The notes below the pieces were generated by a model. That model saw only the letters and a program-made list of their open reading frames with translations, was not told the origin of the DNA and made no database searches. DNA of 64,000 nucleotides from Micromonospora peucetia (GTDB lineage: Bacteria; Actinomycetota; Actinomycetes; Mycobacteriales; Micromonosporaceae): positions 4,092,001 to 4,156,000 of the forward strand of contig NZ_FMIC01000002.1 in assembly GCF_900091625.1 (NCBI RefSeq), written 5' to 3'. How positions within the stretch are numbered: the stretch's first letter is position 1; each line of letters begins with the position of its first letter. Positions 1 through 64,000 of this stretch are shown piece by piece. Position numbers and translations under genes: made by a program.

Positions 1-456
1 GCGGCGATGAGTCTCGGCGGCATCGTCGGCGCGCTGCTGGCCACCACACTCGGCCGGCGACTCGGCTCCGCCCGGGCCATGTTCCTGGCGGCGGCGTTCA
101 CCGGACCGCCGGCGTTGCTCATCCCGCTCGCCGGGCCCGGCGAGCAGCTCGCCCTGCCGGCGATCGGGGGGATGCTGGTCAGCTTCGGGGTGGCCGTCGG
201 GAACGTGCTCAAGGGCAGCTTCCGGCAGACCTACACCCCGCACCAACTGCTGGGCCGCGTCACGGTGAGCATGCACATGCTCAACTACGGCACGATCCCG
301 CTGGCTGCGGTGCTGGCCGGGGCGGTCGGCTCGGCGTACGGAGCCGGCACCGCGATCGCGGTGATGACAGGCTGGCTGGCGCTCACCCCGGCGATCCTGC
401 TGATCGGGCCGCTACGGCAGCGACGGGACCTGCCCGTCGCGCCGAAGCTGCCCTGA
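1..456 (+). CDS. MFS transporter, C-terminal part (5' end outside window)
   Basis: The reading frame is already open at base 1, so only the last ~150 residues are present. They form hydrophobic helices separated by short basic loops such as TTLGRRLGSAR and FRQTYTPHQLLGRV. That loop and the GGIVGALLATTLGRRLG stretch are typical of the second half of major facilitator superfamily drug-efflux-like permeases. The substrate cannot be read from this fragment. The gene ends at a TGA just before a GC-rich hairpin and converges on the cold-shock gene. The family call is fairly secure; the function is not. Confidence 0.75.
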   Translation, partial: AAMSLGGIVGALLATTLGRRLGSARAMFLAAAFTGPPALLIPLAGPGEQLALPAIGGMLVSFGVAVGNVLKGSFRQTYTPHQLLGRVTVSMHMLNYGTIPLAAVLAGAVGSAYGAGTAIAVMTGWLALTPAILLIGPLRQRRDLPVAPKLP

Positions 457-466
457 GACGCGCTGC

Positions 467-493
467 GGCGGCGGCCGTCAACCGGCCGCCGCC
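467..493. terminator. Bidirectional hairpin between MFS gene and csp
   Basis: The arms at 467-477 and 483-493 are perfect 11-bp complements (GGCGGCGGCCG and its complement) around the 5-nt loop TCAAC. It lies between the stop codons of two convergent genes, so it probably terminates both. There is no U-tract, as is usual in actinomycetes. Confidence 0.6.
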
Positions 494-505
494 ACCGGCA
501 CGGAT

Positions 506-709
506 CTACAGAGGACGGACGTTGTCCGCCTGCGGACCCTTCTGCCCCTGGGTCACCTCGAACTCGACCTTCTGGCCCTCGTTCAGCTCCCGGTAACCAC
601 TCGACGCGATGGCCGAGTAGTGGACGAATACGTCCGGCCCTCCGCCGTCCTGCTCGATGAAGCCGAAGCCCTTTTCCGAGTTGAACCACTTAACCGTGCC
701 GGTTGCCAT
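506..709 (-). CDS. cspA: Cold-shock protein (CspA family)
   Basis: The 67-residue product is a complete single cold-shock domain, starting [18 protein letters not shown]. The RNA-binding motifs RNP1 (KGFGFI) and RNP2 (VFVHYSAI) are intact, so it should bind single-stranded RNA and DNA as an RNA chaperone. The length is normal for the family. A GGGAGAG ribosome site lies 5 nt before the ATG. The 5' leader contains a small hairpin (741-746 paired with 750-755, loop TTC), which may matter for mRNA folding as in other csp leaders; that is inference. The gene stands alone, divergent from the methyltransferase gene. Confidence 0.95.
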
Positions 710-895
710 GCATCTCTCCCTGTTCCAAAGCGGGTGACCCTCGGTCTTCGACCGATGATCGCCCGGTGCTACCCCGAGAGTAGCTGGCCAAACCCGGATC
801 CGCTGGCCGAAGTGCCGCAGGTAATGCGGTGAACTCTCGGCGCGGGCGACGCGAATGCCGGGCGGTGCCCACCGACCTGCGGCATGCTTGCCCCG

Positions 896-1579
896 ATGAG
901 GGGTGCCACAGCCGACGCGCTGACCGAGCTGGAGCAGGAAATCGACGCTCCGGGCGGCGGGCTGGACCGGCTCCGGCTGGTGCCGATCCCGTTCGTCCCC
1001 GAGGTCCGGCTACACCTGGCCGAGGACGCCATCGTCTGGTGGGCCCGGATGGAGGCGTACGCCGGGCACGCCCTGCCCGCGCCGTACTGGGCCTCGGTCT
1101 GGGCCGGCGGCCAGGCCCTCGCCCGTCACCTGCTGGACCACCCCGAACTCGCGGCCGGACGCCGGGTGCTCGACCTCGCCGCCGGGTCCGGCCTGGTGGC
1201 GGTCGCCGCCGCGCTCGCCGGCGCCGAGCGGGTGGTCGCCAACGACATCGATCCGTACGCGGTCGCGGCGGTGACCGTCAACGCCCGGGCCAACCGTGTG
1301 ACGGTGGCGGCCACCGGCGGCGACCTGCTCGACTCCGACCCAGACGAGGTGGACCTGCTGGTGGCCGGGGACGTGCTCTACGACCCGATGATGGCCGCGC
1401 GGGTGCTGCCCTTCCTGCAACGTGCCGCCGCCACGGGCGCCGACGTGCTGATCGGCGACCCCGGGCGGGGCCACCTGCCGCCGGGCGTGTTGACGGCGGT
1501 GGCGAGCTACCCCGTGCCGACCACCGAGCCCTCCGTCGACTCGTCCATGCGCCGGGTACAGGTGCTGCGCCCCCGGTGA
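896..1579 (+). CDS. Class I SAM-dependent methyltransferase (protein/nicotinamide N-methyltransferase-like)
   Basis: The 227-residue product has SAM motif I ([15 protein letters not shown]), an acidic loop ([11 protein letters not shown]) that should hold the ribose, and the later strand [10 protein letters not shown]. This pattern is seen in the small methyltransferases annotated as nicotinamide N-methyltransferase-like or ETF-beta/L11 lysine methyltransferase-like. The substrate is unknown. An in-frame ATG also exists at 884. I chose 896 (MRGATADAL) because CATGCT at 883-888 followed by 7 nt fits the -10/leaderless arrangement seen elsewhere in the window. The gene is monocistronic between csp and the DedA gene. 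Confidence 0.8.
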
Positions 1580-1665
1580 CCACGGGGCTCTCAGGGTCGA
1601 CCCCGAGACCGATACCAGGGGGCGGTGGGGGAACGGACCCGATGCCCGGGGTGGCCGGGCGGCCA

Positions 1666-1671
1666 TAGCGT
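1666..1671 (+). promoter_or_regulatory. -10 hexamer TAGCGT for leaderless DedA gene
   Basis: TAGCGT matches TANNNT and sits 7 nt before the ATG at 1679, which predicts transcription starting at or next to the start codon. No Shine-Dalgarno sequence is present. Confidence 0.45.
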
Positions 1672-1678
1672 ACGGGGC

Positions 1679-2290
1679 ATGTCGGATTGGCTGACCCAGC
1701 TCGGAGAGCTCCCCACCACCCTGCTCATGGGGGTGCTCGGGGTGGTGATGCTCTTCGACGCCGTACCACTGCTCGGGGTGTTGGTCCCCGGCGACGTGGC
1801 GATCCTGGCCGCGATGGGGGTCGGCGGCCCGACCACCGGCGTCGTCACCTTCGCGGTCGTGGTGGCCGGCTGCCTCGCCGGCTGGTCGCTGAGCTTCCTC
1901 GCCGGCCGCCGCTTCGGCGACCGCCTGCGGCGCAGCCGCTTCGGCGACTGGATCGGCGAGGAGCGCTGGGCGGCGGCGGAGGGAATCCTCCAGCGCGGGG
2001 GCGGCCGGATGGTGGTGGTCGCGCCCTTCCTACCGGTGTTCAACGCGCTGCTGCCGCTGGCGGCGGGCGGGCTGCGGATGTCGTACCCGCGCTTCCTCGG
2101 CTGCGCGACGCTCGGCGCGGCTGCCTGGGCCGGTCTCTACCTGGCGCTGGGCACCGCCTCGCGGTCGCTGACCGGGCTGCTGCCGGGGGAGTCCAGCCCG
2201 ATGCTGGTCACCATGGCGGTCGGCGTGCTGCTGGCGGGTGTGGTGCTGATGGGCACCCGGCGCCGACTGCGCGCGGTCACCGGGGCCTGA
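1679..2290 (+). CDS. DedA-family membrane protein
   Basis: The product has 203 residues and starts MSDWLTQLGELPTTLL. It has the DedA/SNARE-associated (PF09335) layout: hydrophobic helices, a central SFLAGRRFGDRLRRSRFGDW stretch, and the conserved GGRMVVVAPFLPVFNALLPLAAG region, with R and P residues typical of this transporter-like superfamily. DedA proteins are inner-membrane proteins linked to undecaprenyl-phosphate or phospholipid flipping and envelope homeostasis; the specific role here is unknown. An in-frame ATG at 1625 would add 18 uncharacteristic residues and overlap the predicted -10 box, so 1679 is preferred. It converges on the metallo-hydrolase gene. Confidence 0.85.
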   Translation: MSDWLTQLGELPTTLLMGVLGVVMLFDAVPLLGVLVPGDVAILAAMGVGGPTTGVVTFAVVVAGCLAGWSLSFLAGRRFGDRLRRSRFGDWIGEERWAAAEGILQRGGGRMVVVAPFLPVFNALLPLAAGGLRMSYPRFLGCATLGAAAWAGLYLALGTASRSLTGLLPGESSPMLVTMAVGVLLAGVVLMGTRRRLRAVTGA

Positions 2291-2318
2291 CCTGAGCCAG
2301 AGGGGGGCCGACGGGGGG

Positions 2319-2353
2319 AGCGGGGCCGGGCGCGGATCGCGCCCGGCCCCGCT
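2319..2353. terminator. Bidirectional terminator hairpin
   Basis: A perfect 16-bp stem (2319-2334 with 2338-2353) has a 3-nt GAT loop. It is placed between the converging stops of the DedA and metallo-hydrolase genes. Confidence 0.75.
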
Positions 2354-2358
2354 GACGG

Positions 2359-3012
2359 TCACCAGCCGCGGGCGCGCCACTGGGGCAACGCGGGGCGTTC
2401 CGCGCCGAGCGTGCTGTCCTTGCCGTGACCCGGGTAGAACCAGGTCTCGTCGGGCAACCGGTCGAAGAGCTTGTGCTCGACGTCGTCGATGAGCGCGGCG
2501 AACCGATCCGGGTCCTTGTCGGTGTTGCCAATTCCACCCGGAAAGAGGCTGTCGCCGGTGAACAGGTGCGGGGTGCCCGCCGGGTCGCGGTAGAGCAGCG
2601 CGATCGAGCCGGGGGTGTGCCCCTTGACGTGGATGACCTCCAGCGCGCACCCGCCGACCGGCACGCTGTCACCGTCGGCGAGTGTCCCGGCCTCGATCGG
2701 CAGACCGGCCGCGTCGTCGGCGTGCACCAGCGGGCGGGCGCCCGTCTTGGCGACCACCTCCTCCAGCGCCACCCAGTGGTCCATGTGCTGGTGGGTGGTG
2801 ACCACGGTGGTCAGCCCCGCGTCGCCCACCAGTTCGAGCAGCCGGGGCGCCTCGTTGGCGGCGTCGATCAGCACCTGCTCGCCGGTGGCCCGGCAACGCA
2901 GCAGGTAGGCGTTGTTGTCCATCGGGCCCACCGACACCTTGGTGATGGTGAGCTGGTCGAGCTCGCGTACGGCCGGCGTACCGCCGGGCGTGACGTCTCC
3001 GCTGTAGGTCAT
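2359..3012 (-). CDS. MBL-fold metallo-hydrolase (glyoxalase II-like)
   Basis: The 217-residue product shows the metallo-beta-lactamase motif THQHMDHW, the downstream ligands GHTPGSIAL and FTGDSLF, and the final PGHGKDS. It should therefore bind one or two metal ions and hydrolyse a thioester or similar bond, as hydroxyacylglutathione hydrolases do. In an actinomycete the physiological thiol would be mycothiol, which is inference. An alternative ATG at 3030 (MDIDDLMTYSG) would overlap the preceding gene by 10 bp; 3012 leaves 8 bp. It lies directly behind the maleylpyruvate isomerase-like gene on the same strand. Members of that family can also be thiol-dependent, so a shared thiol-detoxification role is possible. 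Confidence 0.88.
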   Translation of the reverse strand: MTYSGDVTPGGTPAVRELDQLTITKVSVGPMDNNAYLLRCRATGEQVLIDAANEAPRLLELVGDAGLTTVVTTHQHMDHWVALEEVVAKTGARPLVHADDAAGLPIEAGTLADGDSVPVGGCALEVIHVKGHTPGSIALLYRDPAGTPHLFTGDSLFPGGIGNTDKDPDRFAALIDDVEHKLFDRLPDETWFYPGHGKDSTLGAERPALPQWRARGW

Positions 3013-3020
3013 GAGGTCGT

Positions 3021-3737
3021 CTATATCCATTCCGGTGGTTGCGGCAGGGAGCCGTCGGGGGTGACGGCCAGCACGGTGCCGGGGCTGCGGCCGATCAGCC
3101 AGGCGGCGAGTTCGGGGGCGGCGCCGGTGACCGTGGGCGCGGCGGTCCGGTCGCCGACGACCAGTTCGTGTCTGCTGCCGTCGAAGCGCAGCACCATCGG
3201 CGGTACGTCGGAGCGGTCGGCGAGGTCGGCGGCCACCTCGTGCAGCAGCCGGTGGCCGAACGCCTCGGTCCAGTCGTTCGGCCGGTAGCCGGCGTCGAGG
3301 TCCACGTGGTGCACCTCGATCTCGCGCAGCCGGCCCCAGACCAGCATGGCCGCCGGCCAGGGGCCGCGCCGCGTCTGAACCGTGGCCGCCCAGGCCTCGA
3401 CCGGCATCGCGGCGACCGCCTCGGCGAACCGGTCGGCTGAGCGGCGTAGGTCGTCCAGGTGGGCGTCGGGCGGTCGGGCGGCGCCGGCCTCGATGTCGGC
3501 GTCCCGGGCGGTGGCTGAGGCGTACATCGGGATCGGCTCGCCGGTGCGGGCCGCGGTGAGCAGATTGACGAAGCCGTCGGCGTTGCGGGCCAGATGAGCC
3601 AGGACGTGCCCCCGGCTCCAGGCTGGCAGCAGCGACGCGGCGGCGAGGCCGGTGTCGTCGAGGGCGGCCGTGGTCCGCAGCAGACGGTCCGTGGCCGCGT
3701 CCACCTCGCCCGTCAGCAGAAGCGGATCCATGGTCAC
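3021..3737 (-). CDS. Maleylpyruvate isomerase family / DinB-like metal-binding protein
   Basis: The 238-residue product begins with the four-helix DinB-like domain of the mycothiol-dependent maleylpyruvate isomerase family. LLPAWSRGHVLAHLARNADG carries the characteristic His and Asn positions, and WGRLREIEVHHVDLDAGY carries the later metal-binding HHVD motif. The C-terminal ~80 residues resemble the SCP2-like domain often attached (LRFDGSRHELVVG). Reaction and substrate are unknown; known members use mycothiol. The GTG at 3737 is used because TAGGGT at 3749-3744 lies 6 nt upstream, consistent with leaderless initiation; an ATG at 3731 is the alternative. Confidence 0.85.
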   Translation of the reverse strand: MTMDPLLLTGEVDAATDRLLRTTAALDDTGLAAASLLPAWSRGHVLAHLARNADGFVNLLTAARTGEPIPMYASATARDADIEAGAARPPDAHLDDLRRSADRFAEAVAAMPVEAWAATVQTRRGPWPAAMLVWGRLREIEVHHVDLDAGYRPNDWTEAFGHRLLHEVAADLADRSDVPPMVLRFDGSRHELVVGDRTAAPTVTGAAPELAAWLIGRSPGTVLAVTPDGSLPQPPEWI

Positions 3738-3743
3738 CCACCG

Positions 3744-3749
3744 ACCCTA
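3744..3749 (-). promoter_or_regulatory. -10 hexamer TAGGGT for leaderless maleylpyruvate isomerase-like gene
   Basis: Read on the minus strand, TAGGGT is followed by 6 nt and then the GTG at 3737. No ribosome-binding site is visible. Confidence 0.45.
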
Positions 3750-3908
3750 TCCGCCGGTCGGCCCCGCGTCGCCGGGGAAATCGCTTTCGGCGCGTCGCGG
3801 CGCGTCCTACCGTCGGCATCGAACGCGGCACCGGGACGACGGGGAGGTGGTGGTGACCATGCCGGTAGCAGCACGTGCGTCAACCGCTCCGACACCGATG
3901 AGGATGCC

Positions 3909-4961
3909 ATGACCATCGACCTGACCGCCCTCGGCTGGGACGCCGACCGGGCGGCACACGCACGACGACGCGGCGGGCACCGGCCGGGCCGGGTGGCCCG
4001 GGTGGACCGCGGGGTCTGCACCGTGCTCTGCGCGGACGGCCCGGTCCGCGCCACCCTGGGCGGGGCGGTCCTGGCCGCCGCCGCCCGCGACCTGACCCGG
4101 CTGCCCTGCGCGGGGGACTGGGTGCTGCTGGGCACCTGGCCCGACCGCAACGTCACCGTGGAGGCGGTGCTGCCACGGCGCACCGCCCTCGTCCGGCGGA
4201 CCGCCGGCAAGGATGCCAGCGGCCAGGTGCTGGCCGCCAACCTCGACGCCGCCGCCGTGGTGGAGCCGGTGCACCCCGAGCCGGACGTGGGCCGGATCGA
4301 GCGGCTGCTCTCCCTGGCGCACGAGTCCGGCGCCCGGCCGCTGGTCGTGCTCACCAAGGCCGACCTGGCGGCCGACCCGGAGGCCGTCGCGCGCCAGCTC
4401 GCCGGGGTCGCCCCGGGAGTGCCGGTGCTGGCCGTCAGCGCCGAGCGCGGCACCGGGCTCGACCCGCTGCGCGCCGAAGTGGCGCCCGGCCGCACGCTCG
4501 GCCTGCTCGGCCCGTCCGGCGCCGGCAAGTCGAGCCTGGTCAACGCGCTGGCCGGGGCGGCGCTGATGCCCACCCAGGCGATCCGGCGGGTCGACGGCAA
4601 GGGCCGGCACACCACCACCTGGCGGGCGCTGCTCCCGGTGCCCGGTGGTGGCGCGGTGCTGGACACCCCGGGGGTGCGGGCGGTCGGCCTGCTGGACGGC
4701 TCGGCGGGGCTGGACCGGGCGTTCGCCGACATCGCCGAGCTGGCCACCGGCTGCCGGTACGCCGACTGCGGGCACGACGGTGAACCGGCCTGCGCGGTAC
4801 GTGAGGCACTGGAGAGCGGCGAGCTGCCGGCACGTCGCTGGGAGAGCTGGCGGCGGTTGCAGCGGGAGGTGGCGTACGAGAGCCGACGCAGGGAGACACG
4901 GCTGGCCGCGGCGCGGCGTGGCGGCTGGCGCTCCGGCCGGCGGCGGACCGCCCGCCCCTGA
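3909..4961 (+). CDS. rsgA: Small-ribosomal-subunit biogenesis GTPase RsgA
   Basis: The 350-residue product has the circularly permuted GTPase order of RsgA/YjeQ: an N-terminal OB-like region, then G4 (LTKADL), then the P-loop GPSGAGKSS near residue 200, then G3 (DTPGVR). A C-terminal zinc knuckle of Cys/His residues follows (CRYADCGHDGEPAC). RsgA binds the 30S decoding centre and checks late assembly. The start at 3909 gives MTIDLTALGWD, the usual actinobacterial N-terminus; the frame is open further upstream, but that part is not conserved-looking. The C-terminus ends in an Arg-rich tail. It is followed by a hairpin and then uvrA. Confidence 0.95.
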   Translation: MTIDLTALGWDADRAAHARRRGGHRPGRVARVDRGVCTVLCADGPVRATLGGAVLAAAARDLTRLPCAGDWVLLGTWPDRNVTVEAVLPRRTALVRRTAGKDASGQVLAANLDAAAVVEPVHPEPDVGRIERLLSLAHESGARPLVVLTKADLAADPEAVARQLAGVAPGVPVLAVSAERGTGLDPLRAEVAPGRTLGLLGPSGAGKSSLVNALAGAALMPTQAIRRVDGKGRHTTTWRALLPVPGGGAVLDTPGVRAVGLLDGSAGLDRAFADIAELATGCRYADCGHDGEPACAVREALESGELPARRWESWRRLQREVAYESRRRETRLAAARRGGWRSGRRRTARP

Positions 4962-4970
4962 CGGGTACGC

Positions 4971-5004
4971 GCGGGCGGGGTCGGCCAAGGCCGGCTCCGC
5001 CCGC
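4971..5004 (+). terminator. Terminator hairpin after rsgA
   Basis: The arms 4971-4986 and 4989-5004 pair over 16 positions with two G-U wobbles, starting 9 nt after the rsgA stop and followed by TTCTGT. The remaining ~200 bases up to uvrA hold no gene. A TAGAGT hexamer at 5090-5095 is a possible uvrA -10 box. I saw no LexA-type operator. Confidence 0.6.
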
Positions 5005-5212
5005 TTCTGTGCGTGCCGCCCTCTGCGTGCGGCGGACCGGCCTGAGCTGGGGGAACGTGCCGGCGGGGGAAAGTGTCGTACCTCGGGGCTAGAGTTGCCG
5101 AGGCGCCTTTCTGCGTGCCCACAACCACTCAAACAGCCGCTCAGACACCGCTCAGAACAGCTTTGGAGCGGACATTTCTTCCTCATCTTCTTCACCCGGG
5201 AGTACACGGACA

Positions 5213-8152
<2,940 letters not shown>

Positions 8153-8195
8153 CGGCGCGTCTCCCGACCGCCGGCCCGGGCGAATCGCTGACCCC

Positions 8196-8233
8196 GGCTG
8201 TCCGGGCGGCCTGTACGGCCCGTCCGGACAGCC
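8196..8233 (+). terminator. Terminator hairpin after uvrA
   Basis: GGCTGTCCGG and its perfect complement form the outer 10 bp, and an inner GGCC/GGCC pairing follows a small bulge. It starts 44 nt behind the uvrA stop. Confidence 0.6.
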
Positions 8234-8335
8234 CCGCGGTCGCCGATCGGGTGAACCGTCGGGCAGAGTTCTCCGTGTACCCGAATGTGGCCGCAGATCA
8301 TGACCAGGCGGCGGCAGCCGAGAGAAGGGCGAGGC

Positions 8336-8818
8336 ATGAGTGACGATCAGGAGCTGACCGGGCCGGCGACACGGACGCGACGTACCCTGCTCGCGGGCGC
8401 GGGCGCCGTCGGCGCGGCGGTGGTCCTGGCCGCCTGCGGCAGCGACGACTCCGGCGACCCGGCAGCCCCGACCAGCGGCGGCCCGGCGGTGCCCAGCACC
8501 GGAGACGCCGGCGGCGGCGACCGCGAGGGCGCGCAGTCGCTGGCCCGTACGGCCGACATCCCGGTCGGCGGCGGCGCCGTCTACCCCGCCCAGGGTGTGG
8601 TGATCACCCAACCGCGTGCGGGCGAGTTCAAGGGGTTCGACTCGATCTGCACCCACCAGGGCTGCCCGGTGACGAACGTCGACGGCGGCACCATCAACTG
8701 CACCTGCCACTTCAGCAAGTTCTCGATCGAGGACGGCTCGGTGAAGGGCGGCCCGGCCACCAAGCCTCTCCCGGCGAAGAACGTCAAGGTCACCGGCGAC
8801 CAGATCTCGCTGGCCTGA
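8336..8818 (+). CDS. Secreted Rieske [2Fe-2S] lipoprotein
   Basis: The 160-residue product starts MSDDQELTGPATRTRRTLLA. It has a twin-arginine signal (RRTLLAGAGAVGAA) running into the lipobox LAAC, so it should be folded in the cytoplasm, exported by Tat and lipidated on the outer membrane face. A Gly/Pro/Asp-rich linker leads to a Rieske domain with CTHQGC and CTCHFSKF, giving the two Cys and two His ligands of a [2Fe-2S] centre. Small Rieske lipoproteins of this kind are common in actinomycetes, and their electron partner is usually unknown. It converges on an MFS gene across a hairpin. Confidence 0.9.
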   Translation: MSDDQELTGPATRTRRTLLAGAGAVGAAVVLAACGSDDSGDPAAPTSGGPAVPSTGDAGGGDREGAQSLARTADIPVGGGAVYPAQGVVITQPRAGEFKGFDSICTHQGCPVTNVDGGTINCTCHFSKFSIEDGSVKGGPATKPLPAKNVKVTGDQISLA

Positions 8819-8828
8819 CCGGTCGGGT

Positions 8829-8860
8829 GGGGCCGGCGATCCGACCTGGCCGCCGGCCCC
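8829..8860. terminator. Bidirectional terminator hairpin
   Basis: Perfect 10-bp arms (8829-8838, 8851-8860) with a 12-nt loop lie between the converging Rieske and MFS stop codons. Confidence 0.55.
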
Positions 8861-8892
8861 GCTCAGCCCGCCGACCGGGCAGTCAGCCGCGC

Positions 8893-10170
8893 TCAGTCCG
8901 CTGCGGCGCTCGCCCCGACCGCCGACGGACGGTCCGCCGGCGTCGGCTCCCGCAGGGAGTTCGGTGGCAGAACCCGTTCCAGCCGCAGGATGCCGGCGAC
9001 GCCGACGGCGTTGAGCAGCGCCAGCGCCAGCCAGGGCGCGGCGGTGTCGACCTCGTACAGGGTGCCGAAGAAGGCCGGCGCGACCATCGAGGCGATGACG
9101 AAGGAATACTGGAAGGCCGCCAGGTAGCGGCCCCGGGCGGCGACCGGTGCGGCAGCCGCGGCCAGCGCGGCGGACGCCGGCGCGTGCACCAGTTCCGCCA
9201 CGGTGAACAGCAGCGTCGCCGTGACGAGCAGTGCGGCGACCACGCCGAGGCGCCCCGGGCCGAGGGCGGCCATGGCGATGCCCCAGGCCGTCCACAGGGC
9301 CGCGGCCAGCGCGATCGTTCGGGTGCGGCGGTGGCGTGGCAGGCGGGTGCCGACGGGCGCGGACAGCAGGGCGACGAGGAACGCGTTGCCGGCCAGGATG
9401 CCGGAGGTCAGCCACGCGGGTCCCCGCAGGTCCGTGAGCATCACCGTGGGCAGGGCCAGGCCGAGCATCATGCTGCTCAGCGCGAAGACGGTGTTCAGGC
9501 CGATGAGGGCGAGGAACGGCCGGTCCCGGACCAGGGTCGCGTACCCGCCCCGCCCCTTGTCCGCCGGGCGGACGGCGGCCGGCGGGATCCGCACGCACGC
9601 GGCGATGAGCACCGCGGCGAGGGCGAAGCAGGCCGCCGCCACGTAGGCCACCGCGCGGTAGGTGCCCGCCCGCCCGTCGGCCACCACCACCCCGGTGGTC
9701 AGACCCCCCACCGCCAACCCGGCGGTACGGGCGCCGTTGCTGATCGCGTACCAGGTGTCCCGGGTCCAGCCGCCCGGACTGCCGTCGGCGTAGTCGGCGA
9801 CCGCGGTGAAGACGGCGGACCAGAAGAACCGCACCCCGACGGCGACCAGCGCCGCCGCCGCGAAGACGCCGACCGGGCTCCGCACCCAGGCGTACGCCAG
9901 GTAGCCGGCCGCCTGGAGCAGTTGGGCGGCGACGACCACGGGCAGCGCGCCCACCCGGTCGGCCAGCGCCCCCGCCCAGAGCGGCACCGGGAGGGTGAGC
10001 ACGGTCGCCGCGCTGAGCAGCACCCCGAGCAGCGCCAGCGGCACGTCGGTCAGCCGCAGGAAGTACACCAGCGACAGGGGTAGGAACAGCCCGTTGCCGA
10101 CTGAGTCGACGGTGAGCGCCGCCACGAGGATCGCACCCCCTCGGCTGCGTCCCGCGCGGTTCGTACCCAT
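8893..10170 (-). CDS. MFS transporter
   Basis: The 425-residue product has about twelve hydrophobic segments and the MFS loop signature between helices 2 and 3 (LWAGALADRVGALPV). Overall it fits the drug:H+ antiporter type, but the substrate cannot be read. The ATG at 10170 gives MGTNRAGRSRGG and is preceded by a purine-rich stretch (GAGGGGGG). TAGCAT on the minus strand at 10217-10212 is a possible -10 element. It is divergent from uvrC across a 152-bp spacer. Confidence 0.85.
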   Translation of the reverse strand: MGTNRAGRSRGGAILVAALTVDSVGNGLFLPLSLVYFLRLTDVPLALLGVLLSAATVLTLPVPLWAGALADRVGALPVVVAAQLLQAAGYLAYAWVRSPVGVFAAAALVAVGVRFFWSAVFTAVADYADGSPGGWTRDTWYAISNGARTAGLAVGGLTTGVVVADGRAGTYRAVAYVAAACFALAAVLIAACVRIPPAAVRPADKGRGGYATLVRDRPFLALIGLNTVFALSSMMLGLALPTVMLTDLRGPAWLTSGILAGNAFLVALLSAPVGTRLPRHRRTRTIALAAALWTAWGIAMAALGPGRLGVVAALLVTATLLFTVAELVHAPASAALAAAAAPVAARGRYLAAFQYSFVIASMVAPAFFGTLYEVDTAAPWLALALLNAVGVAGILRLERVLPPNSLREPTPADRPSAVGASAAAD

Positions 10171-10309
10171 CTGCTGCGCCCCCCTCGTGTCGCCTCCTCG
10201 GCCAGGGGCGGATGCTAGCCGGGGGCGTTTCCGGCGGGCACCGGATTTGACCGGGCCGCCGGGGCGGCCCGGCCGGATTCGGCGTTCCGGGGCTGTCGGG
10301 GGCGCGGAC

Positions 10310-10315
10310 TAGGCT
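10310..10315 (+). promoter_or_regulatory. -10 hexamer TAGGCT for leaderless uvrC
   Basis: TAGGCT is followed by exactly 7 nt (TGCTGCC) and then the uvrC GTG. No Shine-Dalgarno sequence lies between them. Confidence 0.5.
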
Positions 10316-10322
10316 TGCTGCC

Positions 10323-12401
10323 GTGGCTGACCCCTCGACCTACCGCCCCGCGCCCGGCACGATCCCGGAGGCACCGGGGGTCTACCGCTTCCGCGACGGC
10401 ACCGGCCGGGTGATCTACGTCGGCAAGGCGAAGAGCCTGCGCAGCCGGCTCAACTCCTACTTCGCCGACCTGTGGGGCCTGCACCAGCGCACCCAGCAGA
10501 TGGTCACCACCGCCGAGTCGGTGGACTGGGTCACCGTGGGCACCGAGGTCGAGGCGCTCCAGCTCGAATACACCTGGATCAAGCAGTACGACCCGCGCTT
10601 CAACGTTCGCTACCGCGACGACAAGTCCTACCCCTACCTGGCGGTCACCCTCAACGAGGAGTTCCCCCGGTTGCAGGTGATGCGTGGTGCCAAGCGCAAG
10701 GGGGTGCGCTACTTCGGTCCCTACTCGCATGCCTGGGCGATCCGCGAGACGCTCGACCTGCTGCTGCGGGTCTTTCCGGCGCGCACCTGCTCGGCCGGAG
10801 TCTTCAAGCGCGCCGGCCAGGTCGGCCGCCCCTGCCTGCTGGGCTACATCGACAAGTGTTCGGCCCCCTGCGTCGGCAGCGTCACCCCCGAGCAGCACCG
10901 GGAGATCGTCGACGGCTTCTGCGACTTCATGGCCGGCCGCACCGACACGATGGTGCGCGGGCTGGAACGGGAGATGACCGAGGCCAGCGAGCAGTTGGAG
11001 TTCGAGCGGGCGGCCCGGCTACGCGACGACGTGGCCGCGCTGCGCCGGGCGATGGAGAAGCAGACCGTCGTGCTCGGTGACGGCACCGACGCCGACGTGG
11101 TCGCGTTCGCCGACGACCTTCTCGAAGCGGCCGTCCAGGTCTTCCACGTGCGCGACGGCCGGGTCCGTGGCCAGCGCGGCTGGGTGGTGGAGAAGACCGA
11201 GGAGTTGAGCACGGGCGACCTGGTGCACCACTTCTGCACCCAGGTCTACGGCGACGAGCAGGGCGAAGCCGACGTGCCCCGCGAGCTGCTCGTGCCGGCG
11301 TTGCCCGCCGACGCCGACGCACTGGCCGACTGGCTCTCCGGCCGTCGGGGCAGTCGGGTGACCCTGCGGGTGCCGCAGCGTGGCGACAAGCGGTCCCTGC
11401 TGGAGACGGTCGAGCGCAACGCGAAGGACGCCCTCACCCGGCACAAGCTGCGCCGGGCCGGCGACCTGACCACCCGGAGCAAGGCGCTCGACGAGATCAG
11501 CGAGGCGCTCGACATGCGCACCTCGCCGCTGCGCATCGAGTGTTTCGACATCTCCCAGATGCAGGGCACCGACGTGGTGGCGAGCATGGTCGTCTTCGAG
11601 GACGGGCTGCCCCGCAAGAGCGAATACCGGCGTTTCATCATCCGTGGCGCCACCGACGACCTCTCCGCCATGTCGGAGGTGCTGCGCCGCCGCTTCGCCC
11701 GCTACCTCGACGCCCGCGCCGAGACCGGCGAGGCGGGCGTCGAGCCGGCCGACGACTCCGCCGTCCCGGTCGCGCCTGACGACCTCACCGCCCCGGTCGG
11801 GCCGCAGGCCAGCACAGACCCGGTCGCGCCTGACGACCTCACCGCCCCGGTCGGGCCGGAGGCCAGCACGGTCCCGGCCGGGACCGACGAGCCTCGGGTG
11901 GGTGCCCTGATCGACCCGACCACCGGACGGCCGCGCCGGTTCGCGTACCCGCCGCAGCTGGTGGTGGTCGACGGCGGCGCGCCGCAGGTCGCGGCAGCGG
12001 CCCAGGCCCTCGCGGAGCTGGGCATCGACGACGTCGCGCTGTGCGGCCTGGCCAAGCGGCTGGAGGAGGTCTGGCTGCCCGACGACGAGTTCCCGGTCAT
12101 TCTGCCGCGCACCTCGGAAGGGCTCTACCTGCTGCAACGGGTGCGCGACGAGGCGCACCGCTTCGCCATCACCTTCCACCGGCAGCGGCGCTCCAAGCGG
12201 ATGACCGAGTCGGCGCTGGACAGGGTGCCCGGCCTGGGGGAGGTGCGCCGCAAGGCGCTGCTGCGCCACTTCGGCTCGCTCAAGCGGCTCTCCGCCGCCA
12301 CCGTGGAGGAGATCACCGAGGTGCCCGGCGTCGGCCGGCGCACTGCCGAGGCGATCCTGGCCGCGCTGGGTGGCGAGGCGAAGGCGCCGACAGCGGACTG
12401 A
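10323..12401 (+). CDS. uvrC: Excinuclease ABC subunit C (UvrC)
   Basis: The 692-residue product holds, in order, the GIY-YIG nuclease domain ([24 protein letters not shown]), the Cys cluster region, the UVR motif that contacts UvrB ([19 protein letters not shown]), the RNase H-like endonuclease domain ([19 protein letters not shown]) and C-terminal helix-hairpin-helix motifs ([26 protein letters not shown]). It makes both incisions in nucleotide excision repair. It is longer than most UvrC proteins because of a Pro/Ala/Asp-rich insertion around residues 470-530 that contains an 18-residue tandem duplication. GTG start, probably leaderless. Confidence 0.97.
11765..11872 (+). repeat. 54-bp in-frame tandem duplication inside uvrC
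   Basis: Two copies, 11765-11818 and 11819-11872, are almost identical and encode [16 protein letters not shown] followed by [16 protein letters not shown]. The unit is 18 codons, so the frame is kept. It lies in a low-complexity linker within the endonuclease half of UvrC. Confidence 0.9.
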
Positions 12402-12412
12402 CCGCGCCGCCG

Positions 12413-12432
12413 GCTCGGCTCGTGCGCCGAGC
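12413..12432. terminator. Weak hairpin between uvrC and recQ
   Basis: A 7-bp stem (GCTCGGC/GCCGAGC) with a 6-nt loop lies in the 48-bp gap between the convergent uvrC and recQ stops. It is short for a terminator, so this is tentative. Confidence 0.35.
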
Positions 12433-12449
12433 ACCCACCCGGCCGACGG

Positions 12450-14288
<1,839 letters not shown>

Positions 14289-14294
14289 CCGGAG

Positions 14295-14300
14295 ATTCTA
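14295..14300 (-). promoter_or_regulatory. -10 hexamer TAGAAT for leaderless recQ
   Basis: On the minus strand TAGAAT is separated by 6 nt (CTCCGG) from the recQ ATG at 14288. It is the best -10 match among the leaderless candidates here. Confidence 0.5.
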
Positions 14301-14423
14301 CGAACCCGCCCCGACAGCCGGGTGACCCGAGTGGGCGGGGCACGCCGTGCCGTGTTGCCATGGCGTGCCACAGGGCCGGCCGGTGGCTTCGGCACGCGGG
14401 CCCGTACCAGGAGAATCAATCCC

Positions 14424-15239
14424 ATGGAAAGCGACCTTCTCCTCGCTCGCCGCGCCGCCCTCGCCGGTGCCACGGTCGGCATGCGGTACTTCGTGGCCCT
14501 CGCTCAGCTTCCTCAGCAGCTGAAACCGGATGGCAGCGTGGTGACAGCGGCCGACCGGGCGGTGGAAGCCGCCATCCGGGAGGTTCTGGCCGCCGCGCGC
14601 CCAGGCGACGCCGTCCTGGGCGAGGAGGAGGGGCAGACCGGGCACGGCGGCCGGCGCTGGATCGTCGACCCGATCGACGGTACCGCTCTGTTCGTCGCCG
14701 GCGACAACCGCTGGTTGGTGCTCGTCGCGTTGGAGGAGGCTGGCGAAATCGTCGTCGGGGTGGCTGCGGTTCCCGCTCAGGGCAGGATCTGGTGGGCGCA
14801 GCGAGGCGACGGCGCGTTCGAGGCGGACATCTCCGGTTCGAGCCTGACCAACGAACGGCGGATCGCGGTCGACCGGGACAGCCCGGACGAGCTGCCCGGG
14901 AGCCGGCTCAGCGTGATCCCCACCGACCCTGAGCTCTCCCAGGCCGAACGTGAGTTCGTCGCGCCGCTGGGGGCGGTGACGCTGGCCGTTCCGTGGAGCA
15001 CCCATGCCGCGCTGCTCGTCGCCCGTGGACAACTGGACCTCGTCGTCCAGACCCGGGGGCAGGTGTGGGACTACGCGGCGACATCGCTGATCGTCGAAGA
15101 GGCTGGCGGGTGTTTCGGCGGGCTCGACGGGCAGGTCCGGCCGACGCCCGGGCCGGCGCTGTTCGCACGCAGCGCCGCCCTGCACGCCTCCGCGTTGCGG
15201 ATCCTCAACCCCGGCGGCGACCGCCCGACGACCACCTGA
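14424..15239 (+). CDS. Inositol monophosphatase family protein
   Basis: The 271-residue product has the metal-binding motifs of the Li+-sensitive phosphatase family: GEEEG, the hallmark WIVDPIDGTALF, and the C-terminal WDYAATSLIVEEAGG. It should be a Mg2+-dependent phosphomonoesterase acting on inositol phosphate, histidinol phosphate or a related substrate; sequence alone does not separate these. A good AGGAGA ribosome site lies about 11 nt upstream of the ATG. In actinomycetes inositol is used for phosphatidylinositol and mycothiol. The gene lies between divergent recQ and rapZ. Confidence 0.85.
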   Translation: MESDLLLARRAALAGATVGMRYFVALAQLPQQLKPDGSVVTAADRAVEAAIREVLAAARPGDAVLGEEEGQTGHGGRRWIVDPIDGTALFVAGDNRWLVLVALEEAGEIVVGVAAVPAQGRIWWAQRGDGAFEADISGSSLTNERRIAVDRDSPDELPGSRLSVIPTDPELSQAEREFVAPLGAVTLAVPWSTHAALLVARGQLDLVVQTRGQVWDYAATSLIVEEAGGCFGGLDGQVRPTPGPALFARSAALHASALRILNPGGDRPTTT

Positions 15240-15399
15240 TCGGTACGCCAGGCGACGATCCACCGACCAGCCCGCGGCCGGGCCTCGGTGCCCAGGCCGG
15301 TCCGACCGTGGCCTTGGCGGTCGATGCGTCCGGCGAGGGATAGAGTCGCAGATCGACCAGTCGCGGTCAGCCGACCGCGCCACCCGTGGGGAGCAGGCA

Positions 15400-16317
15400 G
15401 TGAACGAGGCGTGGACGCCCGAGGCTCGGGTCAGCGAGGACCCGACACCGACGGAGTCGGACACCACCCTGGTGGTGGTCACCGGGCTTTCCGGCGGTGG
15501 CCGCAGCACGGTGGCCCGGGCACTGGAGAACGTCGGTTTCTACGTGGTGGACAACCTTCCCCAGGCGCTCATGCTCGACATGGCCGAGCTGGCGTTCAAG
15601 GCGGGCGGGGCCGCCCGGCGTACGGCGATGGTGCTGGACGTGCGCTCGCGCGCCTTCTCCACCGACCTGGCCGGTGCGATCCGGGAGCTGAAGGAGCGTG
15701 GCTTCTCGCCCCGGGTGGTCTTCGTCGACGCCGACGACGAGGTGCTGATCCGGCGGTTCGAGAGCGTCCGGCGCTCGCACCCGTTGCAGGGCGACGGGCG
15801 GCTCGCCGACGGCATCGCGGTCGAGCGCGGCCTGCTGGAGGAGGCCCGCGACCAGGCCGACGTGATCATCGACACCAGCCACCTGAACGTCAACCAGCTG
15901 CGCCGCCGCGTCGAGGAGCTCTTCGGCGGGGAGGACGCCCGTCGGCTGCGGGTCACCGTGCTCTCCTTCGGCTTCAAGTACGGACTGCCGCCGGACGCCG
16001 ACTTCGTGCTCGACGCCCGTTTCCTGCCCAATCCGTACTGGGTGCCCGAGCTGCGCGAGCACACCGGCCGGGAGGAGGCGGTCAGCTCGTACGTGCTGGG
16101 GCAGGAGGGCGCGGACGCGTTCGTCACGTCGTACGCCGACCTGGTCAACGCCACCACCGTCGGCTTCGAGCGGGAGGGCAAGCGCTACCTGACCGTGGCG
16201 GTCGGCTGCACCGGTGGCAAGCACCGCAGTGTGGCCATCGCCGAGGAGTTGGCCGCCCGGCTGCGCCACTCCGGTCTGGCCGCCAACGCCCAGCACCGTG
16301 ACCTGGGGCGCGAATGA
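15400..16317 (+). CDS. rapZ: RNase adapter protein RapZ (YvcJ family nucleotide-binding protein)
   Basis: The 305-residue product carries a P-loop (GLSGGGRST, a variant with Arg in place of the usual Lys) and the strongly conserved FGFKYG and FDARFLPNPYW-like (LDARFLPNPYWVPELR) regions. It ends with the C-terminal CTGGKHRSV motif. In E. coli RapZ binds the sRNA GlmZ; in Gram-positive bacteria the homologue YvcJ hydrolyses GTP and its target is unclear. The GTG start follows a GGGGAGCAGG site. TAGAGT at 15341-15346 could be the -10 box of a leadered promoter. Its stop overlaps the start of yvcK by 4 bp (ATGA). Confidence 0.95.
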   Translation: MNEAWTPEARVSEDPTPTESDTTLVVVTGLSGGGRSTVARALENVGFYVVDNLPQALMLDMAELAFKAGGAARRTAMVLDVRSRAFSTDLAGAIRELKERGFSPRVVFVDADDEVLIRRFESVRRSHPLQGDGRLADGIAVERGLLEEARDQADVIIDTSHLNVNQLRRRVEELFGGEDARRLRVTVLSFGFKYGLPPDADFVLDARFLPNPYWVPELREHTGREEAVSSYVLGQEGADAFVTSYADLVNATTVGFEREGKRYLTVAVGCTGGKHRSVAIAEELAARLRHSGLAANAQHRDLGRE

Positions 16318-17420
16318 CGGCGACGCGGGTGGTCGCCTTCGGCGGCGGGCACGGCCTGTCCGCCTCGCTGCGCGCACTGCGCCGGTGCGCACCGGAGCTG
16401 GACCTGGACATCACGGCGGTGGTCACCGTCGGCGACGACGGTGGCTCCAGCGGCCGGCTGCGGGCCGAGCGGGGCGGCCTGCCCCCGGGCGACCTGCGGC
16501 AGGCACTGGTCGCGCTGGCCGGGGACCATCCGGCCACCCGGCGCAGTGCCGGGCTCTTCCAGCACCGCTTCGCCAAGGTGCCGGCGTCCGGCGTCGACGA
16601 CGCGGCCCGTGCGGGGAGCGGTTTGGAAGGGCATCTTCCTGACGTTTCCGGTAGCGGAAGGGCCCACTCCAATCCGAATCCGGTCGGGGTCGACCCGGGC
16701 GCGGGCGGCGGGCGGGGGAGTACCGGTGTCGACGGGCTGGCCGGGCACGCGGTGGGCAACCTGGTGCTCTGTGGGCTGATGGAGCTGCTCGGCGACCCGG
16801 TGGCGGCCCTGGAACATGCCGGCGCGATGCTCGGCTCGGTGGGCCGGGTGCTGCCGATGTCGTGCGAGCCGGTGGGGATCGAGGCACGGGTACGCGGTGC
16901 CGACCCGCGCCGGCCGGACGAGGTGGGCACGATCACCGGCCAGCACCAGGTCGCGGTGACCACCGGGCGGGTCGAGTCGCTGCGGCTCACTCCGGCCGCG
17001 CCGAAGGCCTGCCCGCAGGCGGTCGCCGCGATCGGCGCGGCCGACTGGCTGATCTTCGGGCCGGGTAGCTGGTACACGAGCCTGCTGCCGCACCTGCTGG
17101 TGCCGGAACTGGCCGCCGCGATCGTCGCAAGCCCGGCGCGGCGGCTCGTCACCCTGAACCTCGCAGCCGAGAAGGAGACCTCGGGGCTCTCCCAGGCCGA
17201 CCACCTGGCCGCGCTGCGCTGGTACCTGCCGGAGCTGAAGGTCGACCGTGTGGTCGCCGATTCCAAGGCGGCGGGTGACCCCGAACCGGTCGAGCGTGCG
17301 GCAGAATCGCTGGGTGCCCGACTGGTCCTCGCTCCCGTCGCGGTCACCGACGGCACTCCCCGTCATGATCCGGCCGCCCTGGGCGCCGCACTGGTGCCTG
17401 TCCTGGGCTCCGATCGTTAG
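16314..17420 (+). CDS. yvcK: YvcK/CofD-like gluconeogenesis factor
   Basis: The 368-residue product starts with the nucleotide-binding VVAFGGGHGLSASLRALRR and has VVTVGDDGGSSGRLR, the phospholipid/UDP-sugar-binding pattern of the YvcK family. YvcK proteins bind UDP-GlcNAc and support gluconeogenic growth and cell-wall synthesis. The protein is longer than usual because about 45 Gly/Ser/Pro-rich residues (starting near GSGLEGHLPDVSGSGRAHSN) separate LFQHRFAKV from the conserved GHAVGNLVLCGL. The DNA there looks like an inserted repeat element. It is translationally coupled to rapZ and followed by whiA, the standard actinobacterial order. Confidence 0.95.
   Translation: MTATRVVAFGGGHGLSASLRALRRCAPELDLDITAVVTVGDDGGSSGRLRAERGGLPPGDLRQALVALAGDHPATRRSAGLFQHRFAKVPASGVDDAARAGSGLEGHLPDVSGSGRAHSNPNPVGVDPGAGGGRGSTGVDGLAGHAVGNLVLCGLMELLGDPVAALEHAGAMLGSVGRVLPMSCEPVGIEARVRGADPRRPDEVGTITGQHQVAVTTGRVESLRLTPAAPKACPQAVAAIGAADWLIFGPGSWYTSLLPHLLVPELAAAIVASPARRLVTLNLAAEKETSGLSQADHLAALRWYLPELKVDRVVADSKAAGDPEPVERAAESLGARLVLAPVAVTDGTPRHDPAALGAALVPVLGSDR
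16621..16668 (+). repeat. Repeat-like insertion inside yvcK
   Basis: This segment contains two adjacent small hairpins: GGAAG/CTTCC at 16625-16639 and TTCCG/CGGAA at 16646-16659. They are followed by GGAAGGGCCC. The GGAAGGGC...GGAAGGGCCC arrangement resembles the AAGGAAAGGGCCC hairpin found after rbpA at 22608-22650 and, from memory, interspersed intergenic repeats of Micromonospora genomes. It coincides with the extra residues in YvcK. Confidence 0.45.
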
Positions 17421-17474
17421 ACACGTACGTAATCTCCGGCGACACGCCGGAACAGGTCGGTGAGGGGACGCACT

Positions 17475-18455
17475 ATGGCGATGACGGCTGCGGTCAAGGA
17501 CGAGCTGAGTCGGGTCGACGTGCCCAAGCCCTGCTGCCGTCGGGCGGAGATGGCGGCGCTGCTGCGCTTCGCCGGCGGGCTGCACATCGTCTCCGGCCGG
17601 GTCGTGGTGGAGGCTGAACTCGACACCGGGGCGGTGGCCCGGCGGCTGCGGCGGGAGATCGCCGAGGTCTACGGATATCCGAGCGAGATCCACGTGCTCG
17701 CCTCCGGTGGCCTGCGTAAGGGCAGCCACTTCATTGTCCGGGTGGTCAAGGACGGTGAGGCCCTCGCGCGGCAGACCGGGCTACTCGACGTCCGGGGGCG
17801 CCCGGTTCGGGGCCTGCCGCCGCACGTCGTCGCCGCGAACGTCTGCTGCGCGGTGTCGGCCTGGCGGGGCGCGTTCATGGCGCACGGCTCGCTGACCGAG
17901 CCTGGCCGCTCCAGCGCGCTGGAGATCACCTGCCCCGGCCCGGAATCCGCACTGGCCCTGGTGGGCGCGGCCCGCCGCATCGGCATCACCGCGAAGAACC
18001 GTGAGGTGCGCGGCGTGGACCGGGTGGTGGTCAAGGACGGCGACGCGATCGCCGCACTGCTCACCCGGATCGGCGCCCACTCCAGCGTGCTGGCCTGGGA
18101 GGAGCGCCGGGTGCGCCGCGAGGTGCGGGCCACGGCGAACCGGCTGGCCAACTTCGACGACGCCAACCTGCGCCGCTCGGCGCGGGCCGCGGTCGCCGCC
18201 GCCGCCCGGGTGACCCGGGCCCTGGAGATCCTCGCCGAGGACGCGCCCAACCACCTCACCTCGGCCGGCCGGCTGCGCCTGGAGCACCGGCAGGCCTCGC
18301 TGGAGGAGTTGGGCGCGCTGGCCGATCCGCCGTTGACCAAGGACGCGATCGCCGGCCGGATCCGCCGGTTGCTGGCGCTGGCCGACAAGCGGGCCCGGGA
18401 CCTGGGCATCCCGGATACGGAAGCGGCCGTCACACCCGACATGCTCGTGGTCTGA
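17475..18455 (+). CDS. whiA: Sporulation regulator WhiA
   Basis: The 326-residue product begins [15 protein letters not shown] and has the WhiA layout: an N-terminal LAGLIDADG homing-endonuclease-like domain without nuclease function, and a C-terminal helix-turn-helix ([26 protein letters not shown]). In Streptomyces WhiA works with WhiB to switch on sporulation septation genes. The ATG at 17475 is preferred to the in-frame GTG at 17460, because it gives the usual N-terminus and has the purine-rich GAGGGGACG upstream. It is the last gene of the rapZ-yvcK-whiA block. Confidence 0.97.
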
Positions 18456-19724
<1,269 letters not shown>

Positions 19725-19759
19725 GGAAGTTGGCGGTCACGAACGGAGGGCTGGCGTAA

Positions 19760-20959
19760 GTGAGCATCCGTACCCTCGACGACCTGCTCGCCGAGGGGGT
19801 GTCGGGTCGGCGCGTGCTGGTACGCGCCGACCTGAACGTCCCACTCGACAAGCAGTCCGGCGACATCAGTGACGACGGCCGTATCCGGGCCGTGCTGCCC
19901 ACCCTGAGCGCCCTCACCGCTGCCGGCGCCAAGGTGGTCGTCTGCTCGCACCTGGGCCGCCCGAAGGGCGCCCCGGATCCGCAGTTCAGCCTGCGCCCGG
20001 TCGCCGGGCGCCTCGGCGAGCTGCTCGGCGCGCCGGTGCACTTCGCCACCGACACCGTCGGTGAGTCCGCCAGCGCCACGGTGGACACGCTCGCCGACGG
20101 CGAGGTCGCGGTGCTGGAGAACCTGCGGTTCAACAAGGGCGAGACCAGCAAGGACGACGCCGAGCGGGGCGCCTTCGCCGACCAGCTCGCCGGGTTCGGC
20201 GACGCCTACGTCGACGACGCGTTCGGCGCGGTGCACCGCAGGCACGCCAGCGTCCACGACGTGCCGGCCCGGCTGCCGCACGTCGCCGGCCGGCTGGTGC
20301 TGCGCGAGGTGGAGGTCCTGTCCCGGCTGACCGGCGAGCCGGAGCGCCCGTACGTCGTGGTGCTCGGCGGTTCGAAGGTCTCCGACAAGCTCGCGGTCAT
20401 CGAGGCGCTGCTGCCGACGGTCGACCGGCTGCTCATCGGCGGCGGGATGTGCTTCACCTTCCTCAAGGCCCAGGGCCACGAGGTGGGCTCCTCGCTGCTG
20501 GAGGAGGAGATGGTCGAGACCTGCCGCAACCTGCTGGAGCGCTCCGAGGGCAAGATCATGCTCCCGGTCGACGTGGTGGCCGCGGACGCGTTCGCCCCGG
20601 ATGCCGCGCACGACACCGTGCCGGCCGACGGCATCCCGAGCAGGCGGGTCGGGCTGGACATCGGGCCGGAGACGGTCGCCGGGTTCTCCGCCGCCCTCAA
20701 GGGCGCGCGGACGATCTTCTGGAACGGCCCGATGGGCGTGTTCGAGATGCCGGCGTTCGCCCACGGCACCCGCGGGATCGCCGAGACGATCGCGAAGACC
20801 GACGCGTTCACCGTCGTCGGTGGCGGTGACTCGGCGGCGGCGGTCCGTGCCCTCGGGCTGGACGAGTCGTCCTTCGGGCACATCTCCACCGGCGGTGGCG
20901 CCTCCCTGGAATACCTGGAGGGCAAGACCCTCCCCGGCATCGCGGCCCTGGAGAACTGA
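19760..20959 (+). CDS. pgk: Phosphoglycerate kinase
   Basis: The 399-residue product is a full-length PGK with the substrate-binding VRADLNVPL, the basic patch [18 protein letters not shown], and the nucleotide-binding C-terminal GGGDSAAAV...[13 protein letters not shown]. It transfers phosphate from 1,3-bisphosphoglycerate to ADP. The GTG start follows a GGAGGG site. Its stop overlaps the tpiA ATG by one base (TGATG), so the two are translationally coupled. Confidence 0.98.
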
Positions 20960-21750
20960 TGGCGAGCGTCACCCGCCGGCCCCTGATGGCCGGCAACTGG
21001 AAGATGAACTGCAACCACCTCGAGGCCAACCTGCTGGTGCAGAAGCTGGCGGCCAGCCTCACCGAGAAGCAGCTCACCGACGTCGAGACGGTGGTCCTGC
21101 CGCCGTTCACCGACCTGCGTACGGTGCAGACCGCCGTCGACGGCGACAAGCTGCTCATCGGCTACGGCGGGCAGGACCTCTCGCCGCACGCGTCGGGGGC
21201 CTACACCGGGGACATCTCCGGCCCGATGCTGGCGAAGCTGGGCTGCACCTACGTGACGATCGGGCACTCGGAGCGGCGGGCCTACCACCACGAGGACGAC
21301 GCGATCGTCAACGCCAAGGTGCAGGCGGCGCTGACCCACGGGCTCACCCCGATCCTCTGCGTGGGCGAGGGGCTCGACGTCCGGGAGAACGGCACCCATG
21401 TGGCGCACTGCAGCGACCAGCTCGACGGCGCGCTGAAGGGGCTGACCGCCGAGCAGGTGGCGAAGGTCGTGGTGGCGTACGAGCCGGTCTGGGCGATCGG
21501 CACGGGCCGGACGGCCACCCCGGAGGACGCCCAGGAAGTGTGCGGCGCGGTCCGGCAGCGCCTGGCCGAGTCCTTCGGCCAGGACACCGCCGACAAGGTC
21601 CGGGTGCTCTACGGCGGGTCGGTCAAGTCCTCAAACGTCGCGGCGATCATGGCTCAGCCTGACGTCGACGGGGCACTCGTGGGCGGCGCGAGCCTGGACG
21701 CCGAGGAGTTCGCGAAGATCTGCCGGTTCCCGGAGCACATCACCCGCTGA
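20959..21750 (+). CDS. tpiA: Triosephosphate isomerase
   Basis: The 263-residue product shows the TIM-barrel signatures NWKMN near the N-terminus (catalytic Lys), IGHSERR (catalytic His) and [15 protein letters not shown] (catalytic Glu). The phosphate-binding YGGSVKSSN and GALVGGASL loops follow. It interconverts dihydroxyacetone phosphate and glyceraldehyde 3-phosphate. The start codon overlaps the pgk stop. Confidence 0.98.
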
Positions 21751-21845
21751 TCGCTCGCTATCCTTGACTCCGCCCGTCCGTCGGTCGGTGCCACCGTGCC
21801 CGATCTGTCCGGGCGAGGATCGTAACGAGAGGACTGACCCCAGCC

Positions 21846-22109
21846 ATGCCGATCTGGTTCGCATACACGTTGATCGTGTTGCTGGTCATCACGAGCGTTC
21901 TGTTGACCCTGCTGATCCTGCTGCACCGCGGTAAGGGCGGCGGGATGTCGAGCATGTTCGGCGGTGGCGTCAGCTCCAGCCTCGCCGGTTCCTCGGTGGC
22001 GGAGAAGAACCTCGACCGCTACACCGTCCTGGTGGGCATCGTCTGGTTCGCCTCCATCGTCGGGCTGGGCCTCTGGCTCCGCCTCCAGCAGGCCAGCGGC
22101 GTAGTCTGA
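21846..22109 (+). CDS. secG: Preprotein translocase subunit SecG
   Basis: The 87-residue product has two transmembrane helices (PIWFAYTLIVLLVITSVLL and a C-terminal VLVGIVWFASIVGLGLWL). They are joined by the Gly/Ser-rich loop HRGKGGGMSSMFGGGVSSS, the SecG pattern. It stimulates the SecYEG channel. TATCCT at 21759-21764 may be its own -10 element. The tpiA-secG-rbpA order is common in actinomycetes. Confidence 0.95.
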   Translation: MPIWFAYTLIVLLVITSVLLTLLILLHRGKGGGMSSMFGGGVSSSLAGSSVAEKNLDRYTVLVGIVWFASIVGLGLWLRLQQASGVV

Positions 22110-22130
22110 GCCCACCGAGTCGTACAATTT

Positions 22131-22161
22131 GCGCGCGGTCCGTCATCGACGGACCGCGCGC
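22131..22161 (+). terminator. Terminator hairpin after secG
   Basis: A perfect 14-bp stem (22131-22144 with 22148-22161) and an ATC loop start 22 nt after the secG stop. TACAAT at 22123-22128 just in front is a near-consensus -10 hexamer. The hairpin might therefore alternatively lie at the 5' end of the rbpA mRNA. Confidence 0.6.
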
Positions 22162-22239
22162 AGTTCGTTTCACCCGCTGCACCGCGTCGCCCGTCGCCCC
22201 TCCGCGGCGGTCCCCCTCCGACGACAGGAGCGAGCAGCC

Positions 22240-22590
22240 GTGCCCATTGGCAACGTCATCCGGGGCACCCGGGCCGGATCTCTGCCCGCCCACCGCGCCG
22301 AGCGCCACCAGCCGGCCCCGTGCCGGACGGTCACCTACTGGTGCCGCAACGACCATCACACGAACATCCGACTCGCCGCCGAGGTGGAGGTGCCGGAGGT
22401 GTGGGACTGTCCGCGCTGCGGCCTCCCTGCCGGCCAGGACGCGCAGAACCCGCCGGGCCGCGCCCGGCTCGAGCCCTACAAGACCCACCTGGCGTACGTG
22501 AAGGAGCGGCGCACCGCCGAGGAGGGGGAGGCGATCCTGGCCGAGGCCCTCGCCGCCCTGCGCCGCCGACGCGGCCGTGCCGCCACCTAG
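22240..22590 (+). CDS. rbpA: RNA polymerase-binding protein RbpA
   Basis: The 116-residue product starts MPIGNVIRGTRAGSLPAHRA. It has the RbpA core with a zinc ribbon-like CRTVTYWCRNDHH and CPRCGLPAG, the basic linker, and the C-terminal sigma-interaction domain (RLEPYKTHLAYVKERRT). RbpA is an essential actinobacterial factor that stabilises open complexes with the principal sigma factor. The GTG is preceded by an ACAGGAGCGAG ribosome site. It is monocistronic and converges on pgl. Confidence 0.97.
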   Translation: MPIGNVIRGTRAGSLPAHRAERHQPAPCRTVTYWCRNDHHTNIRLAAEVEVPEVWDCPRCGLPAGQDAQNPPGRARLEPYKTHLAYVKERRTAEEGEAILAEALAALRRRRGRAAT

Positions 22591-22607
22591 GCCGCCGAAG
22601 GTGTAAG

Positions 22608-22650
22608 GAAAGGGCCCTGGTTGACGCACAGCGTCAACCAGGGCCCTTTC
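22608..22650. terminator. Long perfect hairpin between rbpA and pgl
   Basis: Arms of 20 nt (22608-22627 and 22631-22650) are perfectly complementary around a 3-nt ACA loop. It sits between the convergent rbpA and pgl stops and should terminate both. Its GGAAAGGGCCC ends resemble the repeat-like insertion in yvcK and a class of interspersed repeats I recall from Micromonospora; the latter is from memory, not checked. Confidence 0.85.
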
Positions 22651-22660
22651 TACTCACTTG

Positions 22661-23431
22661 TCAGCGCAGGCTGCGTAGGCGGGTCGGCACGTCGGCCGCC
22701 GCCGCCCGGTCCAACAGCCAGAGCGTACGGCCCGTGCCCCGAACGCCGGCCGCCGGCAGTTGCACCGGGCCCGCACCGGCCAGCGCCATGCCGACCGCCC
22801 GTGCCTTGTCGGCCCCGCTGGCCATCAGCCAGACCTCCTCGGCCGTGTTGATCGTCGGAAGGGTCAGCGTCGTACGCACCGGCGGGGGCTTCGGGCTGCC
22901 CCGCACCGCGCTGACCGGGCGGCTGTCGTGGTGCACCGGGTGCCCGGGGAAGACCGAGGCGACGTGCCCGTCCTCGCCGACGCCCAGCATCAGCACGTCG
23001 AAGTGGGGGAGAGCGGCGTGCCCCGGACGCGCCGCGCGGGCCAGTTCCTCGGCGTACCGGGCCGCAGCCTCCTCCGGGTCCGACCCGGCCGGGCCGTCGG
23101 AGGCGGGCATCGGGTGGACCCGGGCCGGATCCAGCGGCACCGCGTCCAGCAGCGTCGCGCGGGCCTGGGTCTCGTTGCGCTCGGGGTCGCCGGCGGGCAG
23201 GAACCGCTCGTCGCCCCACCAGACATCCACCCGGGACCAGTCCACGGCGTCCCGGGCCGGCAACCCCGCCACCGCCCGGTGCACCGCAGCGGCCATCCGC
23301 CCGCCGGTCAGCACCACCGACGCATGGCCCCGCTCGGCCTGCGCGTCGAGCAGCTTCACCACCAGCCGGGCGGCCACTGTCTGGGCCAGCAGGTCGGCGT
23401 CGGCATGGACGGCGACACTCGCCTCACTCAT
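22661..23431 (-). CDS. pgl: 6-phosphogluconolactonase
   Basis: The 256-residue product belongs to the glucosamine-6-phosphate isomerase/6-phosphogluconolactonase fold: VVLTGGRMAAAVHRA for phosphate binding, WSRVDVWWGDERFLPAGDPERN, and DVLMLGVGEDGHVASVFPGH, the lactonase signature. It hydrolyses 6-phosphogluconolactone in the oxidative pentose phosphate pathway. It is the last gene of the minus-strand cluster tkt-tal-pgi-zwf-opcA-pgl, 69 bp behind opcA. Confidence 0.96.
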   Translation of the reverse strand: MSEASVAVHADADLLAQTVAARLVVKLLDAQAERGHASVVLTGGRMAAAVHRAVAGLPARDAVDWSRVDVWWGDERFLPAGDPERNETQARATLLDAVPLDPARVHPMPASDGPAGSDPEEAAARYAEELARAARPGHAALPHFDVLMLGVGEDGHVASVFPGHPVHHDSRPVSAVRGSPKPPPVRTTLTLPTINTAEEVWLMASGADKARAVGMALAGAGPVQLPAAGVRGTGRTLWLLDRAAAADVPTRLRSLR

Positions 23432-23500
23432 CTGATGTGCCTTCGTTTCTCCGGCCGCCGCGCGGCCGGTGTTCCGTCGGGCCGCCGGCAGTCGGGGCGC

Positions 23501-24517
23501 TCACTGCTCGGCGGTCGTTCCGGCGTGTGCGGTGACCCCCGCCTCGGCCCGCTGGGCAGTGGCCGGGTCCTTCCAGACGTGCACCCGCTGTGGCGGTCGC
23601 TGATCCAGGTCGGCCAGCCCGGCCGTCGTGCCCAGCGCCTCCGCGTAGACCTGGTCGGCGTCGAGCCGGCGCAACTCCTCGGCCAGTTCGTCGCCGAGCG
23701 GCCGGCGGACGAGCGGCAGCTGCCGCTCGTCCTGGCCGGTACGCCGGAACGTCGCCACGCTGTCGTCCCGGGTCAGGGTCAACGTGTCGTCGTTGGCGCA
23801 GCGGAGCTGCACCTCCCGCATCCGGGGCGACTCGTCGCTGTGTTCCCAGGTCGGCACGATGCCGAGCCGTGCGGCCAGCCAGCCCTGCATCAGCGCGGCG
23901 GTCGGGTCGGTGCGCGGGGCCACCACGGTCGCCTCGGTCACCCTGGCCTGGGTGGTGTCGAACGCCCCCGCCACCAGGGTGCGCCACGGGGTGATCCGGG
24001 TCCACGCCAGGTCGGTGTCGCCGGGCGCGTAGTCGCGGGCCCGTTGGCGCAGCGCCTCGATCGGGTCGGGGGCCTGCGCGGAGTCGGTGATCCGCCGGTC
24101 GGCCACCACGCCGAGGAAGTCGGTGGCGATCTCGGCCGGCGGCTCGCCGTGCCACCACGTCACCACCGGCACGTCCGGCACCAGCAGCGGCATCACCACC
24201 GACTCGGCGTGCAGGGCCAGCCGCCCGTACATCCGGGTGACCACCGCCTCGCACGGGCCGAGCCGGCCGCCGACGACGATTTCCGCGTCCAGCCGGTTGC
24301 GTTCGCGCTCCACGTCGGCGCGGACCACCACCACCAGCCGGCAGGGGTGGGCGGCGGCGGCTATCGTGGCCGCCGCCTCCGCCTCGCGGACCCGCTTCTC
24401 GTCCACCACCACGATCAGGGTGAGCGCCATGCCGCTGGCCACGCCGCCGGCGCTGCGCCGCTCGGCGGCCAGCGCCTTGACCACCTCGTTGCCGGTGGTG
24501 TCCCACAGGCCGATCAA
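23501..24517 (-). CDS. opcA: Glucose-6-phosphate dehydrogenase assembly protein OpcA
   Basis: The 338-residue product starts LIGLWDTTGNEVVKALAAER (first codon read as Met) and contains PCRLVVVVRADVERERN and VTWWHGEPPAEIATD, typical of actinobacterial and cyanobacterial OpcA. It allosterically activates or assembles Zwf. No ATG or GTG fits; a TTG at 24517 is preceded by an ideal AGGAGG 5 nt away, which settles the start. It follows zwf by 31 bp in the same operon. Confidence 0.95.
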   Translation of the reverse strand: MIGLWDTTGNEVVKALAAERRSAGGVASGMALTLIVVVDEKRVREAEAAATIAAAAHPCRLVVVVRADVERERNRLDAEIVVGGRLGPCEAVVTRMYGRLALHAESVVMPLLVPDVPVVTWWHGEPPAEIATDFLGVVADRRITDSAQAPDPIEALRQRARDYAPGDTDLAWTRITPWRTLVAGAFDTTQARVTEATVVAPRTDPTAALMQGWLAARLGIVPTWEHSDESPRMREVQLRCANDDTLTLTRDDSVATFRRTGQDERQLPLVRRPLGDELAEELRRLDADQVYAEALGTTAGLADLDQRPPQRVHVWKDPATAQRAEAGVTAHAGTTAEQ

Positions 24518-24548
24518 TGGAGCCTCCTGGTTTGCTCGCTGCGGCTGC

Positions 24549-26099
24549 TCACGCTCTCCGCCAGGCCCGGCCCTCGCGGGCCAGCATCTCGTCGGCGGCC
24601 CGGGGGCCCCACTCACCGGCCCGGTACTGCTCCGGCGTGGTGCCCGCCCAGGCGTGCTCCAGCGGGTCCACCACCTGCCAGCTCTGCTCGACCTCGGCGG
24701 CGTCCGGGAAGAGGGTGCGGTCGCCGATGAGCACGTCCAGCACGAGCCGCTCGTACGCCTCGGGGCTGGACTCGGTGAACGCCTCGCCGTACTGGAAGTC
24801 CATCGCGATGTCGCGGACCTCCATCGTGGTGCCGGGCACCTTGGAGCCGAACTTGAGCACGACGCCCTCGTCCGGCTGCACCCGGATCACGAGCTGGTTG
24901 TTGCCCAGCGACTCCATGTCGGCTTCGTTGAACGGCAGGTGCGGCGCCCGCTTGAACATGATGGCGACCTCGGTGACGCGGCGCGGCAGCCGCTTGCCGG
25001 CCCGGATGTAGAACGGCACCTCCGCCCAGCGGCGGTTCTGGATGCCGAGCCGGACGGCCACGTAGGTCTCCGTGGTGGAGTCCGCCGGGACACCCTCCTC
25101 CTCCAGGTATCCGACGGCACGCTCGCCACCCACCCAGCCGGGCAGGTACTGGCCGCGTACGGTGCCCTCGGCGACGTCCTTCGGCAGGGTGATCGCCCGG
25201 AGCACCTTGAGCTTCTCGGTGCGGATCTCGTCGGCGTCGAAGCTCGTCGGCTCCTCCATCGCCACCAGCGCCAGCAGTTGGAGCAGGTGGTTCTGGAACA
25301 CGTCGCGGGCCGCGCCGGCCGAGTCGTAGAAGCCGGCGCGGGTGCCGATGCCGACGTCCTCGGCCATCGTGATCTGCACGGAGTCGACGTACTTGGAGTT
25401 CCACAGCGGCTCGAACAGGTTGTTGGCGAACCGCAGGGCGAGGATGTTCTGGACGGTTTCCTTGCCCAGGTAGTGGTCGATGCGGAAGACGTCCTTGCGG
25501 GTGAAGACGTCGTCGACCAGGTCGTTGAGCGCCTTCGCCGAGGGCAGGTCGTGCCCGAAGGGCTTCTCCACCACCACCCGGCGCCAGCCGCCGGACCTGG
25601 CGTTGTCGGCCATCCCGGTGCGGGCCAGCTGCTTGAGGACCACGGGGAACGCCGCCGGGGGGATGGAGAAGTAGAAGGCGGCGTTGCCCGGGATGCCGTG
25701 CGTCTGGCGCAGCTCGTCCAGCATTTCGGAGAGGTGGTCGAACGCGGCGTCGTCGTCGAACGAGCCGCCGACGAACTTGATGCTGCCGGCCAGCCGCGCC
25801 CACACCTCCTCCCGCCAGGGGGTGCGGGCGTGCTTCTTGGCGGCATCGTGGGCCAGTGACTCGAAGTCCCCGTCGCCCCAGTCCCGGCGGGCGAAACCGA
25901 GCACGACGAAGCCCGGGGGCAGCAGCCCCCGGTTCGCCAGGTCGTACACGGCCGGCAGGAGCTTCTTGCGGGCCAGGTCGCCGGTGACGCCGAAGATCAC
26001 CAGAGCGCACGACTCCGGGATCCTCGGCAGCCGGCGGTCCTGCGGGTCGCGCAGCGGGTTCACGCCGCCTTCTCGCTCCGCGTCGTCCATGGTCCTCAT
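24549..26099 (-). CDS. zwf: Glucose-6-phosphate 1-dehydrogenase
   Basis: The 516-residue product has the NADP-binding [17 protein letters not shown] and the active-site region [14 protein letters not shown] with the conserved Asp-His-Tyr. It ends with the normal C-terminal domain, and the length is usual. It catalyses the first step of the oxidative pentose phosphate pathway. The ATG at 26099 lies 2 bp after the pgi stop; a GTG at 26105 (VTMRTMDD) would overlap that stop by 4 bp and is also possible. Coupled translation with pgi is likely either way. Confidence 0.97.
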
Positions 26100-26101
26100 C
26101 G

Positions 26102-27751
26102 TCACGCCCGCAACGCCCCGACGACATCGAGCAGCTGGGTCACGCCCGCCGACCGGTCGGTCAGGTGCAGCCGCAGCACCGGACGTTCCCGCTCGGCCAG
26201 GGCCTGCCGGTCGCCGGCGGCCTGCGCCGCCTGCAACTCCCCGAAGGTGTACGGCCGCCCCGGCACCGGCAGGTCGTCGACGACCGCCCCGGTGAGCTGG
26301 AGGTAGCTTCCGACCTGCGGGCCGCCCTTGTGGTACTGGCCGGTGGAGTGCAGGAACCGCGGCGCCCAACCGAAGGTGACCGGCCGTCCGGCGGCACCGG
26401 CCAGCAGCGGCCGCAGCCGGGCCGCGTCGGCGTCGGCGAACCGGTCGAGGTACGCCATCACCGCGAGGTATCCGTCGTCGCCGGTCCCGTCGACCAACTG
26501 GCGGAGCACGCCGGCCAGGTCACCCGGGGCGCCCTGCGGCGCGTACACCTCGATCGCACCCTCGGTGAACGACGGCGTCTCAGCCGGCGGACCCGAGGCG
26601 AGGATCCGGTTGGTGTTCTCCTTCGACTCGGTGACGTTGGGCTGGTTGAACGGGTCGATGCCGAGCACCACGCCGGCGATGGCGGTGGCGTACTCCCAGG
26701 CCAGGAAGTGCGCGCCGAGCGGGCCGTTGACCGCCACGTCGGCGTCGACGCCGCCACCGGGGACGGCACCGGCGGTCAGCGCGCCGCCGTAGGTCACGGT
26801 GAGCACGTCGTCGCCGGCGGCGCCGGGGCTCTGCGGCGACTCCACGACGACCGGCAGGATGCCGACGCCGGCCTTGCCGGTGGACTCGGCGATCAGCTGC
26901 TCGGCCCAGTCGCCGAGGCCCTCGATACCGGTGCCGTCGGAGATCAGGGCGACCTTGTCCCGGCCCATGGTGGCCGCCGCCCCGAGGGCCGCGCCGAGCG
27001 CCAGGGCCGGATTGTCGCGGTCCCCGCCCAGCGACCGCGCCAGCCCCTCCGCCTCGTCGATCAGCTCGGCCACCTCGACGCCGGCCAGCGCCGACGGGAC
27101 CAGCCCGAACGCGGTCAGCGCCGAGTAACGACCGCCCACGTTCGGGTCGGCGAGCACCGTGAAAGCGCCCATCTCGGCGGCGGTGGCCTCCAGCGGCGAG
27201 CCCGGGTCGGTGACGACGACGAAGTGCCGACCGGCCTCCGCCTCGGTCATCCCCGCGTCGAGGAACGCCTGCCAGTAGGCCCGGCGGTGGCTGTCGGTCT
27301 CGACCGTCGAGCCGGACTTGCTGGCCACCACGACCACGGTGCGCTCCAGCCGGTCGGCCAGCGCCGCCCGGACCTGCCCCGGGTCGGTGGTGTCGAGCAC
27401 GGTCAGCTGCTTGCCGAGGGTGCGGGCGATGACCTCGGGGGCCAGCGAGGAGCCGCCCATCCCGGCGAGCACCACGTGGTCCAGGTCGGCCAGCTCCGCC
27501 CTCAGCTCGGCGAGCTGGGGGAGCAGATCGCGGCTGCGCAGGTGGGTGTCCACCCAGCCGAGGCGGATCTTCGCCTCGGCCTCGGCGTCCGGACCCCACA
27601 GGGTCGGGTCCTTCGCGGCCAGCTTGCCCGGCACGCCGGCGTTGACCAGCGCGTCCCGGGTGGAGGCGGGAGCTGCCTTGTCGACCGTGTCGGCCCCGTG
27701 CACGGAGAGCCCGGCGGCGGCCTCGACCGCCCCGGCGAGCAGGTCGCTCAC
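26102..27751 (-). CDS. pgi: Glucose-6-phosphate isomerase
   Basis: The 549-residue product has two SIS-type sugar isomerase domains, with the phosphate-binding [27 protein letters not shown] and the later [11 protein letters not shown] and EYATAIAG regions. It resembles the actinobacterial/short-type phosphoglucose isomerase rather than the classical enteric form. It links glycolysis with the pentose phosphate genes around it. The GTG at 27751 ([11 protein letters not shown]) follows GAGGTCGAGG; an upstream in-frame extension is Arg-rich and not conserved-looking. It lies between tal and zwf, a place often without pgi in other actinomycetes. Confidence 0.93.
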
Positions 27752-27824
27752 GCCTCGACCTCGCTTCGCTCTGCGGCGGCGCGAGGCGCCGCACTGCACC
27801 CGATGGTTCGCTCGCTCCGCTCGC
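27752..27824 (-). repeat. tal-pgi spacer with GAGCGAGCGGAGCGAGCGAACC element
   Basis: Directly after the tal TGA the minus strand reads GCGAGCGGAGCGAGCGAACC, an internally repeated CGAGCG element. A related version (TGAGCAGCCGCAGCGAGCAA) follows the zwf stop just before opcA. The spacer also holds a 6-bp hairpin, GCGGCG/CGCCGC. Function unknown. Confidence 0.5.
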
Positions 27825-29003
27825 TCACGCGTTGCCTCCCGCCTGCTGGGCGGCCCGCGCGTTGCCCTTTGCTGCGTCGCCCGGGTGGCCGGTGCCCCGG
27901 CCCGCGGCTGACAGCGACTTGCGGACGCCGTCGAGCAGCTCCAGCCAGCTCGCCTCGAACTTCTCCACGCCCTCGCGCTCCAGGGTCTCGATCACGCCGG
28001 CCATGTCGACCCCGACCGACTCCAGGTCCGCGAAGACCTTGCGGGCCTCGTCGTACGAGCCGGTGATGGTGTCGCCGCGGGTCTCGCCGTGGTCGGCGTA
28101 CGCGTGCACGACGGGCTCCGGCATGGTGTTGACCGTGCCGGGGGCGACCAGTTCCTCGACGTAGATGACGTCCCGGTAGTCCGGGTTCTTGGTCGAGGTG
28201 GAGGCCCACAGCGGCCGCTGCGGGTGGGCGCCGGCGTCCGCGAGGGCCTGCCAGCGGTCGGAGGAGAACACCTCGCCGTAGCGCTCGTACGCCAGCTTGG
28301 CGTTGGCGACGGCGGCCTTGCCGCGCAGCGCCTTGGCCTCGGCGGAGCCGATCTTCTCCAGTTGCTTGTCGACCTCGCTGTCGACCCGGGAGACGAAGAA
28401 CGAGGCGACCGAGCCGATCTTGGACAGGTCGTGCCCGTTCGCCTTCGCCTGCTCCAGGCCGGCCAGGAACGCCTCCATCACCTGGGAGTAGCGGTCCAGC
28501 CCGAAGATCAGCGTGACGTTGACGCTGATCCCTTCCGCCAGGGTGGCGGTGATGGCCGGCAGGCCCGCCTCGGTGGCCGGGATCTTGATGAAGAGGTTCG
28601 GCCGGTCGACCAGCCACCACAGGGCCTTGGCCTCGGCGACGGTCTTGTCGCTCTCGTGGGCCAGCCGCGGGTCCACCTCGATGGAGACCCGGCCGTCGAC
28701 CCCGGCGCTGCGCTCGTACGACGGGTGCATCACGTCGCAGGCCCACCGCACGTCGTAGGTGGTGAGCATCCGCACGGCCTCTTCGACCTCCACCCCACGG
28801 GTGGCGAGGTCGCGCAGTTGCCAGTCGTACTCGTCGGCGTCGCCCAGTGCCTTGGCGAAGATCGTCGGGTTGGTGGTCACCCCGGCCACGTGCTTCTCCC
28901 GGCGGAGCTGGTCCAGCCCGCCGGAGGACAGCCGTACCCGGGAAAGGTCGTCGAGCCAGACCGCCACGCCCGCGGCGGTGAGTTCACTCAGCCTGTCCGT
29001 CAT
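27825..29003 (-). CDS. tal: Transaldolase
   Basis: The 392-residue product has [13 protein letters not shown] near the N-terminus and the Schiff-base lysine in [16 protein letters not shown]. The C-terminal [14 protein letters not shown] completes the picture of the actinobacterial long transaldolase. It shuttles dihydroxyacetone units in the non-oxidative pentose phosphate pathway. GGGGAG lies 10 nt upstream of the ATG at 29003; a GTG at 29012 is too close to that site. It begins 16 bp after tkt. Confidence 0.96.
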
Positions 29004-29019
29004 ACCGTCCACGCTCCCC

Positions 29020-31158
29020 TCAGTTGCCGGTCGTGAAACCGGTGATGTCGCCCATCCGGGTCAACGCCGCGTGCGCGGCGGCCACGATCCGGTCGGGGGT
29101 GAATCCGAACTGCTCGAAGAGCACGGAGTGCGGGGCACTCGCGCCGTAGTGCTCCAGGCTGACGCTCTCGCCGCAGTCGCCGACGATGCCGCGCCACGAC
29201 ATGGCGATGCCCGCCTCCACGCTCACCCGTGCCTTTACCCCACGGGGCAGCACCGACTCCCGGTACGCCTCGTCCTGCTCGAAGAACCACTCCTGGCAGG
29301 GCATCGAGACGACCCGGGTCGGGGTGCCGTCGGCCTCCAGCCGCTCGCGCGCGGTCAGGCAGAGCTGCACCTCGGAGCCGGTGCCGACGATGATCACCTG
29401 TGGCTTGCCGTTGGACGCCTCGGCCAGCACGTAGCCGCCCTTCGCCACGCCCTCGGCGCCGGCCAGGGTCGACCGGTCCAGCGTCGGCAGCGCCTGCCGG
29501 CTCAGCGCCAGCGCGGTCGGCCGGTCGGTGTGCTCCAGGGCCTGCCGCCAGGCCCAGACCGTCTCGTTGGCGTCGGCCGGACGGACCACGTCCAGGCCCG
29601 GGATGGCGCGCAGCGCGGTCAGGTGTTCCACCGGCTGGTGGGTGGGGCCGTCCTCGCCGAGGCCGATCGAGTCGTGCGTCCAGACGTAGACCACCGGCAG
29701 CTTCATCAGCGCGGCGAGCCGCACCGACGGACGCATGTAGTCGCTGAACACCAGGAAGGTGCCGCCGTACGGGCGGGTGCCGCCGTGCAGGGTGATGCCG
29801 TTGAGGATCGCGCCCATGGCGTGCTCGCGGATGCCGAAGTGCAGCGTGCGGCCGTACTCGTGGCCCGGGAAGTCCTTGGTGGCGTGGACGGCGGGGACGA
29901 ACGACGGCTCGCCCTTCATGGTGGTGTTGTTGCTCTCCGCCAGGTCGGCCGAGCCGCCCCACAGCTCCGGCAGCACCGGGGCGAGCGCCTCCAGGACCTT
30001 GCCGGAGGCGGCCCGGGTGGCGATGCCCTTGGCGTCGGCCGGGAACTGCGGCAGCGCCTCGGTCCAGCCGGTCGGCAGGACCCGTCCGGCCATCCGGTCG
30101 TACAGCGCCGCGCGCTCCGGGTTGGCCTTCGCCCAGCCGTCGAACGCCGTGGTCCACTCCTGCTCGGCCCGGGCGCCGCGCTCCATCACCAGGCGGGCGT
30201 GCCCGAGCACCTCCTCGTCGACCTCGAAGGACCGGGCCGGGTCGAAGCCGAGGAGCTGCTTGGTGGCGGCCACCTCGTCGCCGCCCAGCGCCGAACCGTG
30301 GATCTTGCCGGTGTTCTTCTTGTTGGGCGCGGGCCAGCCGATGATGGTGCGCAGGGCGATGAAGGAGGGGCGGCCGGTCTCGGCCTTCGCCGCCAGCAGC
30401 GCCCGGTGCAGGGCCTCGACGTCCTCGTGGTAGTCGCCCTGGTCGGCGTCACCGGCGCGCCAGTCGACCGTCTGCACGTGCCAGCCGTACGCCTCGTAGC
30501 GGGCCGCCACGTCCTCGCTCTTGGCGATCCGGGTGTCGTCCTCGATGGAGATCTCGTTGTCGTCGTAGATCACCGTGAGGTTGCCGAGCTGCTGGTGCCC
30601 GGCGAGCGCGCTGACCTCGTGGCTGATGCCCTCCTCGATGTCGCCGTCGGAGGCGATGCACCAGATGTCGTGGTCGAAGACCGACCGCCCCGGCTCGGCC
30701 TCCGGGTCGAACAGACCGCGCTCGCGGCGGGCCGCCATCGCCATGCCGACCGCGTTGCCGAGGCCCTGCCCGAGCGGCCCGGTGGTGGTCTCCACGCCGG
30801 GCGTGTGCCCGTGCTCGGGGTGGCCGGGGGTCAGCGAGCCCCACTGCCGCAGCGACTTCAGGTCCTCTAGGGCGAGCGGGTAGCCGGAGAGGAAGAGCTG
30901 GATGTAGAGGGTGAGGCTGGAGTGGCCCGCGGAGAGCACGAAGCGGTCCCGGCCGGGCCAGTTCGGGTCGGCCGGGTTGTGCCGGATCACCCGGTTGAAG
31001 AGCAGGTAGGCCGCGGGCGCCAGGCTCATCGCGGTGCCCGGGTGGCCGTTGCCGGATTTCTCCACGGCATCCATGGCCAGCACGCGGACGGTGTCGACGG
31101 CCCGGCGGTCGAGGTCGGACCAGTTGAGTGCGGGGTGCTCGGGTCGGTTGGCAGCCAC
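29020..31158 (-). CDS. tkt: Transketolase
   Basis: The 712-residue product contains the thiamine-diphosphate binding signature [12 protein letters not shown]...NEISIEDDT, the N-terminal [16 protein letters not shown], and the pyrimidine-binding and C-terminal domains. The length is normal. It is first in the tkt-tal-pgi-zwf-opcA-pgl operon. The GTG at 31158 ([13 protein letters not shown]) follows GAGGAG by 10 nt; the frame stays open far upstream but that portion is not conserved. TAGGGT on the minus strand at 31207-31202 is a candidate -10 element for the operon. Confidence 0.97.
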
Positions 31159-31423
31159 GATGGTTGTGCTCCTCGGCAGATGGGCGGAACCCTCACTGAT
31201 GACCCTATCGAGCGGTCCTAAACGTCCGCCCAGGGATCTCTGCATGCAGGTCTGTACCGGTCCGCGCTGGTCGGCGGTCCGCCACGACGGTGTGACGGCC
31301 CGCACCGTTGTCGGGTCGCCCGGGCAGCCAAAACGACAACGCGTAGTGTGTGGTGCGGTGTGTGGCCCGTGCCGGGCCCGACCCGATCTGACCTCCCCTG
31401 CCGACGCCGGAAGGTGGCAATCC

Positions 31424-32380
31424 GTGAGCATGATCACCGAGCGCCCCGTGAGCAACTCTGCCGGGCAGCCGCCGGTGCCGGCCGCGGAGACGTCGGCGGT
31501 CGCCCGCCGGGACATCCGCGCGGTGGTCGCGGCGTACGTGACGCTGACCAAGCCGCGGATCGTGGAACTGCTCCTCGTCACCACGGTGCCGGCGATGATG
31601 CTCGCGGACGGCGGCATGCCGTCGCTCTGGCTGGTGGCCGTGGTGCTGGTCGGCGGTTCACTCGCCGCCGGCGCGGCCAGCGTCATCAACTGTTACATCG
31701 ACCGGGACATCGACCAGTTGATGCGGCGCACCAAGCGCCGCCCGCTGCCGACGCACACCGTGACGCCGCGCAACGCGCTGATCTTCGGGCTGGTGCTGGC
31801 GACGGTGTCGGTCGCGTTGATGGCGGCGTTCACCAACCTGCTGGCCGCCGGGCTCACGCTGGCCGCGATCCTCTACTACGACGTCGTCTACACCCTCTGG
31901 CTCAAGCGCACCACGACGGCGAACACGTTCTGGGGCGGGGCCTGCGGGGCGGCGCCGGTGCTGATCGGCTGGGCGGCGGTGACCGGGACGCTCTCCCCGG
32001 CCGCGTGGGCGCTCTTCGCGGTGGTCTTCTTCTGGCAGATGCCGCACTTCTACCCGCTGGCGATGAAGTACAAGGACGACTACGCCCGCGCCGGCATCCC
32101 GATGCTGCCGGTGGTGGCCTCCACCCGGCGGGTGAACGCCGAGATCATCGGCTTCGCCTGGCTGACTGTGGCGTCCTCGCTGGCCGTGTGGCCGCTGGGG
32201 ATGAGCCTGATCTACGGCGTGCCCGCAGCGGTGGTCGGCGCCATCTTCGTGGTGGAGGCGCACAAGCTCGCCCGGCGGGTGGCGCGGGGGCAGGCCGTCA
32301 AGCCGATGCGGCTGTTCCACTGGTCGACGACCTACCTGACCATCCTCTTCGCCGCCGTCGCGCTTGACGCACTGATCTGA
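31424..32380 (+). CDS. ctaB: Protoheme IX farnesyltransferase (heme O synthase)
   Basis: The 318-residue product is a UbiA-family prenyltransferase with about nine membrane helices. It carries the substrate/Mg2+ motifs [20 protein letters not shown] (NxxxDxxxD) and [15 protein letters not shown]. It attaches the farnesyl chain to heme B for cytochrome aa3 oxidase. GGAAGGTGG lies 6 nt before the GTG at 31424, favouring it over the ATG at 31430. It is divergent from tkt, an arrangement conserved in actinomycetes. TAGTGT at 31344-31349 is a possible -10. Confidence 0.96.
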
Positions 32381-32507
32381 TTCCGGTGCGGCTCGGCTCG
32401 GTTGACCCGCCCGGTCCGGCCCTGGCCGGCTGTCGTGCCGGAAAATCAGCATCGTGTATGGCTTGTCCGGGTTTCTTGTTACATCGGTGACACCATCAGC
32501 ATGGGTC

Positions 32508-32543
32508 CGGAACCGCTCGGATGCCCCGAGCGGGACCGGTTCG
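32508..32543 (+). terminator. Possible terminator downstream of ctaB
   Basis: CCGCTCGG (32513-32520) pairs perfectly with CCGAGCGG (32526-32533), and the flanks GGAACC and GGTTCG can extend it. It lies 130 bp behind ctaB, so it could instead belong to the promoter of the next gene. Confidence 0.4.
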
Positions 32544-32669
32544 GGACGAGGTTTTGGACTCATAAGTCCGGATGAAACTGGGCAAATTGCCTTTGGTCTT
32601 CCTTAAACCCGCAGGTAATCGGTATCACAAAAGGTTCATGGTTCTCGCCCGCCCGGGTGGAAGTCTGCT

Positions 32670-32675
32670 TACGCT
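32670..32675 (+). promoter_or_regulatory. -10 hexamer TACGCT for leaderless 110-residue gene
   Basis: TACGCT is followed by 7 nt and the ATG at 32683. There is no Shine-Dalgarno sequence. Confidence 0.45.
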
Positions 32676-32682
32676 TCGCGTC

Positions 32683-33015
32683 ATGGCAGATGGTTCCGAT
32701 ACGACGCTGACCGCCGAGCAGGCCGCCGCTCAGGCCCCGCAGGGCCTGGTCGCGGGCATCAAGTCGTTCGCCGCCGGTCACGGCGGGGCGAAGGCGGTCA
32801 TCGAGTACGTCGGCAAGCGTGGCGCGCGCATCGTCCTCGTGGGCGAGGACGGAGTGTGGGGCGACCAGTTCGCCGACGACACCGGCGTGGCGCGGCAGGC
32901 CTGCGCGAAGGCGGGAGTCACCGTCGAGAACGCCTGGGAGCGTGAACTGATGGACCAGATGCGTCCGAGCAACGACCTCTGGCGGTCGATGGCCCGGCGC
33001 ACGATGGCCCGTTGA
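32683..33015 (+). CDS. Conserved-looking hypothetical protein (110 aa)
   Basis: I do not recognise this family. The product starts MADGSDTTLTAEQAAAQAPQ and has an alanine/glycine-rich N-terminal half. A compact segment follows (KAVIEYVGKRGARIVLVGEDGVWGDQF, quoted in part: ARIVLVGEDGVWGDQF), and a basic C-terminal helix ends in MARRTMAR. There is no signal peptide or membrane segment. Third-position GC is typical, so it is a real gene. It has its own predicted leaderless promoter and is followed after 6 bp by the ATP-grasp gene, so the two may be co-transcribed. Confidence 0.75.
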   Translation: MADGSDTTLTAEQAAAQAPQGLVAGIKSFAAGHGGAKAVIEYVGKRGARIVLVGEDGVWGDQFADDTGVARQACAKAGVTVENAWERELMDQMRPSNDLWRSMARRTMAR

Positions 33016-33021
33016 CATAAG

Positions 33022-33945
33022 TTGACCCACCACCACCAGCCGACCCGGGGGAAACCCCGGGTCGCTCTCGTAACCTGTGCCGAACTGCCCGACCTCGATC
33101 CCGACGACCGGCTGCTGCTCGACCCGCTGGCGCGCCGGGGCGTGACCGTCGAGGTGGTGGACTGGGCCGAGCCGACCGCCGACTGGCGGGCGTACGACCT
33201 GGCGGTGCTCCGCTCACCGTGGGACTACGCGCTGCGGCGCGACGAGTTCGTCGCCTGGGCGTCGGAAGTCCCCGCCCTGGCCAACCCGGCCGACGTGGTG
33301 CGCTGGAACACCGACAAGCGCTACCTGGGCGAGCTGTCCACGGCCGGGGTGCCCACCGTGCCGACGTCCTGGATCGCACCGGGGGAGAGCTGGCGACCGC
33401 CCGCCACCCGTGGCGAGTACGTCGTCAAGCCGGCCGTCAGCGCGGGCAGCCAGGACACCGGCCGCTACGACCTGGCCGACCCGGAACACCGGGAACTGGC
33501 CAGGGCGCACGTGCGGCGGCTGTCGGCCGCGGGCCGGCTGGCCATGGTGCAGCCGTACCTCGACGCGGTCGACACGGCCGGCGAGACGGCGCTGCTCTTC
33601 GTGGCCGGGCCGGACGGCCCGACGTTCAGCCACGCCATCCGCAAGGGCCCGATGCTGACCGGCCCGGACCTCGGCCTCGACGGGCTGCACAGGCCCGAGG
33701 AGGTCACCGCCCGCACCGCCACCCCGGCGCAGCTGGCGGTGGCGGACCGGGCCCTCGCGGCGGTGCCCGGCGGGCCAGGGCGGCTGCTCTACGCCCGGGT
33801 GGACCTGATCCCGGGCCCGGACGGCGCGCCGGTCCTGGTGGAGCTGGAACTCACCGAGCCGTCGCTGTTCCTCGCCCACGCCACCGGAGCCGCCGACCGC
33901 CTGGCCGACGCGATCCTCGCCCAGCTGGGCCGCGCTGCCGGCTGA
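33022..33945 (+). CDS. ATP-grasp domain protein (RimK/glutathione synthetase-like)
   Basis: The 307-residue product shows an N-terminal pre-ATP-grasp region (RVALVTCAELPDLDPDD, DLAVLRSPWDYALRRDEF). It then has the ATP-binding lysine in GEYVVKPAVSAGSQDT and the Mg2+ ligands in VLVELELTEPSLFLAH. Such enzymes form C-N or C-S bonds through an acyl phosphate; substrates are unknown for this orphan group. Only a TTG at 33022 fits as start, 6 bp after the upstream stop, which suggests coupling. It converges on ctaA. Confidence 0.82.
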   Translation: MTHHHQPTRGKPRVALVTCAELPDLDPDDRLLLDPLARRGVTVEVVDWAEPTADWRAYDLAVLRSPWDYALRRDEFVAWASEVPALANPADVVRWNTDKRYLGELSTAGVPTVPTSWIAPGESWRPPATRGEYVVKPAVSAGSQDTGRYDLADPEHRELARAHVRRLSAAGRLAMVQPYLDAVDTAGETALLFVAGPDGPTFSHAIRKGPMLTGPDLGLDGLHRPEEVTARTATPAQLAVADRALAAVPGGPGRLLYARVDLIPGPDGAPVLVELELTEPSLFLAHATGAADRLADAILAQLGRAAG

Positions 33946-34034
33946 CCGGCTCCGGGGCCTGCCGCCGTCGGGCTGCGGGGCTGAATGCCCTCAGGGTGGG
34001 CAGGCTGCGGGGCCGGCGGCCGGCGGGACCGTCG

Positions 34035-34979
34035 TCAGGCGGCGACCGGGACGGCGCGGTCGACGGGGTACGGAGTCGGGGTCGACCCGACCGGGTGCCG
34101 CTCGCGGGTGGACCACTGCATCGAGAGGGTGGCCAGCAGCACCAGGCAGGAACCCAGCATGTGCGCGCCCACCAGCAGCGCCGGCAGGTTCGTGAAGTAC
34201 TGCACGAAGCCGATCAGGCCCTGACCCAGCTCCACCGCGACCAGCACCACCGCGGCCCGGGCGGCCCGCTGCGCGCCGACCGCGCGGAAGGCGAAGACCA
34301 GCGCCACGGAGAGGCCGATCAGCAGGAAGACGCTGTCGGCGTGCACCTGGGAGATCGTCTCCGGGTCGAGCCCGTTGCGGGCGGCGCCGTGGTCGCCCGC
34401 GTGCGGGCCGCTGCCGGTGACCCAGGTGCCGATCACCAGTACGGCCGCGCTGACCACGGTGGTGAGCGCGGCCAGGGTCCGCAGCGGGGCCGGCACGACG
34501 GCCACCGCCGGGCCCGCCGGATCCTTGATCCGCCGCCACAGCGCGTACGCGGCGGCGATCACCAGCATCGAGGCGAGGAAGTGCAGGCCGACCACCCACG
34601 GGTTGAGGTTGGTGAGCACGGTGATGCCGCCGACGACCGCCTGGGCCGGGATGCCGAAGAGCACGGCGACCGCGAGCGGGACCAGTTCCCGGCGCCGGGG
34701 GCGGTGCAGCAGCACGGCCACCAGCACCGCCAGCGCGATGATGCCGACCGCGAAGGTGAGCAGGCGGTTGCCGAACTCGATCGCCCCGTTGATGCCCATC
34801 TCGGCGGTCGCCACGTACGACTCGTCGGTGCACCGGGGCCAGGTGGGGCAGCCGAGGCCGGAGCTGGTGAGGCGGACGGCCCCGCCGGTGACGACGATGC
34901 CCACGTTCGCGATGATCGAGGCGAGCGCGAGACGGCGCAGCAGAGCGGTGGAGACCGGGAACCGGACGGATCGCATCAC
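34035..34979 (-). CDS. ctaA: Heme A synthase CtaA
   Basis: The 314-residue product has about eight membrane helices and COX15/CtaA features: GGAVRLTSSGLGCPTWPRC with the paired cysteines, EFGNRLLTF, and conserved histidines in VVGLHFLASM, VHADSVFLL and GAHMLGSC. It oxidises the C8 methyl of heme O to heme A. Two upstream ATG/GTG choices exist. The GTG at 34979 is selected because TAGGAT lies exactly 7 nt before it (leaderless). The ATG at 34997 lies upstream of that -10 box. Confidence 0.93.
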   Translation of the reverse strand: MMRSVRFPVSTALLRRLALASIIANVGIVVTGGAVRLTSSGLGCPTWPRCTDESYVATAEMGINGAIEFGNRLLTFAVGIIALAVLVAVLLHRPRRRELVPLAVAVLFGIPAQAVVGGITVLTNLNPWVVGLHFLASMLVIAAAYALWRRIKDPAGPAVAVVPAPLRTLAALTTVVSAAVLVIGTWVTGSGPHAGDHGAARNGLDPETISQVHADSVFLLIGLSVALVFAFRAVGAQRAARAAVVLVAVELGQGLIGFVQYFTNLPALLVGAHMLGSCLVLLATLSMQWSTRERHPVGSTPTPYPVDRAVPVAA

Positions 34980-34986
34980 GGCGCAA

Positions 34987-34992
34987 ATCCTA
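34987..34992 (-). promoter_or_regulatory. -10 hexamer TAGGAT for leaderless ctaA
   Basis: Minus-strand TAGGAT is followed by TTGCGCC (7 nt) and the GTG at 34979. It lies in the divergent ctaA-sufR spacer. Confidence 0.5.
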
Positions 34993-35059
34993 CGCATCGT
35001 AGTTGAGCGCGATCGGGTGACTCCGTCCGTGCGGTGGTTCGGATCACCGGGCCCCGGGT

Positions 35060-35088
35060 TTGCGGGTCCCGGGTGAATTACGTAACGT
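35060..35088 (+). promoter_or_regulatory. suf operon promoter with TTACGTAA palindrome over the -10
   Basis: TTGCGG (35060-35065), a 17-bp spacer and TAACGT (35083-35088) form a normal -35/-10 pair. The -10 is 7 nt before the sufR GTG. The 8-bp palindrome TTACGTAA (35078-35085) overlaps the -10, a plausible place for an autorepressor operator; that SufR binds there is inference. Confidence 0.55.
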
Positions 35089-35095
35089 TGGCGTT

Positions 35096-35854
35096 GTGAA
35101 AAACGCGGCGGCGCTCTCCAGGCTCCAGCCGGCGGTCGCCCCGGCCGCCGGTCAGTCCGCGTCCGTCGCGGATCTCTCCACCCGTGACCGGGTCACCCAG
35201 CTGCTGCTGGAGCGGGGTGCGACCACCGCCGGGCAGCTCGGTTCGGCGCTCGGGCTCAGCCCGGCCGCGATCCGCCGGCACCTCGACGCGATGCTCGCCG
35301 ACGGTGACGTGCTCGCCCGCGACCAGACCATCCGCGGCCACCGGGGTCGGGGCCGGCCGGCGAAGGTGTTCGTGCTGACCGACGCGGCCCGGGGCCGCTG
35401 CGGCACCCACCACTACGACAACATGGCCACCGCCGCGCTGCGTTGGATCGCGCGCAACGGCGGCTCGACGGCGGTGGAGGCGTTCGCCACCGATCAGGTC
35501 GCCGCCCTGGAGACCCGCTGCCAGGCCGCCATGGAGGACGCCGGCGACGACCCGCTCGCGCGGGCCGAGGCGCTCGCCGGGGCGCTGACCGCCGAGGGTT
35601 ACGCTGCGAACGCGTCTACGATCGCCTCCGGCGGCCAGCTCTGCCAGCACCACTGCCCGGTGGCGCACGTGGCCGCCGAGTTTCCCCAGCTGTGCGAGGC
35701 CGAGACCGCGGTGATCTCCCGCCTGGTCGGCACCCACGTGCAGCGCCTGGCCACCATCGCGCACGGCGACGGGGTGTGCACCACGCACATCCCGACCCAG
35801 CCGAGGCGCGTCCAGTCCGCCAAGACCGTCACCACTGTGAGGACAGATAGATGA
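35096..35854 (+). CDS. sufR: Fe-S cluster-sensing transcriptional repressor SufR
   Basis: The 252-residue product has an N-terminal winged helix ([34 protein letters not shown]) and wing [17 protein letters not shown]-terminal Cys cluster ([18 protein letters not shown], then LCEAE) should hold a [4Fe-4S] or [2Fe-2S] cluster. SufR represses the suf operon when clusters are plentiful. It heads the operon and overlaps sufB by 4 bp (ATGA). The GTG at 35096 has a -10 box 7 nt upstream and no ribosome site, so the operon mRNA is probably leaderless. Confidence 0.95.
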
Positions 35855-37281
35855 CCGAGCAGATCGTCCAGCCCCTGACCCAGGAAGAGCAGCTTGCCGC
35901 CCTGGGCCGTTACGAGTACGGCTGGGCCGACTCCGACGTCGCCGGGTCGGTTGCCCAGCGTGGCCTCAACGAGGCGGTGGTACGGGACATCTCGGCCAAG
36001 AAGAGCGAGCCGGCCTGGATGCTCGACCTGCGGCTCAAGGGCCTGCGGCTGTTCGGTCGTAAGCCGATGCCGGCCTGGGGCGCCGACCTCACCGGGATCG
36101 ACTTCGACAACATCAAGTACTTCGTGCGGTCCACGGAGAAGCAGGCCACCAGCTGGGAGGACCTGCCCGAGGACATCAAGAACACCTACGACCGGCTGGG
36201 CATCCCCGAGGCGGAGAAGCAGCGGCTGGTCGCCGGTGTCGCGGCGCAGTACGAGTCCGAGGTCGTCTACCACAAGATCCGTGAGGACCTTGAGGAGCAG
36301 GGTGTCATCTTCCTGGACACCGACACCGCGCTGCGCGAGCACGAGGACGTCTTCAAGGAGTACTTCGGCACGGTGATCCCGGTCGGCGACAACAAGTTCG
36401 CCGCGCTGAACACCTCCGTGTGGTCCGGCGGCTCGTTCATCTACGTGCCGAAGGGCGTGCAGGTGGAGATCCCGTTGCAGGCCTACTTCCGGATCAACAC
36501 CGAGAACATGGGCCAGTTCGAGCGGACGCTGATCATCGTCGACGAGGGCGCGTACGTGCACTACGTCGAGGGCTGCACCGCGCCGCTGTACTCCTCCGAC
36601 TCGCTGCACAGCGCGGTCGTGGAGATCATCGTCAAGAAGAACGCCCGGTGTCGCTACACGACCATCCAGAACTGGTCGAACAACGTCTACAACCTGGTCA
36701 CCAAGCGCGCCGTGTGCCACGAGGGCGCGACCATGGAGTGGGTCGACGGCAACATCGGCTCCAAGGTCACCATGAAGTACCCGGCGGTCTACATGACCGG
36801 CGAGCACGCCAAGGGCGAGGTGCTCTCGGTGGCCATGGCCGGCGAGGGCCAGCACCAGGACGCGGGCGCCAAGATGGTGCACGCCGCGCCGCACACCTCC
36901 TCCACCATCATCTCCAAGTCGATCGCCCGGGGCGGCGGACGCACGTCCTACCGCGGCCTGGTCCAGGTGCTGGAGGGTTCGCACAGCAGCCGGAGCACGG
37001 TCAAGTGCGACGCGCTGCTGGTCGACACCATCTCCCGCTCGGACACCTACCCGTACGTCGACATCCGCGAGGACGACGTGTCGATGGGGCACGAGGCCAC
37101 CGTCTCCAAGATCAGCGACGACCAGCTCTTCTACCTGATGAGCCGGGGCCTGAGCGAGGACGAGGCGATGGCGATGATCGTGCGCGGCTTCATCGAGCCG
37201 ATCGCCAAGGAGCTTCCGATGGAGTACGCCCTGGAGCTCAACCGCCTGATCGAGCTCCAGATGGAGGGCGCGGTCGGCTGA
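35851..37281 (+). CDS. sufB: Fe-S cluster assembly scaffold SufB
   Basis: The 476-residue product is a complete SufB with the beta-helix core and the conserved [37 protein letters not shown], and C-terminal [14 protein letters not shown] and [17 protein letters not shown] regions. It forms the SufBC2D scaffold on which Fe-S clusters are built. Start is the ATG overlapping sufR. A 95-bp gap with no gene separates it from sufD. Confidence 0.98.
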
Positions 37282-37376
37282 CCCCGCCCGGTCCCCGCGC
37301 GGCCCGGACCCGTCGCGCCGCGTTGTGACCAGCCCGACCGACCCTCCGACCAATCGCAGACCAGACCAAGGAAGAG

Positions 37377-38525
37377 ATGACTACCCAGGCTTCCGCGCCG
37401 CCCAGCACCAAGTCGCAGGCGCTCCGCTCGTACGACGTCGCCGACTTCCCGGCCCTCACCGGCCTGGAGGAGGAGTGGCGTTTCACCCCGCTGAAGCGGC
37501 TGCGCGGCCTGCTCGACGGCGCAGTCTCCGACGAGTCGGCCCACTGGCCCGCCCACGAGTACGGGCAGCTGCCCGAGGGCGTCCGTATCGGGAGCCTGGC
37601 GAAGGACGACCCGCGCCGGGGCAGCGTCCTGACCCCGGTCGACCGGATCAGCGCGCGCGCCTACGGCGAGTCGGATCTCGGCCTGCTGGTCGAGGTGGCC
37701 CGGGAGGCGGTGGTCGCCGAGCCGGTGATCGTCACCGTGCACGGCGGGCCGTCGGAGGTGGTGGCCTTCGCGCACACCTTCGTCGACGTCGGCGCGCTCT
37801 CCGAGTCGGTCCTCGTGCTGCGGTACGTGGACAGCGGCACCCTGGCCGACAACGTCGAGGTGAACGTGGCCGACGGGGCGAAGCTGACCCTGGTCACCCT
37901 CGCCGAGTGGGACGACGACGCGGTGCAGGCCCAGCACCTGAAGATCAAGCTGGGCCGGGACGCCAAGGTGGTGCACGTCCAGGTCTCCCTCGGCGGCGAC
38001 CTGGTCCGGCAGTACACCTCGGTGGAGTACACGGCCCGGGGCGGCGAGGCCGAGCTGTACGGCCTCTACTTCGCCGACTCGGGTCAGCACCTGGAGCACC
38101 GCCAGTTGGTCGACCACACCGTGCCGGACTGCCGCAGCTACGTCGGCTACCGGGGTGCCCTACAGGGCGAGAGCGCGCGTACCGTCTGGGTGGGCGACGT
38201 GCTGATCCGCGCCGAGGCGACCGGCACCGACACGTACGAGATCAACCGGAACCTGCTGTTGACCGACGGCGCGCGGGCGGACTCCGTACCCAATCTGGAG
38301 ATCGAGACCGGCGAGATCGCCGGCGCCGGGCACGCGAGTGCGACCGGCCGCTTCGACGACGAGCAGCTGTTCTACCTGATGGCCCGGGGGATCCCGGAGG
38401 CCGAGGCGCGGCGCCTGGTGGTCCGCGGCTTCTTCGCCGAGCTGATCAACAAGATCCCGGTCGAGTCGCTGCGTGAGCGCCTGGGGGACGCCATCGAGGC
38501 CCGACTCACCAAGGCCGGCGCCTGA
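37377..38525 (+). CDS. sufD: Fe-S cluster assembly protein SufD
   Basis: The 382-residue product is homologous to SufB over its C-terminal beta-helix (VDHTVPDCRSYVGYRGALQG, YLMARGIPEAEARRLVVRGF) with a divergent N-terminus, the SufD pattern. It pairs with SufB in the SufBC2D complex and helps iron entry. AAGGAAGAG lies just before the ATG. The stop overlaps the next ATG by one base. Confidence 0.97.
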   Translation: MTTQASAPPSTKSQALRSYDVADFPALTGLEEEWRFTPLKRLRGLLDGAVSDESAHWPAHEYGQLPEGVRIGSLAKDDPRRGSVLTPVDRISARAYGESDLGLLVEVAREAVVAEPVIVTVHGGPSEVVAFAHTFVDVGALSESVLVLRYVDSGTLADNVEVNVADGAKLTLVTLAEWDDDAVQAQHLKIKLGRDAKVVHVQVSLGGDLVRQYTSVEYTARGGEAELYGLYFADSGQHLEHRQLVDHTVPDCRSYVGYRGALQGESARTVWVGDVLIRAEATGTDTYEINRNLLLTDGARADSVPNLEIETGEIAGAGHASATGRFDDEQLFYLMARGIPEAEARRLVVRGFFAELINKIPVESLRERLGDAIEARLTKAGA

Positions 38526-38869
38526 TGATCCGCCTCTGCTCCACCGAGGACGTGCCGAAGGGCACCGTGGTCAGCGCGGACGTCGACGGCACCCCGATCG
38601 CACTGGTGCACGGCGAGGACGGCGCCTTCTACGCCATCTACGACGAGTGCTCGCACGCCGCGGTCCCCCTCTCCGAGGGTGAGGTCGAGGGCTGCACGCT
38701 GGAATGCTGGCTGCACGGATCCCGTTTCGACCTGAGGACCGGCGAGCCGACCGGGCTGCCCGCCACCGAACCCGTTCCCGTCTATCCCGTCGAAGTCCGC
38801 GACGGCGACATCTACCTTCCCGTGGGCGCCGACGGCCGCCCGACGTCGAGCAATGGAGTGACCCGATAA
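38525..38869 (+). CDS. Rieske-type ferredoxin of the suf operon
   Basis: The 114-residue product is a small soluble Rieske [2Fe-2S] protein with CSHAAVPLSEG and CWLHGSRFDL, supplying two Cys and two His ligands. It matches the 'non-heme iron oxygenase ferredoxin subunit' proteins found between sufD and sufC in many actinomycetes. Its role is presumably electron supply or cluster transfer during assembly, but this is not established. Both ends overlap neighbours by one base (TGATG-type with sufD, TAATG with sufC). Confidence 0.92.
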   Translation: MIRLCSTEDVPKGTVVSADVDGTPIALVHGEDGAFYAIYDECSHAAVPLSEGEVEGCTLECWLHGSRFDLRTGEPTGLPATEPVPVYPVEVRDGDIYLPVGADGRPTSSNGVTR

Positions 38870-39642
38870 TGAGCACCCTGGAGATCCGTGACCTGAAGGT
38901 GTCGGTCAAGCTGCCCGAGGGTGAGCTCAAGCCGATCCTCGATGGGGTGAACCTGACGGTTAAGTCGGGGGAGACCCACGCGATCATGGGACCGAACGGC
39001 TCGGGCAAGTCCACCCTGGCCTACTCGATCGCCGGCCATCCCAAGTACGAGATCACCGGCGGCACGGTGACCCTCGACGGCGAGGACGTGCTGGCCCTGT
39101 CCGTCGACGAGCGGGCCCGCGCCGGCCTCTTCCTGGCCATGCAGTACCCGGTCGAGGTCCCCGGCGTCTCGGTGGCGAACTTCCTGCGGACCGCCAAGAC
39201 CGCCATCGACGGCGAGGCGCCCAAGCTGCGCACCTGGGGTGGCGAACTGCGCGGGGCCATGCAGCGCCTCCAGATGGACCCGGCGTTCGCCCAGCGCAAC
39301 GTCAACGAGGGCTTCTCCGGCGGCGAGAAGAAGCGGCACGAGATCGTGCAGCTGGAGCTGCTCAAGCCGAAGATCGCCATCCTCGACGAGACCGACTCCG
39401 GCCTCGACGTGGACGCGCTGCGGGTGGTCAGCGAGGGCGTGAACCGGGTCCGCGACACCGGCGACACCGGGCTGCTGCTGATCACCCACTACACCCGGAT
39501 CCTGCGCTACATCAAGCCGGACTTCGTGCACGTCTTCGTCGCCGGCCGGATCGTCGAGCAGGGCGGCCGGGAGCTGGCCGACAAGCTCGAGGAAGAGGGC
39601 TACGAGCGGTACGTCGCCGGAGCCGGCGCTGCACGGGCCTGA
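38869..39642 (+). CDS. sufC: Fe-S cluster assembly ATPase SufC
   Basis: The 257-residue product is an ABC-type ATPase with Walker A GPNGSGKSTLAYS, the SufC-specific Q-loop region AMQYPVEVPGVSVANFLR, signature FSGGEKKRHEI and Walker B IAILDETDSGLD. It powers the SufBC2D complex. The ATG overlaps the stop of the Rieske gene. Confidence 0.98.
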   Translation: MSTLEIRDLKVSVKLPEGELKPILDGVNLTVKSGETHAIMGPNGSGKSTLAYSIAGHPKYEITGGTVTLDGEDVLALSVDERARAGLFLAMQYPVEVPGVSVANFLRTAKTAIDGEAPKLRTWGGELRGAMQRLQMDPAFAQRNVNEGFSGGEKKRHEIVQLELLKPKIAILDETDSGLDVDALRVVSEGVNRVRDTGDTGLLLITHYTRILRYIKPDFVHVFVAGRIVEQGGRELADKLEEEGYERYVAGAGAARA

Positions 39643-39673
39643 GTCCTTTCGGAGAATGGGTGGGCCGGCCGAC

Positions 39674-41008
39674 ATGACTTCCATCGCGATCCCGTCGGGG
39701 ATGCCGCAGTACGACGACGTGCCGCGTTACGACGTGGCGCAGGTGCGCGCCGACTTCCCGATCCTCGACCGGGAGATCAACGGGCACCGGCTGGTCTACC
39801 TCGACAGCGCCAACACCTCGCACAAGCCGCGGCAGGTGCTCGACGTGCTCGGCGAGCACTACGCGATGCACAACGCCAACGTGTCCCGCTCGGTGCACAC
39901 CCTGGGCACCGAGGCCACCGAGGCGTACGAGGGCGCGCGGGCGAAGATCGCCGCGTTCATCAACGCGCCCAGCGTGGACGAGGTGGTGTTCACGAAGAAC
40001 TCCACCGAGGCGATCAACATCGTCGCGTACGCGTTCTCCAACGCCTCGCTGCGACCCGACGCCTCCGCGCCGGGTGCTCCGTCCCACGGGACGGACGACC
40101 GGTTCCGGCTCGGCCCCGGTGACGAGGTGGTGATCTCCGAGATGGAGCACCACTCGAACATCGTCCCGTGGCAGCTGCTCTGCGAGCGTACCGGCGCGAC
40201 CCTGCGCTGGTTCCCGGTCACCGACCAGGGGCGGCTGGACGAGTCGGGGCTGGAGGACCTGGTCACCGAGCGGACGAAGATCGTTTCGCTGGTGCACATG
40301 TCCAACATCCTGGGCACGGTCAACGCCACCGCGCGGATCACCGCGCGGGTCCGCGAGGTGGGGGCGCTGCTGCTGCTCGACTGCTCCCAGTCGGTGCCGC
40401 ACATGCCGATGGACGTGGTCGACTACGACGCCGACTTCATCGTCTTCACCGGGCACAAGATGTGTGCCCCGACCGGCATCGGCGTGCTCTGGGGCCGCTC
40501 GGAGCTGCTCGCGGCGATGCCCCCGGTGTTCGGCGGCGGGTCGATGATCGAGACGGTCAGCATGGCACGGTCGACGTTCGCCGCGCCGCCGGCCCGGTTC
40601 GAGGCGGGCACTCCGCCGATCGCCGAGGCGGTCGCGCTCGGTGCGGCCGTCGACTACCTCACCGGCATCGGGATGCGGGCCATCCAGTGGCACGAGAAGG
40701 AGCTGACGGCGTACGCGCTGGACGCCCTCGCCACGGTGCCCGGCCTGCGGATCTTCGGGCCGACCGTGCCGGTGGGCCGGGGCGGCACCATCTCGTTCGC
40801 CCTCGGCGACATCCACCCGCACGACGTCGGGCAGGTGCTCGACTCGCTCGGCGTGCAGGTGCGGGTCGGCCACCACTGCGCCAAGCCGGTGTGCACCCGG
40901 TACGGCGTGCCGGCCATGACGCGGGCCTCGTTCTACCTCTACACCACCACCGAGGAGATCGACGCCCTGGTGGTGGGCCTGGAGCAGGTGCGGAAGGTGT
41001 TCGAGTGA
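39674..41008 (+). CDS. sufS: Cysteine desulfurase SufS
   Basis: The 444-residue product is a group II cysteine desulfurase: PLP lysine in FIVFTGHKMCAPTGIGVLWG, the EMEHHSNIVPWQ region and the persulfide cysteine in RVGHHCAKPVCTRYG. It mobilises sulfur from cysteine and passes it to SufU. A short Pro/Ser/Asp-rich insertion (SAPGAPSHGTDDRFR) precedes the EMEHHSN motif. An ATG at 39656 is also in frame but abuts its GGAG; 39674 (MTSIAIPSGMPQ) has better spacing. Confidence 0.97.
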   Translation: MTSIAIPSGMPQYDDVPRYDVAQVRADFPILDREINGHRLVYLDSANTSHKPRQVLDVLGEHYAMHNANVSRSVHTLGTEATEAYEGARAKIAAFINAPSVDEVVFTKNSTEAINIVAYAFSNASLRPDASAPGAPSHGTDDRFRLGPGDEVVISEMEHHSNIVPWQLLCERTGATLRWFPVTDQGRLDESGLEDLVTERTKIVSLVHMSNILGTVNATARITARVREVGALLLLDCSQSVPHMPMDVVDYDADFIVFTGHKMCAPTGIGVLWGRSELLAAMPPVFGGGSMIETVSMARSTFAAPPARFEAGTPPIAEAVALGAAVDYLTGIGMRAIQWHEKELTAYALDALATVPGLRIFGPTVPVGRGGTISFALGDIHPHDVGQVLDSLGVQVRVGHHCAKPVCTRYGVPAMTRASFYLYTTTEEIDALVVGLEQVRKVFE

Positions 41009-41050
41009 GCGGCGACGCAGGAGCCCGCGGATCGACGGGAGTTCAGCCTG

Positions 41051-41527
41051 ATGCAGCTTGAATCTCTTTACCAGGAGATCATCCTGGACCACTACAAGCA
41101 CCCGCACGGCCGCGGCCTGCGCGACCCGGACGCCACGGGCACCCGGGTCGCCGAGGCGCACCACGTCAACCCGACCTGTGGTGACGAGGTGACCGTCCGG
41201 GTGGCGACCGACGGCGAGGTGCTGCACGACGTCTCGTACGACGGCATGGGCTGTTCGATCAGCCAGGCGTCGGCGAGCGTGCTGCACGAGCTGCTGGTGG
41301 GCCGGGGCGCGGGTGACGCGTTCCGGGTGCACGAGGCGTTCGTCGAGTTGATGTCCGGCCGTGGCCAGGTCACGCCGGACGAGGACGTGCTCGGTGACGG
41401 GGTCGCGTTCGCGGGCGTCGCCCGCTACCCCGCCCGGGTCAAGTGTGCGCTGTTGCCGTGGATGGCGTTCAAGGACGCCGCGGCACGCGCCGGCGTGGGC
41501 GTGAGCCCTTCGGAGGTTGAGGCATGA
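41051..41527 (+). CDS. sufU: Zinc-dependent sulfurtransferase SufU
   Basis: The 158-residue product starts MQLESLYQEIILDHYKHPHG and has the zinc ligands in NPTCGDEV, GMGCSISQASASVL and RVKCALLPW. It also has the SufU-type insertion that distinguishes it from IscU. It accepts sulfur from SufS. Its end overlaps sufT by 4 bp. Confidence 0.96.
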   Translation: MQLESLYQEIILDHYKHPHGRGLRDPDATGTRVAEAHHVNPTCGDEVTVRVATDGEVLHDVSYDGMGCSISQASASVLHELLVGRGAGDAFRVHEAFVELMSGRGQVTPDEDVLGDGVAFAGVARYPARVKCALLPWMAFKDAAARAGVGVSPSEVEA

Positions 41528-41988
41528 GTAGCGAGGACACCGCCACCGAGGCGACCCCGGCGACCGAGGGCGTGACCGCCCCGGCCGAGAACGCCGCGCC
41601 GGCCGCCGCCGCGTCGGCCGAGAACGGTGCGTCGGCCGAGAACGCCGCGCCGGCCGCCAGGGGTAAGGCCGCCGTCGCCGACGTCGAGGAGGCGATGAAG
41701 GACGTCGTCGACCCCGAGTTGGGTATCAACGTGGTCGACCTCGGTCTGGTGTACGGCGTACACGTCGGCGACGACAACGTCGCCACCCTGGACATGACGC
41801 TGACCTCGGCGGCGTGCCCGCTGACCGACGTGATCGAGGACCAGGCCCGGCAGGCGCTGACCACCGGCCCGGGTGGCGGCCTGGTCGACGACATGCGGAT
41901 CAACTGGGTGTGGCTCCCACCGTGGGGACCGGACAAGATCACCGATGAGGGACGCGACCAGCTCCGTTCCCTCGGTTTCAACGTCTGA
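41524..41988 (+). CDS. sufT: MIP18-family Fe-S maturation protein SufT (DUF59)
   Basis: The 154-residue product has a C-terminal DUF59 domain with VVDPELGINVVDLGLVYGV and the conserved cysteine in TSAACPLTDVIEDQ. Proteins of this type help deliver Fe-S clusters. The first ~55 residues are an Ala/Glu/Pro low-complexity extension with two copies of AENAAPAA; the DNA repeat is exact over 24 bp (41584-41607 and 41635-41658). It is the last gene of the suf operon, which a 34-bp palindrome closes. Confidence 0.93.
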   Translation: MSSEDTATEATPATEGVTAPAENAAPAAAASAENGASAENAAPAARGKAAVADVEEAMKDVVDPELGINVVDLGLVYGVHVGDDNVATLDMTLTSAACPLTDVIEDQARQALTTGPGGGLVDDMRINWVWLPPWGPDKITDEGRDQLRSLGFNV

Positions 41989-42010
41989 CCCGATCCCGGT
42001 CAGGTCCTCG

Positions 42011-42044
42011 TCGAGCGCGGTACCCGTACGGGTACCGCGCTCGA
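42011..42044 (+). terminator. Terminator of the suf operon
   Basis: A perfect 34-bp palindrome (15-bp arms around GTAC) starts 22 bp after the sufT stop and is followed by TTCTG. The remaining 200 bp to the next gene hold no other feature than a -10 hexamer. Confidence 0.8.
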
Positions 42045-42231
42045 TTCTGCCCGGCCCCACCTCCCCACCCACTGGCGTTCCCAAGGGGCTACCCATGATC
42101 GTTTGATGCCCCACCGGGCTTCGGACCGCGTCTCGGCCGGGCCGACGTCAACAGATCGTGGGCGTACGATCAGCGCGGCGTTCGCGGTGGCGATGCTGCT
42201 GCCCGGCTGAGCCGCAGGAGGTCCGGTGCCG

Positions 42232-42237
42232 TAGGTT
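42232..42237 (+). promoter_or_regulatory. -10 hexamer TAGGTT for leaderless acVLRF1 gene
   Basis: TAGGTT is followed by 6 nt and the ATG at 42244. An AGGAGG at 42217-42222 lies too far upstream to serve this ATG. Confidence 0.45.
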
Positions 42238-42243
42238 CGGCGT

Positions 42244-42897
42244 ATGAGCAGCCGACCCGCAGCCGGGGGCGGCCGGTGGGTCGAGGTCGACCCGGGTCGG
42301 GTCGCCCGGTGGGTCGAGGGCTTCGCCGACCGGCACGGCCCGCCCACCACCACCGTCCAGGGGTACGGGCTGCTGCTCGCCGCCCCGGACGGCGCGACCG
42401 TCGAGCTGCACACCCCGCCCGGCGCACCGGCCACCTCGGACGTGCCCGACTTCGTGACCGCCGCGACCACGCCACGCCGGATCGGCCTGCTGCTCGCCCG
42501 CAAGGGTGCGGTGGCGGTGGGCGTCGCGGCGGGGGCGGAGCTGGTGGTCTCCAAGGTGGACACCCGCTACGTGCAGGGGCGTACCGCCGCCGGTGGCTGG
42601 TCCCAGCAGCGCTTCGCCCGGCGGCGCCACAACCAGGCGAAGGCGGCGCTGGGCGACGCGGCCGAGCTGGCCGTACGACTGCTGCTGCCGGAGGTGTCGT
42701 CGTTGGACGCGCTGGTCTGCGGCGGCGACCGGCGGGCGGTGGACACCGTGCTCGCCGACCGGCGGCTCGCCCCACTGGCGGCGCTGCGCGCCGACCGGCT
42801 GCTGGACGTGCCCGAGCCCCGGCGCGCCGTGCTGGTCGACGCGATCGCCGGGGCCCGCGCGGTCCGGGTCCTGGTGCGTGATCCCGTGCCGTCCTGA
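42244..42897 (+). CDS. acVLRF1-type peptidyl-tRNA hydrolase (Vms1-like release factor)
   Basis: The 217-residue product has an eRF1/Vms1-like domain with the catalytic loop GGWSQQRFARRRHNQ, a GGxxQ-type motif followed by a basic helix. It matches the actinobacterial Vms1-like release factor 1 family. These proteins act in ribosome-associated quality control by cleaving nascent chains from tRNA on stalled large subunits. The function is inferred from this motif and overall family likeness. The gene stands alone behind the suf terminator with a predicted leaderless promoter. Confidence 0.85.
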   Translation: MSSRPAAGGGRWVEVDPGRVARWVEGFADRHGPPTTTVQGYGLLLAAPDGATVELHTPPGAPATSDVPDFVTAATTPRRIGLLLARKGAVAVGVAAGAELVVSKVDTRYVQGRTAAGGWSQQRFARRRHNQAKAALGDAAELAVRLLLPEVSSLDALVCGGDRRAVDTVLADRRLAPLAALRADRLLDVPEPRRAVLVDAIAGARAVRVLVRDPVPS

Positions 42898-42996
42898 CCA
42901 CGGGGCACGGCGATGCCGGCGGGGTACGGCACCGATCGGGTCCGGTCGTCGTCCGGCGGACGCACTAGGCTGGGCGCGAGGGTGGAAGGAGCCAGG

Positions 42997-44385
42997 ATGG
43001 CGGAGACGGCCGCGGCCGACGTCACCGTGTCTGGCGCCAGGGGCGACGGAATCCCGCCGTACCCCGGTCCCACCGGCGCGCAGGCCGTCGACGATCTGGC
43101 CGCGGAGAGCCTGGGCCACCGGATCCGGCGGCTGCGCGTGGCCCGGGGCCTGACCCAGCAGCAGATCGTCGGTTCCCGCTACACCCGGGCGTTCCTGGGC
43201 GCCGTGGAGTCGGGCGCCCGCGCGCCCAGCCCCGAGGCACTGGCCTACTTCGCCGACCGGCTCGGGCTGCCGGTCGACGACCTGCGCCACGGCCGGCCGG
43301 CGAACGCGACCGCTCAGCTCGCCGCCGAACTGGCAGCGGCCCGCCGGGACCTCTCGGCGGGCCGGTTGGACGCCGCCGAGCGGGCGCTGACCGGGATACG
43401 CGGCCGGGCGGATCGCTACCGACTGTCCGAACTGGCCGGTTGGGCCGGGTATCAACTGGCGGAGGCCCAACTGCACCGTGGCCTGACCGAGGATGCCGCC
43501 GCCCGGTACGACGAGCTGGCCGAGGGGCTGCCCGACGGGTGCCCGGCGCTGCACGCGGCGGTGCTGGCCCGGCAGGCGTACTGCCTGCTGGTCGCCGGGG
43601 ACGCGCCGCGGGCGGTGGCGATCCTGGAGGGCGGGCTGCGTGCCCTGCGGGCGGCCCCGCCGGCCGACGCCGACGCCGAGCTGCGGCTGACCAACGCGTT
43701 GATGTACACGTTCCTCGAACTGAGCTGGCGCGATCGGGCCCGGCGGTTGGAGCGGGAGGTGTCACCCCTGCTCACCCGGGTGACCAACCGGGAGTGGGTG
43801 GCGCAGTTCCACGCCACCGTCGGGCAGTTGCGCCGCGACGGCGAGCTGGACGAGGCGGACCGGCACCTGAGGGAGGCCGGTCGCCGCTACACCGAGCTGG
43901 GGCTCACCCGTGAGGTGGCCCTGTGCCAGTGGGCCCGTGGTTACGTGTTGCTGCGGGCCGGGCGGCCGGGGGAGGCGGGGACGGAGTTGCGGCGCGCCCG
44001 GGAGACGTTGGGCGCCGTCGGCGCGGTGCTCGACCACGCCGGGGCGACCCTGGAACTGGCCGAGGCCCGCCGGCGGGAGGGTGCCCTGGCCGAGGCGGGT
44101 GAGCTGGCCGAGGAGGCGGCCCGGACGGCGGCCGCCAGCGACCACCGGGAGATCATGGCCGAGGCCGACCGGGTACGCGGGCTGGTGCGGGCCGCCCAGG
44201 GCGACGACGACCAGGCCCGGCGGCTGCTGCTGCGGGCGGTCGACCGGTACGAGCGGGCCGGCCTGATGGGGGACGTGGTGATCACCTGCCGCCATCTCGC
44301 CGAGCTGTTGCTGGCCCGGGCGGAGCGGGCCGAGGCGGCGGCGGTGCTCCGTCGTGGCCTGCGTGCGGCGGAGCGCCTGTCGTGA
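42997..44385 (+). CDS. XRE-type HTH regulator with TPR-like repeats (first of tandem pair)
   Basis: The 462-residue product has an N-terminal HTH_3 domain at residues ~40-95 (LGHRIRRLRVARGLTQQQI, SGARAPSPEALAYFADRLGL). About 360 residues of Ala/Leu/Arg/Glu-rich helices in TPR-like hairpins follow. It is likely a DNA-binding protein whose helical part senses a peptide or protein partner; no target is known. GGAAGGAG precedes the ATG and TAGGCT at 42966-42971 is a candidate -10. The stop overlaps the next, paralogous gene by 4 bp. Confidence 0.85.
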   Translation: MAETAAADVTVSGARGDGIPPYPGPTGAQAVDDLAAESLGHRIRRLRVARGLTQQQIVGSRYTRAFLGAVESGARAPSPEALAYFADRLGLPVDDLRHGRPANATAQLAAELAAARRDLSAGRLDAAERALTGIRGRADRYRLSELAGWAGYQLAEAQLHRGLTEDAAARYDELAEGLPDGCPALHAAVLARQAYCLLVAGDAPRAVAILEGGLRALRAAPPADADAELRLTNALMYTFLELSWRDRARRLEREVSPLLTRVTNREWVAQFHATVGQLRRDGELDEADRHLREAGRRYTELGLTREVALCQWARGYVLLRAGRPGEAGTELRRARETLGAVGAVLDHAGATLELAEARRREGALAEAGELAEEAARTAAASDHREIMAEADRVRGLVRAAQGDDDQARRLLLRAVDRYERAGLMGDVVITCRHLAELLLARAERAEAAAVLRRGLRAAERLS

Positions 44386-45740
44386 CCCGACCGGAGCGTG
44401 TCGTGGCGGGGGCCGGCGGGTTGGGCGTACGCCTTCAGCGGCTGCGGGCGGCACGAGGGCTCACCCAGCGCGCCCTGGCCGAGCCCCGGTACACGGCGGC
44501 CTACGTCTCCGCGGTGGAGGGTGGTCGCCGGGTGCCCTCCGCCGACGCCGTCGCCCACTTCGCCGAGCGGCTCGGGGTCACGTCGGCTGACCTGACCACC
44601 GGCCGTTCACCGGCCGACGTGGTGCGCCTGCGACTCAGGCTGGTCGGCGCGGATCTGGCCGGGTCCACCGACGAGGCGTCCGCCGTCTGCCGGGAGGTGG
44701 CCGAGGCCGCCGCCGAGCTGGACGAACGGGTCCTGGAGGCGCGTGCCCGGCTCGGTCTGGCCGGTGTCGCGTTGCGTCGCGACGATCCCGACGTCGCGTC
44801 GGCCGAGGTGGACCGGGCGGAGGCACTGCTGGCCGGGGCGCCGGGGCACGTACGCGCCGAGGCGGCGGCCGGCCGTGCCGCGGTGGTGTACCACGCGGGT
44901 GATCCCCGGTACGCCCGCTACCTGCTCACCGAGGCGCGGGACGCGTTGGCGCGGGACGGCTATCCGGATCCGTCGACCCTGTTGATCCTGCACGCGGAGT
45001 TGGCGCTCTGCCATGTCGCGCTCGGCGAGGAGGAGGCGGCGGCGGAGGCCGCCGGGCAGTCCCTGGCGCTGGCGGTGCTGGCCGCGCCGGCCCGGGTGGC
45101 CGATCTGCACCTGACCGTCGCGGGCTCGTTGCTCGCCTCGGGACGGACGGCGGAGGCCGCCGTCGCCGCGGAACAGGCCCGTCAGGCGGCCCGGCAGGTC
45201 GCCATGAGGGTGCAGTTGGCGTGCTGCCACCGGGCCCGGGGCCAGGGGCGACGGGCGGCCGGCGACCTGGCCGGTGCTCTCGCCGACCTGGCGACGGCGC
45301 ACGCGGCGCTGGCGGATGCCGGGCAGCCGACGCCGGCCCGGGAGATCGGCGTGGAACTGGCCGAGGTCTACCACGCGCTGGGGCAGCCGGAGCGTGCGGA
45401 GGCGCTGCTGTGCGACGCCGCCGATTCTCACCGAGCGGTGCCGGCACGACCACCGGCTCTGGGCGGCGACGCGGTGGTGGCGGCCCGCGCCGACCGGGTG
45501 CGTGGCCTGCTGCGGGCTGACGCCGACGACCGGCCCGGCGCCGAGCGGCACCTGCGGGCGGCGGCCGAGGGTTATCGGGCGGCCGGGCGACGCCGCGAGC
45601 TGGCGGCGGTGGTGCTGCTGCTGGCGGACCGGTTGGATCAGTGGGGCCGGCCCGGGGACGCGCTCGACCTGCTCCGCGACGGGCTGCACCAGGTGGAGCG
45701 GCTCGGTGAGCGGGTCGCCGTACTCCGCGCCACGGGCTGA
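44382..45740 (+). CDS. XRE-type HTH regulator with TPR-like repeats (second of tandem pair)
   Basis: The 452-residue product repeats the layout of its upstream neighbour: HTH at residues ~12-70 (LGVRLQRLRAARGLTQRAL, VEGGRRVPSADAVAHFAERL) and then TPR-like helices to the end. The two are paralogues by domain order and phrases such as ARADRVRGLLRA. The GTG start overlaps the stop of the first gene (GTGA), so expression is coupled. Function unknown. Confidence 0.83.
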   Translation: MTRPERVVAGAGGLGVRLQRLRAARGLTQRALAEPRYTAAYVSAVEGGRRVPSADAVAHFAERLGVTSADLTTGRSPADVVRLRLRLVGADLAGSTDEASAVCREVAEAAAELDERVLEARARLGLAGVALRRDDPDVASAEVDRAEALLAGAPGHVRAEAAAGRAAVVYHAGDPRYARYLLTEARDALARDGYPDPSTLLILHAELALCHVALGEEEAAAEAAGQSLALAVLAAPARVADLHLTVAGSLLASGRTAEAAVAAEQARQAARQVAMRVQLACCHRARGQGRRAAGDLAGALADLATAHAALADAGQPTPAREIGVELAEVYHALGQPERAEALLCDAADSHRAVPARPPALGGDAVVAARADRVRGLLRADADDRPGAERHLRAAAEGYRAAGRRRELAAVVLLLADRLDQWGRPGDALDLLRDGLHQVERLGERVAVLRATG

Positions 45741-45824
45741 GCCGCGAGCAAAGGCGTCGCCGTGGGCCCGTACGGCCGGATCTGTCGTGGCCGCCGCCCC
45801 ACGCCCCCGTCGCGGACCCGGTCG

Positions 45825-45865
45825 CCGGTCGCCCGTCCGCCTCCCGTGAGAGGACGGGCGACCGG
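45825..45865. terminator. Bidirectional terminator hairpin
   Basis: Perfect 14-bp arms (45825-45838, 45852-45865) with a 13-nt loop lie between the convergent regulator and dioxygenase genes. Confidence 0.65.
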
Positions 45866-45882
45866 TCCGTCGCGGTCTCGCG

Positions 45883-46722
45883 TCAGTCCCGGGCCCAGAG
45901 CGCCGGCGTGTTCGGCGGTTCCCAGCCCGGCTGGGCGGTGTGTGCCTGGAGGCAGCGGTATCCGACGCCGCCGTAGGTGACCCGGGCACCGGCGGGGTAG
46001 ACGGTGCCGGGCGCCCAGGTTCCGCCGGGGGCGGTGCCGGTCGGGGTGGGCGTGGGACCGGAGGTCACGTTGAGGACGAAGTCGAAGGTCGCCTCCCGGC
46101 CGCCGCTCACCGTGCGTACCGTCATCAGCAGTTCGGGGTCGAAGATCGGATCGGTGTTGTTGCGGGGTTCGCCGGGGAAGTACAGCTGGGTGGTGAGCAC
46201 CGGCCGGTTCGGTGCCTGCGCCTTGACGTGGATGTGCCGGGTCCGCCCGGGATAGAGACCCGGCACGATCGTGCTGAGCCGGTACGCGCCCGAGGCGTCG
46301 GTGAACTGGTGGCCGCGCATGCGGTAGCCGGTGTTGTCGTATCCGCCGTTGGCGTCCGCCTGCCAGAAGTCCAGCAGCACGTTGGGGATCGGCCGGCAGT
46401 CCAGCCCGAACACGTGGCCGGCGACGGTGAGCCGGGTGCCGACGGTGCCGGCCTCGACGAGCGAGGCGCGCCGCGGTGAGTTCGGCTTGAAGTAGGGGCC
46501 CTCCATCTGCGGCGGCGTCGGGTCGTCGCCGTCGTCGCAGTACGGGGTGAGCGGTGGCGTCGATGCCGGGGCGCCCGCCGCCGCACCCACCGCCTGCGCG
46601 GCCCCGGCGACGAGGAACGGGGCGGGCAGAGCCAGCGCCGCCGCCCTCAGCACGCTCTTGCGTGTCACGCCGCTTTGCGGACGGTCGCCCAGCTCCTGCG
46701 CGTCGCTGTCTGCACCGTTCAT
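45883..46722 (-). CDS. Secreted intradiol dioxygenase with C-terminal CBM5/12 module
   Basis: The 279-residue product has a Tat-like signal (TRKSVLRAAALALPAPFL) and then an intradiol ring-cleavage dioxygenase domain: MEGPYFKPNSPRR, LDFWQADANGGYDN, TDASGAYRLSTIVPGLYPG and RTRHIHVKAQ supply the Tyr and His iron ligands. After a Thr/Pro linker the last ~45 residues form a chitin/cellulose-binding type module (RVTYGGVGYRCLQAHTAQPG). Known intradiol enzymes cleave catechols. A fusion of this kind from a cellulolytic Streptomyces has been described as a lignin-related enzyme. It is divergently placed against nothing on its 5' side except the AraC gene, which reads the same way. Confidence 0.9.
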   Translation of the reverse strand: MNGADSDAQELGDRPQSGVTRKSVLRAAALALPAPFLVAGAAQAVGAAAGAPASTPPLTPYCDDGDDPTPPQMEGPYFKPNSPRRASLVEAGTVGTRLTVAGHVFGLDCRPIPNVLLDFWQADANGGYDNTGYRMRGHQFTDASGAYRLSTIVPGLYPGRTRHIHVKAQAPNRPVLTTQLYFPGEPRNNTDPIFDPELLMTVRTVSGGREATFDFVLNVTSGPTPTPTGTAPGGTWAPGTVYPAGARVTYGGVGYRCLQAHTAQPGWEPPNTPALWARD

Positions 46723-46822
46723 GACGTTCCTCCTCGTGGGGGCGGATGTCCTGGCCCAGTCGGCCGTGCGGTCCCGGAGCTCCGGGCCGGCGCGGCTGGC
46801 GACTCGACGCTATTGACAGGCA

Positions 46823-47803
46823 TCAGGGCGTGTCGATGTGCGGAAGGGCGGGATCGTGGTGTTTTCCACCGTGCCGCCGGAACGCGCCGGGGGAGTCACC
46901 GGCCTCGCGACGGAAGAAACGGCAGAAGTACGCGGGGTCGGCGAAGCCGAGCCGGTCGGCGATCGTGGCCACGGTGAGGTCGGTCCCGGTGAGCAGGCGT
47001 TTCGCCTCCAGTACCCGGGCGCGGCGGATCAGCCGGGCCGGGGTGGTTCCGGTGGCCAGCGGCACCGCGTCGTTGAGGTGGCGCACCGACACGCCCATCC
47101 GGCGGGCGTACGCGCGGGGCGGCTCGCCGACCAGGTCCGGCTCGGCGAGCAGTTCCTCGAAGCGACGGGCCGTCTCGGCGGCCCGGTGGTGGCAGGTGCC
47201 GGCGTCGGGGGCGGGGCCGGGGGCCGGCAGTGTCGGGCGGGACCGGAGCACCTCGGTGAGCAGGAGGTGCAGGTAGGCCCGCAGGGTGCTCTCCCGGCCC
47301 GGTCCGCCCCGGCGGTACTCGGTGGTCGTCCAGCGCAGCAGGGTGGCGATCCTCCTCGCCTGGGCGGTGTCGCGGGGGCGCCAGGAGCGGTGGCCCGAGC
47401 GGTGCAGCGCGTCGCGGTCCGCCGGGAAGGTCAGCAGGAACTCGGCGTCGCAGAGCAGCACGTGCCCCCGCAGGTCGTGCTGGTCCCGCCAGTGGTGCAC
47501 CTGGCCGGGCGTGACGACGAACAGGTGCGGCGGCCGGACGTGGTGGGTTTCGAGGTCGATGACGTGCGCCGCCCGGCCGTGGGTCACGTACACCAGCTCG
47601 TAGAAGGTGTGCCGGTGCGGGAAGCCGGCGCGGGACAGCGGGCCGATCTCGTCGAAGCTGCCGACGGCGAAGGGCAGCTTGTCCGGCGTGGGCACCGCCA
47701 GGTTGTGCCGGGGCAGCGCCGGCGACCGACCGTCGACGGTCTGTCGTGATCGGACCGACGGGGTCCGGTGGACGGCCGGGTCGGGCTTGCGCGACGGGGA
47801 CAC
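46823..47803 (-). CDS. AraC-family transcriptional regulator
   Basis: The 326-residue product has an N-terminal cupin sensor (GFPHRHTFYELVYVTHGRAA, HLFVVTPGQVHHW). The C-terminal double HTH contains DLTVATIADRLGFADPAYF and CRFFRREAGDSPGAFRRH. The GTG follows GGGAG with 6-nt spacing. It lies 100 bp upstream of the dioxygenase gene on the same strand and is divergent from the secreted protease. It may control either or both; the inducer could be an aromatic or sugar bound by the cupin. Confidence 0.9.
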   Translation of the reverse strand: MSPSRKPDPAVHRTPSVRSRQTVDGRSPALPRHNLAVPTPDKLPFAVGSFDEIGPLSRAGFPHRHTFYELVYVTHGRAAHVIDLETHHVRPPHLFVVTPGQVHHWRDQHDLRGHVLLCDAEFLLTFPADRDALHRSGHRSWRPRDTAQARRIATLLRWTTTEYRRGGPGRESTLRAYLHLLLTEVLRSRPTLPAPGPAPDAGTCHHRAAETARRFEELLAEPDLVGEPPRAYARRMGVSVRHLNDAVPLATGTTPARLIRRARVLEAKRLLTGTDLTVATIADRLGFADPAYFCRFFRREAGDSPGAFRRHGGKHHDPALPHIDTP

Positions 47804-47854
47804 GGGCAGCTCCCTGCGCTGACGAGGGCGGACTCTGATCGACCGACACCTGTA

Positions 47855-47883
47855 TTGACGGCGTCGTATGTCTAACCTACGGT
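47855..47883 (+). promoter_or_regulatory. Candidate promoter of the secreted protease
   Basis: TTGACG (47855-47860), 17 bp, then TACGGT (47878-47883) fit a housekeeping promoter. The following ~50 bp (about 47885-47925) are unusually AT-rich for this genome and include ACAATTGT. The 215-bp spacer holds no gene. Confidence 0.4.
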
Positions 47884-48018
47884 GATGGCAACAGAGTTAA
47901 CAACAATTGTTTTCTCTCTAGTAGCGCACCGCCGGGGCGGCTGTCGCACGGCACTGCGTGCCTGCTCGTGCCCGGTCGCTTCGATCTCCCACATTGTCCT
48001 GACCGCGAGGAGACCCCC

Positions 48019-49359
48019 ATGCTCCGACGAACAGTCACCGTGGCGGCAACTACCCTGAGTGCCGCCGCCCTGGTGCTGACCGTGGCCCTGACCGCCCAGG
48101 CCAGTGCCGAACCCGCCCCCGCGTCCACCGCCCCGCTCGCCGCCCCCGACGGCGTCGCCCCCGAGATGTTCGCCGCCCTGCAACGGGATCTGCGGCTGAC
48201 CCCGGCCCAGGCCCGCGCCCGCCTCGACGTCGACGACCGGGCCGGCCGGGTGCAGCAGGTGCTGCGGGCGACCCTCGGCGCCCGCTACGGCGGCACCTGG
48301 GTCGCCGACGGTGGCGCCACCGTCTCGGTCGGCGTCACCAGCGCCGCCGACGCAGATTCGGTGCGTAACCTCGGCGCGGTCCCGGTCCCGGTGACGTACA
48401 CCGAGCGTGCCCTGGACGGGGCTGTCGACCGGCTGAACCGCAGGGCCGCCGCCGCGCCGGCCGCCGTCGTCGGCTGGTACGCCGACCTTCCCGGCAACGC
48501 CGTCGTGGTCCTCGCCCGGGACGGCGGCACGGCTGCGGCCCGGTCCTTCGCCACCGCCGCCGGGCTGCCGGGCGGTGCGCTGCGGGTCCAGGTCAGCACG
48601 GAGGCCCCGAAGCCGTACGCCGACGTGATCGGCGGCAACGCCTACTACACCGGCAGCAGCCGGTGCTCGATCGGGTTCTCGGTGAACGGCGGTTTCGTCA
48701 CCGCCGGACACTGCGGACGGGTCGGGGCCCGCACCTCGCAACCGGGCGGCACGGTACGCGGCTCCACGTTCCCCGGCCGGGACTACGCCTGGGTGCAGGT
48801 GGACGCCGGGAACACCCCGCGCGGACTGGTGAACGACTACCGCGGCGGAACGGTGGCGGTGGCCGGCAGCACCGAGGCCGCCGTGGGCGCTGCGGTCTGC
48901 CGGTCCGGTTCCACCACCGGGTGGCGCTGCGGCACCATCCAGCAGAAGAACGCCTCGGTGACCTATCCGGAGGGCACGGTGAGCGGGCTCACCCGGAGCA
49001 ACGCCTGTGCCGAGCCCGGCGACTCCGGCGGTTCGTGGCTCTCCGGCGCCCAGGCCCAGGGGGTCACCTCGGGTGGCTCCGGCAACTGCAGCACCGGCGG
49101 GACGATGTACTTCCAGCCGGTCAACGCGATCCTGGCGGCGTACGGGCTGAGCCTGGTCACCACCGGCGGCCCCGGGCCGACCCCCACGCCCACCCCGACC
49201 GGCAACCCGCCGGGCGGCACGACCTGGCAGGTCGGCACCGCGTACGCGGCGGGGGCGACGGTGAGCTACGCCGGGGTGTCCTACCGCTGCCTCCAGGGCC
49301 ACACCGCGCAGTCGGGTTGGGAGCCGCCCACCGTGCCGGCGCTCTGGCAGCGGGTCTGA
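48019..49359 (+). CDS. Secreted streptogrisin-like serine protease with CBM5/12 module
   Basis: The 446-residue product has a signal peptide (LRRTVTVAATTLSAAALVLT), an alpha-lytic-type propeptide (~residues 45-190), and a chymotrypsin-fold S1 domain. The triad is visible: His in VTAGHCGR, Asp in RDYAWVQV, Ser in GDSGGSW. A Pro/Thr linker leads to a C-terminal carbohydrate-binding module (SYAGVSYRCLQGHTAQSGW) almost the same as in the nearby dioxygenase. It should be exported, self-processed, and tethered to chitin or cellulose. GAGGAGA lies upstream of the ATG. Confidence 0.93.
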   Translation: MLRRTVTVAATTLSAAALVLTVALTAQASAEPAPASTAPLAAPDGVAPEMFAALQRDLRLTPAQARARLDVDDRAGRVQQVLRATLGARYGGTWVADGGATVSVGVTSAADADSVRNLGAVPVPVTYTERALDGAVDRLNRRAAAAPAAVVGWYADLPGNAVVVLARDGGTAAARSFATAAGLPGGALRVQVSTEAPKPYADVIGGNAYYTGSSRCSIGFSVNGGFVTAGHCGRVGARTSQPGGTVRGSTFPGRDYAWVQVDAGNTPRGLVNDYRGGTVAVAGSTEAAVGAAVCRSGSTTGWRCGTIQQKNASVTYPEGTVSGLTRSNACAEPGDSGGSWLSGAQAQGVTSGGSGNCSTGGTMYFQPVNAILAAYGLSLVTTGGPGPTPTPTPTGNPPGGTTWQVGTAYAAGATVSYAGVSYRCLQGHTAQSGWEPPTVPALWQRV

Positions 49360-49378
49360 ACACCGCTCCTGCGTAACG

Positions 49379-49418
49379 CGCTACGGGCCCGGTCGCCGAA
49401 ACGACCGGGCCCGTAGCG
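49379..49418. terminator. Bidirectional terminator hairpin
   Basis: Perfect 17-bp arms (49379-49395, 49402-49418) and a CCGAAA loop lie between the convergent protease and zinc peptidase genes. Confidence 0.8.
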
Positions 49419-49464
49419 TGCCTGTTGCGGAGGAACAGGGGTCAGACCGCCCCACCCGCCGTCG

Positions 49465-50382
49465 TCACAGCGGCGCGCTGAAGGTGTCGCAGGACTTCGG
49501 GTCGCCGGTGGAGTAGCCCCGGGTGAACCACTCCTTGCGCTGCGCGGACGAGCCGTGGGTGAACTCGTCCGGGTTCACCGGCCGGTTGGCCCGATCGGAG
49601 ATGGCGTCGTCACCGATCTTCTCGGCGGTGTCGATTGCCTGCTGGATGTCCTGCTCGCTGATGCTGGTGAAGATCTTCTGGCCGCCGGAGTCGGCGGTGC
49701 CGGTGGCGTTCTTCGCCCAGGCGCCGGCGTAGCAGTCGGCCTGCAACTCCAGCTTCACCGAGAGCGCGTTCGCGTTGTCCGGGTCGCGCTGCTGCTGGCG
49801 ACGCATCTGGGCCTCGGTGCCGAGCAGGTCCTGCACGTGGTGGCCGTACTCGTGGGCGAGCACGTACGGCTGGGCGAACTCACCTTCGGCCCCGAGTTGC
49901 CGGGCGAGCACCTGGTAGAAGGTGAGGTCGATGTAGACCAGGTCGTCGGCGGGGCAGTAGAACGGGCCGACGCCGGAGTCGGCCTGCCCGCAGGCGGTGT
50001 TGACGCCCTGGCTGAAGAACACCGTCCGGGACGGGCGGTACTGCTCGCCGAACGCCTCGGGCAGGGCCTTCTGCCAGTACGCCTGGATGGAGTTGACGTA
50101 GAGCGCGTTGCGGCAGTCGAGCTGCTGGAGCGCGTCGTCGGCCGAGCACTTCTGCTCCAGCGACGTGTTGTCACCCTGCGGCTCGTCGCCGCCGCTGGTG
50201 GCCGCGTTCAGGCCGAAGCCGCCGCCGACGAGCGCGACGAGCACGGCGATGACGAGGCCGACGATGCCGCCCCGGCCGCCGCCGATCGGGATGGGGATGC
50301 CGCCCCGCCCGCCGCCCCCGCCGGATCCTCGCCGGTCGTCCACCTGGCTGGTGTCGATCCGTGCGTTCTCGTTCAGCTCCAT
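49465..50382 (-). CDS. Membrane-anchored neutral zinc metallopeptidase (YpfJ family)
   Basis: The 305-residue product has a short cytoplasmic N-terminus, a Gly-rich stretch, one membrane helix at ~39-58 (GIVGLVIAVLVALVGGGFGL) and an extracytoplasmic domain. The domain has the zinc motif HEYGHH at 177-182 and the third ligand region ELQADCYAGAWA. It matches PF04228 (putative neutral zinc metallopeptidase), whose substrates are unknown. The ATG at 50382 gives MELNENARIDTSQVDDRRGS, the common N-terminus; the frame is open upstream but not conserved-looking. Confidence 0.92.
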   Translation of the reverse strand: MELNENARIDTSQVDDRRGSGGGGGRGGIPIPIGGGRGGIVGLVIAVLVALVGGGFGLNAATSGGDEPQGDNTSLEQKCSADDALQQLDCRNALYVNSIQAYWQKALPEAFGEQYRPSRTVFFSQGVNTACGQADSGVGPFYCPADDLVYIDLTFYQVLARQLGAEGEFAQPYVLAHEYGHHVQDLLGTEAQMRRQQQRDPDNANALSVKLELQADCYAGAWAKNATGTADSGGQKIFTSISEQDIQQAIDTAEKIGDDAISDRANRPVNPDEFTHGSSAQRKEWFTRGYSTGDPKSCDTFSAPL

Positions 50383-50503
50383 GTCTACCCCGATCACCGT
50401 CTGATCCGTTTTGGTGGTTGCGGTACCGGACCGGGTCCGGACGGCGTTTCGGTACCCGATGATCTTGATCGGTAATCCGGCGGGGCGGCCGGGCGGCGCC
50501 CGG

Positions 50504-50509
50504 TACACT
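50504..50509 (+). promoter_or_regulatory. -10 hexamer TACACT upstream of ABC-F leader
   Basis: TACACT lies 6 nt before a GTG at 50516, the same geometry as the other leaderless promoters here. No clear -35 is seen. Confidence 0.4.
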
Positions 50510-50515
50510 TGACCC

Positions 50516-50536
50516 GTGCTGCTCTGCGAAGGCTGA
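50516..50536 (+). CDS. Possible 6-codon leader micro-ORF of the ABC-F gene
   Basis: GTG-CTG-CTC-TGC-GAA-GGC-TGA encodes MLLCEG and would begin at the predicted transcription start. It is followed by GC-rich DNA able to form a GCGCCG/CGGCGC hairpin, and after 90 nt by the ABC-F ATG. A leader peptide controlling attenuation is conceivable because antibiotic-related ABC-F genes often use one. This is inference from position only. Confidence 0.25.
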   Translation: MLLCEG

Positions 50537-50626
50537 ACCGCCCCGCGCCGACGGGCCTCGTGCTCGCCGGCGCTTTCGCGTGCCCTGAGTCAGCCCTTCC
50601 AGACCCCGAGAGCGAGTTTCTCCGAC

Positions 50627-52231
<1,605 letters not shown>

Positions 52232-52301
52232 GCGGACCGCGGCGGCTGCGCCGCCGGTTTCCGGCCCCGCGGGGTGGCGACGCGCGTCGGCGGCGGCCCG
52301 G

Positions 52302-52901
52302 TCAGCGCAGCAGGCCGAGCAGGTGGGGCAGGACGCCCGAGGTGGCCAGGATGACCACGCCGATGGCGATGAAGATGGCCGGGACAAGCCGGTGGCCGAC
52401 GCGCCCGACCAGCCGGACCACCCGGGGATGGCCGCCCAGCCAGGCCCCGGCGGCGCACCACAGCGCGATGAGCACCACGAAGACCAGCAGGAAGACCGCG
52501 CTGTCGGCCGGGCCGAGGGCGCGGAACACCGGCACGTAGACGGCGATGTTGTCGGCACCGTTGGCGATCGTCACCCCGGCCACGCCGAGCGTCGAGCCGA
52601 CCACCGCCGGGGCGTCGTCGGTGTCGCGGTCGAGCAGCGCGCGGACGCCGAGGGCGACCGGCAGCAGGCCGAGCAGCCCGGTCCACGGCTCGGGCACCAC
52701 CAGCAGCCCGGCCGCGACCACCGCGCTGGCCAGCACGAGTGCGCCGATGCCCAGGTACTGCCCGGCGACGATCTGCCAGGTGCGGGGCCGGCCGGTGGTG
52801 CGGGCGGCGACGAAGAACAGCGTCAGGATGACGATGTCGTCGATGTCGGTGGCGGCGAACACCACGGCGGCACCGGCCGCCGTGCCCAGCAGGTCGATCA
52901 C
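52302..52901 (-). CDS. Cadmium resistance transporter family protein (CadD-like)
   Basis: The 199-residue product has five or six hydrophobic helices and the CadD-family features ATDIDDIVILTLFF near the N-terminus and TIANGADNIAVYVPVF in the middle, whose acidic residues are thought to bind metal. It fits PF03596. The actual ion is uncertain. The GTG at 52901 has TACCCT 6 nt upstream, a leaderless arrangement. It converges on the ABC-F gene. Confidence 0.88.
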   Translation of the reverse strand: MIDLLGTAAGAAVVFAATDIDDIVILTLFFVAARTTGRPRTWQIVAGQYLGIGALVLASAVVAAGLLVVPEPWTGLLGLLPVALGVRALLDRDTDDAPAVVGSTLGVAGVTIANGADNIAVYVPVFRALGPADSAVFLLVFVVLIALWCAAGAWLGGHPRVVRLVGRVGHRLVPAIFIAIGVVILATSGVLPHLLGLLR

Positions 52902-52907
52902 GTCAGC

Positions 52908-52913
52908 AGGGTA
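52908..52913 (-). promoter_or_regulatory. -10 hexamer TACCCT for leaderless cadD-like gene
   Basis: Minus-strand TACCCT is followed by 6 nt (GCTGAC) and the GTG at 52901. Confidence 0.45.
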
Positions 52914-53111
52914 CGGCCCGGCCGCCCACGCCGACCGGCGCCGATCGTCGGACGGACCCTCGGCGCCGTCGGGAGGATCACTCTATCGGGAACCTGACAA
53001 CGCATAGCGTGTCGGTTGGCGAAGAGTTGATATCTGGCGCATGATCGTTCGAGGCGGTCTAATAGGTGGGACCGTATCCGAACCGCACAGTCTGGGACGT
53101 GAGGACACAGT

Positions 53112-53339
53112 ATGGCAGCCACTGGCACAGCCACCAGCACTGAGAAGGGTCGCCGGATCGTCGGAGCCGAGCGTCAGACGCTCGCCAAGGACCTGGTAAA
53201 GCGGTACACCTCGGGTGAGAGCATCCGCGCGCTCGCGGCCTCGACCGGCCGTTCCTACGGATTCATCCACCGGGTGCTCACCGAGTCCGGGGTCCAGCTG
53301 CGGCAGCGTGGCGGCGCCCGACGCCGCAAGAAGGCGTGA
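53112..53339 (+). CDS. Small helix-turn-helix protein
   Basis: The 75-residue product is basic and consists mainly of one homeodomain-like HTH: LAKDLVKRYTSGESIRALA then STGRSYGFIHRVLTESGV, ending in a lysine/arginine tail (RQRGGARRRKKA). The YTSGESIRALAASTGRSYGF pattern is widespread in single copy in actinomycetes. Its DNA target and role are not known to me. It has AGGAC upstream of the ATG; no clear promoter. Confidence 0.88.
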   Translation: MAATGTATSTEKGRRIVGAERQTLAKDLVKRYTSGESIRALAASTGRSYGFIHRVLTESGVQLRQRGGARRRKKA

Positions 53340-53385
53340 CCCGCGCACCAGCGTCGTCCATCAGCGCCGCTCCCCGAGCCGCTCG

Positions 53386-54153
53386 GTGACCGCCGAGGCG
53401 GCCGGGGTCCGGCTGGAATGCGACGGGCCGGTCGCGACGGTCACGTTGTGCCGGCCCGACGTGCTCAACGCCCAGACCCCGACGATGTGGCGCGCGATGA
53501 GCGACTTCTCCCGGGATCTTCCCGGCGACGTACGCGTCGTGGTTCTCCGCGGCGAGGGACGGGCGTTCTCCGCCGGCCTCGACCTGTCGGTGGCCGGCGC
53601 CTCCGGCCCGGGGTCGTTCGCCGAGCTGGCCACCCTGCCCGAGCAGGAGTGCGCCGACCGGATCGCGGAATACCAGGGTGGCTTCACCTGGCTGCACCGT
53701 CCGGACGTCGTCACCGTCGCCGCCGTGCAGGGGCACGCGATCGGCGCCGGGTTCCAACTGGCGCTCGCCTGCGACCTGCGGGTGCTCGCCGAGGACGCGA
53801 AGCTCTCCATGGCCGAGGTGACGCTCGGCCTGGTCCCGGATCTCGCCGGCACCGGCCGCCTGGTCGACCTGGTCGGCTACAGCCGCGCGCTGGAGATCTG
53901 CGCGACCGGCCGGCGGATGGACGCCGCCGAGGCGGACCGGATCGGCCTGGCCACCCTGGTGGTGCCGAACGCCGACCTGGACGCCGCGGTGCGTGACCTG
54001 ACCGCCGGGCTGCTGGCCAACAACCGCAACGCGGTGGTGGAGATCAAGGCCCTGCTGGCCGGGGCCACCGGCCGGTCCGCCGCCGACCAGCAGCGGGCCG
54101 AGCGGGAGGCACAGACCCGCCGACTGCGCGACCTCGCCGGCCGGGGAGAGTAG
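53386..54153 (+). CDS. Enoyl-CoA hydratase/isomerase family protein
   Basis: The 255-residue product has the crotonase oxyanion-hole motifs FSAGLDLSVAG and GHAIGAGFQLALACDLR and the later EVTLGLVPDLAGTGRL. In classical hydratases two glutamates are catalytic; here the second region reads LGLVPDLAGT, so the exact reaction (hydration, isomerisation or hydrolysis) is uncertain. The GTG at 53386 (VTAEAAGVRLE) gives a standard N-terminus. It follows the HTH gene by 46 bp. Confidence 0.87.
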   Translation: MTAEAAGVRLECDGPVATVTLCRPDVLNAQTPTMWRAMSDFSRDLPGDVRVVVLRGEGRAFSAGLDLSVAGASGPGSFAELATLPEQECADRIAEYQGGFTWLHRPDVVTVAAVQGHAIGAGFQLALACDLRVLAEDAKLSMAEVTLGLVPDLAGTGRLVDLVGYSRALEICATGRRMDAAEADRIGLATLVVPNADLDAAVRDLTAGLLANNRNAVVEIKALLAGATGRSAADQQRAEREAQTRRLRDLAGRGE

Positions 54154-54253
54154 TAAGGACCGTTCGGGAAGATCCGGATCACGAACGAGGTTGTCAGAGC
54201 CGTCGGGAGAATTGACCTGACGGTGCGGTCAGCCCGACGACCCGGAGGTGAAC

Positions 54254-56245
54254 GTGTCCAACTCGATGCCCGGCGGCGGCATGGCCGGCTGGAGCATGCT
54301 CCGGTCGATGCGCAAGCGCGACGAGATCTCCACCCACCGGCTCAAGCACGGCGTGGCCCGCCGGATCGTGGCCTTCGCCCGGCCCTACCGCCGGGACATC
54401 GTCGTCTTCCTGGTCACCGTGGTGCTGGCCGCAGTCATCGGGGTCGCCACCCCGGTGCTCGCCGGCGACGTGATCGACACGATCAGCCGGGGCGGTGCCG
54501 ACGCCGGTAGCGTCGTGGTCCGGCTGGCGTTCGTCATCGCCGGGCTCGCGGTGGTCGACGCGCTGTTCTCCCTCGCCCAGCGGTGGTATTCGGCCCGCAT
54601 CGGCGAGGGCATCATCCTCGACCTGCGCACCCGGGTCTACGACCACGTCCAGCGGATGCCGCTGCAGTTCTTCACCCGCACCCAGACCGGCGCGCTGGTC
54701 AGCCGGCTCAACAACGACGTGCTCGGCGCGCAGCGGGCGTTCACCTCGACGCTTTCCGGGGTGGTCAGCAACGTCATCCAGCTCGTGCTCACCGCCGCGG
54801 TGATGTTCACCCTCTCCTGGCAGATCACCGCACTCTCACTGGTGCTGCTGCCGGTCTTCATCATCCCGGCCCGCCGGGTCGGCAAGCGGCTCGCCGAGAT
54901 CACCCGGGAGTCCTACGACCTCGACGCCAAGATGAACGCGACGATGACCGAGCGGTTCGGGGTGTCGGGCGCGTTGCTGGTGAAGCTCTTCGGCCAGCCC
55001 GAGGTGGAGGCGCGCCGGTTCGCCGCACGGGCCGAGCGGGTCCGCGACATCGGCATCCAGTCCGCGATGTACTCGCGGACCTTCTTCGTGGCGATGCTGC
55101 TGGTCGCCTCGCTGGCCCAGGCACTCACCTACGGTCTCGGCGGCTGGCTGGCGGTCACCGGAAACGTCAGCGCCGGCACCGTGGTGACCCTCGCCCTGCT
55201 GCTCACCCGCCTCTACGGTCCGCTGACCGCGCTGTCCAACGTTCGGGTCGACGTGATGAGCGCGCTGGTCTCCTTCGACCGGGTCTTCGAGGTGCTCGAC
55301 CTGAAGCCGACGATCGAGGAGAAGCCCGACGCCGTGCCGGTGCCCCGGGCCAGCGGCCGGGTCGAGTTCCGCGGTGTCCGGTTCCGCTACCCCAGCGCCG
55401 CCGAGATCTCGCTCGCCTCTCTGGAAGAGGTCGCCGCGCTCGACCGTACGGTCAACGAGCCCGTGCTCAAGGGCGTCTCGTTCGCGGTCGAGCCGGGGCA
55501 GATGGTGGCGCTGGTCGGCCCCTCCGGCGCCGGAAAGTCGACGCTGTCCATGCTGATCTCCCGCATCTACGACGTCACCGACGGGCGGGTGCTGGTCGGC
55601 GGGGTGGACGTCCGCGACGCCACGCTCGACTCGCTGCGCGACGAGATCGGCGTGGTCACCCAGGACTCGCATCTGTTCCACGAGACCATCGCCGAGAACC
55701 TGCGCTACGCGAGCCCGGACGCCACCGATGACGAGATCTGGGCGGCCCTGGCCGGGGCACAGGTCGCCGACCTGGTCCGGTCACTGCCGGACGGGCTGGA
55801 CACCCTCGTCGGCGAGCGCGGCTACCGCTTCTCCGGCGGCGAGAAGCAGCGCATCGCCATCGCCCGGCTGCTGCTCAAGGCCCCGTCGATCGTGATCCTC
55901 GACGAGGCGACCGCGCACCTCGACTCGGAGAGCGAGGCCGCCGTGCAGCGGGCGCTGTCGGTGGCGCTGACCGGGCGTACCGCGCTGGTGATCGCGCACC
56001 GGCTCTCGACCGTCCGCGACGCCGACCAGATCCTGGTGCTCGACGACGGGCGGATCGTCGAGCGGGGGCGGCACGAGGAACTGGTGGCCGTGGGCGGGCT
56101 CTACGCCGAGCTCTACCGCACCCAGTTCGCGGTCGCCGCCTCGCCCACCCCGTACGCCGACGCCACCGGCCCCGAGCCGGTGGCCGTGCCGCCGCTTCGG
56201 CCCTACCTCGCCGACGAGGCGCTGCCGCCGGCCGCGGCCAACTGA
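54254..56245 (+). CDS. ABC exporter, fused permease-ATPase
   Basis: The 663-residue product has six membrane helices in the first ~330 residues (VFLVTVVLAAVIGVATPVLA and others), then a nucleotide-binding domain with Walker A GPSGAGKST, signature RFSGGEKQRIAI, Walker B IVILDEATAHLD and the H-loop IAHRLST. It forms a homodimer or heterodimer for lipid or drug export; the substrate is unknown. GGAGG lies 5 nt before the GTG at 54254, preferred to the GTG at 54248 that overlaps that site. The stop is only 4 bp from the convergent glycosylase stop. Confidence 0.93.
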   Translation: MSNSMPGGGMAGWSMLRSMRKRDEISTHRLKHGVARRIVAFARPYRRDIVVFLVTVVLAAVIGVATPVLAGDVIDTISRGGADAGSVVVRLAFVIAGLAVVDALFSLAQRWYSARIGEGIILDLRTRVYDHVQRMPLQFFTRTQTGALVSRLNNDVLGAQRAFTSTLSGVVSNVIQLVLTAAVMFTLSWQITALSLVLLPVFIIPARRVGKRLAEITRESYDLDAKMNATMTERFGVSGALLVKLFGQPEVEARRFAARAERVRDIGIQSAMYSRTFFVAMLLVASLAQALTYGLGGWLAVTGNVSAGTVVTLALLLTRLYGPLTALSNVRVDVMSALVSFDRVFEVLDLKPTIEEKPDAVPVPRASGRVEFRGVRFRYPSAAEISLASLEEVAALDRTVNEPVLKGVSFAVEPGQMVALVGPSGAGKSTLSMLISRIYDVTDGRVLVGGVDVRDATLDSLRDEIGVVTQDSHLFHETIAENLRYASPDATDDEIWAALAGAQVADLVRSLPDGLDTLVGERGYRFSGGEKQRIAIARLLLKAPSIVILDEATAHLDSESEAAVQRALSVALTGRTALVIAHRLSTVRDADQILVLDDGRIVERGRHEELVAVGGLYAELYRTQFAVAASPTPYADATGPEPVAVPPLRPYLADEALPPAAAN

Positions 56246-56249
56246 CGCC

Positions 56250-56930
56250 TCAGCTCGCGCCGACCGCCGCCCGCAGCTCGGCGAACGCGGCCCCGAGCGT
56301 CTCGGGCGTGAAGTGCGCGTTCAGACCGCTGGGGTTGGGCAGCACCCAGAGCCGGGCGCCGGCCAGCCGTTCCGGCTGCGGGCCGAAGGCCGCCTTCGGC
56401 CGGGCGAACCCGATCCGGTACGCGGTCACCCCCACCACGGCGACCCACCGGGGGCGGTACCGCTCGACCTTGTCGGTGAGGGTCTCCGTTCCCTCGACCA
56501 GCTCGGCCGGGGTCAGCTCGTCGGCCCGGGCGCTGGCCCGCGCGACCATGTTGGTGATGCCCAGGCCATACCCCGGCAGCTCGTCCTGCTCGCTGGGGTG
56601 CAGCAACCGGGGCGTGAACCCGCCCCGGTGCAGCGCCGGCCAGAACCGGTTGCCCGGCCGGGCGAAGTGCCACCCGGTCGCGGCCGACCACAGGCCCGGG
56701 TTGATCCCGACGAACAACACGGCCAGGCCGGGGGCGACGACGTCGGGGATGGTGCGTTCCGCCGCCGCGGCGAGTTCCTCCCGCGTGGGCCGCGAATACC
56801 GTCCGCCGGCCTGTGCCGCCTGTGTCGCTTGCGTCGGCGGTGTCATCTGTGTCGTCTGTGCCGCCGGTGCGGGCTGCGTCCGTCCTCGGGCGGGGGAGCC
56901 GGGGCCCGACCCGTCGGCGGGCGTGGCCAT
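56250..56930 (-). CDS. mug: G/U mismatch-specific uracil-DNA glycosylase (Mug family)
   Basis: The 226-residue product has the Mug/TDG motif VLFVGINPGLWSAATGWHFA with the catalytic Asn in GINPG and the C-terminal loop LPNPSGLNAHF. It removes uracil or thymine mispaired with G. The first ~50 residues are a Pro/Gln/Thr/Ala-rich extension (TQMTPPTQATQAAQAGG) outside the domain. Its ATG overlaps the SDR stop by one base (TGATG), so the two are coupled. Confidence 0.93.
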   Translation of the reverse strand: MATPADGSGPGSPARGRTQPAPAAQTTQMTPPTQATQAAQAGGRYSRPTREELAAAAERTIPDVVAPGLAVLFVGINPGLWSAATGWHFARPGNRFWPALHRGGFTPRLLHPSEQDELPGYGLGITNMVARASARADELTPAELVEGTETLTDKVERYRPRWVAVVGVTAYRIGFARPKAAFGPQPERLAGARLWVLPNPSGLNAHFTPETLGAAFAELRAAVGAS

Positions 56931-57697
56931 CAGAGGCTCCGCAGCACGCCGCCGTCGACCGGCACGGTGACCCCGGTCAGGTAGCTCGCGGCGGGGGAGA
57001 GCACGAAGGTGGCCACCCGGCCGAACTCGGCCGGCGCGCCGATCCGGCGCAGCGGGATGGCCGCCTCGGCCTCCGCCCGTGCCCGCTCGGGGTCGCCGGT
57101 GGCGGCGAAGAGCTCCACGTTGCGGTCGGTCATGATCCGCCCGGGCAGCAGGCCGACCACCCGCACGCCCCGGGGCCCGTACTCGTCGGCGACGTCCTTG
57201 GCCATGCCCGCCAGGCCGGGCCGCAGGCCGTTGGAGATGCCCAGGCCGGGCACCGGCCCGCGCGCCGAGGTCGACAGAACCAGCCCGATCGCGCCACCCG
57301 CGCTCTCGGCCAGGGCGGCGGCGACGGTACGCACCATGCGGACGGTGCCGAGGAAGACGGTCTCGAAGGAACGGCGCCACTGCTCGTCGCTGACCGACGC
57401 GGCGCTGCCCGGCGGTGGCCCGCCGACCGAGACCAGCGCCCCGTCCAGCCGCCCGAAGTGCTCCCGAGCCGCCGCCAGGAGGCGGTCCGGCGTCTCCGCG
57501 TCGGCCAGGTCGGCGGTCAACCCGACCGCCCGCTGCGGCCCGCCGAGGCGCTGCGCGGCGGCGGCCACCGCGTCGGTGTCGCGGGCGGAGAGCACGACGC
57601 GGGCACCGTCGGCGACGAGACACTCCGCGGTCGCGTAGCCCAGCCCCCGGGAGGCGCCGGTGAGTACGTACACCCGATCGGTCAGTCCGAGATCCAT
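56930..57697 (-). CDS. SDR-family oxidoreductase lacking the canonical YxxxK
   Basis: The 255-residue product has the Rossmann motif LTGASRGLGYATAE and the strand SVGGPPPG. Where classical short-chain dehydrogenases have YxxxK, it reads SNGLR within LGISNGLRPGLAG. This variant occurs in a subgroup annotated as SDR or 3-oxoacyl-ACP reductase-like. The catalytic mechanism must differ or activity is reduced. CAGGAT stands 7 nt before the ATG, a weak leaderless signal. It is followed directly by mug. Confidence 0.88.
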   Translation of the reverse strand: MDLGLTDRVYVLTGASRGLGYATAECLVADGARVVLSARDTDAVAAAAQRLGGPQRAVGLTADLADAETPDRLLAAAREHFGRLDGALVSVGGPPPGSAASVSDEQWRRSFETVFLGTVRMVRTVAAALAESAGGAIGLVLSTSARGPVPGLGISNGLRPGLAGMAKDVADEYGPRGVRVVGLLPGRIMTDRNVELFAATGDPERARAEAEAAIPLRRIGAPAEFGRVATFVLSPAASYLTGVTVPVDGGVLRSL

Positions 57698-57786
57698 GCC
57701 GTCGATCCTGCCGCACCCGGCCGGATCTGCCGGCGGGGCCCTCGTGCCCCGCTCGCGGGACAGCCGCGCCTAAGGCCCGAGCGGAT

Positions 57787-57878
57787 GGGCGAAGGCAATG
57801 CCCGGCCAGGGGCGGGTCGGCGAAGGCAATGGGCCGGTCAGCGGTGGGTCGGGGGAGGCATCGGCCGGTCAGTGGCGG
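57787..57878. repeat. Three degenerate ~31-bp direct repeats
   Basis: Copies at 57787-57815, 57816-57847 and 57848-57878 share GGCGAAGGCAATG-CCGGTCAG-GG with a few differences. They lie in the 171-bp spacer between the SDR start and the end of the SCO6045-like gene, and the last copy runs over that gene's stop codon. No gene is seen in the rest of the spacer. Confidence 0.6.
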
Positions 57879-58315
57879 GCGGGGCGCAGCAGGCGTACCC
57901 GACCGGCGACCTGGACCGCGACGGCCCCGTCGGCCTGCCCCCATCCGGGCAGCCGGCGTGGGCGCGGCGGCCGGTGCCCGTCGTAGCGGCCGGTGGCCTC
58001 GCGGGTGGCCAGTTCCTCCGCGCCCAGCGGTGGCAGCGAGCCCTGGTCGCGCAGGTCGCGGGCCAGATCCCAGCCGTCGCGCAGCGAGCCGGCGGTTGGC
58101 CGGCCCGCCGCCCACCGGGCGAAGATCGCCGGCCACTGCGGGCCGAGACCGGCGGCGAGCAGCGGCCAGTGCCGGGCCACCTCCCCGGCGCGTTTGCGCA
58201 GCAGCGCGGTCCCGGCGGTGGCGAGTGCCGCCGGGTCGAAGCCGGGCGGTACCGGGCCGCCTGCCACCAGCGCCGCCACCAGGGCCGCCTGCCGCTCGGC
58301 CAGGTCGCCGCTCAC
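57869..58315 (-). CDS. SCO6045-like small protein, probable partner of the MNIO enzyme
   Basis: The 148-residue product starts MSGDLAERQAALVAALVAGG. Its helical pattern (QAALVAAL, FDPAALATAGTALLRKR, HWPLLAAGLGPQWPAIFARW) resembles the N-terminal domain of DUF2063-type partner proteins that accompany DUF692 enzymes, and it is what I recall as the SCO6045-like family. The second half is basic (YDGHRPPRPRRLPGWG). It has no cysteine-rich motif or signal. The GTG overlaps the stop of the MNIO gene by 4 bp. Role inferred: substrate recruitment. Confidence 0.75.
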   Translation of the reverse strand: MSGDLAERQAALVAALVAGGPVPPGFDPAALATAGTALLRKRAGEVARHWPLLAAGLGPQWPAIFARWAAGRPTAGSLRDGWDLARDLRDQGSLPPLGAEELATREATGRYDGHRPPRPRRLPGWGQADGAVAVQVAGRVRLLRPARH

Positions 58316-59130
58316 GTCACCACCGGGAAACCGGACGCGGCGGCGAGGGCGTCCAGCTCGGCGCGGAGCACCGGGGCGGGCGGGTAGTGCCCGTCGCGTT
58401 CCAGCAGGAGAGCCGGCGGCCGGTGGCGGGCACACAACTCGCGCAGCAGGTCGAGCACCGCCGGGGGCACCGGATCGGTGTGCGTGTCGTGGTAGTAGCC
58501 GCCGTGGTCGGTGCCGCCAGCGACGTGCACGTAGGACACCCGGTCCAGCGGCAGCCGGTCGAGCAGCGCGACCGGGTCGGCGCTCCGGTTGCGGGCGTTG
58601 GCGTACACGTTGGCGATGTCGAGCAGCAGGAACGCGCCGGTGCGGTCCAGGATCTCGGTGAGGAAGTCGGCCTCGTCCAGCTCGTCGTCTGGCCAGTCGA
58701 ACAGGGCCGCGATCGGTTCCAGCGCGATCGGCACCGGCAGCTCCGCCTGCGCGCGGGCGACGTTGGCGCAGACCGCGTCGACCGCCTCCCGGCTGCGGGG
58801 CAGCGGCAGCAGGTGGCCGGCCTCGACGCCACCGGCCCGGACGAAGGCGATGTGCTCGCTGACCAGCGGCGCCCCGACCAGCTCCGCCACCGCGCCCAGG
58901 TGGGCGACCCGCGCCGGGTCGACCGGTTCCGCGCCGCCGAGGGAGAGCCGCACGCCGTGTGGTACGACCGTCACGCCGCGCTCCCGCAGCGTGGCGAGCC
59001 CCGCCGGCAGCGGCCCCGTGGCGGTGACGCCCTCCGCGACCACCTCCACGAAGCGCAGCCCGGGCAGGTCGGCGACGAACCCGGCGATCTCCGGCCGCCA
59101 GCCGATGCCGACGCCGTGTGGCCCGGTCAT
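58312..59130 (-). CDS. DUF692 / MNIO-family multinuclear non-heme iron oxidase
   Basis: The 272-residue product is a TIM-barrel DUF692 protein. Conserved metal-ligand candidates are all visible: His58 (VPHGVRLS), Glu92-His93 (VSEHIAFV), Glu138 (ALEPIAAL), Asp171 and Asn174 (LLDIANVYANA), His202 (YVHVAGG), Asp215/His217 (YHDTHTDP) and Glu244 (LLERDGHYP). Characterised relatives (MbnB, TglH) use two or three irons and O2 to remodel cysteine or other residues in ribosomal peptides. It overlaps both neighbours by 4 bp. Complete and apparently active. Confidence 0.92.
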   Translation of the reverse strand: MTGPHGVGIGWRPEIAGFVADLPGLRFVEVVAEGVTATGPLPAGLATLRERGVTVVPHGVRLSLGGAEPVDPARVAHLGAVAELVGAPLVSEHIAFVRAGGVEAGHLLPLPRSREAVDAVCANVARAQAELPVPIALEPIAALFDWPDDELDEADFLTEILDRTGAFLLLDIANVYANARNRSADPVALLDRLPLDRVSYVHVAGGTDHGGYYHDTHTDPVPPAVLDLLRELCARHRPPALLLERDGHYPPAPVLRAELDALAAASGFPVVT

Positions 59131-60056
59131 CCGCCGCACCCGCCTCCGCATCCTCCGCCACAGCCGCCACCGCCACCGCCACCGCCACCGCCGCACGAGC
59201 CGCCGTCACCGCCGGAGGAACTGCCGCCGTCGCCGCCGGATGAACTGCCGGTGCCGCTGATCGCCTGCCGCTGGATCTCGGCCTGGGCGGCGAAACCGGG
59301 GTCCATCGCCCACAGCGAGGCGGTGCCGAACAACGCGACCCCCATCGCGGCGCCTGCCGCGCCGTAGGTGGCGTAGGCGGGGGCCGAGGCGGGCGCGAGG
59401 TAGGTGTGCTGCTTGCGCAGGCTCCGCAGCGTCAGGGTGGCGGCGCGGGTGCGCCAGGGCACCCGGTGCAGGAGGACGGCGGCCACGATCAGCGGAATCT
59501 GGCTCAGCACCAGCCAGCCCACCGGTCGGTCGTTCGCCAGGCCCGCGAAGATCCGCAAGATGCCGACCAGCAGCAGGGCGGAGAGCAGGAACGCACCGCG
59601 GCGCAGCGCGGTCCGGCGGGCCGGTGCGACCGCGAGCCCGAGCTGCTCCAGACTGGTCCTGAGCTGCTCGAGCGCCCGGCGGACCCACTCGTCGCGGCGC
59701 AGTTCCCGGGTGGTGGCGTTCCGGCTGGCGGCGAAGTGGATCGCCTGGTCCAGGGGCGTGGTCCCGGCCGGCCGCGGACCGCCGGTGGCCAGTCGCCGGT
59801 CCGGCCGTACGCCGATCGCCCCGCTGCTGCGCAGCCCGCCGAGCGAGGCCCAGATCGCCAACTGCTCCCCGCCGTTGAGATAGGCGACCTGCTGCGGGCC
59901 GAGCTGGCCCACGTCGTTCACCGATGGGCCGGAGAGGACCGTGAGCCGGTGCACGACCGTACCGACGATGATCACGACGGCCGCGAGGAGATAGACCCCG
60001 AGGAAGGCGGGACCGGAGATGCCCCAGGTGTCACCAGGTGCGGCGAGGACGGTCAT
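59127..60056 (-). CDS. TIGR04222-type membrane protein with Gly/Cys-rich C-terminal tail
   Basis: The 309-residue product starts MTVLAAPGDTWGISGPAFLG. It has membrane helices at ~16-40, ~154-172 and ~178-197, a possible fourth at ~232-252, and a cytoplasmic-looking charged segment between the first and second. Residues ~267-309 are almost only Gly, Ser, Asp and Cys: two GGDGGS blocks, then Cys288, ten Gly, Cys299, three Gly, Cys303, three Gly, Cys307, Gly-Gly. The layout fits TIGR04222 as I remember it. AGGAG precedes the ATG. Its stop overlaps the DUF692 start (ATGA), so the tail is a strong candidate substrate of that enzyme. Confidence 0.88.
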   Translation of the reverse strand: MTVLAAPGDTWGISGPAFLGVYLLAAVVIIVGTVVHRLTVLSGPSVNDVGQLGPQQVAYLNGGEQLAIWASLGGLRSSGAIGVRPDRRLATGGPRPAGTTPLDQAIHFAASRNATTRELRRDEWVRRALEQLRTSLEQLGLAVAPARRTALRRGAFLLSALLLVGILRIFAGLANDRPVGWLVLSQIPLIVAAVLLHRVPWRTRAATLTLRSLRKQHTYLAPASAPAYATYGAAGAAMGVALFGTASLWAMDPGFAAQAEIQRQAISGTGSSSGGDGGSSSGGDGGSCGGGGGGGGGGCGGGCGGGCGG

Positions 60057-60155
60057 GGGCTGCTCCTGTCGGGCGAGGGGGATCGCCGCCCAATTGTGGA
60101 GCAGACCCGCCAACCGCGCGAGGACTCCCCATCGGCCGCACGCCGACCGGGCGGG

Positions 60156-60728
60156 TCACCGGCGGCGGACGGCCTCCTCGACCAGATCGAGCACCGGGCC
60201 GAGGTCGCCGGCGGGGCGGCCCATCGCCAGGTGTAGCACCAGGCCGTCGTAGGCGAGTTCGAGGAACTGGGCCAGCACGTCGATGGGTACGTCCTCGCGG
60301 AGCACGCCCGCCTCCCGCTGCCGGGCCAGCCGGTCCCGGGTCGCCTCGGCGATGGCGGCGGCCCGCTCCGCCCACCGCTTGGCGAACGCCGGGTCGGTCC
60401 GCAGCCGCCGGGACACCTCCAGCTGGCTGCCGAGCCAGCCGGTGGTGTCGGGGGAGACCGCGCCAGCCAGCAGGTCCCGCATGACCTGGACCAGGCCGTT
60501 GCGGGCCACCGTCTCCACCATGGCCGCGGCGTCGTCCTCGGCGACCGCCAGGAAGAGGGAGTCCTTGTCGCGGAAGTGGTGGAAGATCGCACCCCGGGAC
60601 AGTCGGGTGGCCTCTTCGAGCCTGCGTACGGTGGCGCCCTCGTAGCCGTGCCGGGCGAAACACGCCCGCGCGGCGGCGAGGATCTCCTGCCGGCGCGCGT
60701 CGAGCTGGTCCTGGCTTACTCTGGGCAC
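60156..60728 (-). CDS. TetR-family regulator, AcnR-like
   Basis: The 190-residue product starts MPRVSQDQLDARRQEILAAA and has a TetR HTH (GYEGATVRRLEEATRLSRGA, then FHHFRDKDSLF). The N-terminus and RRLEEA-SRGAIFHHFRDKD phrasing match actinobacterial AcnR, which represses aconitase. No aconitase gene lies next to it here. It is 99 bp upstream of the membrane-protein/MNIO operon on the same strand and divergent from the carbon-nitrogen hydrolase. GTG start, with CACGAT 6 nt upstream as a weak leaderless signal. Confidence 0.88.
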   Translation of the reverse strand: MPRVSQDQLDARRQEILAAARACFARHGYEGATVRRLEEATRLSRGAIFHHFRDKDSLFLAVAEDDAAAMVETVARNGLVQVMRDLLAGAVSPDTTGWLGSQLEVSRRLRTDPAFAKRWAERAAAIAEATRDRLARQREAGVLREDVPIDVLAQFLELAYDGLVLHLAMGRPAGDLGPVLDLVEEAVRRR

Positions 60729-60760
60729 GGGTCGATCGTGTCAGCTCACCCCTGACCATG

Positions 60761-60785
60761 CAAACCGTACGTACGGCTTGGTTTG
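60761..60785. promoter_or_regulatory. Candidate TetR operator in the divergent spacer
   Basis: The 12-bp perfect palindrome CCGTACGTACGG (60765-60776) lies within a wider inverted pair CAAACC...GGTTTG (60761-60766, 60780-60785). It sits between the divergent TetR and hydrolase genes, where autoregulatory operators normally lie. Binding is inferred. Confidence 0.55.
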
Positions 60786-60822
60786 GCCAGACGCATGATC
60801 ATCTACTTCACGCGCCCCCGGT

Positions 60823-60828
60823 TAGGAT
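60823..60828 (+). promoter_or_regulatory. -10 hexamer TAGGAT for leaderless carbon-nitrogen hydrolase gene
   Basis: TAGGAT is followed by 6 nt (CAGCCG) and the GTG at 60835. Confidence 0.5.
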
Positions 60829-60834
60829 CAGCCG

Positions 60835-61704
60835 GTGACGCCACTCCCCACCGCCGTCGCGGTCCCCGCCGCACCGCTGACCGTCGCGGCCGTGCAGGCC
60901 GAGCCCGTCCCCGGCGACGTGGCCGGCAACGCGGCGAGCGCCGCCCTGCTGGTCCGCCGGGCCACGGAGCGGGGTGCCAGGGTGACCGTGTTGCCCGAGC
61001 TCTTCCTGCCGGCGTACCACCTGCCGACACTCGCCGCCGATCCGGCCGGCACCGACGTCGCGGCCGACCTCGCTGCGGGGGTCGACGACCCGCGGCTGGA
61101 CCCGCTGCGCGAGGCGGCCCGCGACGGCGGCGGCGCCGTGGTGGTCGGCGCGGCCGTCCGGCACCCCGACGGCCGGCGGACGATCTCCGCCCTGCTGGTC
61201 GACCGCAGCGGCGAAGTCCGCGTCGGGTACGACAAGCAGCAGCTGTGGAGCGGCGAGCGGGAGCTGTTCGTCGCCGGTGACCGGGGCAGCACCCTGCTCG
61301 TCGACGACTGGCGGCTCGGGCTCGGCATCTGCTACGACGGGTGCTTCCCGGAGCACGGCCGGGCGGCGGCGGCCGACGGGGCGCACGGGTACCTCTGCCC
61401 GAGCGGCTACCTGGCAGGCTCGGAGCACCGCCGTGACCTCTACTACGCCGCCCGCGCGCTGGACAACACGATGTACGTGGTGTTCGCCAACCTCGTCGGC
61501 GGCGCCGACCCGTGGCGGTTCAACGGCGGGGCGGCGGTCTACGACCCGGAGGGCCGGGCACTGGCCCGGGGCGCGGACATCGGTGAGGCCGTGCTGGTCG
61601 TCGCGCTCGCCCCGGAGACCCTGGCGGCGACCCGGGCGGCCCACTGCATGCTGCTCGACCGCCTGCCCGACCAGGGGCGCACCCGGTCGGCGCTGCCAGC
61701 CTGA
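60835..61704 (+). CDS. Carbon-nitrogen hydrolase (nitrilase superfamily)
   Basis: The 289-residue product shows the Glu-Lys-Cys triad: Glu in VLPELFLPAY, Lys in GYDKQQLWSGE and Cys in GICYDGCFPE. It should hydrolyse an amide or carbamoyl bond, as in omega-amidases, N-carbamoylputrescine amidases or beta-ureidopropionases; the substrate is unresolved. GTG start with a predicted leaderless promoter. It is divergent from the TetR gene and may be its target. Confidence 0.9.
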   Translation: MTPLPTAVAVPAAPLTVAAVQAEPVPGDVAGNAASAALLVRRATERGARVTVLPELFLPAYHLPTLAADPAGTDVAADLAAGVDDPRLDPLREAARDGGGAVVVGAAVRHPDGRRTISALLVDRSGEVRVGYDKQQLWSGERELFVAGDRGSTLLVDDWRLGLGICYDGCFPEHGRAAAADGAHGYLCPSGYLAGSEHRRDLYYAARALDNTMYVVFANLVGGADPWRFNGGAAVYDPEGRALARGADIGEAVLVVALAPETLAATRAAHCMLLDRLPDQGRTRSALPA

Positions 61705-61753
61705 CGGGCGCCGAGAGGGGGCTCGGCACTGTTGGCGGGCGGTCACGGTCCCG

Positions 61754-61759
61754 TAGGGT
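61754..61759 (+). promoter_or_regulatory. -10 hexamer TAGGGT for leaderless HAD gene
   Basis: TAGGGT is followed by 6 nt and the GTG at 61766. Confidence 0.45.
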
Positions 61760-61765
61760 GCCTGA

Positions 61766-62410
61766 GTGGCGCTGCTCCTGCTGGACCTGGACAACACGCT
61801 GCTCGACCGGGCCGGTCCGTTTCGCGCCTGGGGGGAGCGTTTCCTGGCTGGTATCGGCGCGCCGCCGGCCGACATCGACTGGCTGTTGTCGATCGACGCC
61901 GACGGGCTGACCGACCGGTGGGACGTGGCCGACGCCGTGCGTGACCGGTACGGGCTGCGGGTCCCGTCCATCGACCTGGTCGAGGAACTGCACGACGGCG
62001 TGGTGGCGAACATCCGGCTCGATCCGCTGGTCGCCTGCGCGCTGCGGATCGCCGACGAGGCCGGCTGGACCCCCGTGGTGGTCAGCAACGGCGGGGCTCG
62101 GCAGCAGGAGGCCATGATCCGGCGTACCGGGCTGGACCGCGTCGTCGCCGACTGGGTGATCTCCGAGGAGGCCGGCGTCAGCAAGCCCAATCCGAGGATC
62201 TTCGCGCTGGCCGCCCGGCGGGCACGACTGCCCCTGCGCGGAGCCTGGGTGATCGGCGACGGCCCGGAGGTGGACATCGGGGGCGCCGCCGCAGTGGGCC
62301 TGCCCAGCGTCTGGTTGCACCGGGGACGGAGCTGGGTCGACAGCCGGTTCGCGCCCACCCGCACGGTGGACGGCGTGATCGCCGCCGTCGCGGCGGTGCT
62401 CGCCGCCTGA
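61766..62410 (+). CDS. HAD-family hydrolase (phosphatase)
   Basis: The 214-residue product has the HAD motifs I LLDLDNTLLDRAG (nucleophile Asp), II VVVSNGG, III SKPNPRIFALAARRA and IV IGDGPEVDIGGA. It has a small alpha-helical cap, as in phosphoglycolate-phosphatase-like enzymes. It should be a Mg2+-dependent phosphatase of unknown substrate. The last codons GCGGTGCTCGCCGCCTGA are the first copy of the tandem array that follows. Confidence 0.9.
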   Translation: MALLLLDLDNTLLDRAGPFRAWGERFLAGIGAPPADIDWLLSIDADGLTDRWDVADAVRDRYGLRVPSIDLVEELHDGVVANIRLDPLVACALRIADEAGWTPVVVSNGGARQQEAMIRRTGLDRVVADWVISEEAGVSKPNPRIFALAARRARLPLRGAWVIGDGPEVDIGGAAAVGLPSVWLHRGRSWVDSRFAPTRTVDGVIAAVAAVLAA

Positions 62411-62578
62411 GCGGGCGGTGCTCGCCGCCTGAGCGGGCGGTGCTCGCCGCCTGAGCGGGCGGTGCTCGCCGCCTGAGCGGGCGGTGCTCGCCGCCTGAGC
62501 GGGCGGTGCTCGCCGCCTGAGCGGGCGGTGCTCGCCGCCTGAGCGGGCGGTGCTCGCCGCCTGAGCGGGCGGTGCTCG
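62393..62578. repeat. 22-bp tandem repeat array (about 8.5 copies)
   Basis: The unit GCGGTGCTCGCCGCCTGAGC plus GG is repeated perfectly eight times (62393-62568), with a ninth truncated copy of 10 bp. Copy 1 forms the 3' end and stop codon of the HAD gene, so the array arose by amplification of a gene end. Each unit contains a GGCG/CGCC mini-hairpin. On the minus strand all three frames are open through it. There are no variable spacers, so it is not a CRISPR. The remaining ~200 bp before the kinase gene hold nothing recognisable. Confidence 0.95.
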
Positions 62579-62777
62579 TCGGTCGAACTGGGCGGCGGCC
62601 GGAGGAGGGGTGGTGGGCGTAATTCGGTTGACCCGGTCGGCGTCGGCCGGTGAGCATGGTCGGCGCATCGTGCACCCGGGCCCGCGCCCGGTCGAGGAAG
62701 AGGGGGTCGGTCATGGCCGTCTTCGCAGGGCACTTCCACCTGCCTCCACCAGCCTCGATCAAGGGATCACCACCGCA

Positions 62778-63713
62778 GTGCGCGATCATGACCTTCCGGC
62801 GCCCGAGCGCCGTACCCGCGGCAAACGCCGCTTCGACGACGACGAACAGCACTTCCTGAAGCGCGGGCGGGCAGCCGAACCCGCCCCCGCCGACCCCGAC
62901 GTCGAGCCGGACCCCGACACGGGGGAGCGCTGGTCCTCCTGGGACGACGCCGTGCACGGCCCGCAGCCCCACCCGGACTGGCTGGTCACCGAACTGGCCG
63001 CCAAGGACACCGAACTGGGCGTGCTCAAGACCGGCAAGGAGGCGGACGTCCACCTGGTCCGTCGGGCGGTGCCCGGCACCGACCGGTCCTGCCTGCTGGC
63101 GGTCAAGCGGTACCGCGACGCCCAGCACCGGCTCTTCCACCGTGACGCCGGCTACCTGGAGGGACGCCGGGTCCGCCGGTCCAGGGAGAACAGGGCGATG
63201 GCCGGCCGCACCTCCTTCGGCCGGCAGATGATCGCCGGGCAGTGGGCGGCGGCCGAGTTCGCCGCGCTGGCCCGGCTCTGGGAGGTCGGCGCCCGGTACG
63301 GCACGATCACCGTTCCCTACCCGGTGCAGGTGCGCGGCACCGAGCTGATGCTGGAGTTCCTCGGCGACCAGGAGGAGGGGCTGGCCGCGCCCCGGCTGGC
63401 CCAACTGCGGCCGGAGTCCCGGGAGCTGCGCGAACTGTGGGGGCAGCTCGTCGACGCCCTCGTGGTGCTCGCCCGCGCCGGCCTCGCGCACGGCGACCTG
63501 TCGCCGTACAACCTCTTGGTGCACGCGGGGCGGCTGGTGCTGATCGACCTGCCGCAGGTGGTCGACGTGGTGGCCAACCCGCAGGGGCCGGAGTTCCTGG
63601 CCCGCGACGTCCGGGTGGTCGCCACCTGGTTCGCGGCCCGGGGCCTGCCCGCGGCGGACGCCGACCCGGCCGTGCTGACCGCGCTGCTGCTCCGGGAGGC
63701 GGGGATCCGCTGA
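62778..63713 (+). CDS. RIO-like serine kinase
   Basis: The 311-residue product has an N-terminal basic region (RTRGKRRFDDDEQHFLKRG) and a RIO1-like kinase fold: P-loop-like LKTGKEADVHLVRR, Lys in LLAVKRYRD, catalytic loop GLAHGDLSPYNLLVHAG and metal-binding LVLIDLPQVVDVV. RIO kinases act in ribosome maturation in archaea and eukaryotes; the bacterial role is unclear. Several in-frame GTG codons exist from 62610 on. The GTG at 62778 (VRDHDLPAPERR) is chosen because upstream residues look random; AAGGGA lies 11 nt before it. Confidence 0.85.
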   Translation: MRDHDLPAPERRTRGKRRFDDDEQHFLKRGRAAEPAPADPDVEPDPDTGERWSSWDDAVHGPQPHPDWLVTELAAKDTELGVLKTGKEADVHLVRRAVPGTDRSCLLAVKRYRDAQHRLFHRDAGYLEGRRVRRSRENRAMAGRTSFGRQMIAGQWAAAEFAALARLWEVGARYGTITVPYPVQVRGTELMLEFLGDQEEGLAAPRLAQLRPESRELRELWGQLVDALVVLARAGLAHGDLSPYNLLVHAGRLVLIDLPQVVDVVANPQGPEFLARDVRVVATWFAARGLPAADADPAVLTALLLREAGIR

Positions 63714-63720
63714 CCGCGAC

Positions 63721-63753
63721 GTCCCGGGCGGCCAGGCACCGGCCGCCCGGGAC
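63721..63753. terminator. Bidirectional terminator hairpin
   Basis: Perfect 13-bp arms (63721-63733, 63741-63753) with an AGGCACC loop lie between the convergent kinase and DUF2630 stops. Confidence 0.75.
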
Positions 63754-63758
63754 CCGGG

Positions 63759-64000
63759 TCACTGCAGGTAGCGCTCGACCTCCGGTTTGGGACGCGTCCC
63801 CTGGGCGTCCGGGTCGCCGTGGGCCTGCCGGGCGGCCCGCCGCCGGCGCAGCAGGTCCCAGCACTGGTCGAGGGACTCCTCCAGCGCGCGCAGCCGGGTG
63901 CGGGCGTCGTCGTCGGTGCCCGACTCGCCGGCCTGCGCGTCGGCACGCAACCGGTGCTCCTCGTCGACCAGCTCGGAGATCCGGTTCAGGATGGTCGTGT
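63759..64000 (-). CDS. DUF2630 family protein, partial (5' end outside window)
   Basis: The visible ~80 residues read ...TILNRISELVDEEHRLRADA and end ...GTRPKPEVERYLQ. They are charged, helical and probably a coiled coil, with ARTRLRALEESLDQCWDLLR in the middle. This is the pattern of the small actinobacterial DUF2630 family (about 80 residues), of unknown function. The start codon lies just beyond base 64000. Confidence 0.8.
   Translation of the reverse strand, partial: TTILNRISELVDEEHRLRADAQAGESGTDDDARTRLRALEESLDQCWDLLRRRRAARQAHGDPDAQGTRPKPEVERYLQ

Follow-up and report, generated by a model that had tools for sequence, protein, structure and literature searches.

Among the closest described systems are the bufferins, oxazolin and fontiphorin ('captophorins'), in which, according to the accessible parts of two papers (PMC13419390, PMC13097082), an MNIO enzyme and a PME-type 1 partner modify a single ribosomally made product at several Cys-Gly sites. 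The precursors of these products are small and typically have Sec signal peptides, and the partners are DUF2063-RRE proteins. Known MNIO substrates carry Cys-Gly, for example in the motif EGKCG, and known MNIO relatives form copper-binding 5-thiooxazoles (PMC13097082, PMC13419390). In the MovX-type MNIOs, the enzyme and a recognition domain are joined in one chain (PMC13419390, PMC12452194). Loci of the order TIGR04222-MNIO-PME-type 2 were described from sequence by Antoine et al. 2025 (PMC12452194), with examples from Micromonospora. The accessible text of that paper proposes the same substrate as the one considered here, namely the tailed TIGR04222 protein, and models the TIGR04222 protein from Micromonospora purpureochromogenes. 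It also gives AlphaFold2 models of PME-type 2 proteins, model B depicting a Micromonospora matsumotoense protein of 158 aa; in our own set, the partner encoded by the locus from this species (L015) is also 158 aa long.

The window, that is, the whole stretch of 64,000 nucleotides of Micromonospora peucetia DNA that was analysed, holds a trio of the same three families as the loci of Antoine et al. 2025 (PMC12452194). The trio, the idea about its substrate and examples from Micromonospora are already published in that paper. The preliminary description had named no characterised example of the trio. This holds in the biochemical sense, given that a literature search by title and abstract, covering few subscription papers, found no experiment on a TIGR04222-MNIO-partner system, but it does not hold for the trio as such, which the accessible text of PMC12452194 already describes. 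What we add is a test of co-occurrence, fusions between the MNIO and its partner, and a doubt as to whether the tail is outside rather than cytoplasmic.

Like the bufferins, oxazolin and fontiphorin, the window combines an MNIO with a partner, and the two would serve multiple Cys-Gly sites on the same ribosomally made chain. Unlike in those systems, the candidate substrate is integral to the membrane and lacks EGKCG, and the partner has no Pfam match to DUF2063. Precursors of the bufferin/captophorin kind are small secreted peptides with Buf1, Buf2 or EGKCG; the product of gene 1 is a membrane protein of 309 aa that contains no EGKCG and matched no Pfam family at 1e-3. The partner and the enzyme of the window are also two separate proteins, unlike in MovX-type MNIOs; relatives of the window MNIO that are fused to the partner resemble the MovX type in uniting the enzyme with a recognition domain but add a PF26136-like domain.

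The coupled genes, the MNIO and its partner

The trio lies on the minus strand at 57869-60056. Gene 1 (59127..60056, minus strand), which starts with ATG and has AGGAG directly 5' of this start, encodes the TIGR04222 membrane protein of 309 aa. Gene 2 (58312..59130, minus strand) encodes the MNIO (DUF692, PF05114 MbnB_TglH_ChrH) of 272 aa, and gene 3 (57869..58315, minus strand, GTG start) encodes the MNIO partner of 148 aa, PME-type 2 by its published family name. Genes 1 and 2 overlap by ATGA (59127-59130) and genes 2 and 3 by GTGA (58312-58315), so the three overlapping genes and their coordinates are as the preliminary description had given them. A TetR-type gene (60156-60728) is located upstream of the trio and an SDR gene (56930-57697) downstream. 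The host genome contains a single PF05114 match and a single TIGR04222 match.

A relative of the window MNIO is encoded in 195 loci, and the best 80 of these were compared. Conserved co-occurrence of the three families, which the preliminary description had proposed to look for, was found in this set. A TIGR04222-like frame was present upstream of the MNIO in 76/80 loci; three of the others stop at a contig edge, and the remaining one (L074) has a short remnant only. The partner was found downstream of the MNIO in 78/80 loci, and the remaining two stop at a contig edge. With starts chosen by alignment, genes 1 and 2 overlap by 4, 8 or 11 bases in 62 of the 76 loci, and genes 2 and 3 by 4 bases in 50 of the 78. 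Among these best 80 loci, the trio is kept across Micromonosporaceae and Actinomadura, and its arrangement is far beyond chance. Neighbouring clusters were inspected by eye among the best 25. Beyond the frames of the trio, those common to 19 of 20 diverse loci look like overlaps with the trio, either antisense or shifted, and those present in 5-9 of the 20 are mostly confined to one family. Spread by plasmids was considered and rejected: the nearest plasmid record (58.7%), in which the trio lies next to mshC, has the look of a chromosome.

The MNIO gene is intact, as the preliminary description had held. Its product matches PF05114 with 267.8 bits against a cut-off of 25, over residues 6-264, i.e., the whole domain. 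The probable metal-site residues (H58, H93, E138, D171, N174, H202, D215, H217 and E244) are all intact in the window MNIO and identical in 150/150 aligned MNIOs; this alignment comprised the window, 80 loci (the best 80 of 195) and 69 sequences from other genomes, with sequences of 230 aa or less left out. Iron is presumably bound by residues among these nine. The 150 include the MNIOs of eight loci of one family (f4) without a Cys tail and, among the 69 from other genomes, four MNIOs beside DUF2063. The nine residues also line up with the solved members 3bww and 8hci. For HvfB, the residues N175, D242 and H244 are discussed in PMC13419390. The window MNIO remains under the curated cut-offs of the NCBIfam models BufB, HvfB, ApyH, ChrH and MbnB (the best being BufB, with 188.2 bits against 310) and therefore belongs to none of these named groups.

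The 148-aa product of gene 3 gave no Pfam or NCBIfam match, DUF2063 included. Judged by sequence, it is the MNIO partner, because in 29 distinct loci (33 entries, 4 of them repeats) a single open frame encodes the MNIO followed by the partner domain as its C-terminal part; in L093 the same arrangement was seen by eye. These fusions back the earlier assignment of the small third protein as a partner, and no mention of fusions between an MNIO and a short partner was found in the accessible text of PMC12452194. The traits of PME-type 2 are present in the window, where the protein is encoded after the MNIO, lacks a Pfam match to DUF2063 and is tied to the enzyme via the fusions. A comparison with 54 DUF2063 proteins by hhalign gave a weak, colinear alignment of 2-90 with 3-104 (E 0.0017, probability 15.5), the controls giving E 0.63 (reversed) and 0.1 (TIGR04222). 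With a smaller alignment alone (A1), E was 0.045, in another part of the protein, and did not improve on one of the reversed controls (0.037). When solved structures were searched with the partner, nothing meaningful came back. The listed relatives of the partner are labelled PF26136, and several are named SCO6045-like C-terminal domain. As a separate observation, SCO6045 appears in one RNA-seq table, at 3-fold, in the accessible part of PMC4991794.

The TIGR04222 protein and the position of its tail

The product of gene 1 matches NCBIfam TIGR04222 with 169.9 bits against a cut-off of 43, over profile positions 1-229 of 229. Its layout was derived from hydropathy and charge in 48 homologues (the window included, picked for diversity from the 76 loci among the best 80 of 195) and in 129 further proteins. 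A short N-terminus is followed by TM1 (~18-36), a basic domain of ~120 aa (37-156), a TM2/TM3 hairpin (157-199), a basic loop (200-229), a weakly hydrophobic segment (230-250, segment 4) and a Gly/Ser/Cys tail (251-309). The tail (~251-309; 59127..59306, minus strand) reads ...GGSCGGGGGGGGGGCGGGCGGGCGG in the window and contains 4 Cys, each flanked by Gly/Ser, with the last Cys third from the end. The tails of many relatives end in SSCGGGSSCGGGGGCGGGGGCGG variants. Cys is third from the end in 43/48 aligned homologues, and 215 of the 218 tail Cys in these 48 proteins are followed by Gly or Ser. At least 3 Cys were found in the last 60 residues of at least one TIGR04222 copy in 73/76 loci (among the best 80 of 195); the three exceptions are L027, where gene and tail are in different frames, and two Salinispora loci (L037 and L048), one with 2 and one with 1 Cys.

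A separate precursor was also sought. At 55500-62500, there are 14 small ORFs of 20-120 aa with at least 3 Cys, and by position all of them overlap or start inside larger genes, so none was accepted as a precursor near the trio; in this interval we agree with the preliminary description, which had seen no separate short precursor. Loci of another type (G709/L257) have an MNIO adjoining a short separate Cys-bearing peptide that ends in GRCVVYCGCSCIA, their MNIO being ~35% identical to that of the window. In those loci the Cys-bearing peptide is a separate short precursor, whereas in the window the Cys tail is located on a membrane protein.

Based on the above results, we consider it likely that the trio is an operon for the post-translational modification of a membrane protein, in which the MNIO and its partner act on the tail cysteines. 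The tail of the TIGR04222 protein is the probable MNIO substrate, since the partner is tied to the MNIO and the Cys tails track the enzyme, as is set out in the next section.

One version of this explanation, which does not exclude it, is that the protein has three spans with its N-terminus outside and its C-terminus inside, the modified tail acting in the cytoplasm, tethered to the membrane, as a buffer for metal or as a redox sensor. We hold it tentatively, as possible but with chances a little short of even. Within the window's group, the N-terminus and the tail have few positive charges, and residues 37-156 and 200-229 have many. This pattern fits an N-out protein with its domain of ~120 aa inside; the paucity of positive charges in the tails of the window's relatives speaks against a tail inside. 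The tail region of the 129 other proteins is less poor in positive charges (mean 3.3). Segment 4 reaches KD 1.6 over 19 residues in 9/48 homologues from Micromonosporaceae and Actinomadura, in 2/17 Cys-tailed proteins of f4, in 3/16 of f80 and in 0/15 of f81, and it is plainly charged in the four f4 proteins inspected. TM3, at the same KD 1.6, is found nearly always (47/48 in the window's group, 17/17 in f4, 16/16 in f80, 15/15 in f81 and all of f2). The weakness of segment 4 suggests that the tail may lie on the cytoplasmic side, where the enzyme is expected and where no transport step would be needed, although hydropathy cannot settle the side. On the other hand, segment 4 does reach 1.6 in f2 (6/9) and f67 (2/2), and the accessible text of PMC12452194 puts the tail outside, based on predicted topology and AlphaFold2 models. 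Large periplasmic domains are reported there, whereas charge and hydropathy put the domain of ~120 aa inside in our analysis.

Distribution of cysteine tails and MNIO genes

The class sample comprised 393 genomes, with TIGR04222 over the cut-off in 114 and an MNIO in 98. A total of 129 TIGR04222 places were read, in 102 of the 114 genomes; the window's own genome and weaker matches were left out of the reading (ten of these, listed individually, lack an MNIO), and the counts do not include G013. The rule for a Cys tail was fixed after the tails had been viewed, and linkage was defined as lying within 8 kb. Among the 102 genomes, 61 had a Cys tail and an MNIO, 21 had an MNIO without a Cys tail (18 of these in family f4), 19 had neither, and a single one (G350) had a Cys tail without an MNIO match; in G350 the start of an MNIO is present, cut by the contig end. 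The Fisher test gave p = 1e-8, or 7e-10 with G350 counted as MNIO-bearing; relatedness among the genomes makes both values too small, and contrasts within groups therefore weigh more.

Such contrasts were found at several levels. In family f80, an MNIO was present in 14/14 Cys-tailed genomes and absent from 12 of the 13 others, the thirteenth (G472) having a high-scoring MNIO beside DUF2063. Within a single genus, of which 148 genomes were sampled and 11 had TIGR04222 above its cut-off, 6-7 tail Cys accompanied an adjacent MNIO in 9/9 cases, and no tail Cys was found in the 2/2 cases without an adjacent MNIO. In the window's own family (121 genomes), 84 genomes had both families, 4 had TIGR04222 alone and 1 had MNIO alone; in the five proteins over the cut-off in the four TIGR04222-alone genomes, the numbers of Cys following the domain are 0, 0, 1, 0 and 0. 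The TIGR04222 proteins without an MNIO may belong to subfamilies of their own and not be copies of one gene that has lost its Cys. Of the 84 MNIO-linked places, 58 have a Cys tail and 26 have none; among the latter are second copies next to a tailed one, and in G421 the tail of the linked protein is without Cys. Action of the MNIO in trans is suggested by seven Cys-tailed places in genomes whose MNIO is elsewhere.

A different explanation is that the MNIO and its partner modify another, unlinked substrate, with the TIGR04222 protein serving as an anchor in the membrane or as an accessory and with a Cys tail that is coincidental or binds metal unmodified. This would agree with the 18 f4 genomes, which keep the MNIO with no Cys tail in any TIGR04222 place read, and with the MNIO-less TIGR04222 proteins, also noted in the accessible text of PMC12452194. 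In addition, no TIGR04222 exceeds the cut-off in 15 of the 98 MNIO genomes from the class sample, so MNIOs have other uses too. A one-strand motif scan of eight f4 MNIO loci (6 tail-less, 2 without a TIGR04222 match) found no Cys-rich ORF with at least 6 Cys, and L091 and L093, both of f4, contained no Cys-rich candidate when read gene by gene. The presence of an MNIO without a Cys tail in these lineages means that either the substrate has changed or the MNIO has a further target. Nevertheless, an unlinked substrate seems unlikely for the window trio: it leaves unexplained that an MNIO is present in 61/62 Cys-tailed genomes, the other one being cut by a contig end, as well as the contrast within one genus (9/9 against 2/2), and no other Cys-rich gene lies near the trio at 55500-62500. 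The idea put forward in the preliminary description, that the substrate is part of a membrane protein, thus stands in part: Cys tails were found only in MNIO genomes (with one MNIO cut by a contig end), but 18 f4 genomes keep an MNIO with tail-less TIGR04222 proteins.

It is very improbable that the tail is an ordinary Gly-rich low-complexity stretch with TGC drifting in from GGC and its cysteines unselected, for although the tails are of low complexity and Gly-rich tails without Cys exist in the TIGR04222 family, Cys is third from the end in 43/48 aligned homologues, and Gly-rich tails contain Cys in 66/73 cases in MNIO genomes (one MNIO cut by a contig end) and in 0/4 cases in genomes without an MNIO.

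Proposed tail modification and its significance

We suggest the following scheme. The MNIO, bound to its partner, would target the cysteines in the Gly/Ser/Cys tail that the TIGR04222 protein, encoded directly upstream, carries. Most likely, the MNIO-partner complex would oxidise the Cys-Gly sites of the tail, either before or after membrane insertion. By analogy with the bufferins, oxazolin and fontiphorin, the likely product at these sites would be a 5-thiooxazole, and the outcome would be a membrane-tethered tail that binds metal, probably copper. It should be noted that we infer the modification of the tail, its chemistry, the binding of metal and the benefit to the cell.

A more far-reaching formulation, to which we give even chances, is that MNIO chemistry takes place here on an integral membrane protein and not on a peptide. 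It would yield a tethered tail with several oxidised cysteines, possibly a metal-binding brush fixed at the cytoplasmic face, and would thus be protein modification and not the making of a released natural product; in some genomes it would proceed in trans on unlinked Cys-tailed paralogues.

The comparative tests strengthen the published proposal of the substrate and sharpen what is to be measured, and the gene set is compact and can easily be tested in laboratory hosts. If the proposal is true, resident membrane proteins are targets of MNIO enzymes in several Actinomycetes families, and TIGR04222, a family without a known function, would gain a role. The MNIO family would then widen from peptide natural products to protein modification.

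Gene copies and changes around the MNIO

Arrangements in which one MNIO adjoins neighbouring TIGR04222 copies, of which often one has Cys and another lacks it, were found among the fetched relatives of the window's trio (loci L057, L073 and L080) and in the sampled genomes G588, G596, G413, G422, G507, G531, G552 and G630. In Plantactinospora alkalitolerans (L074), the MNIO and partner genes are kept, and the TIGR04222 gene upstream of the MNIO is a short remnant. The tail in Verrucosispora sioxanthis is out of frame (L027, about 4900-5004); this frame shift in G-rich DNA is either a genuine change or an assembly error.

The trio is also present in Tsukamurella tyrosinosolvens (L265), on a record called a plasmid (NZ_LR134462.1), where TIGR04222, MNIO and partner-like genes adjoin mshC. 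Here, one annotated frame holds two TIGR04222-like parts and a Cys tail, and the partner-like protein has 61 aa.

An MNIO locus with a separate peptide

The MNIO of genome G709 (L257, 4664-5443) shares about 35% identity with that of the window. Directly 5′ of it lies a short stand-alone peptide ORF whose product ends in GRCVVYCGCSCIA, and the locus is of the separate-precursor type.

Tail-less loci and unlinked paralogues

In L091, L093 and similar loci of family f4, the partner domain is fused to the MNIO, and downstream lies a TIGR04222 protein that lacks a Cys tail. Judged by eye, L091 and L097 each have an upstream gene that resembles one for peptidyl-tRNA hydrolase; a neighbour of this type appears in Table 2 of PMC12452194.

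Four genomes (G153, G222, G172 and G275; loci L100-L103) combine tail-less TIGR04222 copies linked to the MNIO (within 8 kb) with shorter, unlinked paralogues. Each unlinked paralogue carries a single Cys near its C-terminal end, after the domain match. These single-Cys proteins could be candidate alternative substrates.
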